64,000 nucleotides of DNA from Diplosphaera chodatii (lineage: Eukaryota > Chlorophyta > Trebouxiophyceae > Prasiolales > Stichococcaceae). The translations under genes were made by a program, and so were the position numbers. Shown here one piece after another: positions 1 through 64,000 of this stretch (position 1 is its first letter; each line of letters starts with the position of its first letter). The stretch covers positions 1,364,001 through 1,428,000 of the forward strand of contig JAALGY010000030.1 in NCBI GenBank assembly GCA_032358165.1, given 5' to 3'. A model generated the notes under the pieces. It did not search any database and was not told where the DNA came from. It worked only from the letters and a program-made list of their open reading frames with translations.

Positions 1-3000
1 TGACGCTGCTGCTGGCACATCTGGGCAAGCCCATGGTGGAGTTTGCCCCGGAGCTTGCGCAACGCGTGTGGCTGCTCCTGTCTGGTGAGACCGCTCAGCA
101 CAACCTCGGGTCACGGCCTGCAGTAACTCACATGGCTCAATCAGCCCATGCTAAACTTCAGACAGTATACAAGTGCACCCACTGGCTTCGGAACTGTTGG
201 CAGGCGCCTTGCCACTCTACGAGGCTATGATTGTGCTCGGTGGAGAGGCCGAAGAGCAGGAACTGGATATGGGGCCTGCTCTCGATGCAGAGGAGCCGCC
301 ACAGCTCGTGGCTGTGCTGGAGCAGGTGCTGACTTGTGACACTGCCATGTCCTTCATTGCCAGACATGTGTATGCCAGCCGCTGCACACGGAACAGGAGC
401 ACATCAGCAGCCGTTCAAGTCGAGAGGTAAGTGTCAAGTTGTGCGCCTCACTTTGGTCCAGGTGCTGGAGCTGCTGACAGTGCTGGCGGACTCGCGGCGC
501 TATCAGCCGCTCCTTCTGCCAGGCCTGCAGCAACTGCTGCACCTGACCATCGGTACATCCACAGACTCTGTGACACGTGTATTGCTGTAGATTCTGACGC
601 CTTGGGTACAGCACTTGCTGTGCCATCACGACAACACGAAGCACTGTCTCAAGTGCGTGTGCTTCGCATCATACATGGGCATGCTAGGGCTGCAAGGGAG
701 CATCACCTGCATCTGTGGCAAATTTCAGCTTGTTTGACTGCACAGGCTACATGCAGCTGACACAGGAGCAGGTGGACGACTGGTCATGTGATGCGAATGC
801 AATGCTGTCAGAGGAGAACCTGTGCGGCACCGGCGTGCGCGCAAGCGCTGAGGCTCTGCTGCAGTCCCTGGTGATGTGCGGCAGCAGCGGGCCTGCTGCA
901 CTGGCGACTGCCCTGCAGCAGCGCTTGGCCGAAGCCAAGGCCCTGGAGGAACAGCAGGTGCCTGCGGAACGAAGGCATATCTATAACCACCTCCGCTTCT
1001 TTCGATCGACAATAAACATCGCTGCATGCAAAGGCTAAGCCCTGACTGCAGTCACAGACTGCAGCAACGCGCTGTTCAGCACTGCTTGATGCGCCGCGCA
1101 CAGGTGTTCATTCTGTCAATGCTTCACATGCAGCAGAGAAGGACGTGTTTGTCTGCGGCCACTTGTTGTGTGCACCCCTTCGCAGATACCAGGCGCCTCG
1201 GAGCGCTGGTGGCGCATGCGGGAGGCTGCGCTGCTGGCTGCGGGAGATGCCTTCGCGGCCTTGGCCGAGGCAGACGAAGAGGAAGGAGGCGTGTCCAACA
1301 TGACGGCAGCATTTGACATTCGGGCACTGCTGAGCCAAGTGTTGGACCAGGTCATTATAGAAAGAGACGAAGCCTCTCACTGGCTCCTGTACTTGCTGAA
1401 AACTGTCACTGCTGCTGTGACGCTGCTGCTGCTGCAACTCCTCGATGTGCTGTCGTGCCGAGATTGCGAATGCCGTGCTGGTGCAGGATCTCGCAGCTCT
1501 TGCTGCCAAGGACAGGTCGCCTTTCCTGATCAGCCGTGCTCTGTGGCTGGGGGCTGAGTGAGTGATATGAGCTCACAGCTGCAGTTCAGTGCAAAGCAGT
1601 GCAGTTTTGTTTGCAAGCAACTGATTGGCTACATCAGCCATGTCACACATTCAGAACTCCTGCAGGCTGCATCTGCTTGTCACGCACGTACTGCAGCTCA
1701 CTAGGTTTGCGCTGCTCATAGGTGTGTTACAGCATTGACGCCGCAGCTGGCAGAAGCATTTCTTGGGGCAGCCGCCAACTGGCTGCATCACCCAGATGCA
1801 CCTGTGCAGGTCGGCGCCATCAAAGTGGTGTCAGCCCTAGCTGAAGAAGTCAAGGCCGACATCCTACGCCCACACCTGGCCCGCCTGTACGAGGGTCAGT
1901 CTGCCTGATCCAAATGTTACAGTGTTTGCCTGTGCAGCTGCTGGCGCAGGCTGCTATGAGCAGATCGTCATGACATGTCTTGACTCTGTGTCGGGCGCCA
2001 TGCATGAAGGCCTGGGTGCGATGCTGGGCTCGGTGACGGAGGAGCAGCTGCACGAGGTGCTGGCCGCGCTGGAGGCGCTTGTGGATGCCGACCCAGCGGC
2101 GGCAGCAGCTGCTGAGCCGGGCATCTCACCCGGCGTGCTGGCGGCATGGGAGCGCAATGTGACGGACCCGCTGGTGGTGGTGTCCGCGCTGGACCTGCTG
2201 CAGGCGCTCGCTCGCATCCCCGAATGCCTTGCCAGTCTGCAGGTGGGCTGCTGCCGCACCTTGTGTCCATATGGCTTTCGACAAGCAGCCGAGTACAGTG
2301 TGTTGCGCCGGCGATGTCACATAGCCGGGGAGAACTACATGGCACATGCAGAAAGAGTCTGTGCGGCGATCCCCACTTCTGACACCGTTGCTCTGCTGAT
2401 GCATGCTGCAGGGGCGGGTGCTGCCGCCGCTGGCGGGCATCCTGGCGGCGCCGGAGGGCCAGCCGGACATGCTGGTGGAGGGCGCCCTGGACCTGCTGGC
2501 CGCCCTGCTGCGCCCCTCCCGCCCCCAGGCACGAGTCGCCTGTAACGGCGAGCGAGTGCGCCGCCAGCCCCTGTGCTGCCGCATGCAGGGTTTGGTCGGC
2601 CCACTGGCATCTGCTTGGATGCAAGCGTGTTCCTGCCTGATCTCAAAGCCATCACCTCGTCGCTCACTGTTGCAGGACGCTATGCGTGTGCATGCCGCGG
2701 CATCTGGCCCTGTGCTCCAGCTTCTGGCGACCTCCGATGATAATGGCATCCTGCAGAGCTGCTGCGAATATTGGCGGTAGGGCACTGGTACTCTGCCAAA
2801 TTACAATGCTGACAAGTTGGACACGAACTGGCAATCCAAATCGTTCTGAAGTGGGAAGTTGTCTGGGTCGAGCCAGACAGATCTGGTTCTGCCGCCAGGT
2901 ATCTGCTTCGTCTCGGAGGGCAGGCACTCTTCAGCGGCCCTGACGCACATGCCAATCTCGCGGCCATCGCCAATGGGCTGGTGCGGCCGCTTCAGCCAGA

Positions 3001-4649
3001 GCTGAGCGACTCAGCAGCCACATTCGCGGGGCCATGCTTGCTGGCGCTGCTGGCTGCGGCGCCACCTGCAGCCATAGCGCCTGCTATCCCAGCGTTGCTG
3101 ACTGCGATCGCAGGTATGCTGATACTCGTCCGAACTTTCGCTCGCATGGGGATCCAGCGGCCACGCTTGTGACTCAATGGCTCAGGGCTGCATCGTGGAG
3201 CCAGGGGCGCAGGCAATGCACCTGAAGGAACGCAAATGCTGTCTTGTCTGACGTTTCATACGTCCTGCAGGAAAGCTGGCGGTGGCAGAGAGCATCCCTG
3301 TCGTCACCGGACTCCTGCTGGTGGTGGCGCGCCTTGTTCACCTGCACCTGCCCGACACACTGTCGTGCCTGGCCTCACAACCCGCGCCCAAGGGTGCGCA
3401 CCACCATACCGAATGTTGGCAATTGGAAGCGCTGACATCTGGCAACAGCACGTGATGGCGTGCACACACGCTGTGATGTGCTGGTGGCAGATGACATGTT
3501 CCACAGCCGACAGCGGGACACCTCTGCAGGCTGTCAGCTGTGTGATATCTTGCCACGAAGAGTTTGCTGATGACCCTCAAGAGCAAGCTGTCTGTGCAAA
3601 CTGACACTGCAGGTGGGCAGGGCAGCTCAGCGCTGGAGACAGTTATGACCATCTGGGTGGAGCGCCAGAGCGAGATCAGCGGTGTCTTCCAGATCAAGCT
3701 GTCAGCAACAGCGGCAGCACTGCTCCTTTCCGCTGAAAACGCCGCACTGGACCAGATTCAGGTCCAAATCAGTTTCACGCCGGGGTCAGCAAGCTGATGT
3801 GGCAATCCAACCTGCTGTGCTGTGCAAGATATATGGTGAACCATCAGGCTGCCAACATAGGCCGTTGTCTGATTTCGCAGCTCTTCTCACAGGTGAAGGG
3901 GCGGCGGCTGGACACCGACAGTGGGCCACGCACACGCTCCCGTGCAGCAAAGCAAGCAGAGCAGTGGAACCAGGTGTCGCTGCGCCTGAAGCTTTTCGAG
4001 CTCACCGTGGATGCTCTGCTGGAGGCGCAGGCCCAGGTGATTGTCACGCTGTGAGTATATGTCAGGCATTGCGGACGCACAGCATGAGAAGCATGAATAC
4101 ATAATGCCACATCTTGCCTCAAGCGTGGCCTTGCTTCACCTGCGGGTTCACCACCCTCACTGTTGATGCTTTTCTGTCATGCAGGGCGCAAGCGGCGGAG
4201 GCAGGGACGCGGACAGTGATGATTCTGACTGGGAGGAGGCTGACAGCGATGTCTCTGATGCAGAGGGCGGCGTCAACGGCAAGGTGGGCAGTCCCTTATG
4301 ATCGAGGATACCATGCACTGCAGATGTCATATCAAATGGGTGTGAGGTGCATTGCACTGCAGAACGGAGTGCAACGGCAGGGTGCGATGCCAAGGACACC
4401 TCGGTATCGTCTGTGCAGGCCACAAGGCCTGCGCTGGAGGACCTGGTGGCTCAGGCGGTCGCAGAGGAAGCAGAGGACGACAACATTGAGGATGTCGACT
4501 TTCGAGACGATCCCATCACTGGGATCGACCTGGCGGATGCGTTAGGGCAGCAGCTGCGGCACTTTGCCGCTGCCAATGCAGCTCGCTTCGAGTCCGTGGT
4601 AGCCTACCTAACGCCCACACAGCGCGCCGCCCTGCAGAGTCTCGTCTGA
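1..4649 (+). CDS. IPO9: Importin-9 (karyopherin beta family), 3' part
   Basis: Nuclear import receptor of the importin-beta superfamily. Known cargoes of the family include histones and ribosomal proteins. The window opens inside the gene, so the N-terminal Ran-binding region is missing. About 15 exons of HEAT-type helices are readable. The clearest family match is YMQLTQEQVDDW near 748-783, corresponding to the importin-9 segment (Y/F)MQITEEQ. An acidic exon at about 4184-4282 (DSDDSDWEEADSDVSDAEGG) and the last exon (about 4422-4649), ending AYLTPTQRAALQSLV before TGA at 4647-4649, match the acidic loop and C-terminal end of importin-9. Alanine-rich helices such as LQALARIPECLASLQ (about 2200-2240) fit HEAT repeats. 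I did not resolve every internal junction. The legumain gene starts 261 bp downstream on the same strand. Confidence 0.85.
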
Positions 4650-4910
4650 CTGCAGGGTCGTGTGGCGACAACACCAGCCTTGTGCAGAAGTTTGATGCTT
4701 GCCAGTCCGACTGTCCAGCGTGGAGTTACGAGAGGGTCACGTGTCGGAGTTTGCCGAGGCACGAGCACAACATGCTGCACCGTGTCAGATCAAGCGCTTG
4801 CACCCTCGGCTCCAGGCCCAAGGCGTTTGCAAGCTCGTGGCTGCTGTCTGCAGTTTGCCCGTTGAGGGCCCTCGATCTTGCTTGACTTTTTGCCACCGAG
4901 CACCCAGCAC

Positions 4911-7900
4911 ATGGCTATCATGAGGGTCACTCGGCTACTTCTTGGGTTGCTGTGCTGCATAGCGCTGTCAGCTGTTCACGTTCAGGCATTGAGACCTTTG
5001 ATAGACTTTGAAGCGTCTGTGAAGCAGGCAACGGAGCCCTTCACAGGTGCGCAGTGCATTACCCTCATGTGCAACATTGGCACCAGCAGCATTTTGCATG
5101 TGGCTCAGTAGAAACACAATCTGATACTATGGTGTGTGGCGCTGTGCACGTTCCTGCTACGGCCTGACAACAATTTGCACCTGTGCATCTCGTTTGCATG
5201 CGTCAACAGGGGAGGTGTGGGCGCTGTTGATTGCTGGCAGCTACGGCTATGGAAACTATCGACACCAGGCGGACGTCGCGCATGTGAGCCAGCTCGAGAC
5301 AGCTGTGACGCTGCAACCAATTGCTGTGGCATCGTGACATTGCTGCAAGTCTCTCTGCACCGATGCCAAGATTGCATCACTGTCCATGCAGGCTTACCAG
5401 GTGCTGGCAGCCGGCGGTGTGCCGGACGACCACATTGTTGTGATGGTATACGACGACATTGCGAGCAGCTTTGAGAATCCGCACCAAGGCCAGATCTTCA
5501 ATGCGCCGGGTGGTCCTGATGTGTACAAGGGCATGCCAAAGGTGCTCGGCCATGCTTGCAGACATCCGCACTGATGTGTCGACACCACCAACGAACCTGT
5601 TCGACATAGGGCCTTCTGACTCACTGCATCGGCTGCAGGACTACACCGGGGAGAATGTGAATGTGGAGACCTTTCTGGCTGTGCTGGCTGGCAAGGAGGT
5701 GAGCGTAGAAGGGGAAATACGTGACCTGGCGATTCTGATGTGAGGGGGAAATGCAGTGCAGACGACCTTCTTTGATGCGCATTGCAGGATGTGCCTGTAG
5801 CCCTGGGGTCGACTGGCAAGACCATCAAGTCGCAGGCGAACGACAGGGTGTTTGTGTACTACAGGTGGGTCCTCCTGCCCATGCACAAAGTAACCCCCTT
5901 CAGAAGCGTGTTGTTATTGGTGGAAAATGGGGAGTCACCATGTGTGCGGAAGCGCCTCAGTGCCTTGTGGTGCCTTGCGCGCAGCGACCATGGGGCACCA
6001 GGGATCCTGGGCATGCCGACGGGCGACTTCCTGTACGCCGACAAGCTGGCCAAGACGCTGCACAAGAAGGCGGCAGAGAAGTGCGCCCCATGCACCTGCT
6101 GGTCCATGTGTTGCGCAAGTAGCAACAAGCGATGCGCACATATGCTGTGCTATTGCACATGCATTCTCTTGCCAGTATGACATACATGACTGCTGTGGCA
6201 GACCCTGACGACTTCTGTGCACACCACCAATAGCGGCTTTGCGGAGATGGTGCTGTACATTGAGGCCTGTGAGAGCGGCAGCATCTTCGAGGGAACCCTC
6301 GACGACAGCCTGAAGATTTATGCTGTGGTGCGCCCATCATGTTCAGAACCCAGCTGCTGCATCCAGTGTTCAGGCCGCGTTCGCCCAAGACCTAGCCGCA
6401 CTGTCTGCCCATGCTGCCCTAATCGAACATCTGTTGTGCCTCGCTTCTGCTGCAGACTGCCGCAAATGCAATCGAGTCGTCTTGGGGCGCGTACTGCCCG
6501 GGCCAGACGCCCGGCCCGCCGCCCGAGTTCGGCACCTGCCTGGGCGACCTGTTCAGCATCTCCTTCCTGGAGAACGAGTGCGCATACACACACACCGCTG
6601 TGCACTCCACCCGCTTCACACAGTGCCACTTTGTGCACATTGGACTGGCTTTCTACGACTCGTCAGCAGTGTTGCGCGTCTGACTGTGCATCTGAAATGT
6701 CGGCAGACGCTGTGACGCTGTTGGTCTCCATGCTGAAGCGGGGTGTGACGTCTGCAGTGACACAGCTGACACGCTCAAGGAGACCCTGGAGCAGCAGTTC
6801 CTGCTCGTCCGCAACCGCACCAGCAACAATGGTGACCACTGCCATTGCTAGCTGGCCACCTGCATGCACGCAGCCGGGTGCGTCCCCTCGAATGCCCAGC
6901 ACAGAGAGCCTGACAGCAGGTATGGCGCCTGCCAGTTGAGTCGTGGCATCATTGCTTGCGCAGGCACCTACGAGCAGGGTAGCCATGTGCTGCAGTTTGG
7001 CTCGTTGGCCATCGATGAGGAGCCTGTCGGGGATTACCAGGGCGAGGCTGGCACAGGTGAAAACTGGTAGAGTAGCCATGTGAATCCCGTGGTCCCAGAG
7101 GCAGAGTCGCCTGACAGAGACGGGCATGGCTGGCATGCACACCAACAGCCGTGCAAGACGGTCGTAACCATGCAAACGGTCATGTAGAGAGCCCCGGCGT
7201 GCGTGCAGACATGATGGCGGCGCGCGCCCGGCGGCTGCAGCCGGCGCACGCGGGCGGCGTGCCCCAGCGCGAGGCGGACCTGCTGCCGCTGCGCTGGGCC
7301 ATACAGCGCGCCGCCACCCCCGCAGCCCGCGCCGCCGCCGAGGCCAAGCTCCAGGTGGGCCCTGCCCCGCGACCACCAGCTGTGCCGAGTAGTGTTTGAG
7401 GCGTACGCGGCACACTGCCGCAGGCCTGGTCCACGTGGACAGGGCCGAGCCGCGGGGCGGAGACACAGAAGGGCCGATCGTGCGTCTCACACGCCCTGCA
7501 TCCTGGTGTGCGCACGGTGTGATGGTAGGCATTGGTGCGAGCTGCAAACGCTCTGTGCGCAGGCGGCACTTGCAGAGCGTGCGGTGGTGGACTCGGGCGT
7601 GCGCCGAGCCGTGGCCGAGCTGCTGCACCAGCCGGCCGTCGCCGCGCGCTTCCAGGTTTGCGGGCCTTTCCGACAAGTTACTGAGCCAAGCCACGGCAGC
7701 TGGCCTGGCACAGCAGAGATGGAATGCTGCTGGTGTGTTGATGGCATGCAGTCACAAGCATCTTGTGCGCTGGTAACACAGTGGTATGCGTGGTGACGTT
7801 CACATGCGCCTGTTCACAGGCGCAGTACGGCAGTGCGCTGGAGACGGGCGCTGCTGCCAGCGGCAAGTCGGAGGTGGAGTATGTCGTGTCGGGCGTGCTG

Positions 7901-8454
7901 CCGCGGCCTGCCGGCGCTGCCCTGGTGGACGACTGGGACTGCCTGCGGGTGAGGGGTTCCCCAGCATGTTGGGCGCCCTGAGTGACAGCTTGGGCTTGGA
8001 AGGTGTCGGCTCGCACCTCCAAATGGTAATCAGCAGGGCATGGTGACAACTGATCCCCTCAACCACTCTGGGGGCCAGCAGCGAACAGAGAGAGTGCAAA
8101 CATCCTGATGTGCTCCCGGTGTGTAGCACCAACCACATGCTGGACCACATGCTGTAGACCCCGCTTTTGTTACTGCAGGGCATGGTTGGCGCTTGGGAGT
8201 CGCAGTGCGGCAAGCTGGACCAGTACGGGATGCAGCACACACGTGCCTTTGCCAACCTCTGCAATGCTGGCGTGGCCCCCGCCGCTCTGCATGCCTCGGT
8301 GAGTCTTCTGCCACAATGCAGCACCCTTGACCTGCTGACGCACCAGCCAATCTGTCGCCCAGCATATGCTTGTTGTGTGGCCCATGACAACCCCAATGTC
8401 CTCTGCACCCAGGCCGCCGCCGCCTGCCATGGCATTGCAGTGGCCAGTGCCTGA
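4911..8454 (+). CDS. VPE: Legumain / vacuolar processing enzyme (asparaginyl endopeptidase, C13)
   Basis: Secreted or vacuolar cysteine protease cleaving after Asn. Exons: 4911-5046, 5210-5283, 5392-5541, 5639-5698, 5788-5864, 5985-6080, 6234-6327, 6456-6577, 6758-6831, 6964-7056, 7209-7354, 7563-7655, 7820-7948, 8179-8298, 8413-8454 (1506 nt, 501 aa, a normal plant VPE length). The N-terminus [20 protein letters not shown] is a signal peptide; Met4 at 4920 is an alternative start. The mature enzyme begins [20 protein letters not shown]. The catalytic His lies in YYSDHGAPG (exons 5-6) and the catalytic Cys in [13 protein letters not shown] (6234-). WGAYCPGQ follows. The C-terminal prodomain is present (DDWDCLR, then [17 protein letters not shown]). 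Family knowledge: the zymogen self-activates at acid pH. The motifs differ from the GPI8 transamidase, the other C13 member. Confidence 0.95.
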
Positions 8455-8798
8455 TTACGCCTGACTGAGTAGATGGTCAGCACGTTCTGCTGAGGTTCTA
8501 CACAGCTGGTAACTGCGATGAGATTGCAAGGCGCGCCACCAGCCTGATTATGCGGGCCCAGGCAAGGGTGCTGGGATTTGTATCACTTCGGATGAGCAGC
8601 TCAGCCGTTGTCAGTGTATTTGCAGTGTCGCAGGGCTTGTCACGTTGTTGTGTGCTGCTTTTGTGCTGATGCCTCGGGATCCTCCCCTCCACTATGTACA
8701 TGTCAGTCAGAAACTATGCACACCGATGTTCCTGAATCATTGCTGTCTGAGGAACAAAACCACAAACACAACCGAGCAGTGCCCTAGGGGGAATTCGC
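8455..8798. other. Intergenic, convergent 3' ends
   Basis: A 344-bp stretch between the stop codons of legumain (+) and BIN4 (-). It can only hold the two 3' untranslated regions. I saw no TGTAA or TTACA polyadenylation element close to either stop and no other structure. Confidence 0.6.
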
Positions 8799-10915
8799 CT
8801 ACTTCTTAGCTCGCGGCTTTGCCGCCGGTTTAGACTTTGCGCCAGCAGCAGCCTTCTTGACAGGCGCTTTCCTCGGCTTTTTGACACCTGCTGGCCTGCT
8901 CCCTGAGGCCGCCCTCTTCTTGACGGCCTTCTTCTTCCCTGGCTTTGCATCTGCATGTTCAGGCCAGTGAATATGAACCTGAAGACTGCCCGTGAAACAG
9001 GTTTGTGCCGGCAGCTGTGCGTGATTGCATAATGTCTGTGGCCGGAAAACTGTGGGGAAGGTGTGGTTGGCAGGCCAACCTTCGTCACCGCCAGCGGCCC
9101 GAGCGTATGCGGGCTGGAACATGTCGTCATCATCCTCGTCCATGAACAGCCTGTGATCGTCTTCCTGCAGCCAGGCACAACAGCAGAGTTATAAGCTCTT
9201 CACGACACATGAGCCGGGCATGAAGCTCATCGCGAGCAGCACCCTGCAATGCTGTGTTGACCGTGGCACCATGGGACTCGGTGTTTGCCGCAGCAGCTCA
9301 GGTGGAAGAGAATGGCCACCAGAGCCAGTGGGAAGTCGCTTGTTGCACAGCCGCAGGCTTTTCAGTGCGCGCACCTCGCTATTGTCAGCGTCAGAGCGCA
9401 CAAGTTGCAGGAACGAGTGCATGACTGCCTCAACTTTGGCCTCCGTCTGGCCGATGTTGACGACACACAGCGTGCCGGGCAGCTGCGCGAGCCTGGCATC
9501 GTACACGATGCCTGTGCGAAGTACAGAAGTGGGATCGTTTGTGCAGGTTTGGAATGTATTTGCAATTTGGTACGCCACCCCACATCATGCTCTCATCTAC
9601 GGTAAGCTGAACACATGCTGTGCCGCCAACGGTCGGTGAGCATGTCTCCCTCCGACTCATGTGGACCTGGCCCAGCCAGCACAGCCCACCTTTCAGGTCA
9701 AACTGCACCCGCTTCTGGCCATCCTCCTCGTGGACCAACACCCGCCCCACGGCACCTGGCAGCATGCGGTACCACATCAGTCTCAGCATGGCCTCACTGG
9801 CAAAGTCTGTGCTAAGCACCGTCCCGATCGTGAGTCCTATTGCAGACTACATGGGGAAAGTCCGAAGGAAATGGGCACCCGAGTCGCCAGTGAGGTCGGT
9901 GGCGCCACCCTCAATAGACTCCAGCTCCGCAATCATGCGAAACTTCTGCAGCTTCTCTGGCAGCATGACCGGCAGCTCGCCCGCCACTGGTGCCTGCCTT
10001 GCACAACGGCGCTGGCATCGACACTGAGAAACCACACGCAGGCCCACAGGTAATTTCCTGTGGCATGCACGCTCTGGACCTGCGCATGTGAACTGTGAGA
10101 ATGTCTCTCAGCGCCCGAATACTCACAGCGACAAGCTTGAGAGCAGCCTTGCCAGCCGCAGCGCTGTCGGGTGACGGCGCCGCCGCCGCGGAGGCCGCTG
10201 CTGTGGTGTCGGCTGCCGTCGTGGCTGGCACACTCGCTGAAACTCTGGCTGCCTTGCTTGCTGTTGATGGCTGTGCTGCGCCAGCCTTGTCGGCTGGCAA
10301 CATCTGCTTGATCGCTGCTTTGCCATCTGCTGCCGGCCCTGCTGCTGCACCAGCTGCTGTTTTCCCAGGCTTGCTGGTGATCCCGCCCTTCGCTGTGGAC
10401 ATGGTCGTTAGGAAGGTCTGCTTTGGCTTCGCCTTCTGTGCTGGCGACGCTGTTGGCTGCTTGCTATTGGCTGACTGTTTGGCCTTCTTGGCCGAGGCTG
10501 CCTTGGCTGACTTCTTGGGCGCAGGCTCATCTGCACATGCAGCAAATTGACTGGAAAGGGGTCCAGCGTGCTCAGCATACGTTGGTGCCGGAATCGGGGT
10601 TCCACTCACCTTCAGAATCACTGTCGCTTCCTCCGGGTGTGGATGCCCGAGCCTTGGCGGCAGCTTCTGCAGGCTGTGCCCCGCCATCCGCGCCTGGCGG
10701 ATCGTCATCGTCGCTGGTACTGAGATCAATCATTGGGATGCGCCCTCCATTTCTCTTGACAGGCGACTGCAAAACACAGGCGGTAAACTGTCGTGGCTGC
10801 GCCTGATGAGTGATGCTAGAACAGCGCATGGCACAGCACAGGTAGTGGCACCGCCATGGCGCACCTTGTAGCTTGACATCCATGCAGGTAGCCCATCGTC
10901 GTCAGAGCTCGACAT
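8799..10915 (-). CDS. BIN4: BIN4-like DNA-binding subunit of the topoisomerase VI complex
   Basis: Homologue of plant BIN4 (MIDGET), a chromatin protein that works with topoisomerase VI and is needed for endoreduplication in Arabidopsis. Exons in transcript order: 10915-10865, 10766-10610, 10530-10127, 9993-9879, 9755-9690, 9511-9375, 9164-9089, 8950-8799 (1158 nt, 385 aa). The start MSSSDDDGLPAWMSSYK matches the BIN4 N-terminal motif (SSS..G.P.WL.SY). A Lys/Ala/Pro-rich disordered middle follows (exon 3). The conserved core runs LPVMLPEKLQKFRMIAELES, TDLTGDSGAVGRVLV, QFDLKG, and GTLCVVNIGQTEAKVEAVM, the last closely resembling plant BIN4. The tail is acidic (DEDDDDMF) and then very Lys-rich, like a histone H1 tail. 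It is divergent from the glutaredoxin gene. Identification rests on recalled motif similarity. Confidence 0.82.
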
Positions 10916-11280
10916 GATGCAGACAGATGCCCTTTGTAATGCAAATGGTGTAGCAAATGTCCGTCAATCAGACCATGTGCTCAAATTTGGACGCTGCAAG
11001 CTTGCCCACCGGCAGGTTGATGAGACAATACATCACCACCAACCACCACTGACTATATGTCGTCCGATAGTGGGACGTGTGGACCAAACTCATCATCGTC
11101 CCAGTGGCAGCATCACCAAGCTGGCAGGGTGTGGAATACTCTCGGATGAGATGAGCTGGTGCAGCTCGGCCAATGTCACCATTGCATTGTCTACCTATGC
11201 TCGAAGACGCTCTGAGGATTCAAAGATTGCTGTAAGACAGGCTGCGCAGCCCTCGGTCGTCCTGTGACCCTTGGTGCATC
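10916..11280. promoter_or_regulatory. Divergent intergenic region BIN4 / glutaredoxin
   Basis: 365 bp separate the two start codons, so it presumably holds both promoters and 5' leaders. I saw no clear TATA element or other recognisable site. Confidence 0.4.
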
Positions 11281-12165
11281 ATGCAGATGCGCGCATGCAC
11301 CGCCTCACCAGCAGCATGGCGCCCCGGCATACACCTCAGGAACGGTAGATCGAGTAGACCGGGACGTATGCGCCAGCTGCAGCGCCGCTCCTTCACACCG
11401 CAAGCCAATGTTCTCGAGGATGCCATCAACACGTATGCGCTGACTTGCTTCCTGAGACATGCGTGTATGCATGGAAGATGATACATAGAAGCTGACACTT
11501 GGTGGAGAGGTCCACTACAGCATTTTATATGTGTCACAGACTCACTACCTTCATCAACAACTCGCCGCTGAACGAGGGCAAGAAGCAGCTAGCCGTACGG
11601 CAAGCGGGAGACTATGATGCTGTGGCGACCCGGGCAGCAATCAATTCTCTTATCAATGCCCACCCGGCAAGTGGCACACTGCTACAAGGCCTGATATGCT
11701 TCCCTCTGATGCATGCATGACCATGTGACCAAGCGTTTTGACAGACCTTGGTGAAACTGTGGCACAGACCACTTCTTGGCACATCAAACCCGCAGGTGGT
11801 TGTCTTCAGCTGGACCAAGTGCCCATTCTGCGTCAATGCCAAGCAGCTATTAGACGATCTGGGCGCCAAGTACACTGCGCTGGAGCTTGACATACGGGAC
11901 GACGGCAAGGCCTTCCGTGCAGAGCTTGGGCAGGTAGAGATGGTGCTGTGCAATGGGTGTAAGCAGCATGCATGTTGAGTGCTTTGATGGTGGAAGCATA
12001 TGTCAGATTCATGGTCTTGCCATGTAGGTCACAAACAGGACCAGCATGCCAAATGTCTTCATTGGCGGGACGTCCTACGGCGGCTGCAATGATGGGCCGG
12101 GCATAGCAACAATGCATAAAGACGGCAAGCTCATCCCGCTGCTGAAGTCAGTTGGCGCAATGTGA
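11281..12165 (+). CDS. GRX: Dithiol glutaredoxin, organelle-targeted
   Basis: Glutathione-dependent thiol-disulfide oxidoreductase. Exons: 11281-11432, 11540-11666, 11796-11933, 12028-12165 (555 nt, 184 aa). The N-terminus is Arg/Ser/Ala-rich without acidic residues (MQMRACTASPAAWRPGI...), as in plastid or mitochondrial presequences; Met3 at 11287 is an alternative start. An extra helical segment follows (NSPLNEGKKQLAVRQAGDYD). The glutaredoxin fold then shows WTKCPFC with the dithiol CPFC site, RTSMPNVFIGG with the cis-Pro, and GGCNDGP, the glutathione-binding turn. The intron after exon 2 appears to use a GC donor (GCAAGT at 11667). The extra N-terminal segment is seen in some algal glutaredoxins; its role is unknown to me. 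Confidence 0.92.
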
Positions 12166-12710
12166 AGGGCACTGGGTCGCCAGACGAGGATCGAGGATCC
12201 AGGGGACAAGATGGGCTGATGCTAGCAATTTTCCGAATCCTCATCAGATGCGGGCATTGATTGAGCCGCCTAGGACAGTGTGCAAGACTGTATTGTAGAA
12301 CCAGGAACAATTGTTTGGCTGTCCAACACGGACATTTTCCCGCTGCTTGTATGGACATGTATCATGTTTGTACGTGGGATGTATATCAAGAGTGTGGTTT
12401 GCAAGATGGAACCAACACATTGGGACCTGCAGGGTGCCAGAATGGCACCACGCACGCTGCGCTGCAGCAGCAGCTGTGCAGCCAGTGCACCGCAGCACTA
12501 CAGGGTGGTGCCTGATCTGATAGCATCACAGAACCTCTTCAATGATAGGTTCGCACTTCCTGCGTGCAGATCAGCAGCACCAAATGCAGCAATGATGCTC
12601 GGACAACAACAAGCTGGTTACGTATGGCTGCTGCAGGGCCGCATTGAAATCTAGGTCTAGCCCTGTGAGCATTCTAAAGCAGAACAGAGGTTGCAGGCAG
12701 CAAGGTTGCC
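12166..12710. other. Intergenic glutaredoxin to dihydropyrimidinase
   Basis: 545 bp between two same-strand genes. It holds the glutaredoxin 3' region and the next promoter. Short open frames here show no family resemblance, and I found no recognisable element. Confidence 0.5.
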
Positions 12711-15700
12711 ATGTATGGTTCAGCATCACAGGCTATTTGTGTTCTCTTGCTGTCCTCGGCGCTGGCGTGTGTTCATGCATTCCCCAAGCCGCTGTTGATC
12801 AAGGTGCGACGCACGCACACCAACCTCCGTGCCTCACGTCCAGCTGGAACCGCAAAAGCCATCGCAGACTGACCGTGCTGCTTGCAATCGTGATGCGGCA
12901 TGCTTTCAGGGTGGAACGGTGGTGAACGCGGACCGAAGCTATGCAGCGGACGTGCTGCTGAAGGATGGCCTCATTGCCGCCGTGGGCCCAGACCTGCAGG
13001 TGCATCACCCTCGACCACGTCAGTCTCCGCTGGCTGACACCGAATCTAACTGTTTTGTGAGCGATTCGTCCACCACAGCCGCGCACTTGGTCGCAGGCTC
13101 CGGATGATGTCCGTGTCATCGATGCAAGCGGCAAGCTGGTCATGCCGGGCGGCATCGACCCACACACGCATTTGGAGATGCCGTTTGGCGGTACGGTGGC
13201 CTGCGACGACTTCTATAGGTGCTCTGGTGGATGCAGATGTCGATGCTGTAGTGGCGTGGTTGCTGCAGTCCCTAGCCATGCTGCAGCGGAGGGCAACCGG
13301 TTCCACAAGATTGCCGGGTTTGTGCGCTGAACTGCTGGTGCATGCCATCGCAGCGGGCAGGCGGCAGCGCTGGCGGGCGGCACCACCATGCACATCGACT
13401 TTGCGCTGCCAGTGAACGGCAGCCTGAGCGCGGGGCTGACGGAGTGGCGCCGGAAGGCGGCCATTGCCGTCATGGACTACAGCTTCCACATGGCCATCAC
13501 CTCCTGGGACGCCCAGGTCAGGCAACATGCCGGTCGCTGTGCATTCCCAGGCTGCCATCTACTGCATGTCTGTACATCTGCGCGCAGCTATGTCTCAGTC
13601 ACCCGTCGCGACGACATGCTTGGTAGTCTGCTTGCTGATGCTACGCAGTGGAAAGGCCACAATTGCACATGCAGGTGGAGAGGGACATGGAGGCGCTCGC
13701 CAGTGTGGGCATCAACAGCTTCAAGTTCTTCATGGCTTACAAGGGCGTCTTTCAGGTGCATCGCTGCTGCCGAAGCATGAATAGAACTAGCATGCCCAGA
13801 TGATGTGTATCTACCAGAGTGCCACAGGCAGATTTGAGCTGAGCACAGCGACAGCTGCAGGAGTGGCAGGCATCGACTCGACCCACGGAGGTTGTCCCTT
13901 GCAGGTGGACGACGAGCAGCTGCTGGCCGGCTTTGCCAAGTGCCTTGAGCTGGGCGCGTTGCCCCAGGTACGGCATGACACCACACGTCCAAAGCACACG
14001 CAAGCTGCAGCGCCGCCTTGTCGATGCCCAGCGCATGCACCCAACCAGGGTGGTGCACATAGGGTTCAGCAGGCACGATATGTCTTCATGGGCAGGTGCA
14101 CGCGGAGCACGGCGAGGCCGTTGTCAGGGCACAACAGCAAGTGTACGACTCGGGCATCACGGGGCCAGAGGGCCACGCCATCTCGCGACCCGCAGTCCTG
14201 GAGGTGTGGCGTGCCATGCCTGGCCCACGGCAAGGCAACTGACGCTGCAGCCCACAGCAATTGCAGCAGCGTGGGAATCTGCGGCGTGTTTGCTGCATGC
14301 ACATCTGGCCATGTGCAGACTCTGGACATCGGGCATCTGCAGGCGGAGGCAACAGCGCGTGCCATCCGGCTGGCAAAGTTTGTCGGTGTTCCGCTATATG
14401 TGGTCCACGTGATGGCAATTGAAGCCATGGAGGAGGTGGGATGTTTGGAACTGCATCAGTTCACTGCAGTGTATCTCTGCGTTTGTATCGCACAGGGCCC
14501 GTGGGTAAACGAGCAGGCTGTCAGGAGCCTCCTGCCTGAAAGTCAAGCGATGTCACAGGTGGTGAGGGCGAAGGCGGCAGGGCAGCGGGTTGTTGGGGAG
14601 GCGGTCGCCTCCGGCATATCATGCGACGCCAGTGGCCTGTGAGTTGACGCATCTAAAGTAAGGTTGCCGAACCATCAGGCTCTTCCTCAGCATACTGTTG
14701 TCTGGTCATGTTACTGCTCGCTGTGACCTGAAAGACCCATGTGCACCCGCTGCTGGCAGGTGGGACCCGGACTTTGACAAGGCGGCGCGCTTCGTGATGT
14801 CGCCGCCCATCCGCGGCGCCGGCACAGCCGCGAGGCTGCGGGGCGCGCTCGCGGGCGGCGCACTCTCCATCGTGGCCACCGACCATGCGGTGTTCAACAG
14901 CACCCAGAAGCGCCTTGGGCGCCACGACTTCAGGTGCCCCATAGCTGCCACGTTGGTCGTTTGTTGCCATGGCACCACATGGCATGCGCTTACTTGGAGG
15001 GCATGCTTGACAAAAATAAATGTCAAAATAAAATTTTTATCAAATTGCACTGTGCTGCAACTGCAGGAAGATACCGAACGGCGTCAACGGTATCGAGGAG
15101 CGCCTACATGTAGTGTGGCAGGAGATGGTGGTTCCGGGTGAACTTCTCCTGGGGAAGTCCAGATCTGTCTCACAACTGACTTGCTGCAGGCAACCCTTAA
15201 CATTCTGCGAAGGGATAGCGCACTATCAAAAGCCACAGCAAGCCATGTCCACCATTGCGTGCGCAGGACTCATCACGCCGTCCAGGTTTGTGGACGTCGT
15301 CAGCACCAGCGTCGCGCAGGCTTTCGGCATCTACCCCCGCAAGGGCGCCATCGCGCCCGGCTCTGATGCCGATGTCATCCTGTTCGACCCCGCTGCCGAG
15401 CACACCATCAGCGCCGCCAGCCACCACTCGCGCATGGACACCAACATCTACGAGGGGAAGCGCATCAGGGGCAAGGTGCGTGCCAAGTGCAACGGCAGGG
15501 CGGCCAACGAAAGCTCCTGATGGTCTTTGCAGTCTCGTTGCAAGTGACGGCATTCCGTCAGGACTCGATGGCACCTCCGATGGCGCGAGCGGGTGCAGCA
15601 CCCTATCAGCCGCTCAGGCTATCGTTTCTCCCAAGAGGGCCACACTCGGCAGTGCACCTGCGCCATGTGCTGCAGGTGGTCACCACGATCAGCCAGGGCA

Positions 15701-15891
15701 AGGTGGTGTACGAGGGCGGCCAGCTGGCGGTCGTGGCGGGCGCCGGCCGCTTTGTGCCGATGCCGCTGCACCCGCCTATCTTTGAGGGCGTAGCTCAGCA
15801 CAATGCACAGCGGTTGGGTGAGGAGTTTCCATATGGCCAGACGCCTGTGCGGCGGCGGGGTGACGCAGCACCCGCTAGGGACGAACTGTGA
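12711..15891 (+). CDS. PYD2: Dihydropyrimidinase with signal peptide and RDEL end
   Basis: Second enzyme of reductive pyrimidine breakdown: hydrolyses dihydrouracil or dihydrothymine to the N-carbamoyl-beta-amino acid. Exons: 12711-12803, 12910-12999, 13097-13218, 13354-13516, 13675-13755, 13905-13967, 14096-14203, 14343-14435, 14559-14638, 14760-14933, 15067-15137, 15267-15475, 15676-15891 (1563 nt, 520 aa). It is an amidohydrolase barrel: metal-binding PGGIDPHTHLE, the lysine to be carboxylated in FKFFMAYKGVF, VHAEHGE, YVVHVM, SIVATDHAVFNSTQK, KIPNGVNGIEERLH. The start MYGSASQAICVLLLSSALAC looks like a cleavable signal peptide, and the protein ends APARDEL, an ER-retrieval type tetrapeptide. 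One intron carries an AT-rich tract near 15008-15050. Allantoinase is excluded by the dihydropyrimidinase-specific motifs. Confidence 0.95.
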
Positions 15892-15949
15892 ACTACTGTA
15901 CCATACTGTCGTGTGGTGTTTGCTGGCTGCTCTCATTGCTTTGCATTGT

Positions 15950-15954
15950 TTACA
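15950..15954 (-). promoter_or_regulatory. Putative TGTAA polyadenylation signal of PIG-X
   Basis: TTACA on the plus strand reads TGTAA on the minus strand, about 120 nt after the PIG-X stop codon. TGTAA is the established chlorophyte polyadenylation signal. A 5-mer can occur by chance. Confidence 0.45.
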
Positions 15955-16075
15955 TACCTGTTCGGGCTGATGAGCCGCATTGCCAGCACTGGGTCATGCG
16001 CTTCTGTACAAAGCACGACCTTCAGTACATTGACCAAATGGTACCTAAGTGTGACAAAACTTTGGCCACCTGCGG

Positions 16076-17160
16076 TCAAGGCTTGGCATACATCGATCGC
16101 AAAATGGCCCTGAGAACAAGTGATGCACCGACCAGGTATGCAAGCGCCGTCGCACTGTTGACAACTGCAGCATGGAGCAAGTTCCCAGCAGGGGTGCCCC
16201 ACGCCACACGGACTGCATCCCCAGGATCATGCGCCAGCCACACCTGCTGCCAGCCGGCAATTGCTGAGCTGTCTCCGCCGCACCTGACCCGCACCTGGGG
16301 CCACGGCAGCACCGTGGTGACCACAGGAGACTGCCAGCCGGCGAGCCACCACGACAGGTTTCTGCCGGTGTCGCTCCACGCCACAGGCTGTGGGTACCGA
16401 GCGTGCAGTGGTATGGCGCGCTGTTCGATTATGCTGCGCCTGTGACGCTGTGGCGGCAGGGCGGGCGCAGGGCCTGCACGGCCGCCGCCGGCGTCCCCTG
16501 CCCGCTGCACACCGGCCTGTCCCTGCGCTGCGGCTGCAGTCCATCGCAGCAGCAGCGCTGTGGACATGCACTCGACCTCGGTTCGCTCCGCATCCGCCAC
16601 GCCAAACAGCTGGAAGGACATCGCTGCAGGGCTGCCCTGCCACGACGCCACCAGGTTCCTGAGCTGGTCCACGTCAGCATACACAGCAGCGGGCAGCGGC
16701 TGCACAAGCGCGACGTGGCATGTGTCTGCCGCCCCGGCTGCAGCGCAGCTGCCCAGCTGCCGTGGCAGCCGCAGCACTGTGGCGATGCGCTGCCAGGCGC
16801 CAGCGATGCTGCTGCCGCCCCCGCAGGGCCGCAGCTCCAGCTCGTATGACAGCTCGCGGTGGAAGCCGGTGCCCTGCAGGCTGCGGGTCAGCCGGCCAGA
16901 CCATCCTGCGCCGCCGCTGGTGGGCATTGTGCTCAGTGCCTACGCACATGCGGGAAGACAGTCGGCTGCGTGACTGTAAGTGTGCCAGGCCTGGCAACCG
17001 AAAACATGCGCTCGCAAACAGCGCTAGCTGAACTGACCTGCGCCACAACATCTGGCTGTGTCGAGGCAGGTGTAGCAGCAGCGGCCTGGACTGCTGTGAA
17101 TGCCAGAGATATCAAGCAGGCGGCCACCAGCTGCCTTGCTGTCAAGTTGCCCGCCAGCAT
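16076..17160 (-). CDS. PIGX: PIG-X, accessory subunit of GPI mannosyltransferase I
   Basis: ER membrane protein that stabilises PIG-M, the first mannosyltransferase of GPI-anchor synthesis. Two exons: 17160-17038 and 16939-16076 (987 nt, 328 aa). A signal peptide opens it (MLAGNLTARQLVAACLISLA). Family landmarks: HRELSYELELRP, HVALVQPLPAAVYADVDQL (PIG-X: LP..VYVD..EL), IPLHARYPQP (the conserved PLH.RY), then VTTVLPWPQVRVRC. A single membrane segment lies near the C-terminus (HAAVVNSATALAYLVGASLV), ending SMYAKP. Between the middle and PLHARY motifs is an Ala/Gly/Arg-rich stretch (about 16400-16560) that may be a disordered insert or an unspliced intron. Its ATG lies only 32 nt after the TMEM230 stop on the same strand. 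A TGTAA element (15950-15954, minus) lies about 120 nt past the stop. Confidence 0.85.
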
Positions 17161-17192
17161 GCTGCACTTCCTTCGTCGACTGTGCCCAAGCC

Positions 17193-17820
17193 TCAGTACG
17201 GAATCTGACTGTAGGAGTACCCTTCGCAGCCGCAGAATGACAGGAAGGCGATCGATGTGACGTATGCGCCTGCACCAGGTGGCGGTGTCGATGCCAGCTG
17301 TTGGGCCTGGGCATGCATCCACGTCACATTCGTGCTGACAGTGAGGGTGACTGTACCTGGTATGAACATCAGCGAACCCAAGATTGTGAAGCCCCAGCCC
17401 TGCAACAGGAAGCCGAGGAAGTGACCTGATACAGGGTGCTGCAAATGCGCATATGGAATACGCCCACAACAGCCCAAACACAGGCCTCACCGCTCCATCC
17501 TTTGAGACCACATGTCCCAGCAGGTGCAGAAAGCCGTAGGACAGGACGCACAGACCGCCGATCAGCAGCACCAGGCCTTGTACAATCGCCTGTGTTGGCG
17601 CTTTTGGTGGCGCTGGGGCCTCCTCCTGCAACTTTGCGGCCTGCACCAGATGCTTGGATGTAGTCCGTGATACGAAATAGCCGGCGCTGATCTGAGCTGC
17701 GCATACTCAGCTGGGCATGCCGGCACTGAACGAGATCATGCTGTTGCACAGCGCGCATCAGAATGTGCAAACCTGATTAGCGTCCTTGGTTGGCACTGGC
17801 CGGTATCGAAGGTTAGACAT
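17193..17820 (-). CDS. TMEM230: TMEM230-like (DUF872) two-pass membrane protein
   Basis: Small vesicle or endomembrane protein family. Exons: 17820-17773, 17640-17491, 17438-17357, 17269-17193 (357 nt, 118 aa, the usual family size). The N-terminus is hydrophilic. Two membrane segments follow: QAIVQGLVLLIGGLCVLSYG and the region around GWGFTILGSLMFIPG. The C-terminal signature GCEGYSYSQIPY matches the family's GY.GYSYDDIP, and FIPGAY matches FLPGFY. The animal homologue is linked to vesicle trafficking; the algal role is not known. The gene is unusual in lying directly upstream of PIG-X in the same orientation with a 32-nt gap, leaving no room for a normal 3' UTR plus promoter. Confidence 0.88.
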
Positions 17821-18184
17821 CGAGACTCGATGAGGTGCAGCGCCTGAACAGCAGCATACGAGCAACTGCAAGGTGTACACAGCGTGCGCCTGCGTAGGCT
17901 TGCTTATGCACACCCTCAGCCTGCTGATGACCTGTACAGTAACACACCCCACAACCCTGCTAGTCTGTACCACGGGGCGTCGGAGATGATGCTGTAGTAT
18001 GATACTTCGCTGCACGAGAAGCTGGATGGGTCAATTGGGAAGTGCCTGGACTTGGCCATTCCTAGAGTCGCAGGTGGTCCAGACTTCCGCAGCTTCATAA
18101 ACTTGCAGTTCATATGATGATGTTAGCAGTAGTTGACAACCGTCAGCCATCGGGTGAAGTTTGCAGTCCTTGCTGTGTAGCCGG

Positions 18185-18542
18185 CTAAAAGTCGACCAAA
18201 AGGTCGGCATCTTGGTCCGGCGGCGGTGGCAGGGGCGGCGGGTCCGGTATATCAGCGCTGCTGTACATTCGGCGCATGGTCGGACGCTGCTTCTTGCCAG
18301 CGTGCCCACCGCCACGTCTGCCACCACTGCTGCGACCTGGACTCCTGCCGCCAGCACTGCTTCTGCTGCCTGCAGCATTGCCGTCATTGCCCCCAACACC
18401 CCCACGCCCTGTGCTGCTGTCATACTGGTATGTACGGCCGCCACCGGTACCGCCGCTTCTGCCTCTTGCATGCATGTGCGATGGCGCCCTGTGCAGCTGC
18501 GCAGACTGACCATGCGCTCTGTGGCGCTGCATGACAGCCTCC

Positions 18543-18578
<36 letters not shown>

Positions 18579-21098
18579 AAGTTGGCGGTGCGGCCACGGG
18601 CTGCGCCCCCATTGCGCCGAGGTGCTGCCTGCCCGAGATCGCACAGCGCAGGTGCTGTGCCGGCAGCCACGCCAAACTCGAAGGCCGCATGGGTCTCATG
18701 CAATAGCACTGCGCAGCAGATAAACTCTCACATCACCTTCCTCAATTCGTGTAGCAGATGATGCAGGACTCCTGCTTCCAGTCGGCAGGAGCTGGGACCT
18801 GTCTTGATGCCTGGGTTGCTCAAGGCACCGGAGCCGCCGCCACCGCCGATACTCTGCTCCACCTCTGCCGCTGGCACACGCCGCACCCGCCGCACCGTCA
18901 CTGTCTCCTCCTGCTGCCAGTCTGGGCCGCGTGGCGCTGTGCCATTCCTGCGCTTCACTGGTGTTGTCGTGCGCCGCACCATTGTCTCCTGCAGGCTGTA
19001 CTCAAGCTGTCACGGTTCCCTTAGCTGACGTGAGCCATCTGAACCACTCTTTCTCTTCCTGGCTGCAGATTTACCTGTTGCGTCAGCCTCTCAGCAAGAT
19101 AGAAGAAAGCATCAACAGCCCAGCTGACGTACCTCGACGAGGCAGCCCATGCGCGGGTGCTGCTGGGCAGGCTGCTGCGCGGGAGCAGCCTGCTGCACGT
19201 GGCGCGCGTCAGGGGAGGGTGGCTCCTCGACTGTGTAGTGCTGCGTCTGCTGCATGCATGCACTGGCAGGTTGTGGTGTAGTGTGCGCTTGCATGCTATG
19301 CATGTGTACAAGCAGTGCAGTCTTCCGTCGAATCTGAATAAGCCCATCAGCACAGGAAGGTCGCTGATACCTTGCGCTGCGTCTTGCCGTCAAAGACACC
19401 CAGTTGCTTGCGGCTCTGCCCACCGCTGCCACTGCTTCCGTCCGGCGACAACTCCAGGTCGTAGATCTCAGCCCACTCCGGTAACTGTTGCAGGCCTTCT
19501 TGTTGCTGCCGCTGCTGCTGCTGCTGCTGCTGCTGCTGTGGCGGCGGTGGCATCTGTGGGGGTGAGGACAGCGCTGCAACAGTGCGCTTCAGTTGCGCCA
19601 GCTCCCTGGCCTGTGAACCATCCCCCATGCACCTCATGACTACCAACGAGATGAACACACGAGCGGCCTCCTCTGCAGCACAGTGTGAGCAGATAGACAA
19701 GGGGGCCATGTCCTAATTGGCGTTCGCATGCGGCCAGACCCGGACTGTACTGCAGCTTGCACCTTAGCAGTAATTCGCTGCTGCGCTGCTTGATTGGCCG
19801 CTGTTAGGCACGCCAGCTGCTGCGCCTCTGAGCTGCCCCGCTTTGCAGTACTCCCTACACTACTTTCAAAACCTGCAGTCCACATTGACACCTGCTGTGT
19901 CCGGTGGACATTGACCTGCTGCACAGGCTCTTTCCAATTGATCAGCACACTGCCACCAGCACCGTGACGCAACACCCTGTCTCCTCCAATATGACAGTCC
20001 CAATCATGTTTACTGGGTGGTGGCAACCGTGAGGCGGCCATCAAGTCGTCAAGCTCAGCTTTCAGATCCTGCTGCCGGAACCTCTCGCTGTCGATGCTGC
20101 ATGTGGTGCCTTCATTGTGCAGAGCAGCCGGACGGTGACCATGAAGTGAGGACCTGCTGCTGCAACAGTCTGACGTGCACTGCATGCGATTGCCGCCAGC
20201 TCAGATCAGCTGGCGCAGTAGCAGCGAGTGGGATATTACCTTCCAGTGCAGTTCGCAGCTGCCGAATGGTTGCTTTGCTTTGCGCCAACCTATGCTGCAA
20301 GGCCTGCGCATGCACATATCCGCGGTAACGGTAGCTGTTTGCGCGCGAGTGTGCATGCATGCATATCCCATGCAACGACAGCCAGCTGTGTTTCGCACCT
20401 GCTGCGCAGCAACCATGCAACTGTGTGCAGCTTCAGCTTCCTCACGCTCTTGGGTGCAGCGGGTCACATCTGCCTGAATGGCAGCTTTGCGCTGTTCCAG
20501 AGCATCAAGGCTGTACTTCGCCCGGAAGTCTGCAGTCTCGGAAATGAAAGCCTGCGCGTCCAGCTGCATCTGTTCCCTCGCCTTGGCAACCTCAGTCTGC
20601 GCTTCGGTCAGTCGCATGCAGAATCAGTGCCTGTACACTACGTTCGTGCACTGAAGGTCAATCAGCAGGCAGTTTGCCTGTGTACTGTACATGCTGAACG
20701 CTTCAGGGACCTGCAGCTGCTGCATTGTGGCGGTGTGAGCAGCCTCCTGCTTCGTCCTCGCTTCTGACACAAGCTGGTGCTTTTCCACCTGCGCCTCCAG
20801 GCGACAGACACTGGCGGCCAGGTGCCTCTGCTCGTTCGCAAGCTTGTCACCCTCTACTGTCAGCTGCTGCACCTGAGCCTGCATACAAGGTTGCATCACG
20901 ATGAAACTGTCAGGGGTCCACCTTTGGCCTGCATGGCAACACTTGCAACAACTGCAGGCCCTGCAAGCATGGGTATAACAAGAGAGGTCATGCCTGCAAT
21001 GCAGTGCGGTCCCGTATTGCATGGCTGATGGCTTCATCAACACCATCAAGCTCCCGCTTGAAAGCATCAATCTTGCTTGACAGGTCCAGCCAGGACAT
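18185..21098 (-). CDS. Coiled-coil protein with poly-Q tracts, unrecognised family
   Basis: I do not recognise this protein. Nine exons keep one frame: 21098-20994, 20878-20711, 20596-20399, 20303-20240, 20169-19763, 19712-19371, 19249-19133, 18988-18799, 18708-18185 (2115 nt, 704 aa). It starts MSWLDLSSKIDAFKRELDGV. Exons 1-4 are almost continuous coiled coil (about residues 10-180), e.g. KLANEQRHLAASVCRLEAQV. The middle is polar. Exon 6 carries a poly-Pro/poly-Gln run followed by PEWAEIYDLELSPDG. Exon 8 has VKRRNGTAPRGPDWQQEE. Exon 9 has a second Gln run, then an Arg/Gly/Ser-rich tail with many RGG/GGR and GRS units, and ends DPPPLPPPPDQDADLLVDF. The first intron seems to use a GC donor (GCATGA at 20993). 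Layout suggests a scaffold or RNA-associated protein, but that is inference. Confidence 0.7.
18548..18577 (-). repeat. CAG repeat coding poly-Gln (about 10 Gln)
   Basis: CTG triplets on the plus strand read as CAG on the coding strand in the last exon of the coiled-coil gene. The tract is nearly pure, so replication slippage could make it length-variable. Confidence 0.85.
19504..19542 (-). repeat. CAG repeat coding poly-Gln after poly-Pro
   Basis: Second CAG-type tract of the same gene, in exon 6. It encodes a Gln run broken by one Arg and preceded by several Pro, a typical low-complexity segment. Confidence 0.8.
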
Positions 21099-21683
21099 GC
21101 TGGTGAAGCCGATATGTTGACCTTCTTTGCTCAGTGGGCTGATCACTCCCACCCCATTGCAGCAGACAACCTAAGGCTTTTCTGTGGTCGACCGCTAGCT
21201 GACCACAGCGTTCAAGGTTTGCGGCATGGCAAGCAGCTCAGGGCCTGTCAAGTGCAGCAGCCGCTGGCTCGACGGCCGCCAAATTATTGCTCTGCGACTT
21301 GCCACCTGCTGAAAATATTGCAATATGTTCAATTGTTCTCATGCAAAGCTGGACTTGATGATGCTGCATGACTGCAGACCTGCATGCAGATGCTGCGGCT
21401 CGCTGCGTGCACCTCGATGACTGCCAGCTGATGCAAAGCAGCACGCAAGGAGGCCAGGAGCCCCGTTGTCATGCCATATGCACCCCCTGATGCAACACTG
21501 TAGTCTAAACATGAGCGCGCAGTGTATTAAAAGGACCCCTCGTGTGTGCTTATCCAGCATCAAGGAGTATTGCCTTCGTGATATTAATTTGGGACGCTGT
21601 TGGCGTTGTTTGGAGAAGGTTTACAAAGGACTGTGGTGCACTCATCCTTGGCAACTGAACCCTTTTGTCACGGCGTTCCGTTC
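21099..21683. promoter_or_regulatory. Divergent intergenic region, coiled-coil gene / EFG1
   Basis: 585 bp between two divergent start codons. On the EFG1 side there is a TATA-like TATTAAAA at 21525-21532, about 150 nt before the ATG. Short AT-rich patches lie near 21290-21350. No gene is evident. Confidence 0.45.
21525..21532 (+). promoter_or_regulatory. TATA-like element upstream of EFG1
   Basis: TATTAAAA in otherwise GC-rich surroundings, about 150 nt before the EFG1 start. Position and sequence fit a TATA-type core element, but no transcription start is known here. Confidence 0.3.
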
Positions 21684-23505
21684 ATGGTGCAAGGCAAACG
21701 CTTCTTGAAGGACCCAAAGAGCGTACAGCGACGCGCAAGGCCTGGCGCAGCAATCGGTCCCAAGAAAGCAGAGCCGCAGAAGAAGCGCAGCAAGCTCACA
21801 TCCGTCAAAAACCAGATCAGAGCAGTCAAACGCCTGCTTGCCAAGGTGAGTGTACGCCTGCATAGCAGGCTCACAGGTTAAGACCGCCCAGCAAACGGCG
21901 TTCGTCTACAGCCTAAACATCTGATTGATGGCGGGGTGCCGTGGCGTAGGGCGGACTCGCATCAAAGGCGGTTGCAGAGCAGCACAGGCGCCTGGAGCAG
22001 CTGACAGACACGCTAGAGGATCACCAGAAGGCCGAAAAGCAGCGCAAGTATGCGTCCAAGTATCACAAGGTGAGGTGGTTCAGGATGCACTCACCTCAGG
22101 GAGGCGGTATACCAGACAGGATGCAGGCCTGCAACTGGCTTGACGTGGTGAGTCATACGTAAAACGTCATGTCAGGTCCGGTTCTTCGAGCGCGTCAAGA
22201 TCGAGCGGCAGATAACCCGGCTGAAGCGGGAGTCAGTGCCTGCGGATGCGGCCGCGGCAGCCAAGCGGGCGGCTCAGCTGGCCGCCCTGCAGGACGACCT
22301 CACAGTAGGCCAACCTTCATGATGATGTGGGGGACTGCTTGCGGCTACTGTCGCAGAGGTTCAGCGTATCAATGTGTATGACTCATGGGTTATATGTGCT
22401 CCGTGCAGTATGTCATCCACTTTCCGAGGGAGGAGAAATATGTGTCGCTGCTGCGGCAGGTGCGGCACACGTTCTGCAGAAGCCACGCGTGCACGAACAC
22501 TGCTTGCACCTGCTCGTTGCATGCTGCAGATGTCCGAAGTTTGCGCCGTGCTGCCATATTGTCTAACCCTGAGATGCCTGCACTCCGACAGGCGGAGGAC
22601 CCGGTAGCGCAGGCGGCTCTCGAGGCGCAGCGCGCGCGGCTGCGGGGCCTCGCCCGCGTCCAGGCAGCGGACGCCGCCCTGGTCGCGGAGCCCGACGAGG
22701 GCCGCTCCCTGAGGCCAGCTTCGCAGGCCCTTGACCAGGCCGCAGACGAGTCCGAGCAGGACGACTTCTTCCTAGCCAGCGATGACGAGGGGCCAGCCGC
22801 TGCAGGCGATAGAATGGCAGGCGATGCGTCCGATGCAGCCGCCTTTGAGCGTGCCACACATGCAGCTGGGGCCGTACAGCCAACTGCTCTCACGGGTGCG
22901 AAAGCACAGGCCTCCCATGGGTGTGCACGATCCACAGCACAAGGCATATATATCCAAATTGCTGATAGGTCAGCAATTGTCAAGTGTCCTGCAGCAATCA
23001 GAATTACCTGCCCTGTGTAGGTAAGGGTGGTAAGCAGCGGCAGCGCCCATTGGGCATGGACTCAGGCCAGAAACCGGTCGCGCCTTTGCACTCCAAGGGG
23101 CGGCAACAACAGCAGCAATCGACAGCGGCGCCCAAATTGGGCGCACCACCCCCAAAGCATCCGCGCCAGCAGCATTTCGCTAATAGACAGCAGCCTGTGG
23201 CAGCAACGATTCCCCACCAGAGGCGGCCCTTCCCAAAGCCAGTTGCCTCTGCTGTCGATTTGCCTGCCATGCAGCACAGGAACGGCGCCTCCTATGCTGC
23301 ACAGAAGCAGCATCATCAGCAGCGGTATCAGGCAGTTCACACGCCACTGAGTGGCAAGCGCAGCAATCCACCGTCAGGGCAGCCGAAGGCCAAACCTGCA
23401 GCTGCAGTGGTCTCAAACCCAGTTGCAGACCCAACCCAGCAGAAGCCTGGCCAGCCAGTGCGGAAGCGTGCTGAGGGTGGGCGGAAGCGCAGAAAGAAGG
23501 GCTAG
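21684..23505 (+). CDS. EFG1: rRNA-processing protein EFG1
   Basis: Nucleolar factor for early 18S rRNA maturation in yeast. Exons: 21684-21845, 21968-22069, 22176-22304, 22409-22459, 22592-22895, 23021-23505 (1233 nt, 410 aa). Family landmarks: KNQIRAVKRLLAK (EFG1: NQIR...R.L.K), the basic coiled coil RLEQLTDTLEDHQKAEKQRK, YHKVRFFERVKIERQITRLK (family: K.KFFERRKIER.I.RL), and VIHFPREEKYVSLL (family: YV.FFP..EKYVSLF). The rest is acidic (ESEQDDFFLASDDEG) then low-complexity, ending in a basic KRAEGGRKRRKKG tail that would suit nucleolar targeting. I chose the ATG just before VQGKRFLKDPK; upstream in-frame sequence lacks similarity. Introns are short and none shows a convincing snoRNA. Confidence 0.9.
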
Positions 23506-23752
23506 CAGCTGGATAAGCAGTCTTAGACATGATGGGCTTTGCTCAGGTTGTCATCAGTGTAGCACGCTCTGACGGTATGGAGTACGTTGTATGTCAGTCA
23601 ACTTTCCACAGTTGCCACTCTGCACAACTGTTCAGAGCGTGGTGCGTTCTGCTCTCCAGCTTCACATATGAGGGCGCTGATGTGCTTGAAACCTGTGTGT
23701 GTGACCTGGGAAAGCAGGGTTGCAGCACATGCAAGCCCTAACATCCTGAGCC

Positions 23753-26040
23753 TTAGGCGATGGTGCAGGTGCGGCCTGCCTGCTGCACCAGCCCATTTGC
23801 TGCATCCTCAGAGCAACCCTCGTCGGCCTTCAGGAGGAACTTGGCATGATGTTCGATGTGGTCGCCCACGAATGTCTGCGGTCATGGTGTGCTACGTCAG
23901 CCACGCTTACAGGCACTTGTGGCACAACTACGACTACCCTAGCAGGGCTGCCGTGTGTACCAGACATGGCAGCTCAGCACTTCGCCAAAACATGCAAGCG
24001 GTTCTCACTGCTCACCGCCACGAAGAAAGCCAGTGTATGGTCGTAGCCGTCCTGCCATCGCAGCTTCACATCCAGGTTCGGGTTTTTCGCTGCTGTGTTT
24101 GCAAACCGGTCTGGTGCCAGATCCTTGAGCCAGGCGTCACTGCTCAGATCGAGCAAGCAGTGCAAGGTGAGTGACCACAGCAGCGGACACTAGGGCTTGC
24201 ACATCGCATGTTTTGCTGCTGACGTGACTAGCTAGCAGGATGGCCCTGCTGCTTACCTGGTCCCCTGGTCGATCAGGATGCTCTTCTTGTGGCCGATGTA
24301 CTTGGCGGCACAGTCGGTTGCATCGTACTGTCGCCAGCGCTCAAAGTCGTTGCCCAGGTACTCCTTGAAGGCTGCGAACACCATGCTTGAGTCGTGCAGA
24401 CGAATCTCCACTTCCAGAAACTGGCAAAGGTGAGTGCTGCTCTCAAGGAGCGGCACCTTCTCATGGTGGTTTGATGACTACCTTTCTGTGCAAGGCTGGA
24501 CGTGGAAGGATTAGCGATGGGTGCAAAGGCAGACGCAGATTTGTAGTCTTCTGGGTTCTTGAGGGCTATCATCAGTGCCCCTGTAGACCAGACCCCACTC
24601 TGTCGCCATGCAGGCATACAAGCACACTTGGAAGCGTTGCAAGCAGTTATACTTGTCCAGCAGTTTGCTATAGGCAAGCAAGCTCACCATTGCCACCCAT
24701 GCTGTGCCCAAAGATGCTGGCATTGCTTGTGTCCAGATCCTTGAAGGACGGGTCATTGGCCAGTAGCTCCGGCAACTCCTTGCTGGTGTAAGTGTACATC
24801 TGGTAGCGCTTCCAGGGCTCTGCAGCAGCAGCAGCAGGGGGGTCCACATGCACAGATATTGCACAAACTGCACCTATTGCGGCGGCACATCATTGGGTAC
24901 CAGTGACGACCTCTGTGGTGCTTGTATGTGTATGTTGTGCATGCTGTGGATGCAAGCGTTGCTTGTATGCCGTGTAGCTCCTGCATGCTGCTTGCCCATG
25001 GCCGGCGACACCGCACCAGTCACAGCGTCCACGTAGAAGCCTGCGCCGACGCCCAGCGCCCACTCCTCCTCACCCGCGATGCCCAGCTGCGGTGGCGAGG
25101 TGTCTGGCACCACCAGCGCGATGCCCAGCTCTGACGCCTTGCGCTGTGCGTCTGCCTGCAACAAGCAGGTGTGCAGCCGGCAGGCACGCAGCATCAGTCT
25201 GGATGCCACAGCGGCAGCATGGCTGCATATGGTCGCATGTGTGCAAGCGCTGGTTCTGCATGGCAGCAGGGAGAAGCGGACGTGCCTTCTCTGTGAAGTT
25301 CTCGTCTGCAGCACACAAGTAAGTGTATGGGCAGGTGACCGTTTATACCATGGTCAAGCTGCAAGCAAAGGTGCAAGGTGTGCTTAATTCAGATGTGCAT
25401 ACATGGGCACCGTGTGCCTGCTTGCGAACCTGTGCATGTCAGGCAGCTGAGGAAGTACAGCACCTGATGGGCACAGTTACCATGGTCAAGGCCGGACATG
25501 CCACGATAGGACCAGTAGGTCAGTTTTGCAGGTAATGCAAGCGCTGCACCACGATGAGCATGTGCACCGGGACTTTGTGCTCCTCAGCAGCTGGCGGCCA
25601 GTAGACATAGAACTGCAGAGTCAAGCATCAGCAGCAGTAGTGACCAGGCGCACACCAACATGAACCGCACAACGATCATGCAGCTGATCTTTGGCATGTG
25701 TATGTCGCAGTGCGAAATCATGCCCAGCTCGCCTTCATGGGGCAGTTCAACGATGTGGAATCATGTTGGTACCGCTTATTCCAGCCGCCGAAGTGCTATA
25801 CATACAGATCACATAGAGTATTGATGATGCAGAGATCACATGTACGCCCGCGCTCTTCAATACTGTGACGTGCAGGTGCCGTAGGCTGTGTCATCAGCAG
25901 CACGGTGGATATCGCAAGACCATTTTGACCCATTTTGCATGGGTACTCAAGAATGTGCGGAGACATCGAGGTGGTGTTGTGCTGCACGGTTGACCGTGCA
26001 GTCGTCACACCTTGTGGCTTTCGACCTCCTCGAGCCCCAT
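23753..26040 (-). CDS. SFGH: S-formylglutathione hydrolase, copy A
   Basis: Hydrolyses S-formylglutathione to formate and glutathione in formaldehyde detoxification. Exons: 26040-26011, 25795-25733, 25612-25568, 25463-25430, 25305-25286, 25155-25017, 24819-24688, 24580-24482, 24371-24257, 24139-24016, 23875-23753 (924 nt, 307 aa). Alpha/beta-hydrolase of the esterase D family: [43 protein letters not shown], nucleophile Ser in IFGHSMGG, Asp in ILIDQG, His in GYDHTLAFF. Two introns start with GC rather than GT (25732 GCGAGC, 25285 GCACGT). Compared with copy B it has two extra introns, an altered segment before the His and a C-terminal extension of about 22 residues ([17 protein letters not shown]...). 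All three catalytic residues are retained. Confidence 0.93.
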
Positions 26041-26590
26041 CGTTACTAAATTGATCAAGCCTAAGCAGGAGCTAGCGTTCCGAGGTCAAACACTAGCCGC
26101 AGTGCAGCCTTTAGCAGTGGGCCGAGGTTGCATGCATGTGTCTGTCCATGTGATCTGTCCATGTCCGAGGAGCAGCATATGCTGTGCCGCCAAGCAGTTG
26201 CTCGGCGGGCAGGTGGGATCTCCTCAATCTCAGCGAGCACATTGTACAGGCGGATGGAAATGGCTCGTGTGACGACGTGCTGGGCTTGAACATCATGTCA
26301 TGAATGTTGTTGTGATGACACATGTATGTAGCAGGATTTGCTGCCACGGCGGCGGTCCAATTCGTACAGCACAACGCAAAGCAGATGAACCCCGCCGCCT
26401 CTGCTGCTTTGCTGTGCCCAGACCCTCATGCCGAGGGTTAGATGTTGCTGCAGGGTCGCGTCAACGCATGGTTTCTCAACAGCAGACCAGGACCTCGACA
26501 GCCTGCTGTCAGTAACTGCAGTGCATCATTTCCGCATGCTGGTCACAGCACCACATAATGATGTGGGCGTTTCAGGGCAACCCGAGTAGC
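26041..26590. other. Intergenic between the tandem hydrolases
   Basis: 550 bp between the start of copy A and the stop of copy B, both on the minus strand. It should hold the copy B 3' UTR and the copy A promoter. I saw no gene, TATA element or repeat. Confidence 0.5.
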
Positions 26591-28515
26591 TTAGGTCTTC
26601 AGATACTTTGCATGGTGGTCCAGATGATCTGCGACGAACGTGCTGACGAAGAAGTATGAATGGTCATACTCCTGCATACAGCACACCCACTGAGGTGAGA
26701 TTGATATACGTGACCTTGGGAAGTTGTGCATGCTGTGCAGTCCGCCTGTGTTGAGGCAGACATCTCAAGCACAGGTCAGACACGCACCTGCTGCATGCGC
26801 AGGTTGATGTCCAGCTTGCCATTGGATTTGGCAGCCGCAACTAGGCGGTCTGGCGTCAAGTCCTTCTCCAGAAAATCGTCACTGGAGCCCTGAGTGCATA
26901 ACCAGAAGTGTCAGACATATGGATGCCCTCCTATGATGCCAGCTGCAGCCTCTGCATGTCCTCACTGGCCTCCAACAGGGCTGACAAACAAGAGTGAATC
27001 TGCAAGCGAGCTCCCATACTGGCAGGCAAGTTGCAGCATTCAGAGCTTCAGAGATCAGCCCATTGGCATGCAGAACATCAGCTTTACCTGGTCAATGAGG
27101 ATGGGCGGCAGCTTGGGGCCATCATACGACTTGGCCAGCTCTGTTGCATCGTACTGTGACCATGAGTCCTTGGTTTCCCCCAAATATGCGTTGAACGCTG
27201 TAATTGACGGAGGAATGCATGTGTTTGATATCTGTTTTGCGCAGGTGTCGAATCACTGCTTGTGCAAGGTTTGTGCACACGGAAGCAGGGCCACCCCACA
27301 CAGGACATAGCCTGAACCTTTCTGGCCAATTGGCGCAGCGCTGGGATTGCAGATGGGCGCCAAAGCGCTGATGGACTTGTACACCGTTGGGTTCCTCAAC
27401 CCCAGGATGAGGGCGCCTGCGTTCAAACAGGAATGTCAGCATGGCAACATGCCATCGTCATGAGGTACATGGACAGGACCGTGGCCATATGCCAGATGGC
27501 TCAGCCATCTCAGCTTCACAGCACAGCAGACGCAGGTCTCACCATGACCACCCATTGAGTGCCCAAAGATGCTGCTGTTCTGGGTGTCCAGGCTGCTGAA
27601 TGCCCCGTCGCTGGCCAGCAGCCCAGGAAGCTCGTCCTTCACATAGCTCCACATGCGGTAGTTCTTCCACTTGTCTGTCTGCAGGCCAGCAGGGGTGCCA
27701 TTTCATGTATGCCGGTGTCCTGTCTGGTCGCGTGTACAGCCTTCTGCTATCACCTCCGCCCAGCGTGATACAGAATCAATGTGTCTCCTGGCTGCGTACC
27801 GTAGCGTCCATGTAAAAGCCAGCCGACAGTCCCAACTCTGATGTATCTGACTCCCCATCGACGCCGAGGCCTCTCGGTGATGTGTCTGGCACCACCAGTG
27901 CAATGCCGTGCTCAGCTGCCTTGCGCTGCGCACCGGCCTGCATATGCACACTATGGTCATGCATGAAGTCGCGTCTTACAGGTTCACACTCTCTGCTATC
28001 ATCTGGACCCACAAACACTGCAGATGCAGCGAACCTTCTGCGTGAAGTTCTCATCGGTGCACGTCAGGCCGCTGAGGTAGTACAGCACAGGCACCTTGCC
28101 CTTCTCTGCTTGTGGTGGAAAGTACACGAAGAACCTACAAGCATGCTTCCGTTGAAATACAATCATATTTCAGGGTTGAGTTCCCGTGTAGGCACGTGCT
28201 CTGCAACTATGCGCTGTTGCGGTGATCATCGCACTTCATGTCGCAGCCCAGCTCCTTGGAGGAATGCTGGAACCGCTTGTTCCAGCCGCCAAACGCCTGC
28301 GATCGAGAGCCGCACACTAAGTTGCATTGCACTGCGGCAGATCTTTTATACTGCAAGAAGGATACAATGCATGGGACACGGCACACAGATGATCGAAAAG
28401 GTGCTAGGAGGTCATGCCATGCAGCACACAGCCTGATGAGGAACACTGCCCGGTTGCACTTCTGCTATGTGTGCATCATGCCACTTGCCTTGTTGCTCTG
28501 AAGCGTTTTGGCCAT
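26591..28515 (-). CDS. SFGH: S-formylglutathione hydrolase, copy B
   Basis: Same reaction as copy A. Exons: 28515-28489, 28296-28235, 28134-28035, 27937-27800, 27678-27543, 27416-27318, 27197-27088, 26889-26788, 26671-26591 (855 nt, 284 aa, the standard size). It starts [17 protein letters not shown], as is usual for the family. Catalytic Ser is in IFGHSMGG, Asp in PILIDQG, His in [16 protein letters not shown] is conserved. It is closer to the textbook sequence than copy A and ends AKYLKT without an extension. The first intron starts GCAAGT (28488), a GC-AG donor that exactly preserves the reading frame. The two copies are head-to-tail with 550 bp between them, so one arose by tandem duplication. 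Confidence 0.95.
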
Positions 28516-28781
28516 TGTGGCGCAGCTGCGGACTACAAATCTGACAGGTGCCAAGTGTAGAGTGCGAGCGATGGTCAGCATGCGTGATCAAGTGTTGCAA
28601 GCGAATGTGTGAAATGCGTCACCTTCCAGCTGGTGCATGCACATGACGTTACTGAACCCTCCAACTTGACAAGATTTCGGCATGTCCTTGTACTTCGTTT
28701 CAACTGGGCTATTCCAGCTGCTCAAGATTCTGACAGCATATGAGCGGCTACAACGTACATCCCGTCGCCAGAGCTGTCAGG

Positions 28782-31700
28782 TCAGAGTGCACCATTACTT
28801 TGCTCCGGCGTGCGCGGCGTCTTCCGCTTCAGTGGGCTGCACAAACAGGAGGTCACAGGTTTTTGGGCGTCAATATGTGACACCGAAGGCGACATGGCAA
28901 TAGCAGGCAGGCTCACGGCATCTGTAGCGAGCACGTTGTGGTGGTAACAAGCATGCATGGTATCCCCAGATGTACACCTGAGCGCTGCGCCGCTGAAGTA
29001 GCTGCTGAGGCGGCCAGAGGCGGCCAGGCACAGGCCCAGGAACGGCGGGCTGGGCTTCCGCGGGCGCGACTTGAACTCGGGATGGAATTGCGTGCCCACG
29101 AAGAATGGGTGGTCTGACAGCTCCACTATCTCCATTCGCTCCCCCTGCAGAGGTGCACACCACAACCATGCTCAGTTTGCGAAAGCTCTGCACTAAAACA
29201 CAGTGTTTTGTGACGCTCACATCGTGGCGCCACCGAAACGATAAACGGGAAAAAGAAAGTGTGCATACGAGGGATTCGAGTCTCCACTGACGAAGAAGCT
29301 TTTTCCAAGCGCACCGTCTCATCTTTGCCTACAAAACGCAGGCCGTGCTGCTCTAGCTGCTCTACCAGGTCCGGATTGACCTCATATCTGTGCCGATGTC
29401 GCTCATCGATATACTGCTCACGCTGCAGCACAAGGGAGATGTCAAGTGGCCATACGCAAGGTGCCAACGGCCACTGCTGTACCATTCCCATGGCTGCAAG
29501 TGGAGTGCACCTGGTACAGCTTGGCTGTGGTGCAGTCGACAGTCTGCAGCAGGGTGCGGCGGGAGCCAAGGCGCATGGTGCCACCCATGTGCGTCCGGCT
29601 GCCCTCCGGCATGAAGACCACTGCAGGGTGTGGTGTCGCCTATGGGCATGCATCGCACAACATAAGCACACTCCACAGCATCTGCAGCACCTGGGCAGAT
29701 GTACGCTACACTTTGCATCAGCCTTGTATGCTCCTTCGCGCACAACAGGCGCAGTCGTGCAAGTCAGAGAACTGTAACATACCGACTCGAACTCCGTGGA
29801 GTTGGCGTCTTCAAGGCCCACCACATTGCGTGCAAACTCTACGACCGCCAGCTGCATGCCAAGGCAGATGCCCAGGTAGGGCACCTTTGCTGTGCGGGCA
29901 TACGATGCAGCAGCAATTTTCCCCTCGACGCCTCTCTGGCCGAAGCCGCCTGTACGTGCGAAGCCAAGTATGCTTTCTCTTCAGAATCGTGACGTGCTCA
30001 ATGCCTTCAGCTACTGCATCGCTGATAGGCACTGCGCCCGCTCAGCTGACATGGCATAAAGTCGTGAACATGCACCATGCGGGGTAGCCTACCTGGCACC
30101 AGCACGCCGTGTGCACCCCGCAGCTTTTCCCACGCTGCATCGTGTGCTGCAGGATCTGCTGACTTTGCTGCCTGCTCCAGCTGCCCAGCATCGACCCAGT
30201 CGATCTGCAGCTTGCGGCTGCATGCCAAGCAAGCGTGCTGCAGTGCACGCACCCTATGCTCAGTCTTGTGCGGGAATGCAGGTTGCAAGCTGGCAAGGCC
30301 GTGGCGATGGTGCGAAATTCGCCAGGAACTGGCAATCGAACCTGAAGTGCTTTGATGACGGACAGGTAGGCATCTGAAAGTCCCGTGTACTTGCCCACCA
30401 TCGCAATGCGGAGCACCTGTGAGCAGCATGTGAACTGTTGAAGCATGGCCTCCACGAATCATCAGCTGACACACAACAGCATCCCATGCCATCAATCAGC
30501 AGCTGGCTCTGTCAGTGGGGCGGCAGCAGAATGTATCATAATCACCTCTGTGAGGCCATCCCAGCGATCTGCCAGGTTGTCCTTCCACTCCACCAGGTTT
30601 AATGGCCCAACCTTTGTGATTTGCAGGTGCTCACAGATGGTCTCGTGCGCCTGCTGCTGAGCCATCACCAGAGGCACCTGCAGTAGCAGAACATGCTCAG
30701 CCTTAGTGGAATACAACACAGCCAAACGTATGCCCCCCAGGTAACATAGGGGCATGCCACCACTCACAAACTCACCTGCCAGATGTTGGACACATCGTGC
30801 AGCGTCAGCACGTGGTGTGGCGGAACTTGGCAAAACAGCGCCTGCGCACAGATGCCAAAAATCATCGTCACACATGTCATCGCACCCAGACCCCTCCACT
30901 TGGCACTAGCAGAAAATAAACAACTCTGATCCAGCCAGAACGCTTGAACATACCAGCTTCTCCCGCACTGCGGGCTCGAGGGGGTCTGTGCTGCGGCACG
31001 CCAGCAGCGTGGGGTTCAAGCCCAGCGAGCGCAGCACCGCCACGCTGTGCTGTGTCGGCTTGGTTTTCTGTTCGCCGACCACGCCCAGGACGGGCACCAG
31101 GCTCACGTGCACCACACTGAAGTTTGCTGCGCCCACCTTGAACTGAAACTGCCGTAGAGCCTGTGGGCAAGAACAAAGCGCCATGCCCAAGGTGCTGTGA
31201 ACTTGTCATGGTCAGACTCAGAACTCTTCCATGTCCACTGGTCACAGGCCAGCGGCCAGGGACAACATCAAAGGGTGACCTATTCCTACCTCGACGAAGG
31301 GCATGGACTCGATGTCGCCCACAGTTCCGCCCAGCTCAATGACACAGACATCAGGACTCCCGGGGCGGCCGTCTACCGGCTCATGCGCCACCCGCTCAAT
31401 CCAATCCTGTGAAACAGACGCACTGGCTGCATGATGCTCAGTGTGAAGCCGTGCTTGCTGGCACACCTCAGCAGTCTTCACCAGCAGAGGGGTGGCAGGC
31501 GGGGCGCACCTGGATGGCGTCTGTGATGTGTGGCACCACCTGCACTGTCTTCCCTAGGTAGTCGCCTCGCCGCTCCCGCTCAATCACTGACTGCACGGAT
31601 GGTAGTGTGCAGGATGGTGGGCGCTGATACTCTTGTGTATCTGCAAATGATAGCATGGATGTCACGCATGAGGACGAGAGTTGCTTGCCTGGTAGATCTT

Positions 31701-32223
31701 GCCGGTCGTGATGTTGTTGTCCTTAGCCAGCGTGATGTCCAGGAAGCGCTCATAGTTGCCCAAGTCCAGATCCGCCTGTAGCCAAGTTGGTAGATGGTCA
31801 AAACTCCCTTAAATTTGTCATTTAGTCAATCGAGCACAGATTGTTCTGCTTATACACACACGCACCTCGCCGCCGTCGTCCAGCACAAACACCTCCCCAT
31901 GCTCAAAGGGCGACATCGTGCCGGCATCGGTGTTCAAGTACGGGTCTGCGCACAGATGGTGATGTTGCCACCGCCTTCTAAAAGCGTATGCAGCGGCGAG
32001 TAATGGACAGCTTGCGACCAAAGGCGCTTGCCAGATGAGTGCGAGGCTGACATGCGCTGATGCAGACGCAGCAGCCGAGGTCGCCAGCAGCGTCTTCGTA
32101 CCCACCGATCTTGATCGAGGTGACGCGCAGGCCCCGTGCCTGCAGCAGGACGCCCATGCTGCTGGCTGTGACTCCTTTGCCCAGGCCGCTGACCACGCCT
32201 CCGGTGACCAGTACATACTTCAT
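28782..32223 (-). CDS. CTPS: CTP synthase
   Basis: Makes CTP from UTP, ATP and glutamine; the last step of pyrimidine nucleotide synthesis. ATG at 32223-32221. Exon 1 is 32223-32106 ([18 protein letters not shown]-loop region) and exon 2 is 31945-31866 ([20 protein letters not shown]). Then come [25 protein letters not shown] and [19 protein letters not shown]. The synthetase domain runs to about 30870. The glutamine amidotransferase domain follows, with the nucleophile Cys in [19 protein letters not shown] (about 29800-29880) and His/Glu in [12 protein letters not shown] (about 29070-29110). The last exon gives [17 protein letters not shown] before TGA at 28784-28782. I did not settle every internal junction. 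It is divergent from MCM7 with 325 bp between starts. Confidence 0.95.
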
Positions 32224-32548
32224 GCTGGGGGCTGCCGCCGCCGCTTGCGCCGCAGTGTGCACCTTCAGGGGCTGCCTGCCTTGCGAATGCTACGCCACCA
32301 CGCACATCTGCAATCCTTTACTGACCATCGGCACTTTACAGCAGCCAAAGGCGTGGTTGACCGCCCCTGAGCTCGAACTCAAAACCTTGCTGGGAACTAT
32401 AGCCCCCCTGTCAGTGCTTTTGAATTTCCGGTTGACATGCACTCAATAATTGCTTCTTGCTCCAAGCGCCGGAGGTCACAAGCGTAGCCGAGACGGCAGT
32501 GATCCCAGATGAGACCATAGAGGATCAGTCTAGGTAGCGGTCGCCGTC
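32224..32548. promoter_or_regulatory. Divergent promoter region CTP synthase / MCM7
   Basis: 325 bp between two divergent ATGs, so both promoters must sit here or inside the genes. I looked for an E2F site (TTTSSCGC) on both strands and found none; there is also no clear TATA box. The only AT-richer patch is around 32425-32455. Confidence 0.5.
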
Positions 32549-38347
<5,799 letters not shown>

Positions 38348-40497
38348 AGCAACCGTGGATCCGTGGCGCCGCCGGCAGCGGCCCTGCGGGCAGCTGCTCT
38401 TCCTAAGCAACCGCGCATGGTCGTACAGCCATGCATGGTGGCTTGCATGGGTACACATACAGTCTGGCTGCTTCGTGGTTGGCAAAACCGTTTACCGTAT
38501 TGCTCGTGTTTTGACACTCAATGGAAGGCTATCTGTGACCAACACTGCAATGCTACATGTTCAGAGGGACGCTGCATACCAACAGTTGCGGTATGGATGC
38601 CACCTGCCCTGATCTGCCATTCGTGCAGCATCTGCATGGCTGCAGACAGAAACACTCTCCAAGTGATCCTGTTGGCAAGCCGACTCTTCGCGTCTCCAAC
38701 GGCTCGAAGTAATGCTTGATGTCAGTACGTCCCTCGTCCACCGCGAGCAACGGTTCGGCTGCCGAGTTTACTTTGTAGGTTTCAGCTGACGACTTGTGAT
38801 CAGCATAAAAGTGATGACGTCACTCAGTAAATTTCCGCCGTTTGCTGTTGCGCAGGGCGTCTGATGATATGCTGAACGGGTGTCTACTTTCATGGCATCT
38901 CAAGTTGTAAGATGAAAGCTTTGTTGGCAGTTGCCAGCGTTTGCACTTTGGCAACTGAAGCGCCATTGAGATTCTGGATAAAAACTAAGATTTTGGCGGC
39001 GGATCTCTGTTGGATCTGAGATTCAAACTGACTGCTCGCGGCGACTCAGTTCGCGGGGCTTGAAGCGCGGATATTTTTGGATGCAAGTCTCCTGTCTGCC
39101 AGACACATGCTTCATTGCCACTTTTCAAGGCGCCTCTGGCCGGCTGTCGTGCGCCTCGCAGCGCGGCTGCCGACCAGGCCCGCAGCCTTTGCTGGTTGTC
39201 GCTGAAGGAAGCCTTCCACACACGCCGACCTGCGCCGCAGCAACCGAGCGCCCGCGAGGCTGGTGCTTCACGTCTGTCTGCGCTGAGCCGTCCGCGAGGC
39301 TATCCGGTGCCACCCTGAGGTGTGTACGCCATGCATGCCGCCTCTGCCCGGCTCAGTCGCTGCCTGTGCCCTGCACCACCCACCCAGCGTGATCCCGGTG
39401 CTGCCGCCTCCCCTTACCGCCGGTCGTTGCCCAGCAAACTTCTAGCGTGCATCACTGTGGCGACGGCGGTCCGAGCATGCTGCTGTGTGCGGTGACAGCT
39501 CGTTTGACGCTCAAATTCGAGCTGATCCCTGACGAGGCCGCGCCTGTGTTGATCCAGAAGAGACGCGGGAGGGGCCGCTCGCAGTCGCTACGTGAACCAA
39601 CGGAGAGTCGAATCCGGCCAAGTCGGCGGTCACACGGCCAGGTGCGCACGCTGGGCCGGCTCTCTTACCTCTGACTCAAAGCTTCGATGCCGTCTATCGC
39701 CGCGGGGCGTGCGGTGCGGCAAACCACAGCCCGCGCATCCCAGCCGCCGAACAGGCTCACACCCTAGAGCAGCATGCGTTGGGGCCGTCGATCCGCCCCC
39801 GCCTTGGCCCTGATCGGTGGGGTTTGCTGCATGGTCTGTCTGGAGCACACCTTGGGCAGCGGTTTTACGGCGTGCGTGGCGGGCCATCGATGCCGCACCT
39901 CGGCAGGCTGGTGCTTTGCATGCAACACTCGCCACTCCGATGAGCTGCGGCATTAGAGGCGGTCCCGCCAGGCCGGAGACACGCCTCAGATATTTGCAAG
40001 GCTGAGTTGAGTCCGGTGTCTGCGGAGCACCTTTTTGGCGCCTGCGTCCAGCGCGCCGCGCCACAGCCCGCGGCATCCTGCAGCTTGTTCCGTGCCTGCA
40101 TAGTGCGGCCGTTCGTGCGGCGCCGATCATTGCCAGGGGCCCACCTACCTGGCGTGCTTGTGAGACCTTCCGGGCCAACTCCTGGCAACAACTGCAGCAA
40201 CCTGGCGCCCGCAACAGGCCGCCCGATCCAGCGCGCGCTCGCATGCGCTGTGTTACATACACACAAGCATTCCGCGCGAACAGGCGGTCCGTGCGTTGCC
40301 CTCTTGGCCCGCGTCTAGCACTCAAACTTTTTTGATTGGCCCAGCGCAATGGCCTGATCGGCATGCATGCTGCTTTTGACGGCACACCGACGCCACAGCC
40401 CCGGCAAACGGTGCTGCAACATGTTTGCCGGCGCCTGGCGCGGAGCCCCGAGGTGTTACGACCTGCCGTGCAGGTGGCGAGGTGGCACCCTCGGACG
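38348..40497. promoter_or_regulatory. 2.15-kb region upstream of cyclin D
   Basis: The largest gap in the window. The first part (to about 39000) is moderately AT-rich; 39050-40320 is strongly GC-rich. It holds an exact E2F-type site TTTGGCGC at 40034-40041 and a near match TTTGGCGG at 38992-38999. Long open frames cross it, including one of 336 codons on the minus strand (39630-40640), but none shows family resemblance. I take it as the MCM7 3' end plus the cyclin D promoter and a long 5' leader. Confidence 0.5.
40034..40041 (+). promoter_or_regulatory. E2F/DP-type binding site
   Basis: TTTGGCGC exactly fits the E2F consensus TTTSSCGC. It lies about 460 bp before the cyclin D start codon. 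G1/S genes in plants and algae are commonly under E2F/Rb control, so the site is well placed, but function is inferred. Confidence 0.45.
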
Positions 40498-42415
40498 ATG
40501 GACCTGTTCTGCGACGAGCCCGTGTCGGCGCTGTTGGAGGTGCCCGACGCGCAGCGCAACACCCTGGACACGCCGGATGAGCTGCTGGAGGCCCACGACG
40601 CCGCCGCCGAATCCAACCTCGGCGCCCTGCCCCTGCACAACGACGAGGACCACGCCCTGCGGCTGCATGTGCTGCTAGAGCTGGAGGACCGGCAGCTGAC
40701 GAGCGACTACCTGCAGCGCCAGCCCTACTTCGACACCACGCACCGCTTCGCCATCGTCCAGTGGCTGCACGTGGTGAGGCCGCCGCCCCGGCCCTTGGTA
40801 CTTTGCGCTGTTTGTATCTGTGTTGGAGCATGTGCTGATGCACACGCCCGGCGGTTTGTCCGCTGCCTCATTCGCGGTGCAGACGGTTTGGAAGCTTCAC
40901 ACCGGCACTTTCAAGTGCATACGCAATGTACGCGGCCGCCCACGCTCGCCTCAATGCAGACGTTTTGCATGCTTGACTGCAGGCATGCGTGCACTTCAAC
41001 CTCAACCTCAGCGCGCTCGCCATCGCCGTGCGCCTGCTGGACCGCTTCCTGGACGTATGCCTCGTGCCGGTGAGGCGGCTGCCGGCCGATGAGCACTTGA
41101 TGTTGCACTGACTCACTCGCAGATCACCCGTGACATTGTGTGTCCGTTGTCTGCCAGAGGCTTGCACACAGACACTGATCGGCAAGGCGACAACAAATCG
41201 TTCAGATGCATCTCACGTCCGTATTGCTCATGGGGTCCATGTTGCATTGCCGCAGATGGACCAGCTGCGCAATGCGCAGTGCGTCGCGGTGGCGTGCCTG
41301 ACACTGGCCGCCAAGCTGGACGGCCCAGAGGCCGTTGACAACGTGGCGAGGTTTCAGGTGCACATGTCCCTCAATCTGCAGCCTGCTCTACCTCGCTGCA
41401 TGTGTCTATGCCGACAGCAGGCGAGCGCTGTGTAAGATAGAATTCAACCCGAGGTGTGTCCATTTACACTGCCCAGGTGGACACCAAGATCTGGTCGACG
41501 AGCTTCAGCGCGGCGCAGATCCGGGGCATGGAGCTCATGGTGTGCAGCACGCTGGACTGGCGCATGCACTGCGCCACGGCCGTCGACTTCATGGACTGCC
41601 TGCTGTGCCTCGCGAACGTGGGCCGCCGCCCCGACGGCACGCTGCTCGACGGCGGCCGCCCCGCCGCCCGCATCCGCAGCATGGCCCACACCCTCATCTT
41701 CGAGACCCTGGCAGGTGCACACCCGGCTCAACTCCCACCTCTGCCCAAGCTGTCGGTACCGCAGCACCAGGCCCGTCGCAAACTCCAGCTCGCGTGGACT
41801 GCACAGCATGTGTACTGCACACGCCAGGCCCTGCGCCGACGCTTTCGGATGCTGTCAACGTGCAGACTCCAACTCGGTGGCGATGCGGCCGTCCTGCATG
41901 GCCGCGGCGTCGGTCCTCGCGGCGCTGCGGGCGTGCCACGGCAACGGCCCCGAGCTCGCGCAGGCCTTCTACTGCTTCTCTGCCCACATCGACCAGGTGC
42001 GTGCAGGGTGTGCTGTCTGTTGCTGTGACTGCAAGGCGGCTGGGACATGTGCAGGGGTGACCAGCTCTTTGGATCATGCTGCCGCCGATGTCACATAACC
42101 CAGGCCCCAGCACGGCGTGCCTGACCCTGCGTGATGCTCCGCCTGCAGGGGGAGATGCAGTGGGGCGTGGACCAGCTCAAGAACAACAGCGGGCGCTCTG
42201 CAGCGTCCTCAGACGCCGGCTCGGGCTCGCCGCTGCGGGGGGCGTCGCCGCCGCCGCCCCCGCCGCCGCTGGCCATCCCGGCCGGCAAGGCGCAGCTGGC
42301 CCCCTGCGCCTACAGCAAGGACGACTGCTCGCCCACCTCGGTGCTGACGTCGCTGCCGACGATGCCAGGCTGCAGCCAGGACATGTCCTGCGACTCCTCC
42401 TGCGACTCTATTTAG
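40498..42415 (+). CDS. CYCD: D-type cyclin
   Basis: Regulatory partner of G1 cyclin-dependent kinase. Exons: 40498-40773, 40983-41069, 41256-41357, 41477-41714, 41866-41996, 42149-42415 (1101 nt, 366 aa). The second to sixth residues of MDLFCDEP form LFCDE, an LxCxE retinoblastoma-binding motif in the N-terminal place typical of plant D cyclins. The cyclin box N follows: FAIVQWLHV, LSALAIAVRLLDRFLDV, CVAVACLTLAAKLDGPE. Cyclin C domain: MELMVCSTLDWRMHCATAVD. The tail is Ser/Pro-rich with a PPPPPPP run and a SCDSSCDS end, suggesting phosphorylation control. The start was chosen because it places the LxCxE motif at the N-terminus. Confidence 0.92.
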
Positions 42416-43127
42416 GCGGCTCGCGGCCAGCCGCCAGCCGACGGCGCAAGCGTCGGCGATTCACGGCTGCGTCGGAGCGGCCGGCAGCCTCCAGCGCTAC
42501 AGGCGACCGAGCGCCCGCTCAAGGGGCCCAGGTCACCTCTAGCGCTCCACAGCAGCTGGCGCACCGCCGCGGCTGACAGCTTTGCTTTTCCAAGACGAAC
42601 ATGCACAAGGTTTTCGGATGCTCGACAATCAAGCAAGATGGGGGAAATCATGGTTTCAGTGTGCACCGGGAGCAGCAGGCGCCAGAACGATCAGCTGGCC
42701 ATGCAAGGGGATGCAGGAAAACACATCAGCAGCTACAGCAGCACTTTTCCAGCGGCATGCGAAGAAGCATCACCGAAGGTTTTCCGTGACGGTGCTCACT
42801 ATGCAACATCTGTGCCGATCAGTACGTTGTTAGGTCTGGGGCTGGCCTTCTCAGCCCGGCGTTTGGTGGTTTGGAAGTTAGATGTCTGTACAGGTGATAC
42901 GACAAGGGACACTGCCCTGCAGGTGACCTGTGGGGTGCGTTGCGTGCGCTCCATCCAATAGCTGTGGAATGCCATATCTTCTTCTTGCTGCCCTGCATGC
43001 ACCGTTCTAGGCCGCTTGGTTTCTGCAGTTGAAAAGTTGAGACGCTGATGCTGAAGCATGCACCGTGATTCTTAGGCTCATTGGGGTATTTATTTCATTG
43101 CTTACACTTGGGGTTGAATAAATGCAA

Positions 43128-43132
43128 TGTAA
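43128..43132 (+). promoter_or_regulatory. Putative TGTAA polyadenylation signal of cyclin D
   Basis: TGTAA 713 nt after the cyclin D stop, just downstream of an AATAAA-like string. It is the first TGTAA I find on this strand after the gene. The long 3' UTR makes the assignment uncertain. Confidence 0.35.
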
Positions 43133-43478
43133 CAAAGGGGATCTGTTCATGACTGCGTCCAACGCGATTTGACACCTCAGGCCTGGACCCTGCTTGCCAT
43201 GTGCCACGGTGCATTCCTGCTTTGAAGGTTCATTAGATCTGCATGTTGCCCACATCATGCTTACATGGTGCCTATGAACATGCCGACTTCTGCCACAGGC
43301 CTAAAACATTCGTGAGTGTGCTCCCACACTATATCCTGGCCGCATCTAGTGCAAAGTGCATTACTGAATGCATGCTGATCACCACCTCCGACACCAACCG
43401 CTGACAGAGCGGCGCATTGTTCAGCTGCCATGCTGCCATGCTCAATCCTGACACTGGGGCGACATATTTGGCTACACC

Positions 43479-43483
43479 TTACA
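43479..43483 (-). promoter_or_regulatory. Putative TGTAA polyadenylation signal of importin beta-1
   Basis: TTACA on the plus strand, TGTAA on the coding strand, 90 nt past the importin beta-1 stop codon, the usual distance in chlorophytes. Confidence 0.5.
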
Positions 43484-43572
43484 CCCCATGCATATGAGGC
43501 CTGGTGGCTGGCTGCGCTGCCTCATCTTCCCCACATGCCTAATGGCTGCAGAGACCGAAGCCGCAGGGGACT

Positions 43573-46500
43573 TCAGGTCACCATGACCTTCTGGATGACC
43601 TGTGCTGCCCAGTCGGCGGTGTCGCTGAGGCCGCCATCCTGGCTGCTCTGGCACTCGCGCACAAACTGCACGAGCCCTGGCTTCTGCTGGAACAGCGCAC
43701 CAACGCCTGCATGGCGCAGCACACGCACATCAGAACCACAGCATTCCAACACACGTAAACATGCACCAGGTTGCATTCACACACTCACATCACGTGCAAT
43801 GTGAAACTTTTGTGACCTACTGCAGGCGTGTCGTGAGCATTGCAGTGGGTGGACCTGCCGACAGAGGTGCGCACCTGTGAGGGATGAGGCCAGGTCGCCC
43901 AGCAGCGCTATGGCGATTTTGTTCACAGCGGTGTCCTGGTTTGCCTTGTCATTGAACACGTACTCCACGAACTCGATTGCGCCCTGCGGCATGCCATGAA
44001 TGGCAATCTCAAGGCAAGCAGGGGCGCGCTCCGGATAAAAACGCAGCCGAATGCAGGCGAGAAGTGGCAGGTGACTTTGGTGGAAGTAGGGTGGATGACT
44101 GACAGTGCCAAGCACTTGCAGCAGGCTGAGCACGTAAGACCATGCCAGCATGCTTGAAAGGAGGAAAGCGCTACCGTGGCAGCGTGGACAAGGTGCTGGT
44201 TGGCCTTCTCGCGGGACATGCCATTCAGGATGCCGGTGTAGGCCTCCAGAATGCCGTGCCGCAGCAGGTTGTTGTAGTCGAAGAAGTCCTCATCCGCCTG
44301 CTGCTGCTGCTGCACACTCAGCGCCTGCACACCGACAGGGGCTACCGGTTGGCACTCTGATTCACACCAGAGGTGGCATGTAGTGACACACATGCACAGC
44401 CGTAGGATCCAGTGCAGGCACTGCATGCAATTGGTTTCTGCCGGGGGCAGTGTGGCCCAAGCAGCACCTGGGCGGAGCCGAGCATGGTGATCACGTGCTG
44501 CAGGTACGCCTCAAAGTTGTCGCCGATCGCGAGCGCGATGTCGCCAAAGGCCGACAGGATCTGAGGCTTGATGTTGCGGTGCACCGCGTCGCTCTGCACA
44601 TGCAAAGTGCTGACAGGTCACGCACACTTCTGGGTCCCCGACTGCAGCAGCCAGCATGCACGCATCGTGCAGCCGACATGCAGACAGCTGACATGCACTG
44701 CGTCGCCCTGCGAGGGGAAATGTGGGGTGTGAGGTTGCCGGCCCCGTCCCACCCACAGCAGCACGGCTCACCTGCAGGTTGGCCAGCAGCACTGCCATGA
44801 CCCGGTCGCAGTAGGGCGCCAGGGCCTCCTCAATCCCCCGGCAGATGTCGCCCAGCACGCCCACGCTGACCTGGCACACCTGCCAGTCCTGCACACGCCG
44901 CGACCACCAGTGCCCTCAGGGGAGGGTGTGCTGAGCAGTTGCGCATGCACCACGACGGCAAAGCGCAGAGGCAGCGGGGCGTCAACCTGACAGCATCATA
45001 TCCGCAAGGAAGGGGGAGGGAGGGGCAACCTGGTGGTTGGTCAGGCCCTGTAGCAGCACCGGGAAGAAGGAGTCCATGTACTTCACAAACTGCTTCCCGG
45101 TGGCGTAGGTGAAGGCGCCCACCGCCAGCAGCGCCTCCTCGTGCACCGTCGCGCTGCGGCATGCAAACACACGCAGCAGCACCTGCAGCGCCAGTGTGCG
45201 CATCTCAGGCCCCTGGTGCCCTGGTCGCGCTTGCATACGCTGCAAAGGGCGGCCTGGCTGGACAAGTGCAGTGTGTTATGCACGGAGGCACTCAATGCGC
45301 TCAACATCAGCTGTGCATTTTCCGGGCCAATGATCTGCCAGGCAGGGTGTACCTCCATGATGGCATCGCCATACTGGAGCACGCCCGGCTTCGTGGCGTC
45401 TGTCTCACTGAGTTTCTGGACAATGACCTGCAGCACTCCGCACAGCAGGCCCTGCATGCACACACAGACACATTCCCGTCCATGTGTTTGTGGCAAAGTC
45501 AAGCACAGGCAATACGGAGCCAGCGCAGCCAGTATTGCAGCCAGGGATTTGCGTACATGGTGGCGGCCCAAGAGTTCAATGCAAACTCCGAACATGTGCA
45601 CGTTGTCAGAGCACACCTGGATCTCCGACTGGCGCTCCAGGGCCTCCGAGGTGGCGGCCTGGGCCTGCAGCGTCTCGTTCAGCTTGTTGATCATGAGCGG
45701 GATGAGCTGGCCGACCATCGGCAGCGTGTCGGGGCTCGCGCACCGCACCACCTCGTTGATCGCCTCGAACGCCTGCGCCTGCAGCCGCGTGCCCTCCCCC
45801 TGGCGCGCGGCCTGTGCGTGCCCACCAGCAGAGTCGTCATTGGCGCTCGCATACGAGGCAGGCTGCCTTGGCGCACTGTGTCGCTTGAAACCCAGTGCTT
45901 GCGGCCGTCGTGATCAGTGTCTGGACAGTATGTGGGGCATCACACCGTCTCCAGCAGGGCCTGGATGATGTCCTTGAAGTAGGGCGACAGCGGCGAGGCC
46001 GTGTCGCTGTCCTTGAAGCCCGCTGCCAGCTGGCTCAGCGCATAGCACACCTGCGCCAGGTACCGAACCCCGTCAGGTGTGCAACAACTGCACCGCGAAC
46101 ACCGATGACATGCCGAGATTCCGGGTGCGGCCGGCAGCAAGCTCAGGAGGGGCGTGCCCACCTTCTCGGCGATGTGGTGCTCATCCTTGATGGAGATGAG
46201 TAGCGTCTCCACTATCGGCGGAAGGTTGGCGGGCGTGATGACCGGCGGGTTTGCGCCGCTGCCGTGCACAAACTCGAAGATGCGGCCTGCAATTTGTGCG
46301 CTTCTCAGTGAGTGCAAGCAGGTTGCCCAGGTGCCTGGCTCCAGGTGCAGGCCAAGCAGAGCTTGCACTGACTGCCATGCAACAGGATGCATCGAATGAA
46401 GCCTCACCAATGGCCCACGCTGTCGTGTGCCGGACCTGCACCTTCGGATCCTTCATGGCCTGCATCAGATGCAGATCACCCCATTGCGTTCCAGCCGTCC

Positions 46501-49099
46501 TGCACTACCCACAGCATGCAGTATGACACACAGGTTCTCGGCAGAGAAAGCAGACTCAACAGCGAGGTGCCGACCTGCAGAAGGAATGTGAGGCCTGGCA
46601 GCACCAGCTGGGCCAGCTGATCTGGCGACGGCCCCTCCAGGATGCAGCCAAACACGAAGGTGGCAGCTTCCCGGTACCGCCAATCCTCTGGTCCTGCTTT
46701 CCTGTCGATGTTTGGCTGCGTCGCAAGCGAACACACGATGACAATGCAGCACCCTGGGCGTGGGGTCAGCAAAACCATGATTGCAGTGAATGAGTTCCAG
46801 CCGTAGACAGCTGTCGAGCAAGCTTGACCTTTCAGGGTGCTATGCCTGGTGCAGTTACAGCTGTCGACGGCTCACCTGCACAAAGGGCTGGATGACGAGG
46901 GGGAGGATCTCGTCGCGCACGGTGAGGGCAACCAGCCCCAGGCACACGCCCGCTGCCATAGACACGTTCCAGACCGTGTCATCCAAATCCTGCCCCTCCT
47001 GTGCATTTGCAGCTGCTCACCGTGAGCCACTTTCATCAACTGTGCACACTGCCCGGGACAGTTTGCACGCTTGCTTGTGCTGTTTCAGACTTCGTGAAAG
47101 GCAAGACGGCAACACATGCTTGGTCGCCACCTCATGCCCCACTGGGCCTTTGCAGGGACACCATGATGGACGCTTCCACAACGCAAGCAGCAACCCACAG
47201 CAACAGAGCAAGCCTCACGTCCTGCTTGACGAGCTGCTCCAGGAGGAGGGCGACCAGCGGCTGCAGCGCCTTGGACACAAAGCGGTGGTGCACCTGTGAC
47301 GTGTCCCCGTCGTCGATGTCCTGCAGCGGGCACAGCGCAAGTCGGGCAGGAGCGTGATGCCCAGCAATTTTGTGCAAGCAACCGCAGCGCAGCGACAACC
47401 TGTGCTGCGCGCATTTCGCATGCAGTCAGGCTGACTGTGAGCAGCACACCTCCTGAATGGCGGCTTCCTCTTCACAGATTGAGCACCAAAACTCAATGGC
47501 CTGCTTTGCCACATCCTCCTCGTCCTTCTGGACGGCGTTATGGGTCAGCTGGAAGATCGTATCCTGCGCCAGCAACAGCACCTCGGTTGATCGGCGCACA
47601 TGGCAAATACATGTAAAAAGAAAGGACGGAAAGTAAGCACTGTCACAACACAGCACTCGAGCCCACCATGTATGGAGGCAGCTTGTCGTAGTAGCTGCTG
47701 GCGATTTTCACGAAACACTCGAAAGATGCCTCGCGGACCCGCACATCTGGGCTGTTGGTCCCCTCGCAGATGACCTGCGAATTCATCGAGAAGCAGTTGT
47801 CAGCATGGACATCAGTGTCGTGATCACAGCACCTACACATTTAAGACCTTCTGCACATGGCCAACCACAGATACTCTCCAGCATAGTGCTTGCCTGCATG
47901 AGGTAGTTGCGCTCGCTGTCGTTGTTGAAGTTCGAGTGCGCAAACTCCAGCGCATTGAACAGCGCAGTGGTGGCTGCCAACCTCACGTCGTTGTCCTGCT
48001 CGTTTTTCTGCATGCCCTGCACATGCGCAACACAATGTGTCAAACGAAACCCAGCCGCCGGTGCCCGGGTTGTACTGCCAGCACTCATGCAGAGCGGCAA
48101 ACGAATCACTGGAGGCAAATCGTCGGCTATCAGCCAGATCACCTGGACAACGGCTGTAAGCACTGCATTGATTTCCTCCTGGCTGAGTACATCGTCGTGG
48201 ATGGCTGCCATCTCCTCGCAGATGTACCCAAGCGTCTCCAGCGTGGACTGCCTGTTGCGCAAACGTGTCACACATTGATCTGAGGTTGTTAGATCTTGCC
48301 CCTGCTGACGCCTTTGCAGGCCCTGCATTCAAGACTATTCAGTTCGCTTTGTCCGCACCTGAGGCCGGTGTCTGGTGGCGTGACGCTCATGTTGCTGAGC
48401 AGCACCTTCACCAGATCGGGCCACTGTTGCGTGGGCAGCTCGATGGCGGCCACCTTGGCCAGCACGAGTGCCGCCGTATGCCGAGCAGCCGGCTCCTGCA
48501 GGAGTGCATGCTTGCATGTCCAGGCACCGTCATTTGCAGGGCATGGCTGCGGCGGGCCTCCAGTCACACCTGCATCGCCCCACTAAGTAGCACAGCACAT
48601 ATGCTACGGTTGCCTGCCCTGCACGTCAGGCTGCAGCATACCGCGACCGCTGCAGCCCACCTTCGCTGGTAAAGTTGACAGCAGCGACTGCCTGATGTGC
48701 TGCTTCACGCCTGCCTCCAGCTGCAGCCATCGCTGTGCCTGCTGTGCCTGGTGCAGCCACATCATACGAGTCAAAGAATGCTCCTGCAGCACGCTGCAAG
48801 GCCTGATCAGCGTGCTGAGGTGGGTTGGCAGGCCATCGCTCATGCACAGCAGCCGGCACCTTCTTCCCCGCGTCAGCGCCTGGTGCGTCGAGCGCGTTCT
48901 TCAGAAGAATGCCTGCGATCTGCCGCACGTCTGCGGGTTTGTCTGTGTTTGCAAGCTCGCCCGAGAGCGTGGCGAGATATCCCGCTGCATTCTGTTCCTC
49001 CGCCTGCTTGAGCTGCTGCTCAGCCTGCTGTCGCTGATTGGCGTCTGGCGACTGCGCAGCTTGCAGCACGGCAGTGATGTCCGGCGTGCCGGCCGCCAT
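43573..49099 (-). CDS. KPNB1: Importin subunit beta-1
   Basis: General nuclear import receptor that carries importin-alpha with cargo through the pore and releases it on Ran-GTP binding. ATG at 49099-49097 gives MAAGTPDITAVLQAAQSPDA, then EQQLKQAEEQN, matching the importin-beta N-terminal HEAT repeat. Other landmarks: DKPADVRQIAGILLKNAL, EEMAAIHDDVLSQEEINAVL, MQKNEQDNDVRLAATTALFN, VQVRHTTAWAIGEASF with GRIFEFVHG, and EAINEVVRCASPDTLP. The C-terminal exons give GVGALFQQKPGLVQFVRECQ and AAQVIQKVMVT before TGA at 43575-43573. Many short exons all belong to one HEAT-repeat protein; I did not fix every junction. Its start is 390 bp from the divergent PLAA start. Confidence 0.93.
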
Positions 49100-49489
49100 C
49101 TTAGTACTACTCACTGGGCTTCACAACATCGAAAATGCAAAGTTGTCGTGTCAACAGTGCTGGCAAATCGACACGCGCACGTCCACCCAGCAAGTGATCG
49201 CTGCTTGCCGCACGCTAATGCTGCCTCCAGGGGCGCCGCTACATGAGACTGGCCACTGCAACGTTTGCCAAAACCACTAAGCGTCCCCGTGCAACGACGA
49301 CTGCATGACGACTTGCTGGTGAACTCCTGCGAGCTTCTGACATGCTGGACATGCCATCTGCCAATGCTCCCACCTGCTTTGCATTTCTTCTGGTCAGCCT
49401 CGATATACATACGGCGCCTGTTTTGAATGATTCCGGCGCCATAGCCCAAATCCACATTTGCACAGAAACGACACATTGCCATTCTCGAC
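49100..49489. promoter_or_regulatory. Divergent promoter region importin beta-1 / PLAA
   Basis: 390 bp between divergent start codons. I saw no TATA box or other known element. Confidence 0.4.
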
Positions 49490-52400
49490 ATGGACTCATA
49501 TAGCCTGCGCGCTGAATGCTGGGGTCACGAGGAGGATGTGAGAAGATGATTCACATGACAAAGTTGTTGAAGCTTGTTACAGCTTGATATGTGTTCGAGG
49601 CTTCATGCATGTGGCGCGGTCGCCAATCTGACATCATAAGTACGATGCTGCAGGTGAGGGCCTTGTGTCCCGTTGAGTCGGGCTTCGCAACAGCATCGCG
49701 TGATCGCACCGCGAAGATTTGGGTGGAAAGCAGCGCACACACGTTCGACAACACCCTGACGCTGGTGAGACATCCACGAGAGTCGAGCTTCAGCCGCTGG
49801 TGAAGCAAATGGAGAAGCCAGCCTGACCATGCTCATGCATGCAGGCGGGACACGAAGACTACGTGGTTGCGATAGCCTGCATCCCTCCACAGACCTCTGC
49901 AGCGTACCCAGAGGGCGCTTTTGTGACAGGTCACCTGCTGCAAGCACTCACTGCTCCCATTCTGCCTCAGCTGCAGAGTGTGGTCAGATGCATCGATGAT
50001 CGGCTCTGCTACTGCAGGCTCTAGAGACAAATCAGTCATAGTCTGGCACGCTGGAACAGCACAGCCAATCCGGAAACTGCAGGGCCACAAATGGCAGGTC
50101 ACTGCAGTGGCTGCTATGCCTGACGGCGGCATCGCCTCAGCATCGCTGGACGGGTGGGTGCACAGCAGACATATCGCAGGCATGTGTCACAGATGCAGCC
50201 TCGCAAGTAGCCCCGCAGCCAGCAATGGGTCCTTCTGCACACAGCCAGATGATGGTGCTGCTAATAATGGTTGCAGGACGATTCGCATATGGGATGCTGA
50301 TGGCAATGCGAAGGTGCTGGAGGGTCACGAAGGGCCTGTCCAGTGCCTGCTGGTACTACCTGACGGAAGCCTTTTGTCCGGTTCGAATGACAAGACTATC
50401 AAGCTGTGGCAGGGCACACGGTGTGTCAAGACGCTTACTGGCCACAATGACACTGTCAGGTATGTTCCTCCAGTGCTGAAGCGTGCACTCTGGCGTCATC
50501 AGGATGATGTAATGTTCACCAGTTGCCATTGGTGTTGCCGTTTGGTATCCACTCTGGCACCTGTGATCGATTGTCATTGCAGGGGCCTGAGCCTCATACC
50601 AGGTCTGGGCGTTGCATCAGCATCACATGATGGCACGCTGCGGCTGTGGACCAACGGAGGCGATGCCATTGCCGTCCTTGAAGGCCACACAGCACTGGTG
50701 TACAGGTGAGCCTGGGCATTGGTGAGGATGGTGCACGGGCTGAGTATATCCGGTGCTGCGGCAATTATACGCTGTGGTGCCGCTGTGCAGTGCTGCAGCA
50801 ACGGCAGACGGACTGATTGCATCAGCTAGCGAGGACAACACAGCCCGCCTGTGGCGTGCCGATGGCACCTGCCTACAGGTGCGAAGTCATCGCTGTCGCA
50901 GTGGTCACGGTATGACCTGCACCTACTGCAGGATGCTTACTAGTGTGGCAGAGCATGTCGGTAAACGTGTTCGTGCAAGGTATGTCTCATCAAGATCATT
51001 TTGTGCAGACGCTGGAGCATCCCGCATGCGTATGGGATGTGGCATTCCTGCCCAATGGCGATCTGGTCACAGCCTGCGCCGACTTTGCTGCTCGCGTCTG
51101 GACACCATCGCCCGAGCGTGTGGCATCTGCAGAGACCATTCAGGTGTGGCCTGCGGTTGTGATAAGTGCAACTGTGCACCTTGGGCCGAGGTGACCGTGC
51201 ACAGCTCATGATTGACAGGATCATGACACGCGCTGATCAGCTTCCAAGACGTCGTGCTTGCGCCTGCAGAGCTTCCAGGCGGCGCTGGATGCCCGCAATG
51301 CAGCCAAGGCGGGCGGCGGTGCGGGCGGCGCACTGCCGGAGGGCCTGACGCTGGAGGACCCCATGGTGCTCACGCAGCCGGGCACCCGCGATGGCCAGAC
51401 CAAGGTCATCCGCGAGGATGGCAGCGGCATGGCGTACAGCTGGAGCGCGGCCAGGTTGGCTGGGGATGGTCATGTTGCATGGGATCCACGGTTGAAACAG
51501 GAACCGACATGTCCCTCGAAGCCACCTGAAAGTGATTGGTTTCAGCGACCTCGATGCCGACCTCGCACTGGCAGGCGAGAATGGGAAAAGCTGGGCGAGG
51601 TCGTTGCTGGTCCTGATGCGGAGGATACGATGGCGGTTGGTGGCAAGCGTTTGCATGGTCGCACCTGGGTGAGCCTACTCGGAAGCTGGCCTGACGCTGG
51701 CAGTTGTGCCAGGTTGACGGCTGATTGTGGTCTCTAGACCGGCGCCGGAGCACCGTTAGTCCGATCCGGTCAGCTGACGTTGAGGGTCCTGCAGTGTGCC
51801 ACAGGCCGAGTGTGATTGATGCAGGACTTTGTGTTTGATGTGGACATTGAGGACGGCGCTCCCACCAAGAAGCTGGCGGTGGACAGGGGCGAAAACCCTT
51901 ATGACGCCGCCGACCGCTTCCTGCAGCAGGAGGGCCTGCCCACCACGTACAGGTGCTCCCAGACCCATGCTCATGGTCTGACGTGCCTTCCTATGATGCA
52001 GTGATTGCATACCCATTGGGTATGTCAATGAGCACATGGCCACCATGTGCAACTGCATGCAATGAGCGTCTGGATGCCGTCTACGCACAGGGAACAGATC
52101 GCCAACTTCATTGTCACGAATTCGCATGGTGGCGTCACATGGCCGGACGTGCCAATGAATGTGGTGGGCTGAAGTGTGCTGTCACAACAACTACTGCCAT
52201 CATGTGCCTGAACCTGCTATGTAGACGTTGCACCATGTCACCGCAACCCTGCAGCCTGCAACTGTCACAAAGTGCTGTCATGCATGCACAGGACCCATTC
52301 ACGGGGGGTGGTGCCTATGTGCCTGGCGGCGGCGCAAGCTCCCGTGGCCCCAGCAGCGCTGCAGCATCACAGCAGGTCACCGGTGGCGGTGCAGACCCCT

Positions 52401-53993
52401 TCACGGGCGGTGCAAGCGCAGCAGCCAAGCCAGCCGCACATTTACACATGCCTGCAGCCGTGTTTGTGGCGTTCACCAATGCACCAAACACAGAAGCCAT
52501 TGCGCGCAAGGTGAGACGATGTTTCAATGCTGACGAAATCATCGTTGGTGAGATGGCTAGTGTGAAGCGATATAACATGTAGCTGTTAACTACAACCACC
52601 ACCACTACCACAAGTCATGCAGATTCCATGCCTCGAAGCAGGTGCGGGAGTCCAGCGCACAGCTGGACGGAGAGCAGGCCCTATCGTCCGAGGAGGCAGC
52701 CCAAGGCGGCATTTTGGACCAGCTGCTAGAACGGTTCGCGATCCTTTTGGCATGCTGGCCATCAGCTCACAAGTGGCATCCATGCATGCGCAACATTCAT
52801 CTTTAAAAGCTGGTCCGCCAATTGTCGCAGGGGGGCAGCAATGGGCAGGAACGCCGGCGGCGTGGCACCTGCAGCGCAGCTGGCACTGCTGCACAAGATG
52901 CTGCGCTGGCCTGCAGGCAGCCTGTTCCCTGCACTCGACATTGCACGCATGCTGGCGCTGGACGCCGCCTTTGCACCCGCCCTGGCCCAGGAAGCAGGCA
53001 GTCTGGCCGCACCAAGTGTGTGCACGTCATGAACGAGTTCAATTGTTTACCTGCTGGGGTGGCATCTGCAAGCTCACATCCATAAACCTGCGACCATATG
53101 CATGCAATCGCAGTCGCTTACACGCAGTGTGTGCGTGCAACTGCAGACGGTGGTGGCGTTGGTGGTGCACTAGTTATGGCCGCTGCTGAGCCTCAGCTTC
53201 CCGCCAATCAGCAGACAGCGATGCGGCTGGCAGCAAATTCTTTCGAGCACCCTGTACTGCGACAATGGATTGCTGCACAGGTGTCGTCGCTGCACCTGCT
53301 GTGTTCTGGCAGCTTAACAGATGTGTGACTGACCACCATGCTCGGGCTGCTGGCATCTGTTTTGCCATCCTAACAGGGGTTGGTCGCAACATGCGCAGGC
53401 ATCAGGTGTGCTGGACCAGTTTGCAACATGCTTGCGGTCGAGTGCCAAGGCGGTGCGACTAGGGGCAGCTACATTCCTTCTTAACTGCGCGGTCCTGCAG
53501 GGTACGCGCCTGCAAACTGCACATAACAGCGGGCAGCGCAATGTGTCATGTGTCAGGCCTTTGGGACATGCTTCGTGAGTTGCTGCTGTGGCCTGTGCAG
53601 ATGGGGAGCTGAAGGTGCAGCTGCTGTCTGGTCTTTCCGAGTTGCTGGGCAGCTCCTCAGACCCCGAACCAGAAACGTTATACAGGTGCAGTCCTGTTGC
53701 ACATGAGGATGTCTATCAAGCATTGCCTGCAGCAAAAGCAGGAAGACCCTTGTGGTGGCCTAGGAAGATTTGCAGGGACGCATGCTCTGCCACAGCCACT
53801 CCTTTCAATGACATGCTGCACACCTGGTCGCAGGACACTGGTGGCACTGGGGACGGTCCTGCACCAGGACAGCATGACGAGCAGCATCGCTGTGGATCTG
53901 GATGTGCCGCAACAGGTGAAGCAGAGGCAAGCGGGGTCGACCGGCAAGGTGGCCGAGGCGGCTCAGGAGCTGCTGCGCATGTTCCCACAATAA
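49490..53993 (+). CDS. PLAA: PLAA/DOA1 (UFD3): WD40-PFU-PUL ubiquitin adaptor of CDC48
   Basis: Binds ubiquitin and the CDC48/p97 ATPase to steer ubiquitinated substrates. Nineteen exons: 49490-49537, 49654-49764, 49845-49929, 50018-50153, 50277-50459, 50583-50705, 50791-50878, 51009-51143, 51270-51454, 51575-51668, 51825-51952, 52091-52163, 52292-52510, 52642-52733, 52831-53015, 53147-53280, 53399-53501, 53601-53685, 53834-53993 (2367 nt, 788 aa). Seven WD40 blades come first (e.g. GSNDKTIKLWQG, SASHDGTLRLW, ASASEDNTARLW). The PFU domain follows (REWEKLGEVV, DFVFDVDIEDGAPTKKLAV, NPYDAADRFLQQEGLPTTY), then a DPFTGGGAYVPGG linker typical of the family, then the helical PUL domain to the end (LLRMFPQ). 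The boundary at 52163 could shift by one codon. Confidence 0.95.
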
Positions 53994-54161
53994 CGGCGAG
54001 CTACGTTTACATAAGGGGTGTAGGCACCCGGGAGCCGGGGGCAATTTAGGTCGTGCACAGTATGTCATGTGCTTTGCAACCGACCTCGGAATCAACTCTC
54101 CCAGAGACTCGCCAATTCAATTGCTGCAGCGCAATGCCAAACTGGGCCGCCGCCTTCCGGT

Positions 54162-55098
54162 TCATGGCACAAATGCAATTGCTTCTATCTCCACTGCGGC
54201 CCCAAGCGGCAGTGCCTTTGCAGCATAACACGCCCTTGCAGGCTTCTCCTCGCCAAAATACTTGGCTGCAGATCATTGCAAGCACATCGGTGTCAACATC
54301 GAGGCATGCATCCTGCAATTATGGAGGTCGCCAGGTGAGCAGACACTGCAGATGTGGGCAACTCACCGTAGATAGTGTTGACAGCGCCGAAATCGGCGAT
54401 GTCGGCCAGCAAAACCGTAGTCTTAACCACGTCTTTGTAGTCGGCGCCGGCTGCCTTGAGAATGGCACCCATGTTCTTGAGTGCCTGCTCTGCCTGCCCC
54501 TCTGCGCCGCCCTCTGCCAGATCCTTCGTCTGCATATGGCAGTCGATGCCAATACATCAGTGCAGTTTATGCATGCCACAGCTCGCATCTGCATGCTGTT
54601 AGGTCGCCAAGTCAAGGCACCATGAGGAAATGCATTGGCAATACGGGTGCAGCATCTTAGTATGTGCAATACCGTCGTCATCATCACCGTAATCTCACCC
54701 CAGGTATAAGCCCGACTTGTCCGCTGACGTACAACGTATCCCCTGCCTTCACTGCCTGACTGTAAGCACCGACTGCTGCTGGCGCGTCCTCAGTGTTGAT
54801 CAGCTGTTTCCCTGCTGCGCCGGCAGATGTAGGTTGGAGCGTCAAGCACAGGGGGAAGGACACTCGATATTATCATCATCTCGACAGACACACACGGTAC
54901 CACAGGACATGTCACATTGGCTGCCAGGTATACTCATGCAGATGCTGACGCACCCCCCGCCATGGCCCTGGTTGCAGCTAGGTGGCTGCCAGAACGCGCA
55001 GCAGGACGCGTGTGTCGAGTGGCAAGGTATTGCAGCGGGCTCGGCGCTGAGTTCTTCGACAGAGGATGCTGACGCGCCAGGGACCGCGACAAGAGCAT
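54162..55098 (-). CDS. RIDA: RidA (YjgF/YER057c/UK114) enamine/imine deaminase, organelle-targeted
   Basis: Hydrolyses reactive 2-aminoacrylate/2-iminobutanoate made by threonine dehydratase, protecting PLP enzymes. Exons: 55098-54954, 54814-54699, 54529-54367, 54265-54162 (528 nt, 175 aa). The N-terminus [20 protein letters not shown] is Arg/Ser/Leu-rich with no acidic residues for about 40 residues, a plastid or mitochondrial presequence. The mature domain starts [20 protein letters not shown], then [49 protein letters not shown] and [20 protein letters not shown] with the active-site Arg. It ends EIEAIAFVP. Plant RidA is plastid-located, in agreement. Confidence 0.92.
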
Positions 55099-55404
55099 GA
55101 CTCAAGCTCGACCTCTGACGTGCCTCCAAGCGCCAGCAGTGTTGACACGTTTTGCTTTGCACCGCACAGCACGTTGCGTCAAAGATTACGATCAGGATGG
55201 TCGAGTTGACGCATGATCTAATGATCATTGAACGAAACCGGTGCATGCCGCCGATGGGAATTGGGCGTGCCGGCTCAAGTCTAGAACACCAGTCGCGAAT
55301 GCACAAAACCCTGACTGCCGTCAAGCAGCAAGCGCAAGAGCAACGCGGACCTTTTCCGGTGTCGAGCCCGACCTGCCAAGGGGGACACACCACAGGGGCC
55401 CAAG

Positions 55405-55809
55405 ATGGTGCAGCCCCTGAAGAAGGTGAAGGTCGTGCACAAGCACAAGGGCAAGTTCAAGCGGCATCAGTCAGACACGAACGTCTCGGTCCCGGAGTCA
55501 TGGAGGCGGCCGAAGGGTATCGATTCGCGTGTGCGCCGCAAGTTCAAGGGCTGCGGCATCAACATGCCTAACATCGGTTACGGCACAAACAAGAAGCGCA
55601 GGCACTTGCTTCCCAGCGGATTCCGCAAGTTCGTGGTGCACAATGTTGGTGACCTGGAGCTGCTGCTGATGCACAACAGGACCTACGCAGCAGAGGTTGC
55701 ACACAACGTTTCCTCTCTGAAGCGCAAGGCCATCGTCGACCGCGCTGCCCAGCTGAACATCAACGTCACCAACGGCAAGGCTAAGCTGCGCAGCCAAGAG
55801 GACGAGTAA
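55405..55809 (+). CDS. RPL32: 60S ribosomal protein eL32
   Basis: Large-subunit ribosomal protein. One uninterrupted reading frame of 134 aa, the normal length. [20 protein letters not shown] opens it; [40 protein letters not shown] and [20 protein letters not shown] match eL32 throughout, as does the end KLRSQEDE. It is the only well-supported gene here whose coding region has no intron. An acceptor-like sequence (CCACAGGGG, ending about 55396) just before the ATG could mean the 5' UTR is spliced. TGTAA follows 68 nt after the stop. It is divergent from RidA. Confidence 0.97.
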
Positions 55810-56200
55810 ATGATGGCGGCAGTCAGGCTGTCGGGTGGTGTTTGCTGTGTAGACGGCTTGCTGCATAACACCACACTGTAAACAGCAGGCAAATGTTACC
55901 GGTGACAACTCTCAGCTGGCGGTATACATCCGCTCTGACCCACAATTCCTCGAACTCACAACTCTGCCAAAACAGTGCACCAATGAAGCCACCCACTACA
56001 TACAACCCAGCATCTCATGCACGAAAGATAACGGCACATGAGTAGGTCTGGATGTTGCGGTCTGGTGCCACAGCAACATGAAGGCCCTCAACACGAAAAC
56101 ACATAGCAAAGTATGCAGCAAGCAGTACCAAACCAGCACTGCTGCATGCATGAATGTATCCTTTTCCAACACCTCTCATCTGCCCCACACAAACAGTCCC
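55810..56200. other. Convergent intergenic region eL32 / unrecognised gene
   Basis: 391 bp between two convergent stop codons holding their 3' UTRs. Apart from the TGTAA for eL32, I see nothing distinctive. Confidence 0.5.
55877..55881 (+). promoter_or_regulatory. Putative TGTAA polyadenylation signal of eL32
   Basis: TGTAA 68 nt downstream of the eL32 stop codon. Sequence and spacing fit the chlorophyte signal well for a short ribosomal-protein 3' UTR. Confidence 0.6.
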
Positions 56201-56880
56201 TCATTCGCTGTCATCAGCACTCCTCCCACTGCGCTGCGATGCACCAGACTGCTTGGCGCTGTTGCGCTTCAGCGCACCCTTCGCTGCCTTGAAGCCCTGG
56301 CGAAGCGCCCAGCCTCCCACCGGCACAGCCACGCTCAGCACCTTACCACTCGCATTGGCGGTGGCCTGCAGGCAATAAACAGCATCGGTAAGCCAGCAGT
56401 TGCAAACCTTGTAGACTCCGTGCATGCGAGGAATACGGCAGGTGCAACAGCGCCAGCCACTGCACTGACCTTGGCAGCATTGGCAATGCCGTTGGCGGCC
56501 GTCATGTTGACGTCTCGGGCGTCCTCACGCCAGGAGCGCTCAGATGAGGATAGGTAAGAAAGCATGGATGCGTCAGGGTCCACTCCAAGCTGCACGTTAG
56601 AAGACACGTTTGATATGAGACAGGGCAACAAAGGCACGGCTGCATGCAAAGGGCAGGAGCTGCCAGCATGGGCCTCAGCGCTCACCTCCTCCCGCCGCTG
56701 CCGATAGAGATAGCTGGAGGAGTGCTGCACTGCCACTGCCTCCGGCGGCGGGGCTGCGGGGCGGACGGGTGGCAAAGACCGGACAAGGTCCCGTTTCTCC
56801 TGCGGCTGCTGCTGTGCCTGTGTCTGCGTTGGTGCCTGCGCCTGCGTCTGCGTCTGGTCTCGTGCTACAGTCGGCAAGAT
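56201..56880 (-). CDS. Small unrecognised protein, 5' end unresolved
   Basis: I do not recognise the family. Three in-frame exons are supported: about 56880-56696, 56589-56470 and 56365-56201. The first is Gln/Thr/Pro-rich (TQTQAQAPTQTQAQ, then VRSLPPVRPAAPPPE and SSSYLYRQRREE). The second reads LGVDPDASMLSYLSSSERSW. The third has a mildly hydrophobic Gly/Val/Ala stretch (ASGKVLSVAVPVGGWALRQG), then a basic KAAKGALKRNSAK and an acidic end (ADDSE, TGA at 56203-56201). No in-frame ATG opens the first exon, so an upstream coding exon is missing; I could not choose one between 56900 and 57300. The reasonable splice sites and unbroken frame support a real gene. Confidence 0.5.
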
Positions 56881-57565
56881 GACAATGGTGAAAGGTAAGC
56901 TGATATACTAGACTGTGAGTTGCACGGCTGCATGTGTTGGCGTGCACCCGCACGCTCGGCATGGAAACGTGTCACGCGACAGCACCCACAGGTTAGCAGG
57001 TGCACCGCGCCAGCACACATACCGCAAATAGGCCGGCCAAGCTTTGATGCCAGTCGGCAACGTGACGATAGTGTGTGCTGCTTCAATCCGTTGACTCCCA
57101 GCTGTGTCACCGCTACGTCTTGCGTTCTGCTGATTTGGGGTCTCATGGCTGATATGGGTGAAACCCGGGTTGACGCTGCAGTGCAGCCAAGGACGTGAAC
57201 CGCCGGTCACAACCGCACAGACAGCAAGCCTTTCACGCCTACAGTGTGACTGTGCAAGCGCACCACAGCATGCTGGAGGTGACTGCTGCGCTTGGGTCCA
57301 TCGGGGCCTGCTGGGATGAGGGTCCAACCGTCCAAGGATTTATCTGCTGGATTCCCCAGTTGGGTCGAGGCATTTGTGTGCCCCTGATTTCGAGTTGGAC
57401 GTGCATTGCCGCCGCAGCCTCGCAGCATATGATAGATTTGAGCTGCGATCCGCATCCTTTACTGTCTGCGCTGACTGAAGTGCCTGTGCCGGTTGGCGCG
57501 AGTTGTCAGCGACGAACTGATTGATCAGCAGCAACCTTGCTGCTCGGCACCAAGCAATATCACCG
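56881..57565. other. Region between the small unrecognised gene and NUP62
   Basis: 685 bp. It should contain the missing 5' exon and promoter of the minus-strand gene and the NUP62 promoter. A possible minus-strand start near 57130-57150 (ATG, then RPQISRTQDV) has a donor of the wrong phase, so I did not use it. No other feature is clear. Confidence 0.35.
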
Positions 57566-60500
57566 ATGGCAGGGTTTGGGGCCAGCAGCGGTGGCTTCAG
57601 CTTTGGAGGTACGGAGCTCAATGATTACAATACCACTTGGGGTATGTGACAAGCGGCAAAAACACCTTGGTGTGTGACGGCACATGCCTACATGTGCAGG
57701 TTCTGCTGCACCCGCGTTTGGATCGTCCTCTGGAGGACTCTTCGGATCCAGCTCGACGCCAGCGTTTGGCTCGTCGTCGATGGCGGGGTTTGGGGCCTCT
57801 TCAGGATCTAACCTCAGCGCGGCGTCCGCCCCCGCTTTTGGTGCGGAATTTTGTGACGTGTGACCTTGTGCCTGTTCCGCACCGTTGCTGTTGACGCCGA
57901 TGCATTCTGCGCACAGCAGCATGGTGTCGTCTTCGGTGCCGCAGGCTTTGGTCAGAGTCAGCCAGCCGGAGCGTCAGCGCCAGCCTTTGGCGGCGGAGCA
58001 TTTGGTCAGCCAGCAACCTCTGCGCCAGCATTCGGCTTCGGCTTGGGGTCGAGTGCGGCGCCAGCAAGCAGTGGCACCCTTGCGTTTGGTGGCGGTGCAG
58101 CACCGACGCTTGGGTTCGGCGCTAGTGCGCCTGCAGCCTCACAGCCTGCCGGGTCACTGTTTGGCGGTGCTGGCACGGGTGCGGCGGGCGGCGGTGCCTT
58201 TGGGCAGCCGGCGGCGTCCAGCACCCCAGCCTTTGGTGCCCCCGCAGCAGCTCCTGCAGCACCCTCCGCTTTTGCTCCATCTTCTGCGCCAAGCTTCAGC
58301 TTTGGGGGCAGCGCGGCCCCCAGCAGCACGCCGGCGACAGCCTCCGCCCCAGCTTTCGGACAGAGCAGCGCGCCCGCAGCATCTACCAGCCTATTTGGGG
58401 CCGCACCTGCAGGTGCGCATTTCGAGGCAGTGCCTGTACTCCTCACATGCTTGACCCCTGGCAGTGGCGTCGCCGGTCTCTGATGCGCTGGACTGTCGCG
58501 CGCAGGCGGTGGCTTCTCATTTGGCTCTGCAGCCGCAGCCGCCTCGAGTGCCGCTCCTTCACTGTTCGGCACGCCTGCGAGCATGCCGGCTCCCGCACCT
58601 GCAAACGGCAGCCTCTTTGGAGCGCCAGCGTCCGCAGCACCTGCAAGCGGTAGCCTCTTTGGAGCCCCGGCAGGTAACGATGTACATAAAGTGCTACTGC
58701 GGGTCGTCAGCTTACAGCTGGTGACTGTAGAGTGGTCCAGGTAGTTCAGGTGGAGCAACTGCATGCCTGCCCACTCAAGGTTGAGCCTACCTGACATACA
58801 GCGCCAGCTGCATCCGCCGCCGCGCCATCGCTCTTCGGCGCCCCGGCAGCATCCGCCCCAGCAGCTGCAGCCCCAGCTGCACCATCCCAGCCGAGCCTTT
58901 TCGGGGCGGCTGCAGCTCCGCCAGCAGTGGCAGCACCTGCGGCTGCGGGTGGTGCCGCGGGATTCAACTTTGCTGGCGCCCTGGCAGCACCCGCATCTGG
59001 GCCCCCTGCTGCAGCATCTACCAGCAGCTTCAGCTTTGGTGGTGCGATCCTGCCATGTGCCTGGTACTGTGATCACGGCTGGTCGTGTTGGGGGCCTGTG
59101 TGATGGTTTCAGTCTGTCACATTGGTCAGCGTCTTGACAGCCCTCAATGATGGAGCAAGACCTGGTGCTATCTGCAGGGTCGACAGCCGCACCGCTGTTT
59201 GGTGCGCCAGCAGCGTCAGCTCCCCAGTCTGAGACAGCGGCGGCTGCCACAGCTGCCCCCCAGGCTGCGTCCAACCAGTTGTTCGCCTTTGGCAGTGCCT
59301 TGGCTCCTGCTGCTTCAGCAGCTCTGCCAGGTGCTGATGCACTGACATTCAGGCGTCATGCGAAGAACATTCTGCAGCTGCATGCTGGGCTGAAGTACGC
59401 ACTGCTGATAGGCCTATGGGTGGTGGCACTCATGTGTCAACGGTGTGTTCCTGCAGCACCTGATGCACAGTCAGCTGCCGTTGTGCCGGCGACTGCAACA
59501 ACCCCGGCGCTCACATTGTCCTCGGCGCCAGTAGCTGCAGCTATTGGCGGCACCTCAGCAGCAGCTGCGTTGACGCCTCCTGCCTCCGGCGCGCCAGGTG
59601 ACTATTTACAAATACAAACAGCATGCTCGGTCAGATGTTTGATTATATACAGCATTGCTCGGTCGGTCTCTCACGAGCCTTCAGCGCATGGCATCATCGT
59701 ACGTGCCATGACCATACACCCTGCCCAAGGCGCAAGCATGGCCTCTGACCTATGGCGCAGGCTTCAGCTTTGCTCCCACGCCAGCAGCCAGCTCGGCAGA
59801 CGTAGGAGCCACAGGTAGTGCGCCGACGCTGAGCCTTTTTGCGCCACCAGCGGGCGGCACGGCGCTTGCTGCCAGCGAGGGTGCGGCGGCCTCCGGGGCG
59901 CCCGCCACGAGCGCGCCGGCCTCTGGGCTGGAGCTCGCGCTCGCGGCGCCAGCGTCCGCTGCGCCTGGAGCCGCGCCCGTGCAGCCCCAGGTGGGGATCT
60001 TCATGCGCCCCAGTATATGCCTCGTTGCCGCTGATGACTCGTGATTGATGAGGCCATCTGCACACTCGCATCGTTTGTTCTGGTCCATATGATGGCCTGA
60101 GTCGCACCATCAAGCCACAGGCTGAGCATTGTGCGCATCACTGGCCCAGGCGCCGTCAGAGATCAAGGGCAAGAACGTGGAGGCCATCATCGCCGGGTGG
60201 ACGGCGGAGCTGGAGACACGCTCGGCGGCGTTTGTGAAGCATGCGGGGCAGCTGGCGGAATGGGACCGCCACATCCTGACCAACCGCCGCGAGCTGCTGG
60301 ACCTTGAGGACGAACTGCAGCGGGTGTGCTGTTTGTTCGTGCACGCAAGGCGCCCCTGGGCTTCCTCGCCGTTCTGATGACCCCCTGATGACCCCTTGAG
60401 TGGTTGCTGCTCATGCTGTACCAGCAGGTCAACTTGTTTATACTGTGACCAGCAGCTTGCGGTGCTCGCTGTCAGCTCAGGGATGGCCGCATGAACAGGC

Positions 60501-61155
60501 GCTGCCGGGCTGCTTGCAGGTGGCCAAGGGGCAGGAGGCACTCGACAAGAAGCTGGGGCTGCTGGAGACACACCAGAAGGAGGTCCACGACTCGCTGGTC
60601 TCCATCGAGGCCGAGGCTGGCCGCATGTACCAGGTGCACGAGTTGACCAGTGTACTCCCAACTCACTGCTGGGTGCTTTGGCTTCCTGCCGGCATGGATA
60701 ACTCTGCTGTGTGCACATAGTTGGGCCCAAGTACCAAATGTCAGTGTCATGTCATGCAGGAAGAGCGGCCACTACTGGACGATGACTCGGCGCAGCGTGA
60801 CACACTGTACGAGCGCGCCGAGCGTGTGGCCGCGGCTCTCGCCTCCACCGGCGATGAGCTGCGCGACCTCATCGCGGACGTCAACGAAGGTGCAGACTTG
60901 CATGAAGTTCAGAGGCGTGTTCTGCACCGTGTTTTCGAGTGTGTCTTGTCACTCCGGGCATTGGGCATGCCTGGGCCATGACTTGAGCATGTGCCTGCCC
61001 ATACAGGTGCTGCGGCGGCGCTGGGAGCGCCCGACACGCCACTCGCTAAGGCGGTGCGCATCCTCAACAACCAGCTGCAGGCGCTCACGACGATTGAGAC
61101 GCGGACCGGGGAGCTGGAAGGCCGGCTTGCCGAGCTGGATGTGGCTGCCGGATAG
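57566..61155 (+). CDS. NUP62: Nucleoporin NUP62 (Nsp1-like FG nucleoporin)
   Basis: Central-channel nucleoporin. Its FG repeats form the permeability barrier and bind importins; its C-terminal coiled coil joins the Nup62-58-54 complex. ATG at 57566 (MAGFGASSGGFSFGG). From exon 2 to about 59900 the protein is Ala/Ser/Pro/Gly-rich with many FG units (APAFG, SLFGAP, FGQP, FSFGG). The conserved Nsp1_C coiled coil follows: EIKGKNVEAIIAGWTAELE (NUP62: L.NKTLEEIINKWTQELE), then LAEWDRHILTNRRELLDLE, KLGLLETHQKEVHDSL, EERPLLDDDSAQRD and PLAKAVRILNNQLQALTTIE. TAG at 61153-61155. About a dozen short introns interrupt the FG part; I did not assign each. Confidence 0.92.
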
Positions 61156-61530
61156 CACCAGATGGCGTACTATTCGGACCTTGGTGACCTAATCTTGCTG
61201 GGGAACCGTGACCTGCCAGTGCTGGAGGACGATCCGACTTGGGTCTGGCAGGTGTCGTAAGGAGTGGTCTGGTGGCTGCCTGCGCACAGCAGATGCCCTG
61301 CTGGGGTACTGCTGGAGTTTGCTGCCCACCCTGCACCATGCTGCTGTCAAGCTGCTGTCAACGATGTTGGATTGCGGTGGCTTGTGATGCGTCAGTGGTG
61401 TGCTTGCAGCAAGCAAAGCTTGACACACCAGCCTACAAGATAGCCTCGCCGCTCAGCTCTCCACACATCTCGCACTGTATTGCAAAGTGCTTGTCGTGAA
61501 CGCTTGCTAGAGTGGTGGGCAGTCAACAAC
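61156..61530. other. Intergenic NUP62 to plastid protein gene
   Basis: 375 bp between two same-strand genes, holding the NUP62 3' UTR and the next promoter. I saw no TGTAA or TATA element. Confidence 0.45.
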
Positions 61531-63012
61531 ATGGCGGGGTGTGCGAACTTCAGGCCTGGTGGCAGCCTGCTGCATACACAAGGAGAAGCTAGCTACTCAT
61601 ATACATCCTGCAATACGTTGAGGCGATGTGGGTCGCTGCCACACTGTCGGGATGCCTGCTCGCTCCGACACAGACTGGGCCCACGGAGCACAGTCTGCGA
61701 ATATGGCAGGCAGTCAGAGCCAAGGTGAGTGCACAAACCTCAACGAGACCAAGAGACAGTGCAGGCAGGCTGTGCTGGGTCTATGCATGTGCTCCTTGCG
61801 GCAATGCCACCAGCTGTGCCGCTGTTGTGGCGTCATGCCGTGCCTGGCTGCGTGCAGGCCGACGGCAACGAGGCCGTGGGAGGGTGCAGGATCGTACGAC
61901 TACCCGCCGCCGCCCAACACGGCCCGACCGCCGCCCGGTGGGGGAGGCGGCCCGCCGCCAGGGATGCCGAATGGTGATGGCGGACTGAACGGCTTCACCA
62001 AAGCGCTCATAGCAGGTGACCGCTCAGTGACCTCACTGCGTGAGATCTTCGTGGCCACTTGTCTGTCAGGACTCAAGGGAGACAACACTCTCCAAGCTTT
62101 ACACCACATCCGTTGCAGGTGCCTTCGTCATGGGCATGGGCGCCGGCGTGTGGTTCAACTCGGAAGCGTCCTTCCGCCCCAACAACGTCGCCAGCACAGA
62201 GATGATCGACCGCAAAACGCCCAACTCGGAGGTCTGCATGGCCAATGGCTACAGCTCCATGGTGTTCGACCAGCGGATCTTCGTGTCGTTCAACCCGTGC
62301 GTCCCTCCACTTGGTCACAGATGCTCCCATGATTGCTACCGCTTCATGCTGCTGCTCGAGTCGACGATGCTGCTTCTTCTGCGTGTCCTGTACCATACTT
62401 GCAGTTCTTCTGTGTGGCTTTTTACGATCGTAAGTGGGTATGAGACGGACATGCGACCCGCTGCCCCGTCCTGCCCAGGTTCAACGTGTACGTTGCGCAG
62501 CCAGAGGTGAAGCCAGGCTGTGTGTTGCGGCGAAGCAACGTACGGGAGCTTGAGTCACGGAAGCTGGTCGACTCCAAAGAGGTGGCGCCGGTCGCCAACA
62601 CAGCAGCTCGATCCATGCCACCATCCATCTGCATGTCCGATCCCTTCAGTCAAAGCCAACCATTGCAGCAGCTTTCAGCAAGGTCACTGCTGCTGCACGC
62701 TCCTCATGCAGGTGGAGGCGTGCAAGCGCAACATGAACACGTTTGCATTTGTGGGCGACCTTGAGAAGAGTCCCGAGGTGGGTTGCTGCGCAGGCGACAA
62801 GGATGTTATTTGCTGTACCTTCATCTGCACGTGTTTGCTGGCATGCTAGATGCTCATGGTGGACGTTTCTGTTGCAGGTGTCATGCGTGTACCACTCAGA
62901 GGCAGCGGAGAATCAGTTTCTGCAAAATCCGCGGAAGAGCGTGCTGGGTGATGGGTACCAAGCCCGCACACCGCAGGCACTCAGTGCCCCCGGCCTGGAT
63001 GCCCCGCAATGA
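61531..63012 (+). CDS. Conserved cyanobacterial/plastid protein, DUF3172-like
   Basis: Resembles a cyanobacterial protein family of unknown function kept in plastids of algae and plants (DUF3172, from memory). Exons: 61531-61724, 61858-62015, 62119-62296, 62479-62581, 62712-62777, 62878-63012 (834 nt, 277 aa). The first 60-70 residues are Arg/Ser/Cys-rich without a fold, likely a transit peptide. A Pro/Gly linker follows (YDYPPPPNTARPPPGGGGG), then LNGFTKALIAGAFVMGMGAG, a probable membrane helix. The conserved part is NVASTEMIDRKTPNSEVCM, MVFDQRIFVSFNPFNVYVAQ, EVKPGCVLRRSNVRELE, KRNMNTFAFVGDLEKSPEVS and CVYHSEAAENQFL. Three conserved Cys lie in this part. Function is not known. Confidence 0.75.
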
Positions 63013-63252
63013 CAGCACCTCAGTCCTGCTGCAGACGGATGCAGAGGCTTGCATCAGGCAGCTGCAGCATATTTTGGATGGTCAGGGTCTACTCTGTGTC
63101 GGTCCGGTGTATATTATCTGTACAGCTGACGCTGCGCTAGCAGCTTGTTCAGAAAGCTCAAACTTCAAAAACCATGCACTACTCCTCACGACCTAAGCTC
63201 TCACGCTCTGCTTCTCAAAAGCCTGATGCTCGACAGTATACCAAGGTACCGG

Positions 63253-64000
<748 letters not shown>

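Follow-up and report, generated by a model that had tools for sequence, protein, structure and literature searches.

Background

Nuclear bicistronic genes have reportedly been described in green algae by Gallaher et al. (2021). According to excerpts of PMC11291117, the bicistrons of Auxenochlorella have median sizes of 291 nt for ORF 1 and 1185 nt for ORF 2 with a median spacer of 40 nt, colinear monocistronic genes of the same alga lie 2518 nt apart, and the median spacer of Chlamydomonas bicistrons is 183 nt. In the work of Duenas et al. on Chlamydomonas and Auxenochlorella, as excerpted from PMC11291117 and PMC11892635, ORF 2 is translated by leaky scanning, which is associated with weak ORF-1 start contexts and with few AUGs before ORF 2; the median ratios of observed to expected ATG given there are 0.43-0.49 upstream of ORF 2 in bicistrons, compared with 0.94-1.20 in monocistronic genes (PMC11291117).

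The pair of genes considered here, TMEM230 and PIG-X, lies in a 64,000-nt stretch of the Diplosphaera chodatii genome that was analyzed as a whole and is referred to as the window (G000:C24:1364001-1428000). Like the green-algal bicistrons, the pair consists of two ORFs on the same strand, a short ORF 1 followed by a longer ORF 2, with a gap of tens of nucleotides and with signs of conservation in relatives, and its sizes of 318 and 987 nt with a 32-nt gap fit the Auxenochlorella medians. It differs from them in that the weak start context of ORF 1 is not conserved and the depletion of AUGs before ORF 2 is mild. The initial annotation had proposed that both genes may be expressed from one dicistronic nuclear mRNA. 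We find such an mRNA, of the green-algal type, likely, and the proposal is supported by the tight gap in a second genomic copy, by signs of linkage in five of eight PIG-X relatives and by one cDNA-like contig. The accompanying remark that co-expression would suit two endomembrane proteins carries little weight.

The names TMEM230 and PIG-X are absent from the main text of PMC11291117 and PMC11892635, and neither these names nor PBN1 appear among the literature matches listed on algal bicistrons and on PIG-X/PBN1; an earlier entry in published supplementary lists or in Gallaher et al. (2021) is possible. We regard the pair as a new candidate for a known, still unusual class of green-algal bicistronic genes.

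Results and discussion

Gene models and spacing

The window TMEM230 matches the TMEM_230_134 family (PF05915) with an E-value of 1.7e-11 and 44.7 bits (cut-off 26.8), and the window PIG-X matches the PIG-X/PBN1 family (PF08320) with an E-value of 1.1e-12 and 48.8 bits (cut-off 23). Each of the two ORFs has its own start and stop, and they correspond to a 105-aa model for TMEM230 and to about 328 aa for PIG-X. The exon borders shown in Table 1 were refined by alignment with the second genomic copy of the locus (L002). The initial annotation had placed the TMEM230 TGA at 17195-17193 and the PIG-X ATG at 17160 on the minus strand, with 32 nt between them, and these coordinates proved to be exact. 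It had also described TMEM230 as ending in its family signature, and indeed the PF05915 match runs to the last residue and the stop is also kept in L002. The public protein P0009 gives a gapless alignment over the whole 105-aa model, with 72% identity. Our first hand-spliced TMEM230, with exon 2 beginning at ATCAGCGCC and exon 3 at CACCCTG, was rejected; these stretches contain frame-breaking indels relative to the second copy and were therefore taken as intronic, with which P0009 later agreed. A 36-nt coding-like segment at 17144-17179 was disregarded, having an indel inside.

The PIG-X 5' end had been described as a signal peptide spliced in frame to the conserved body. The start is backed by P0002 and P0003, two of the eight relatives, which share the same first residue, and P0007 also opens with a leader near the start residue of the window protein; P0001, P0004, P0005, P0006 and P0008 begin at PIG-X exon 2 and are uninformative on the start. 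As a signal peptide, the hydrophobic leader is best called putative. Matches above the cut-off to PF05007, which we take to be the family of PIG-M, the partner of PIG-X, are present in the same genome.

Table 1. Features of the TMEM230-PIG-X locus, in window positions
Feature	Positions	Strand	Remarks
Stop of same-strand upstream gene	18185..18187	-	364 nt ahead of TMEM230 ATG
uORF, 14 aa, ATG at -37	17813..17857	-	runs over the TMEM230 start codon; second copy has the same ATG and stop
TMEM230 exon 1 (ATG 17820)	17773..17820	-	kept in L002 1501-1548; P0009 aligned from residue 1
TMEM230 exon 2	17491..17640	-	acceptor from frame conservation with L002 and P0009
Out-of-frame 12-codon mini-ORF inside spliced TMEM230	17369..17498 (includes intron 17490-17400)	-	kept in second copy
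TMEM230 exon 3	17357..17399	-	acceptor before GGCTGGGGC in frame for both copies, P0009 and P0011
TMEM230 exon 4, stop TGA 17195-17193	17193..17269	-	stop kept in L002; end of PF05915 match
Inter-ORF spacer, 32 nt (25 nt in second copy)	17161..17192	-	no ATG, no TGTAA
PIG-X exon 1, start codon and hydrophobic leader	17038..17160	-	leader kept in L002; start of P0002 and P0003
PIG-X exon 2, PIG-X/PBN1 domain, stop TGA 16078-16076	16076..16939	-	PF08320; stop kept in L002
TGTAA	15950..15954	-	only one between TMEM230 stop and 15892; absent from second copy
Stop of convergent dihydropyrimidinase-like gene	15889..15891	+	

A shared promoter would fall in 18184-17821. Since the convergent gene has its stop at 15891, the end of a shared 3' UTR would probably lie in 16075-15892. 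The poly(A) signal of green algae is TGTAA; with one site in the window copy and zero in the second copy, we dropped it as evidence for the poly(A) position.

The initial annotation had further put the other same-strand neighbors at least 260 nt apart. A rough check was made with the conserved coding segments between the window and C21, the contig of the second copy (n=177), 49 of which have a stop within 25 codons in both copies; 22 of these, together with the stop at 18185, were inspected and the other 27 were dropped as probable intron read-through. Apart from TMEM230-PIG-X, in seven same-strand pairs whose stop was judged terminal, the distance to the next conserved coding segment is 267, 364, 375, 482, 741, 825 and 1370 nt (the 364-nt distance runs to the TMEM230 ATG). 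A conserved stop at 45940-45942 on the minus strand, with 125 nt to the next same-strand coding segment, could be an intron donor or another short gap. Four shorter distances (93 nt at 24253, 73 nt at 50707, 115 nt at 61726 and 109 nt at 19347) were judged intronic by eye and set aside.

The second genomic copy

The locus is repeated at C21:1376111-1377860 with 79% identity, and the repetition extends over most of the window: 59,199 of its 64,000 bases align colinearly with C21 (G000:C21:1328001-1428000), blocks of more than 1 kb having 76-82% identity. The genome thus seems to contain either two chromosome sets that have diverged or an old duplication, as would be given by a hybrid, diploid or duplicated assembly. 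The CDC26-TTM3 locus is likewise double (C46 and C49).

Between the two copies, dS is 0.378 and dN/dS 0.153 for TMEM230, and the corresponding values for PIG-X are 0.365 and 0.326, which indicates that both ORFs are under purifying selection. The spacer is 25 nt long in the second copy. The PIG-X ATG of the window is ACG there, with another ATG in frame 9 nt (three codons) upstream, so the close spacing and the leader have outlived a turnover of the start codon. The two ORFs also differ in their relative frame: with respect to TMEM230, PIG-X is in frame 2 in the window and in frame 1 in the second copy. A short gap kept across two copies that are only moderately diverged is modest evidence for a bicistron.

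Searches of the 85.6 Mb genome gave two matches to the PIG-X family, both at these two loci, and nine to the TMEM230 protein query, eight of them at the two loci and the ninth on C18 with an E-value of 0.7; such single-locus results may miss strongly diverged copies of either gene. The Pfam TMEM230 model gave zero matches in the genome and zero in the controls too, probably because the exons are short.

Probable linkage in relatives and an apparent spliced cDNA

The joined-protein search, in which the 7990 candidates with the most shared words were scored, identified eight PIG-X relatives, and two TMEM230 protein searches gave 5 and 72 matches. A TMEM230 and a PIG-X match were called as being on the same contig when their longest contigs had equal size and source; this call compares contig descriptions and not the contig DNA itself. 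Five of the eight PIG-X relatives have a TMEM230 match of this kind: P0001 with P0010 and P0013 (6122, jgi), P0002 with P0011 (21473, lgn), P0007 with P0009 (4983, lgn), P0006 with P0014 (10952, lgn) and P0008 with P0015 (218247, ena). The matching sizes and sources indicate that TMEM230 and PIG-X are linked in these five relatives, whose PIG-X identity to the window protein goes from 93% down to 37%; P0008 and P0015, on a 218-kb contig, represent linkage and not adjacency. The remaining three, P0003, P0004 and P0005 (contigs 23705, 36728 and 5738), had no such TMEM230 match in either TMEM230 search. P0010, P0014 and P0015 score below the Pfam TMEM230 cut-off, being too short or broken by introns, and P0011 is just under it; these four were assigned to TMEM230 by the two protein searches. 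A scan of prokaryote contigs and another of viral contigs gave no PIG-X relative. The tight order is kept in the second copy; in the relatives, the indication for five of eight is one of linkage rather than of strand, order or spacing.

The 4983 contig deserves separate consideration. P0009 is a complete 105-aa TMEM230 whose alignment has no gap at any of the three intron sites, and the PIG-X protein P0007 continues through the PIG-X intron site; both score above the Pfam cut-offs, and each is represented by one sequence on two contigs, the longest being of 4983 nt. Their close relatives on the 10952 contig, P0014 (94% identical to P0009 over exon 2) and P0006 (75% identical to P0007), show intron read-through or a start at the acceptor at three of the four sites, namely both edges of TMEM230 exon 2 and the PIG-X site; TMEM230 intron 3 is not seen in P0014. 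Intron read-through is likewise seen in P0002, P0003, P0010 and P0011, and an acceptor marks the start of P0004 and P0005. Because P0002, P0011 and P0014, which carry the same lgn label, show their introns as read-through, the 4983 contig, judged from its size and splice state, is best read as spliced cDNA with both ORFs. It is far longer than two ORFs need, and an intron-poor genome or a read-through transcript are possible alternatives.

Known bicistrons in the same genome

As positive controls, the genome was searched for four bicistrons already described: OST4-FAM32A, CDC26-TTM3 and those of REX1B and SDHAF3. OST4-FAM32A, which was studied experimentally in Auxenochlorella (PMC11291117, in excerpt) and whose genes are unrelated to TMEM230 and PIG-X, is present with an 18-nt gap (L023, G000:C9:1623470-1626817, at 1260-1960). 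Its OST4 coding sequence contains two internal ATGs, so internal AUGs alone do not exclude a bicistron. A single FAM32A match was found in the genome, where other loci occur twice. On each of C46 (L036) and C49 (L037), CDC26 is followed after 115 nt by a CYTH protein that we take to be TTM3; the spacer contains no ATG and keeps its 115 nt in both copies despite divergence of its internal sequence. The CDC26-TTM3 pair is known from land plants and Chlamydomonas (PMC11291117, in excerpt), and its spacer here is longer than that of TMEM230-PIG-X. Two further CYTH matches (L024 and L025) were rejected as TTM3 since by eye they resemble a kinase-CYTH protein instead. The green-lineage bicistrons present here give general support for a green alga as host. 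The REX1B and SDHAF3 families had zero matches both in the genome and in the controls and are uninformative.

Translation of PIG-X

On a dicistronic mRNA, one promoter upstream of 17820 would drive a shared transcript, three introns would be spliced from TMEM230 and one from PIG-X, and polyadenylation would follow PIG-X, probably in 16075-15892. By leaky scanning, some ribosomes would pass over the TMEM230 AUG and initiate at that of PIG-X, and a short out-of-frame ORF inside TMEM230 would perhaps help via reinitiation. We infer the single mRNA, its ends and this route from genes, spacing and an adjacency in both copies that are read directly from the DNA.

The bases at -3 are T for TMEM230 and A for PIG-X in the window, the direction expected by leaky scanning, and A for TMEM230 and C for PIG-X in the second copy, the reverse. 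Three AUGs, one of them in strong context, lie inside the spliced TMEM230 of both copies. Over ORF 1 and the spacer, the 3 ATGs observed compare with about 4.6 expected in the window and 4.4 in the second copy by our own base-composition estimate, which leaves out the 5' UTR and gives an observed to expected ratio of about 0.65 for the window.

Two small ORFs (Table 1) are kept in both copies, and the -3 start contexts are not. The 12-codon mini-ORF opens with the AUG at +190, which is in strong context (-3 A, +4 G), and closes 121 nt upstream of the PIG-X AUG, the distance in the second copy being 114 nt. It is possible that it acts as a stepping stone for reinitiation at PIG-X; its conservation may merely reflect the coding constraint on TMEM230. 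In both copies the uORF at -37 terminates shortly after the TMEM230 AUG; it is relevant only if the 5' UTR extends to it. Leaky scanning with some reinitiation is the route that we prefer for PIG-X, unproven as it is. A relay in which the -37 uORF would ferry ribosomes over the TMEM230 AUG and the strong-context mini-ORF would enable reinitiation at PIG-X 114-121 nt on is a speculative variant that we regard as rather doubtful.

Alternative explanations

Two overlapping monocistronic transcripts, with a PIG-X promoter inside TMEM230 and a TMEM230 poly(A) site inside PIG-X, would be compatible with the DNA, and internal promoters have been predicted for many Auxenochlorella isoforms (excerpts of PMC12636532). 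The nearest non-coding stretch upstream of PIG-X in which such a promoter could be looked for, TMEM230 intron 3, is poorly conserved between the copies, with two indels, and in both copies the stretch from the TMEM230 stop to that of PIG-X is free of TGTAA. Together with the presence of both spliced ORFs on the cDNA-like 4983 contig, these observations make overlapping transcripts improbable. The size of the same contig, in excess of what is needed, would suit the view that transcripts are mostly separate or TMEM230-only with occasional read-through, the spanning cDNA being noise and little PIG-X being made; read-through transcripts are known in other eukaryotes, for example Arabidopsis (PMC9768141, in excerpt). 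We consider this even less probable, because PIG-X is under purifying selection between the copies and was found at no other locus, and because a gap of 25-32 nt leaves little room for separate UTRs.

A single fusion protein, produced across the gap by read-through of the stop codon, a frameshift or alternative splicing, would find some support in the window, where the open frame of PIG-X continues upstream through TMEM230 exon 2 (ORF 16933-17706). The relative frame of the two genes differs between the copies, and in the relatives the two proteins P0009 and P0007 are distinct, so that a fusion seems hardly credible. We give equally little weight to a processed operon like those of nematodes, in which the transcript would be cut and PIG-X given a spliced leader. 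A CAG does stand 1 nt before the PIG-X ATG in the window and immediately before the ATG of the second copy; the AG is present, but the bases that precede it are purine-rich and lack a pyrimidine tract in both copies. To our knowledge no spliced leader has been described in green algae.

Implications

With TMEM230-PIG-X on a dicistronic mRNA, the list of green-algal bicistrons would gain a candidate whose signs of linkage in relatives extend to a PIG-X identity of 37%. At this locus an automatic annotation may merge the two ORFs or lose one of them. Together with the window copy, the diverged second copy, in which the start codon has moved and the start contexts are different, would provide a natural pair for distinguishing leaky scanning from reinitiation. 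If the dicistronic reading is true, the expression of a GPI-anchor subunit would depend on how leaky initiation is at an unrelated gene for a vesicle protein.
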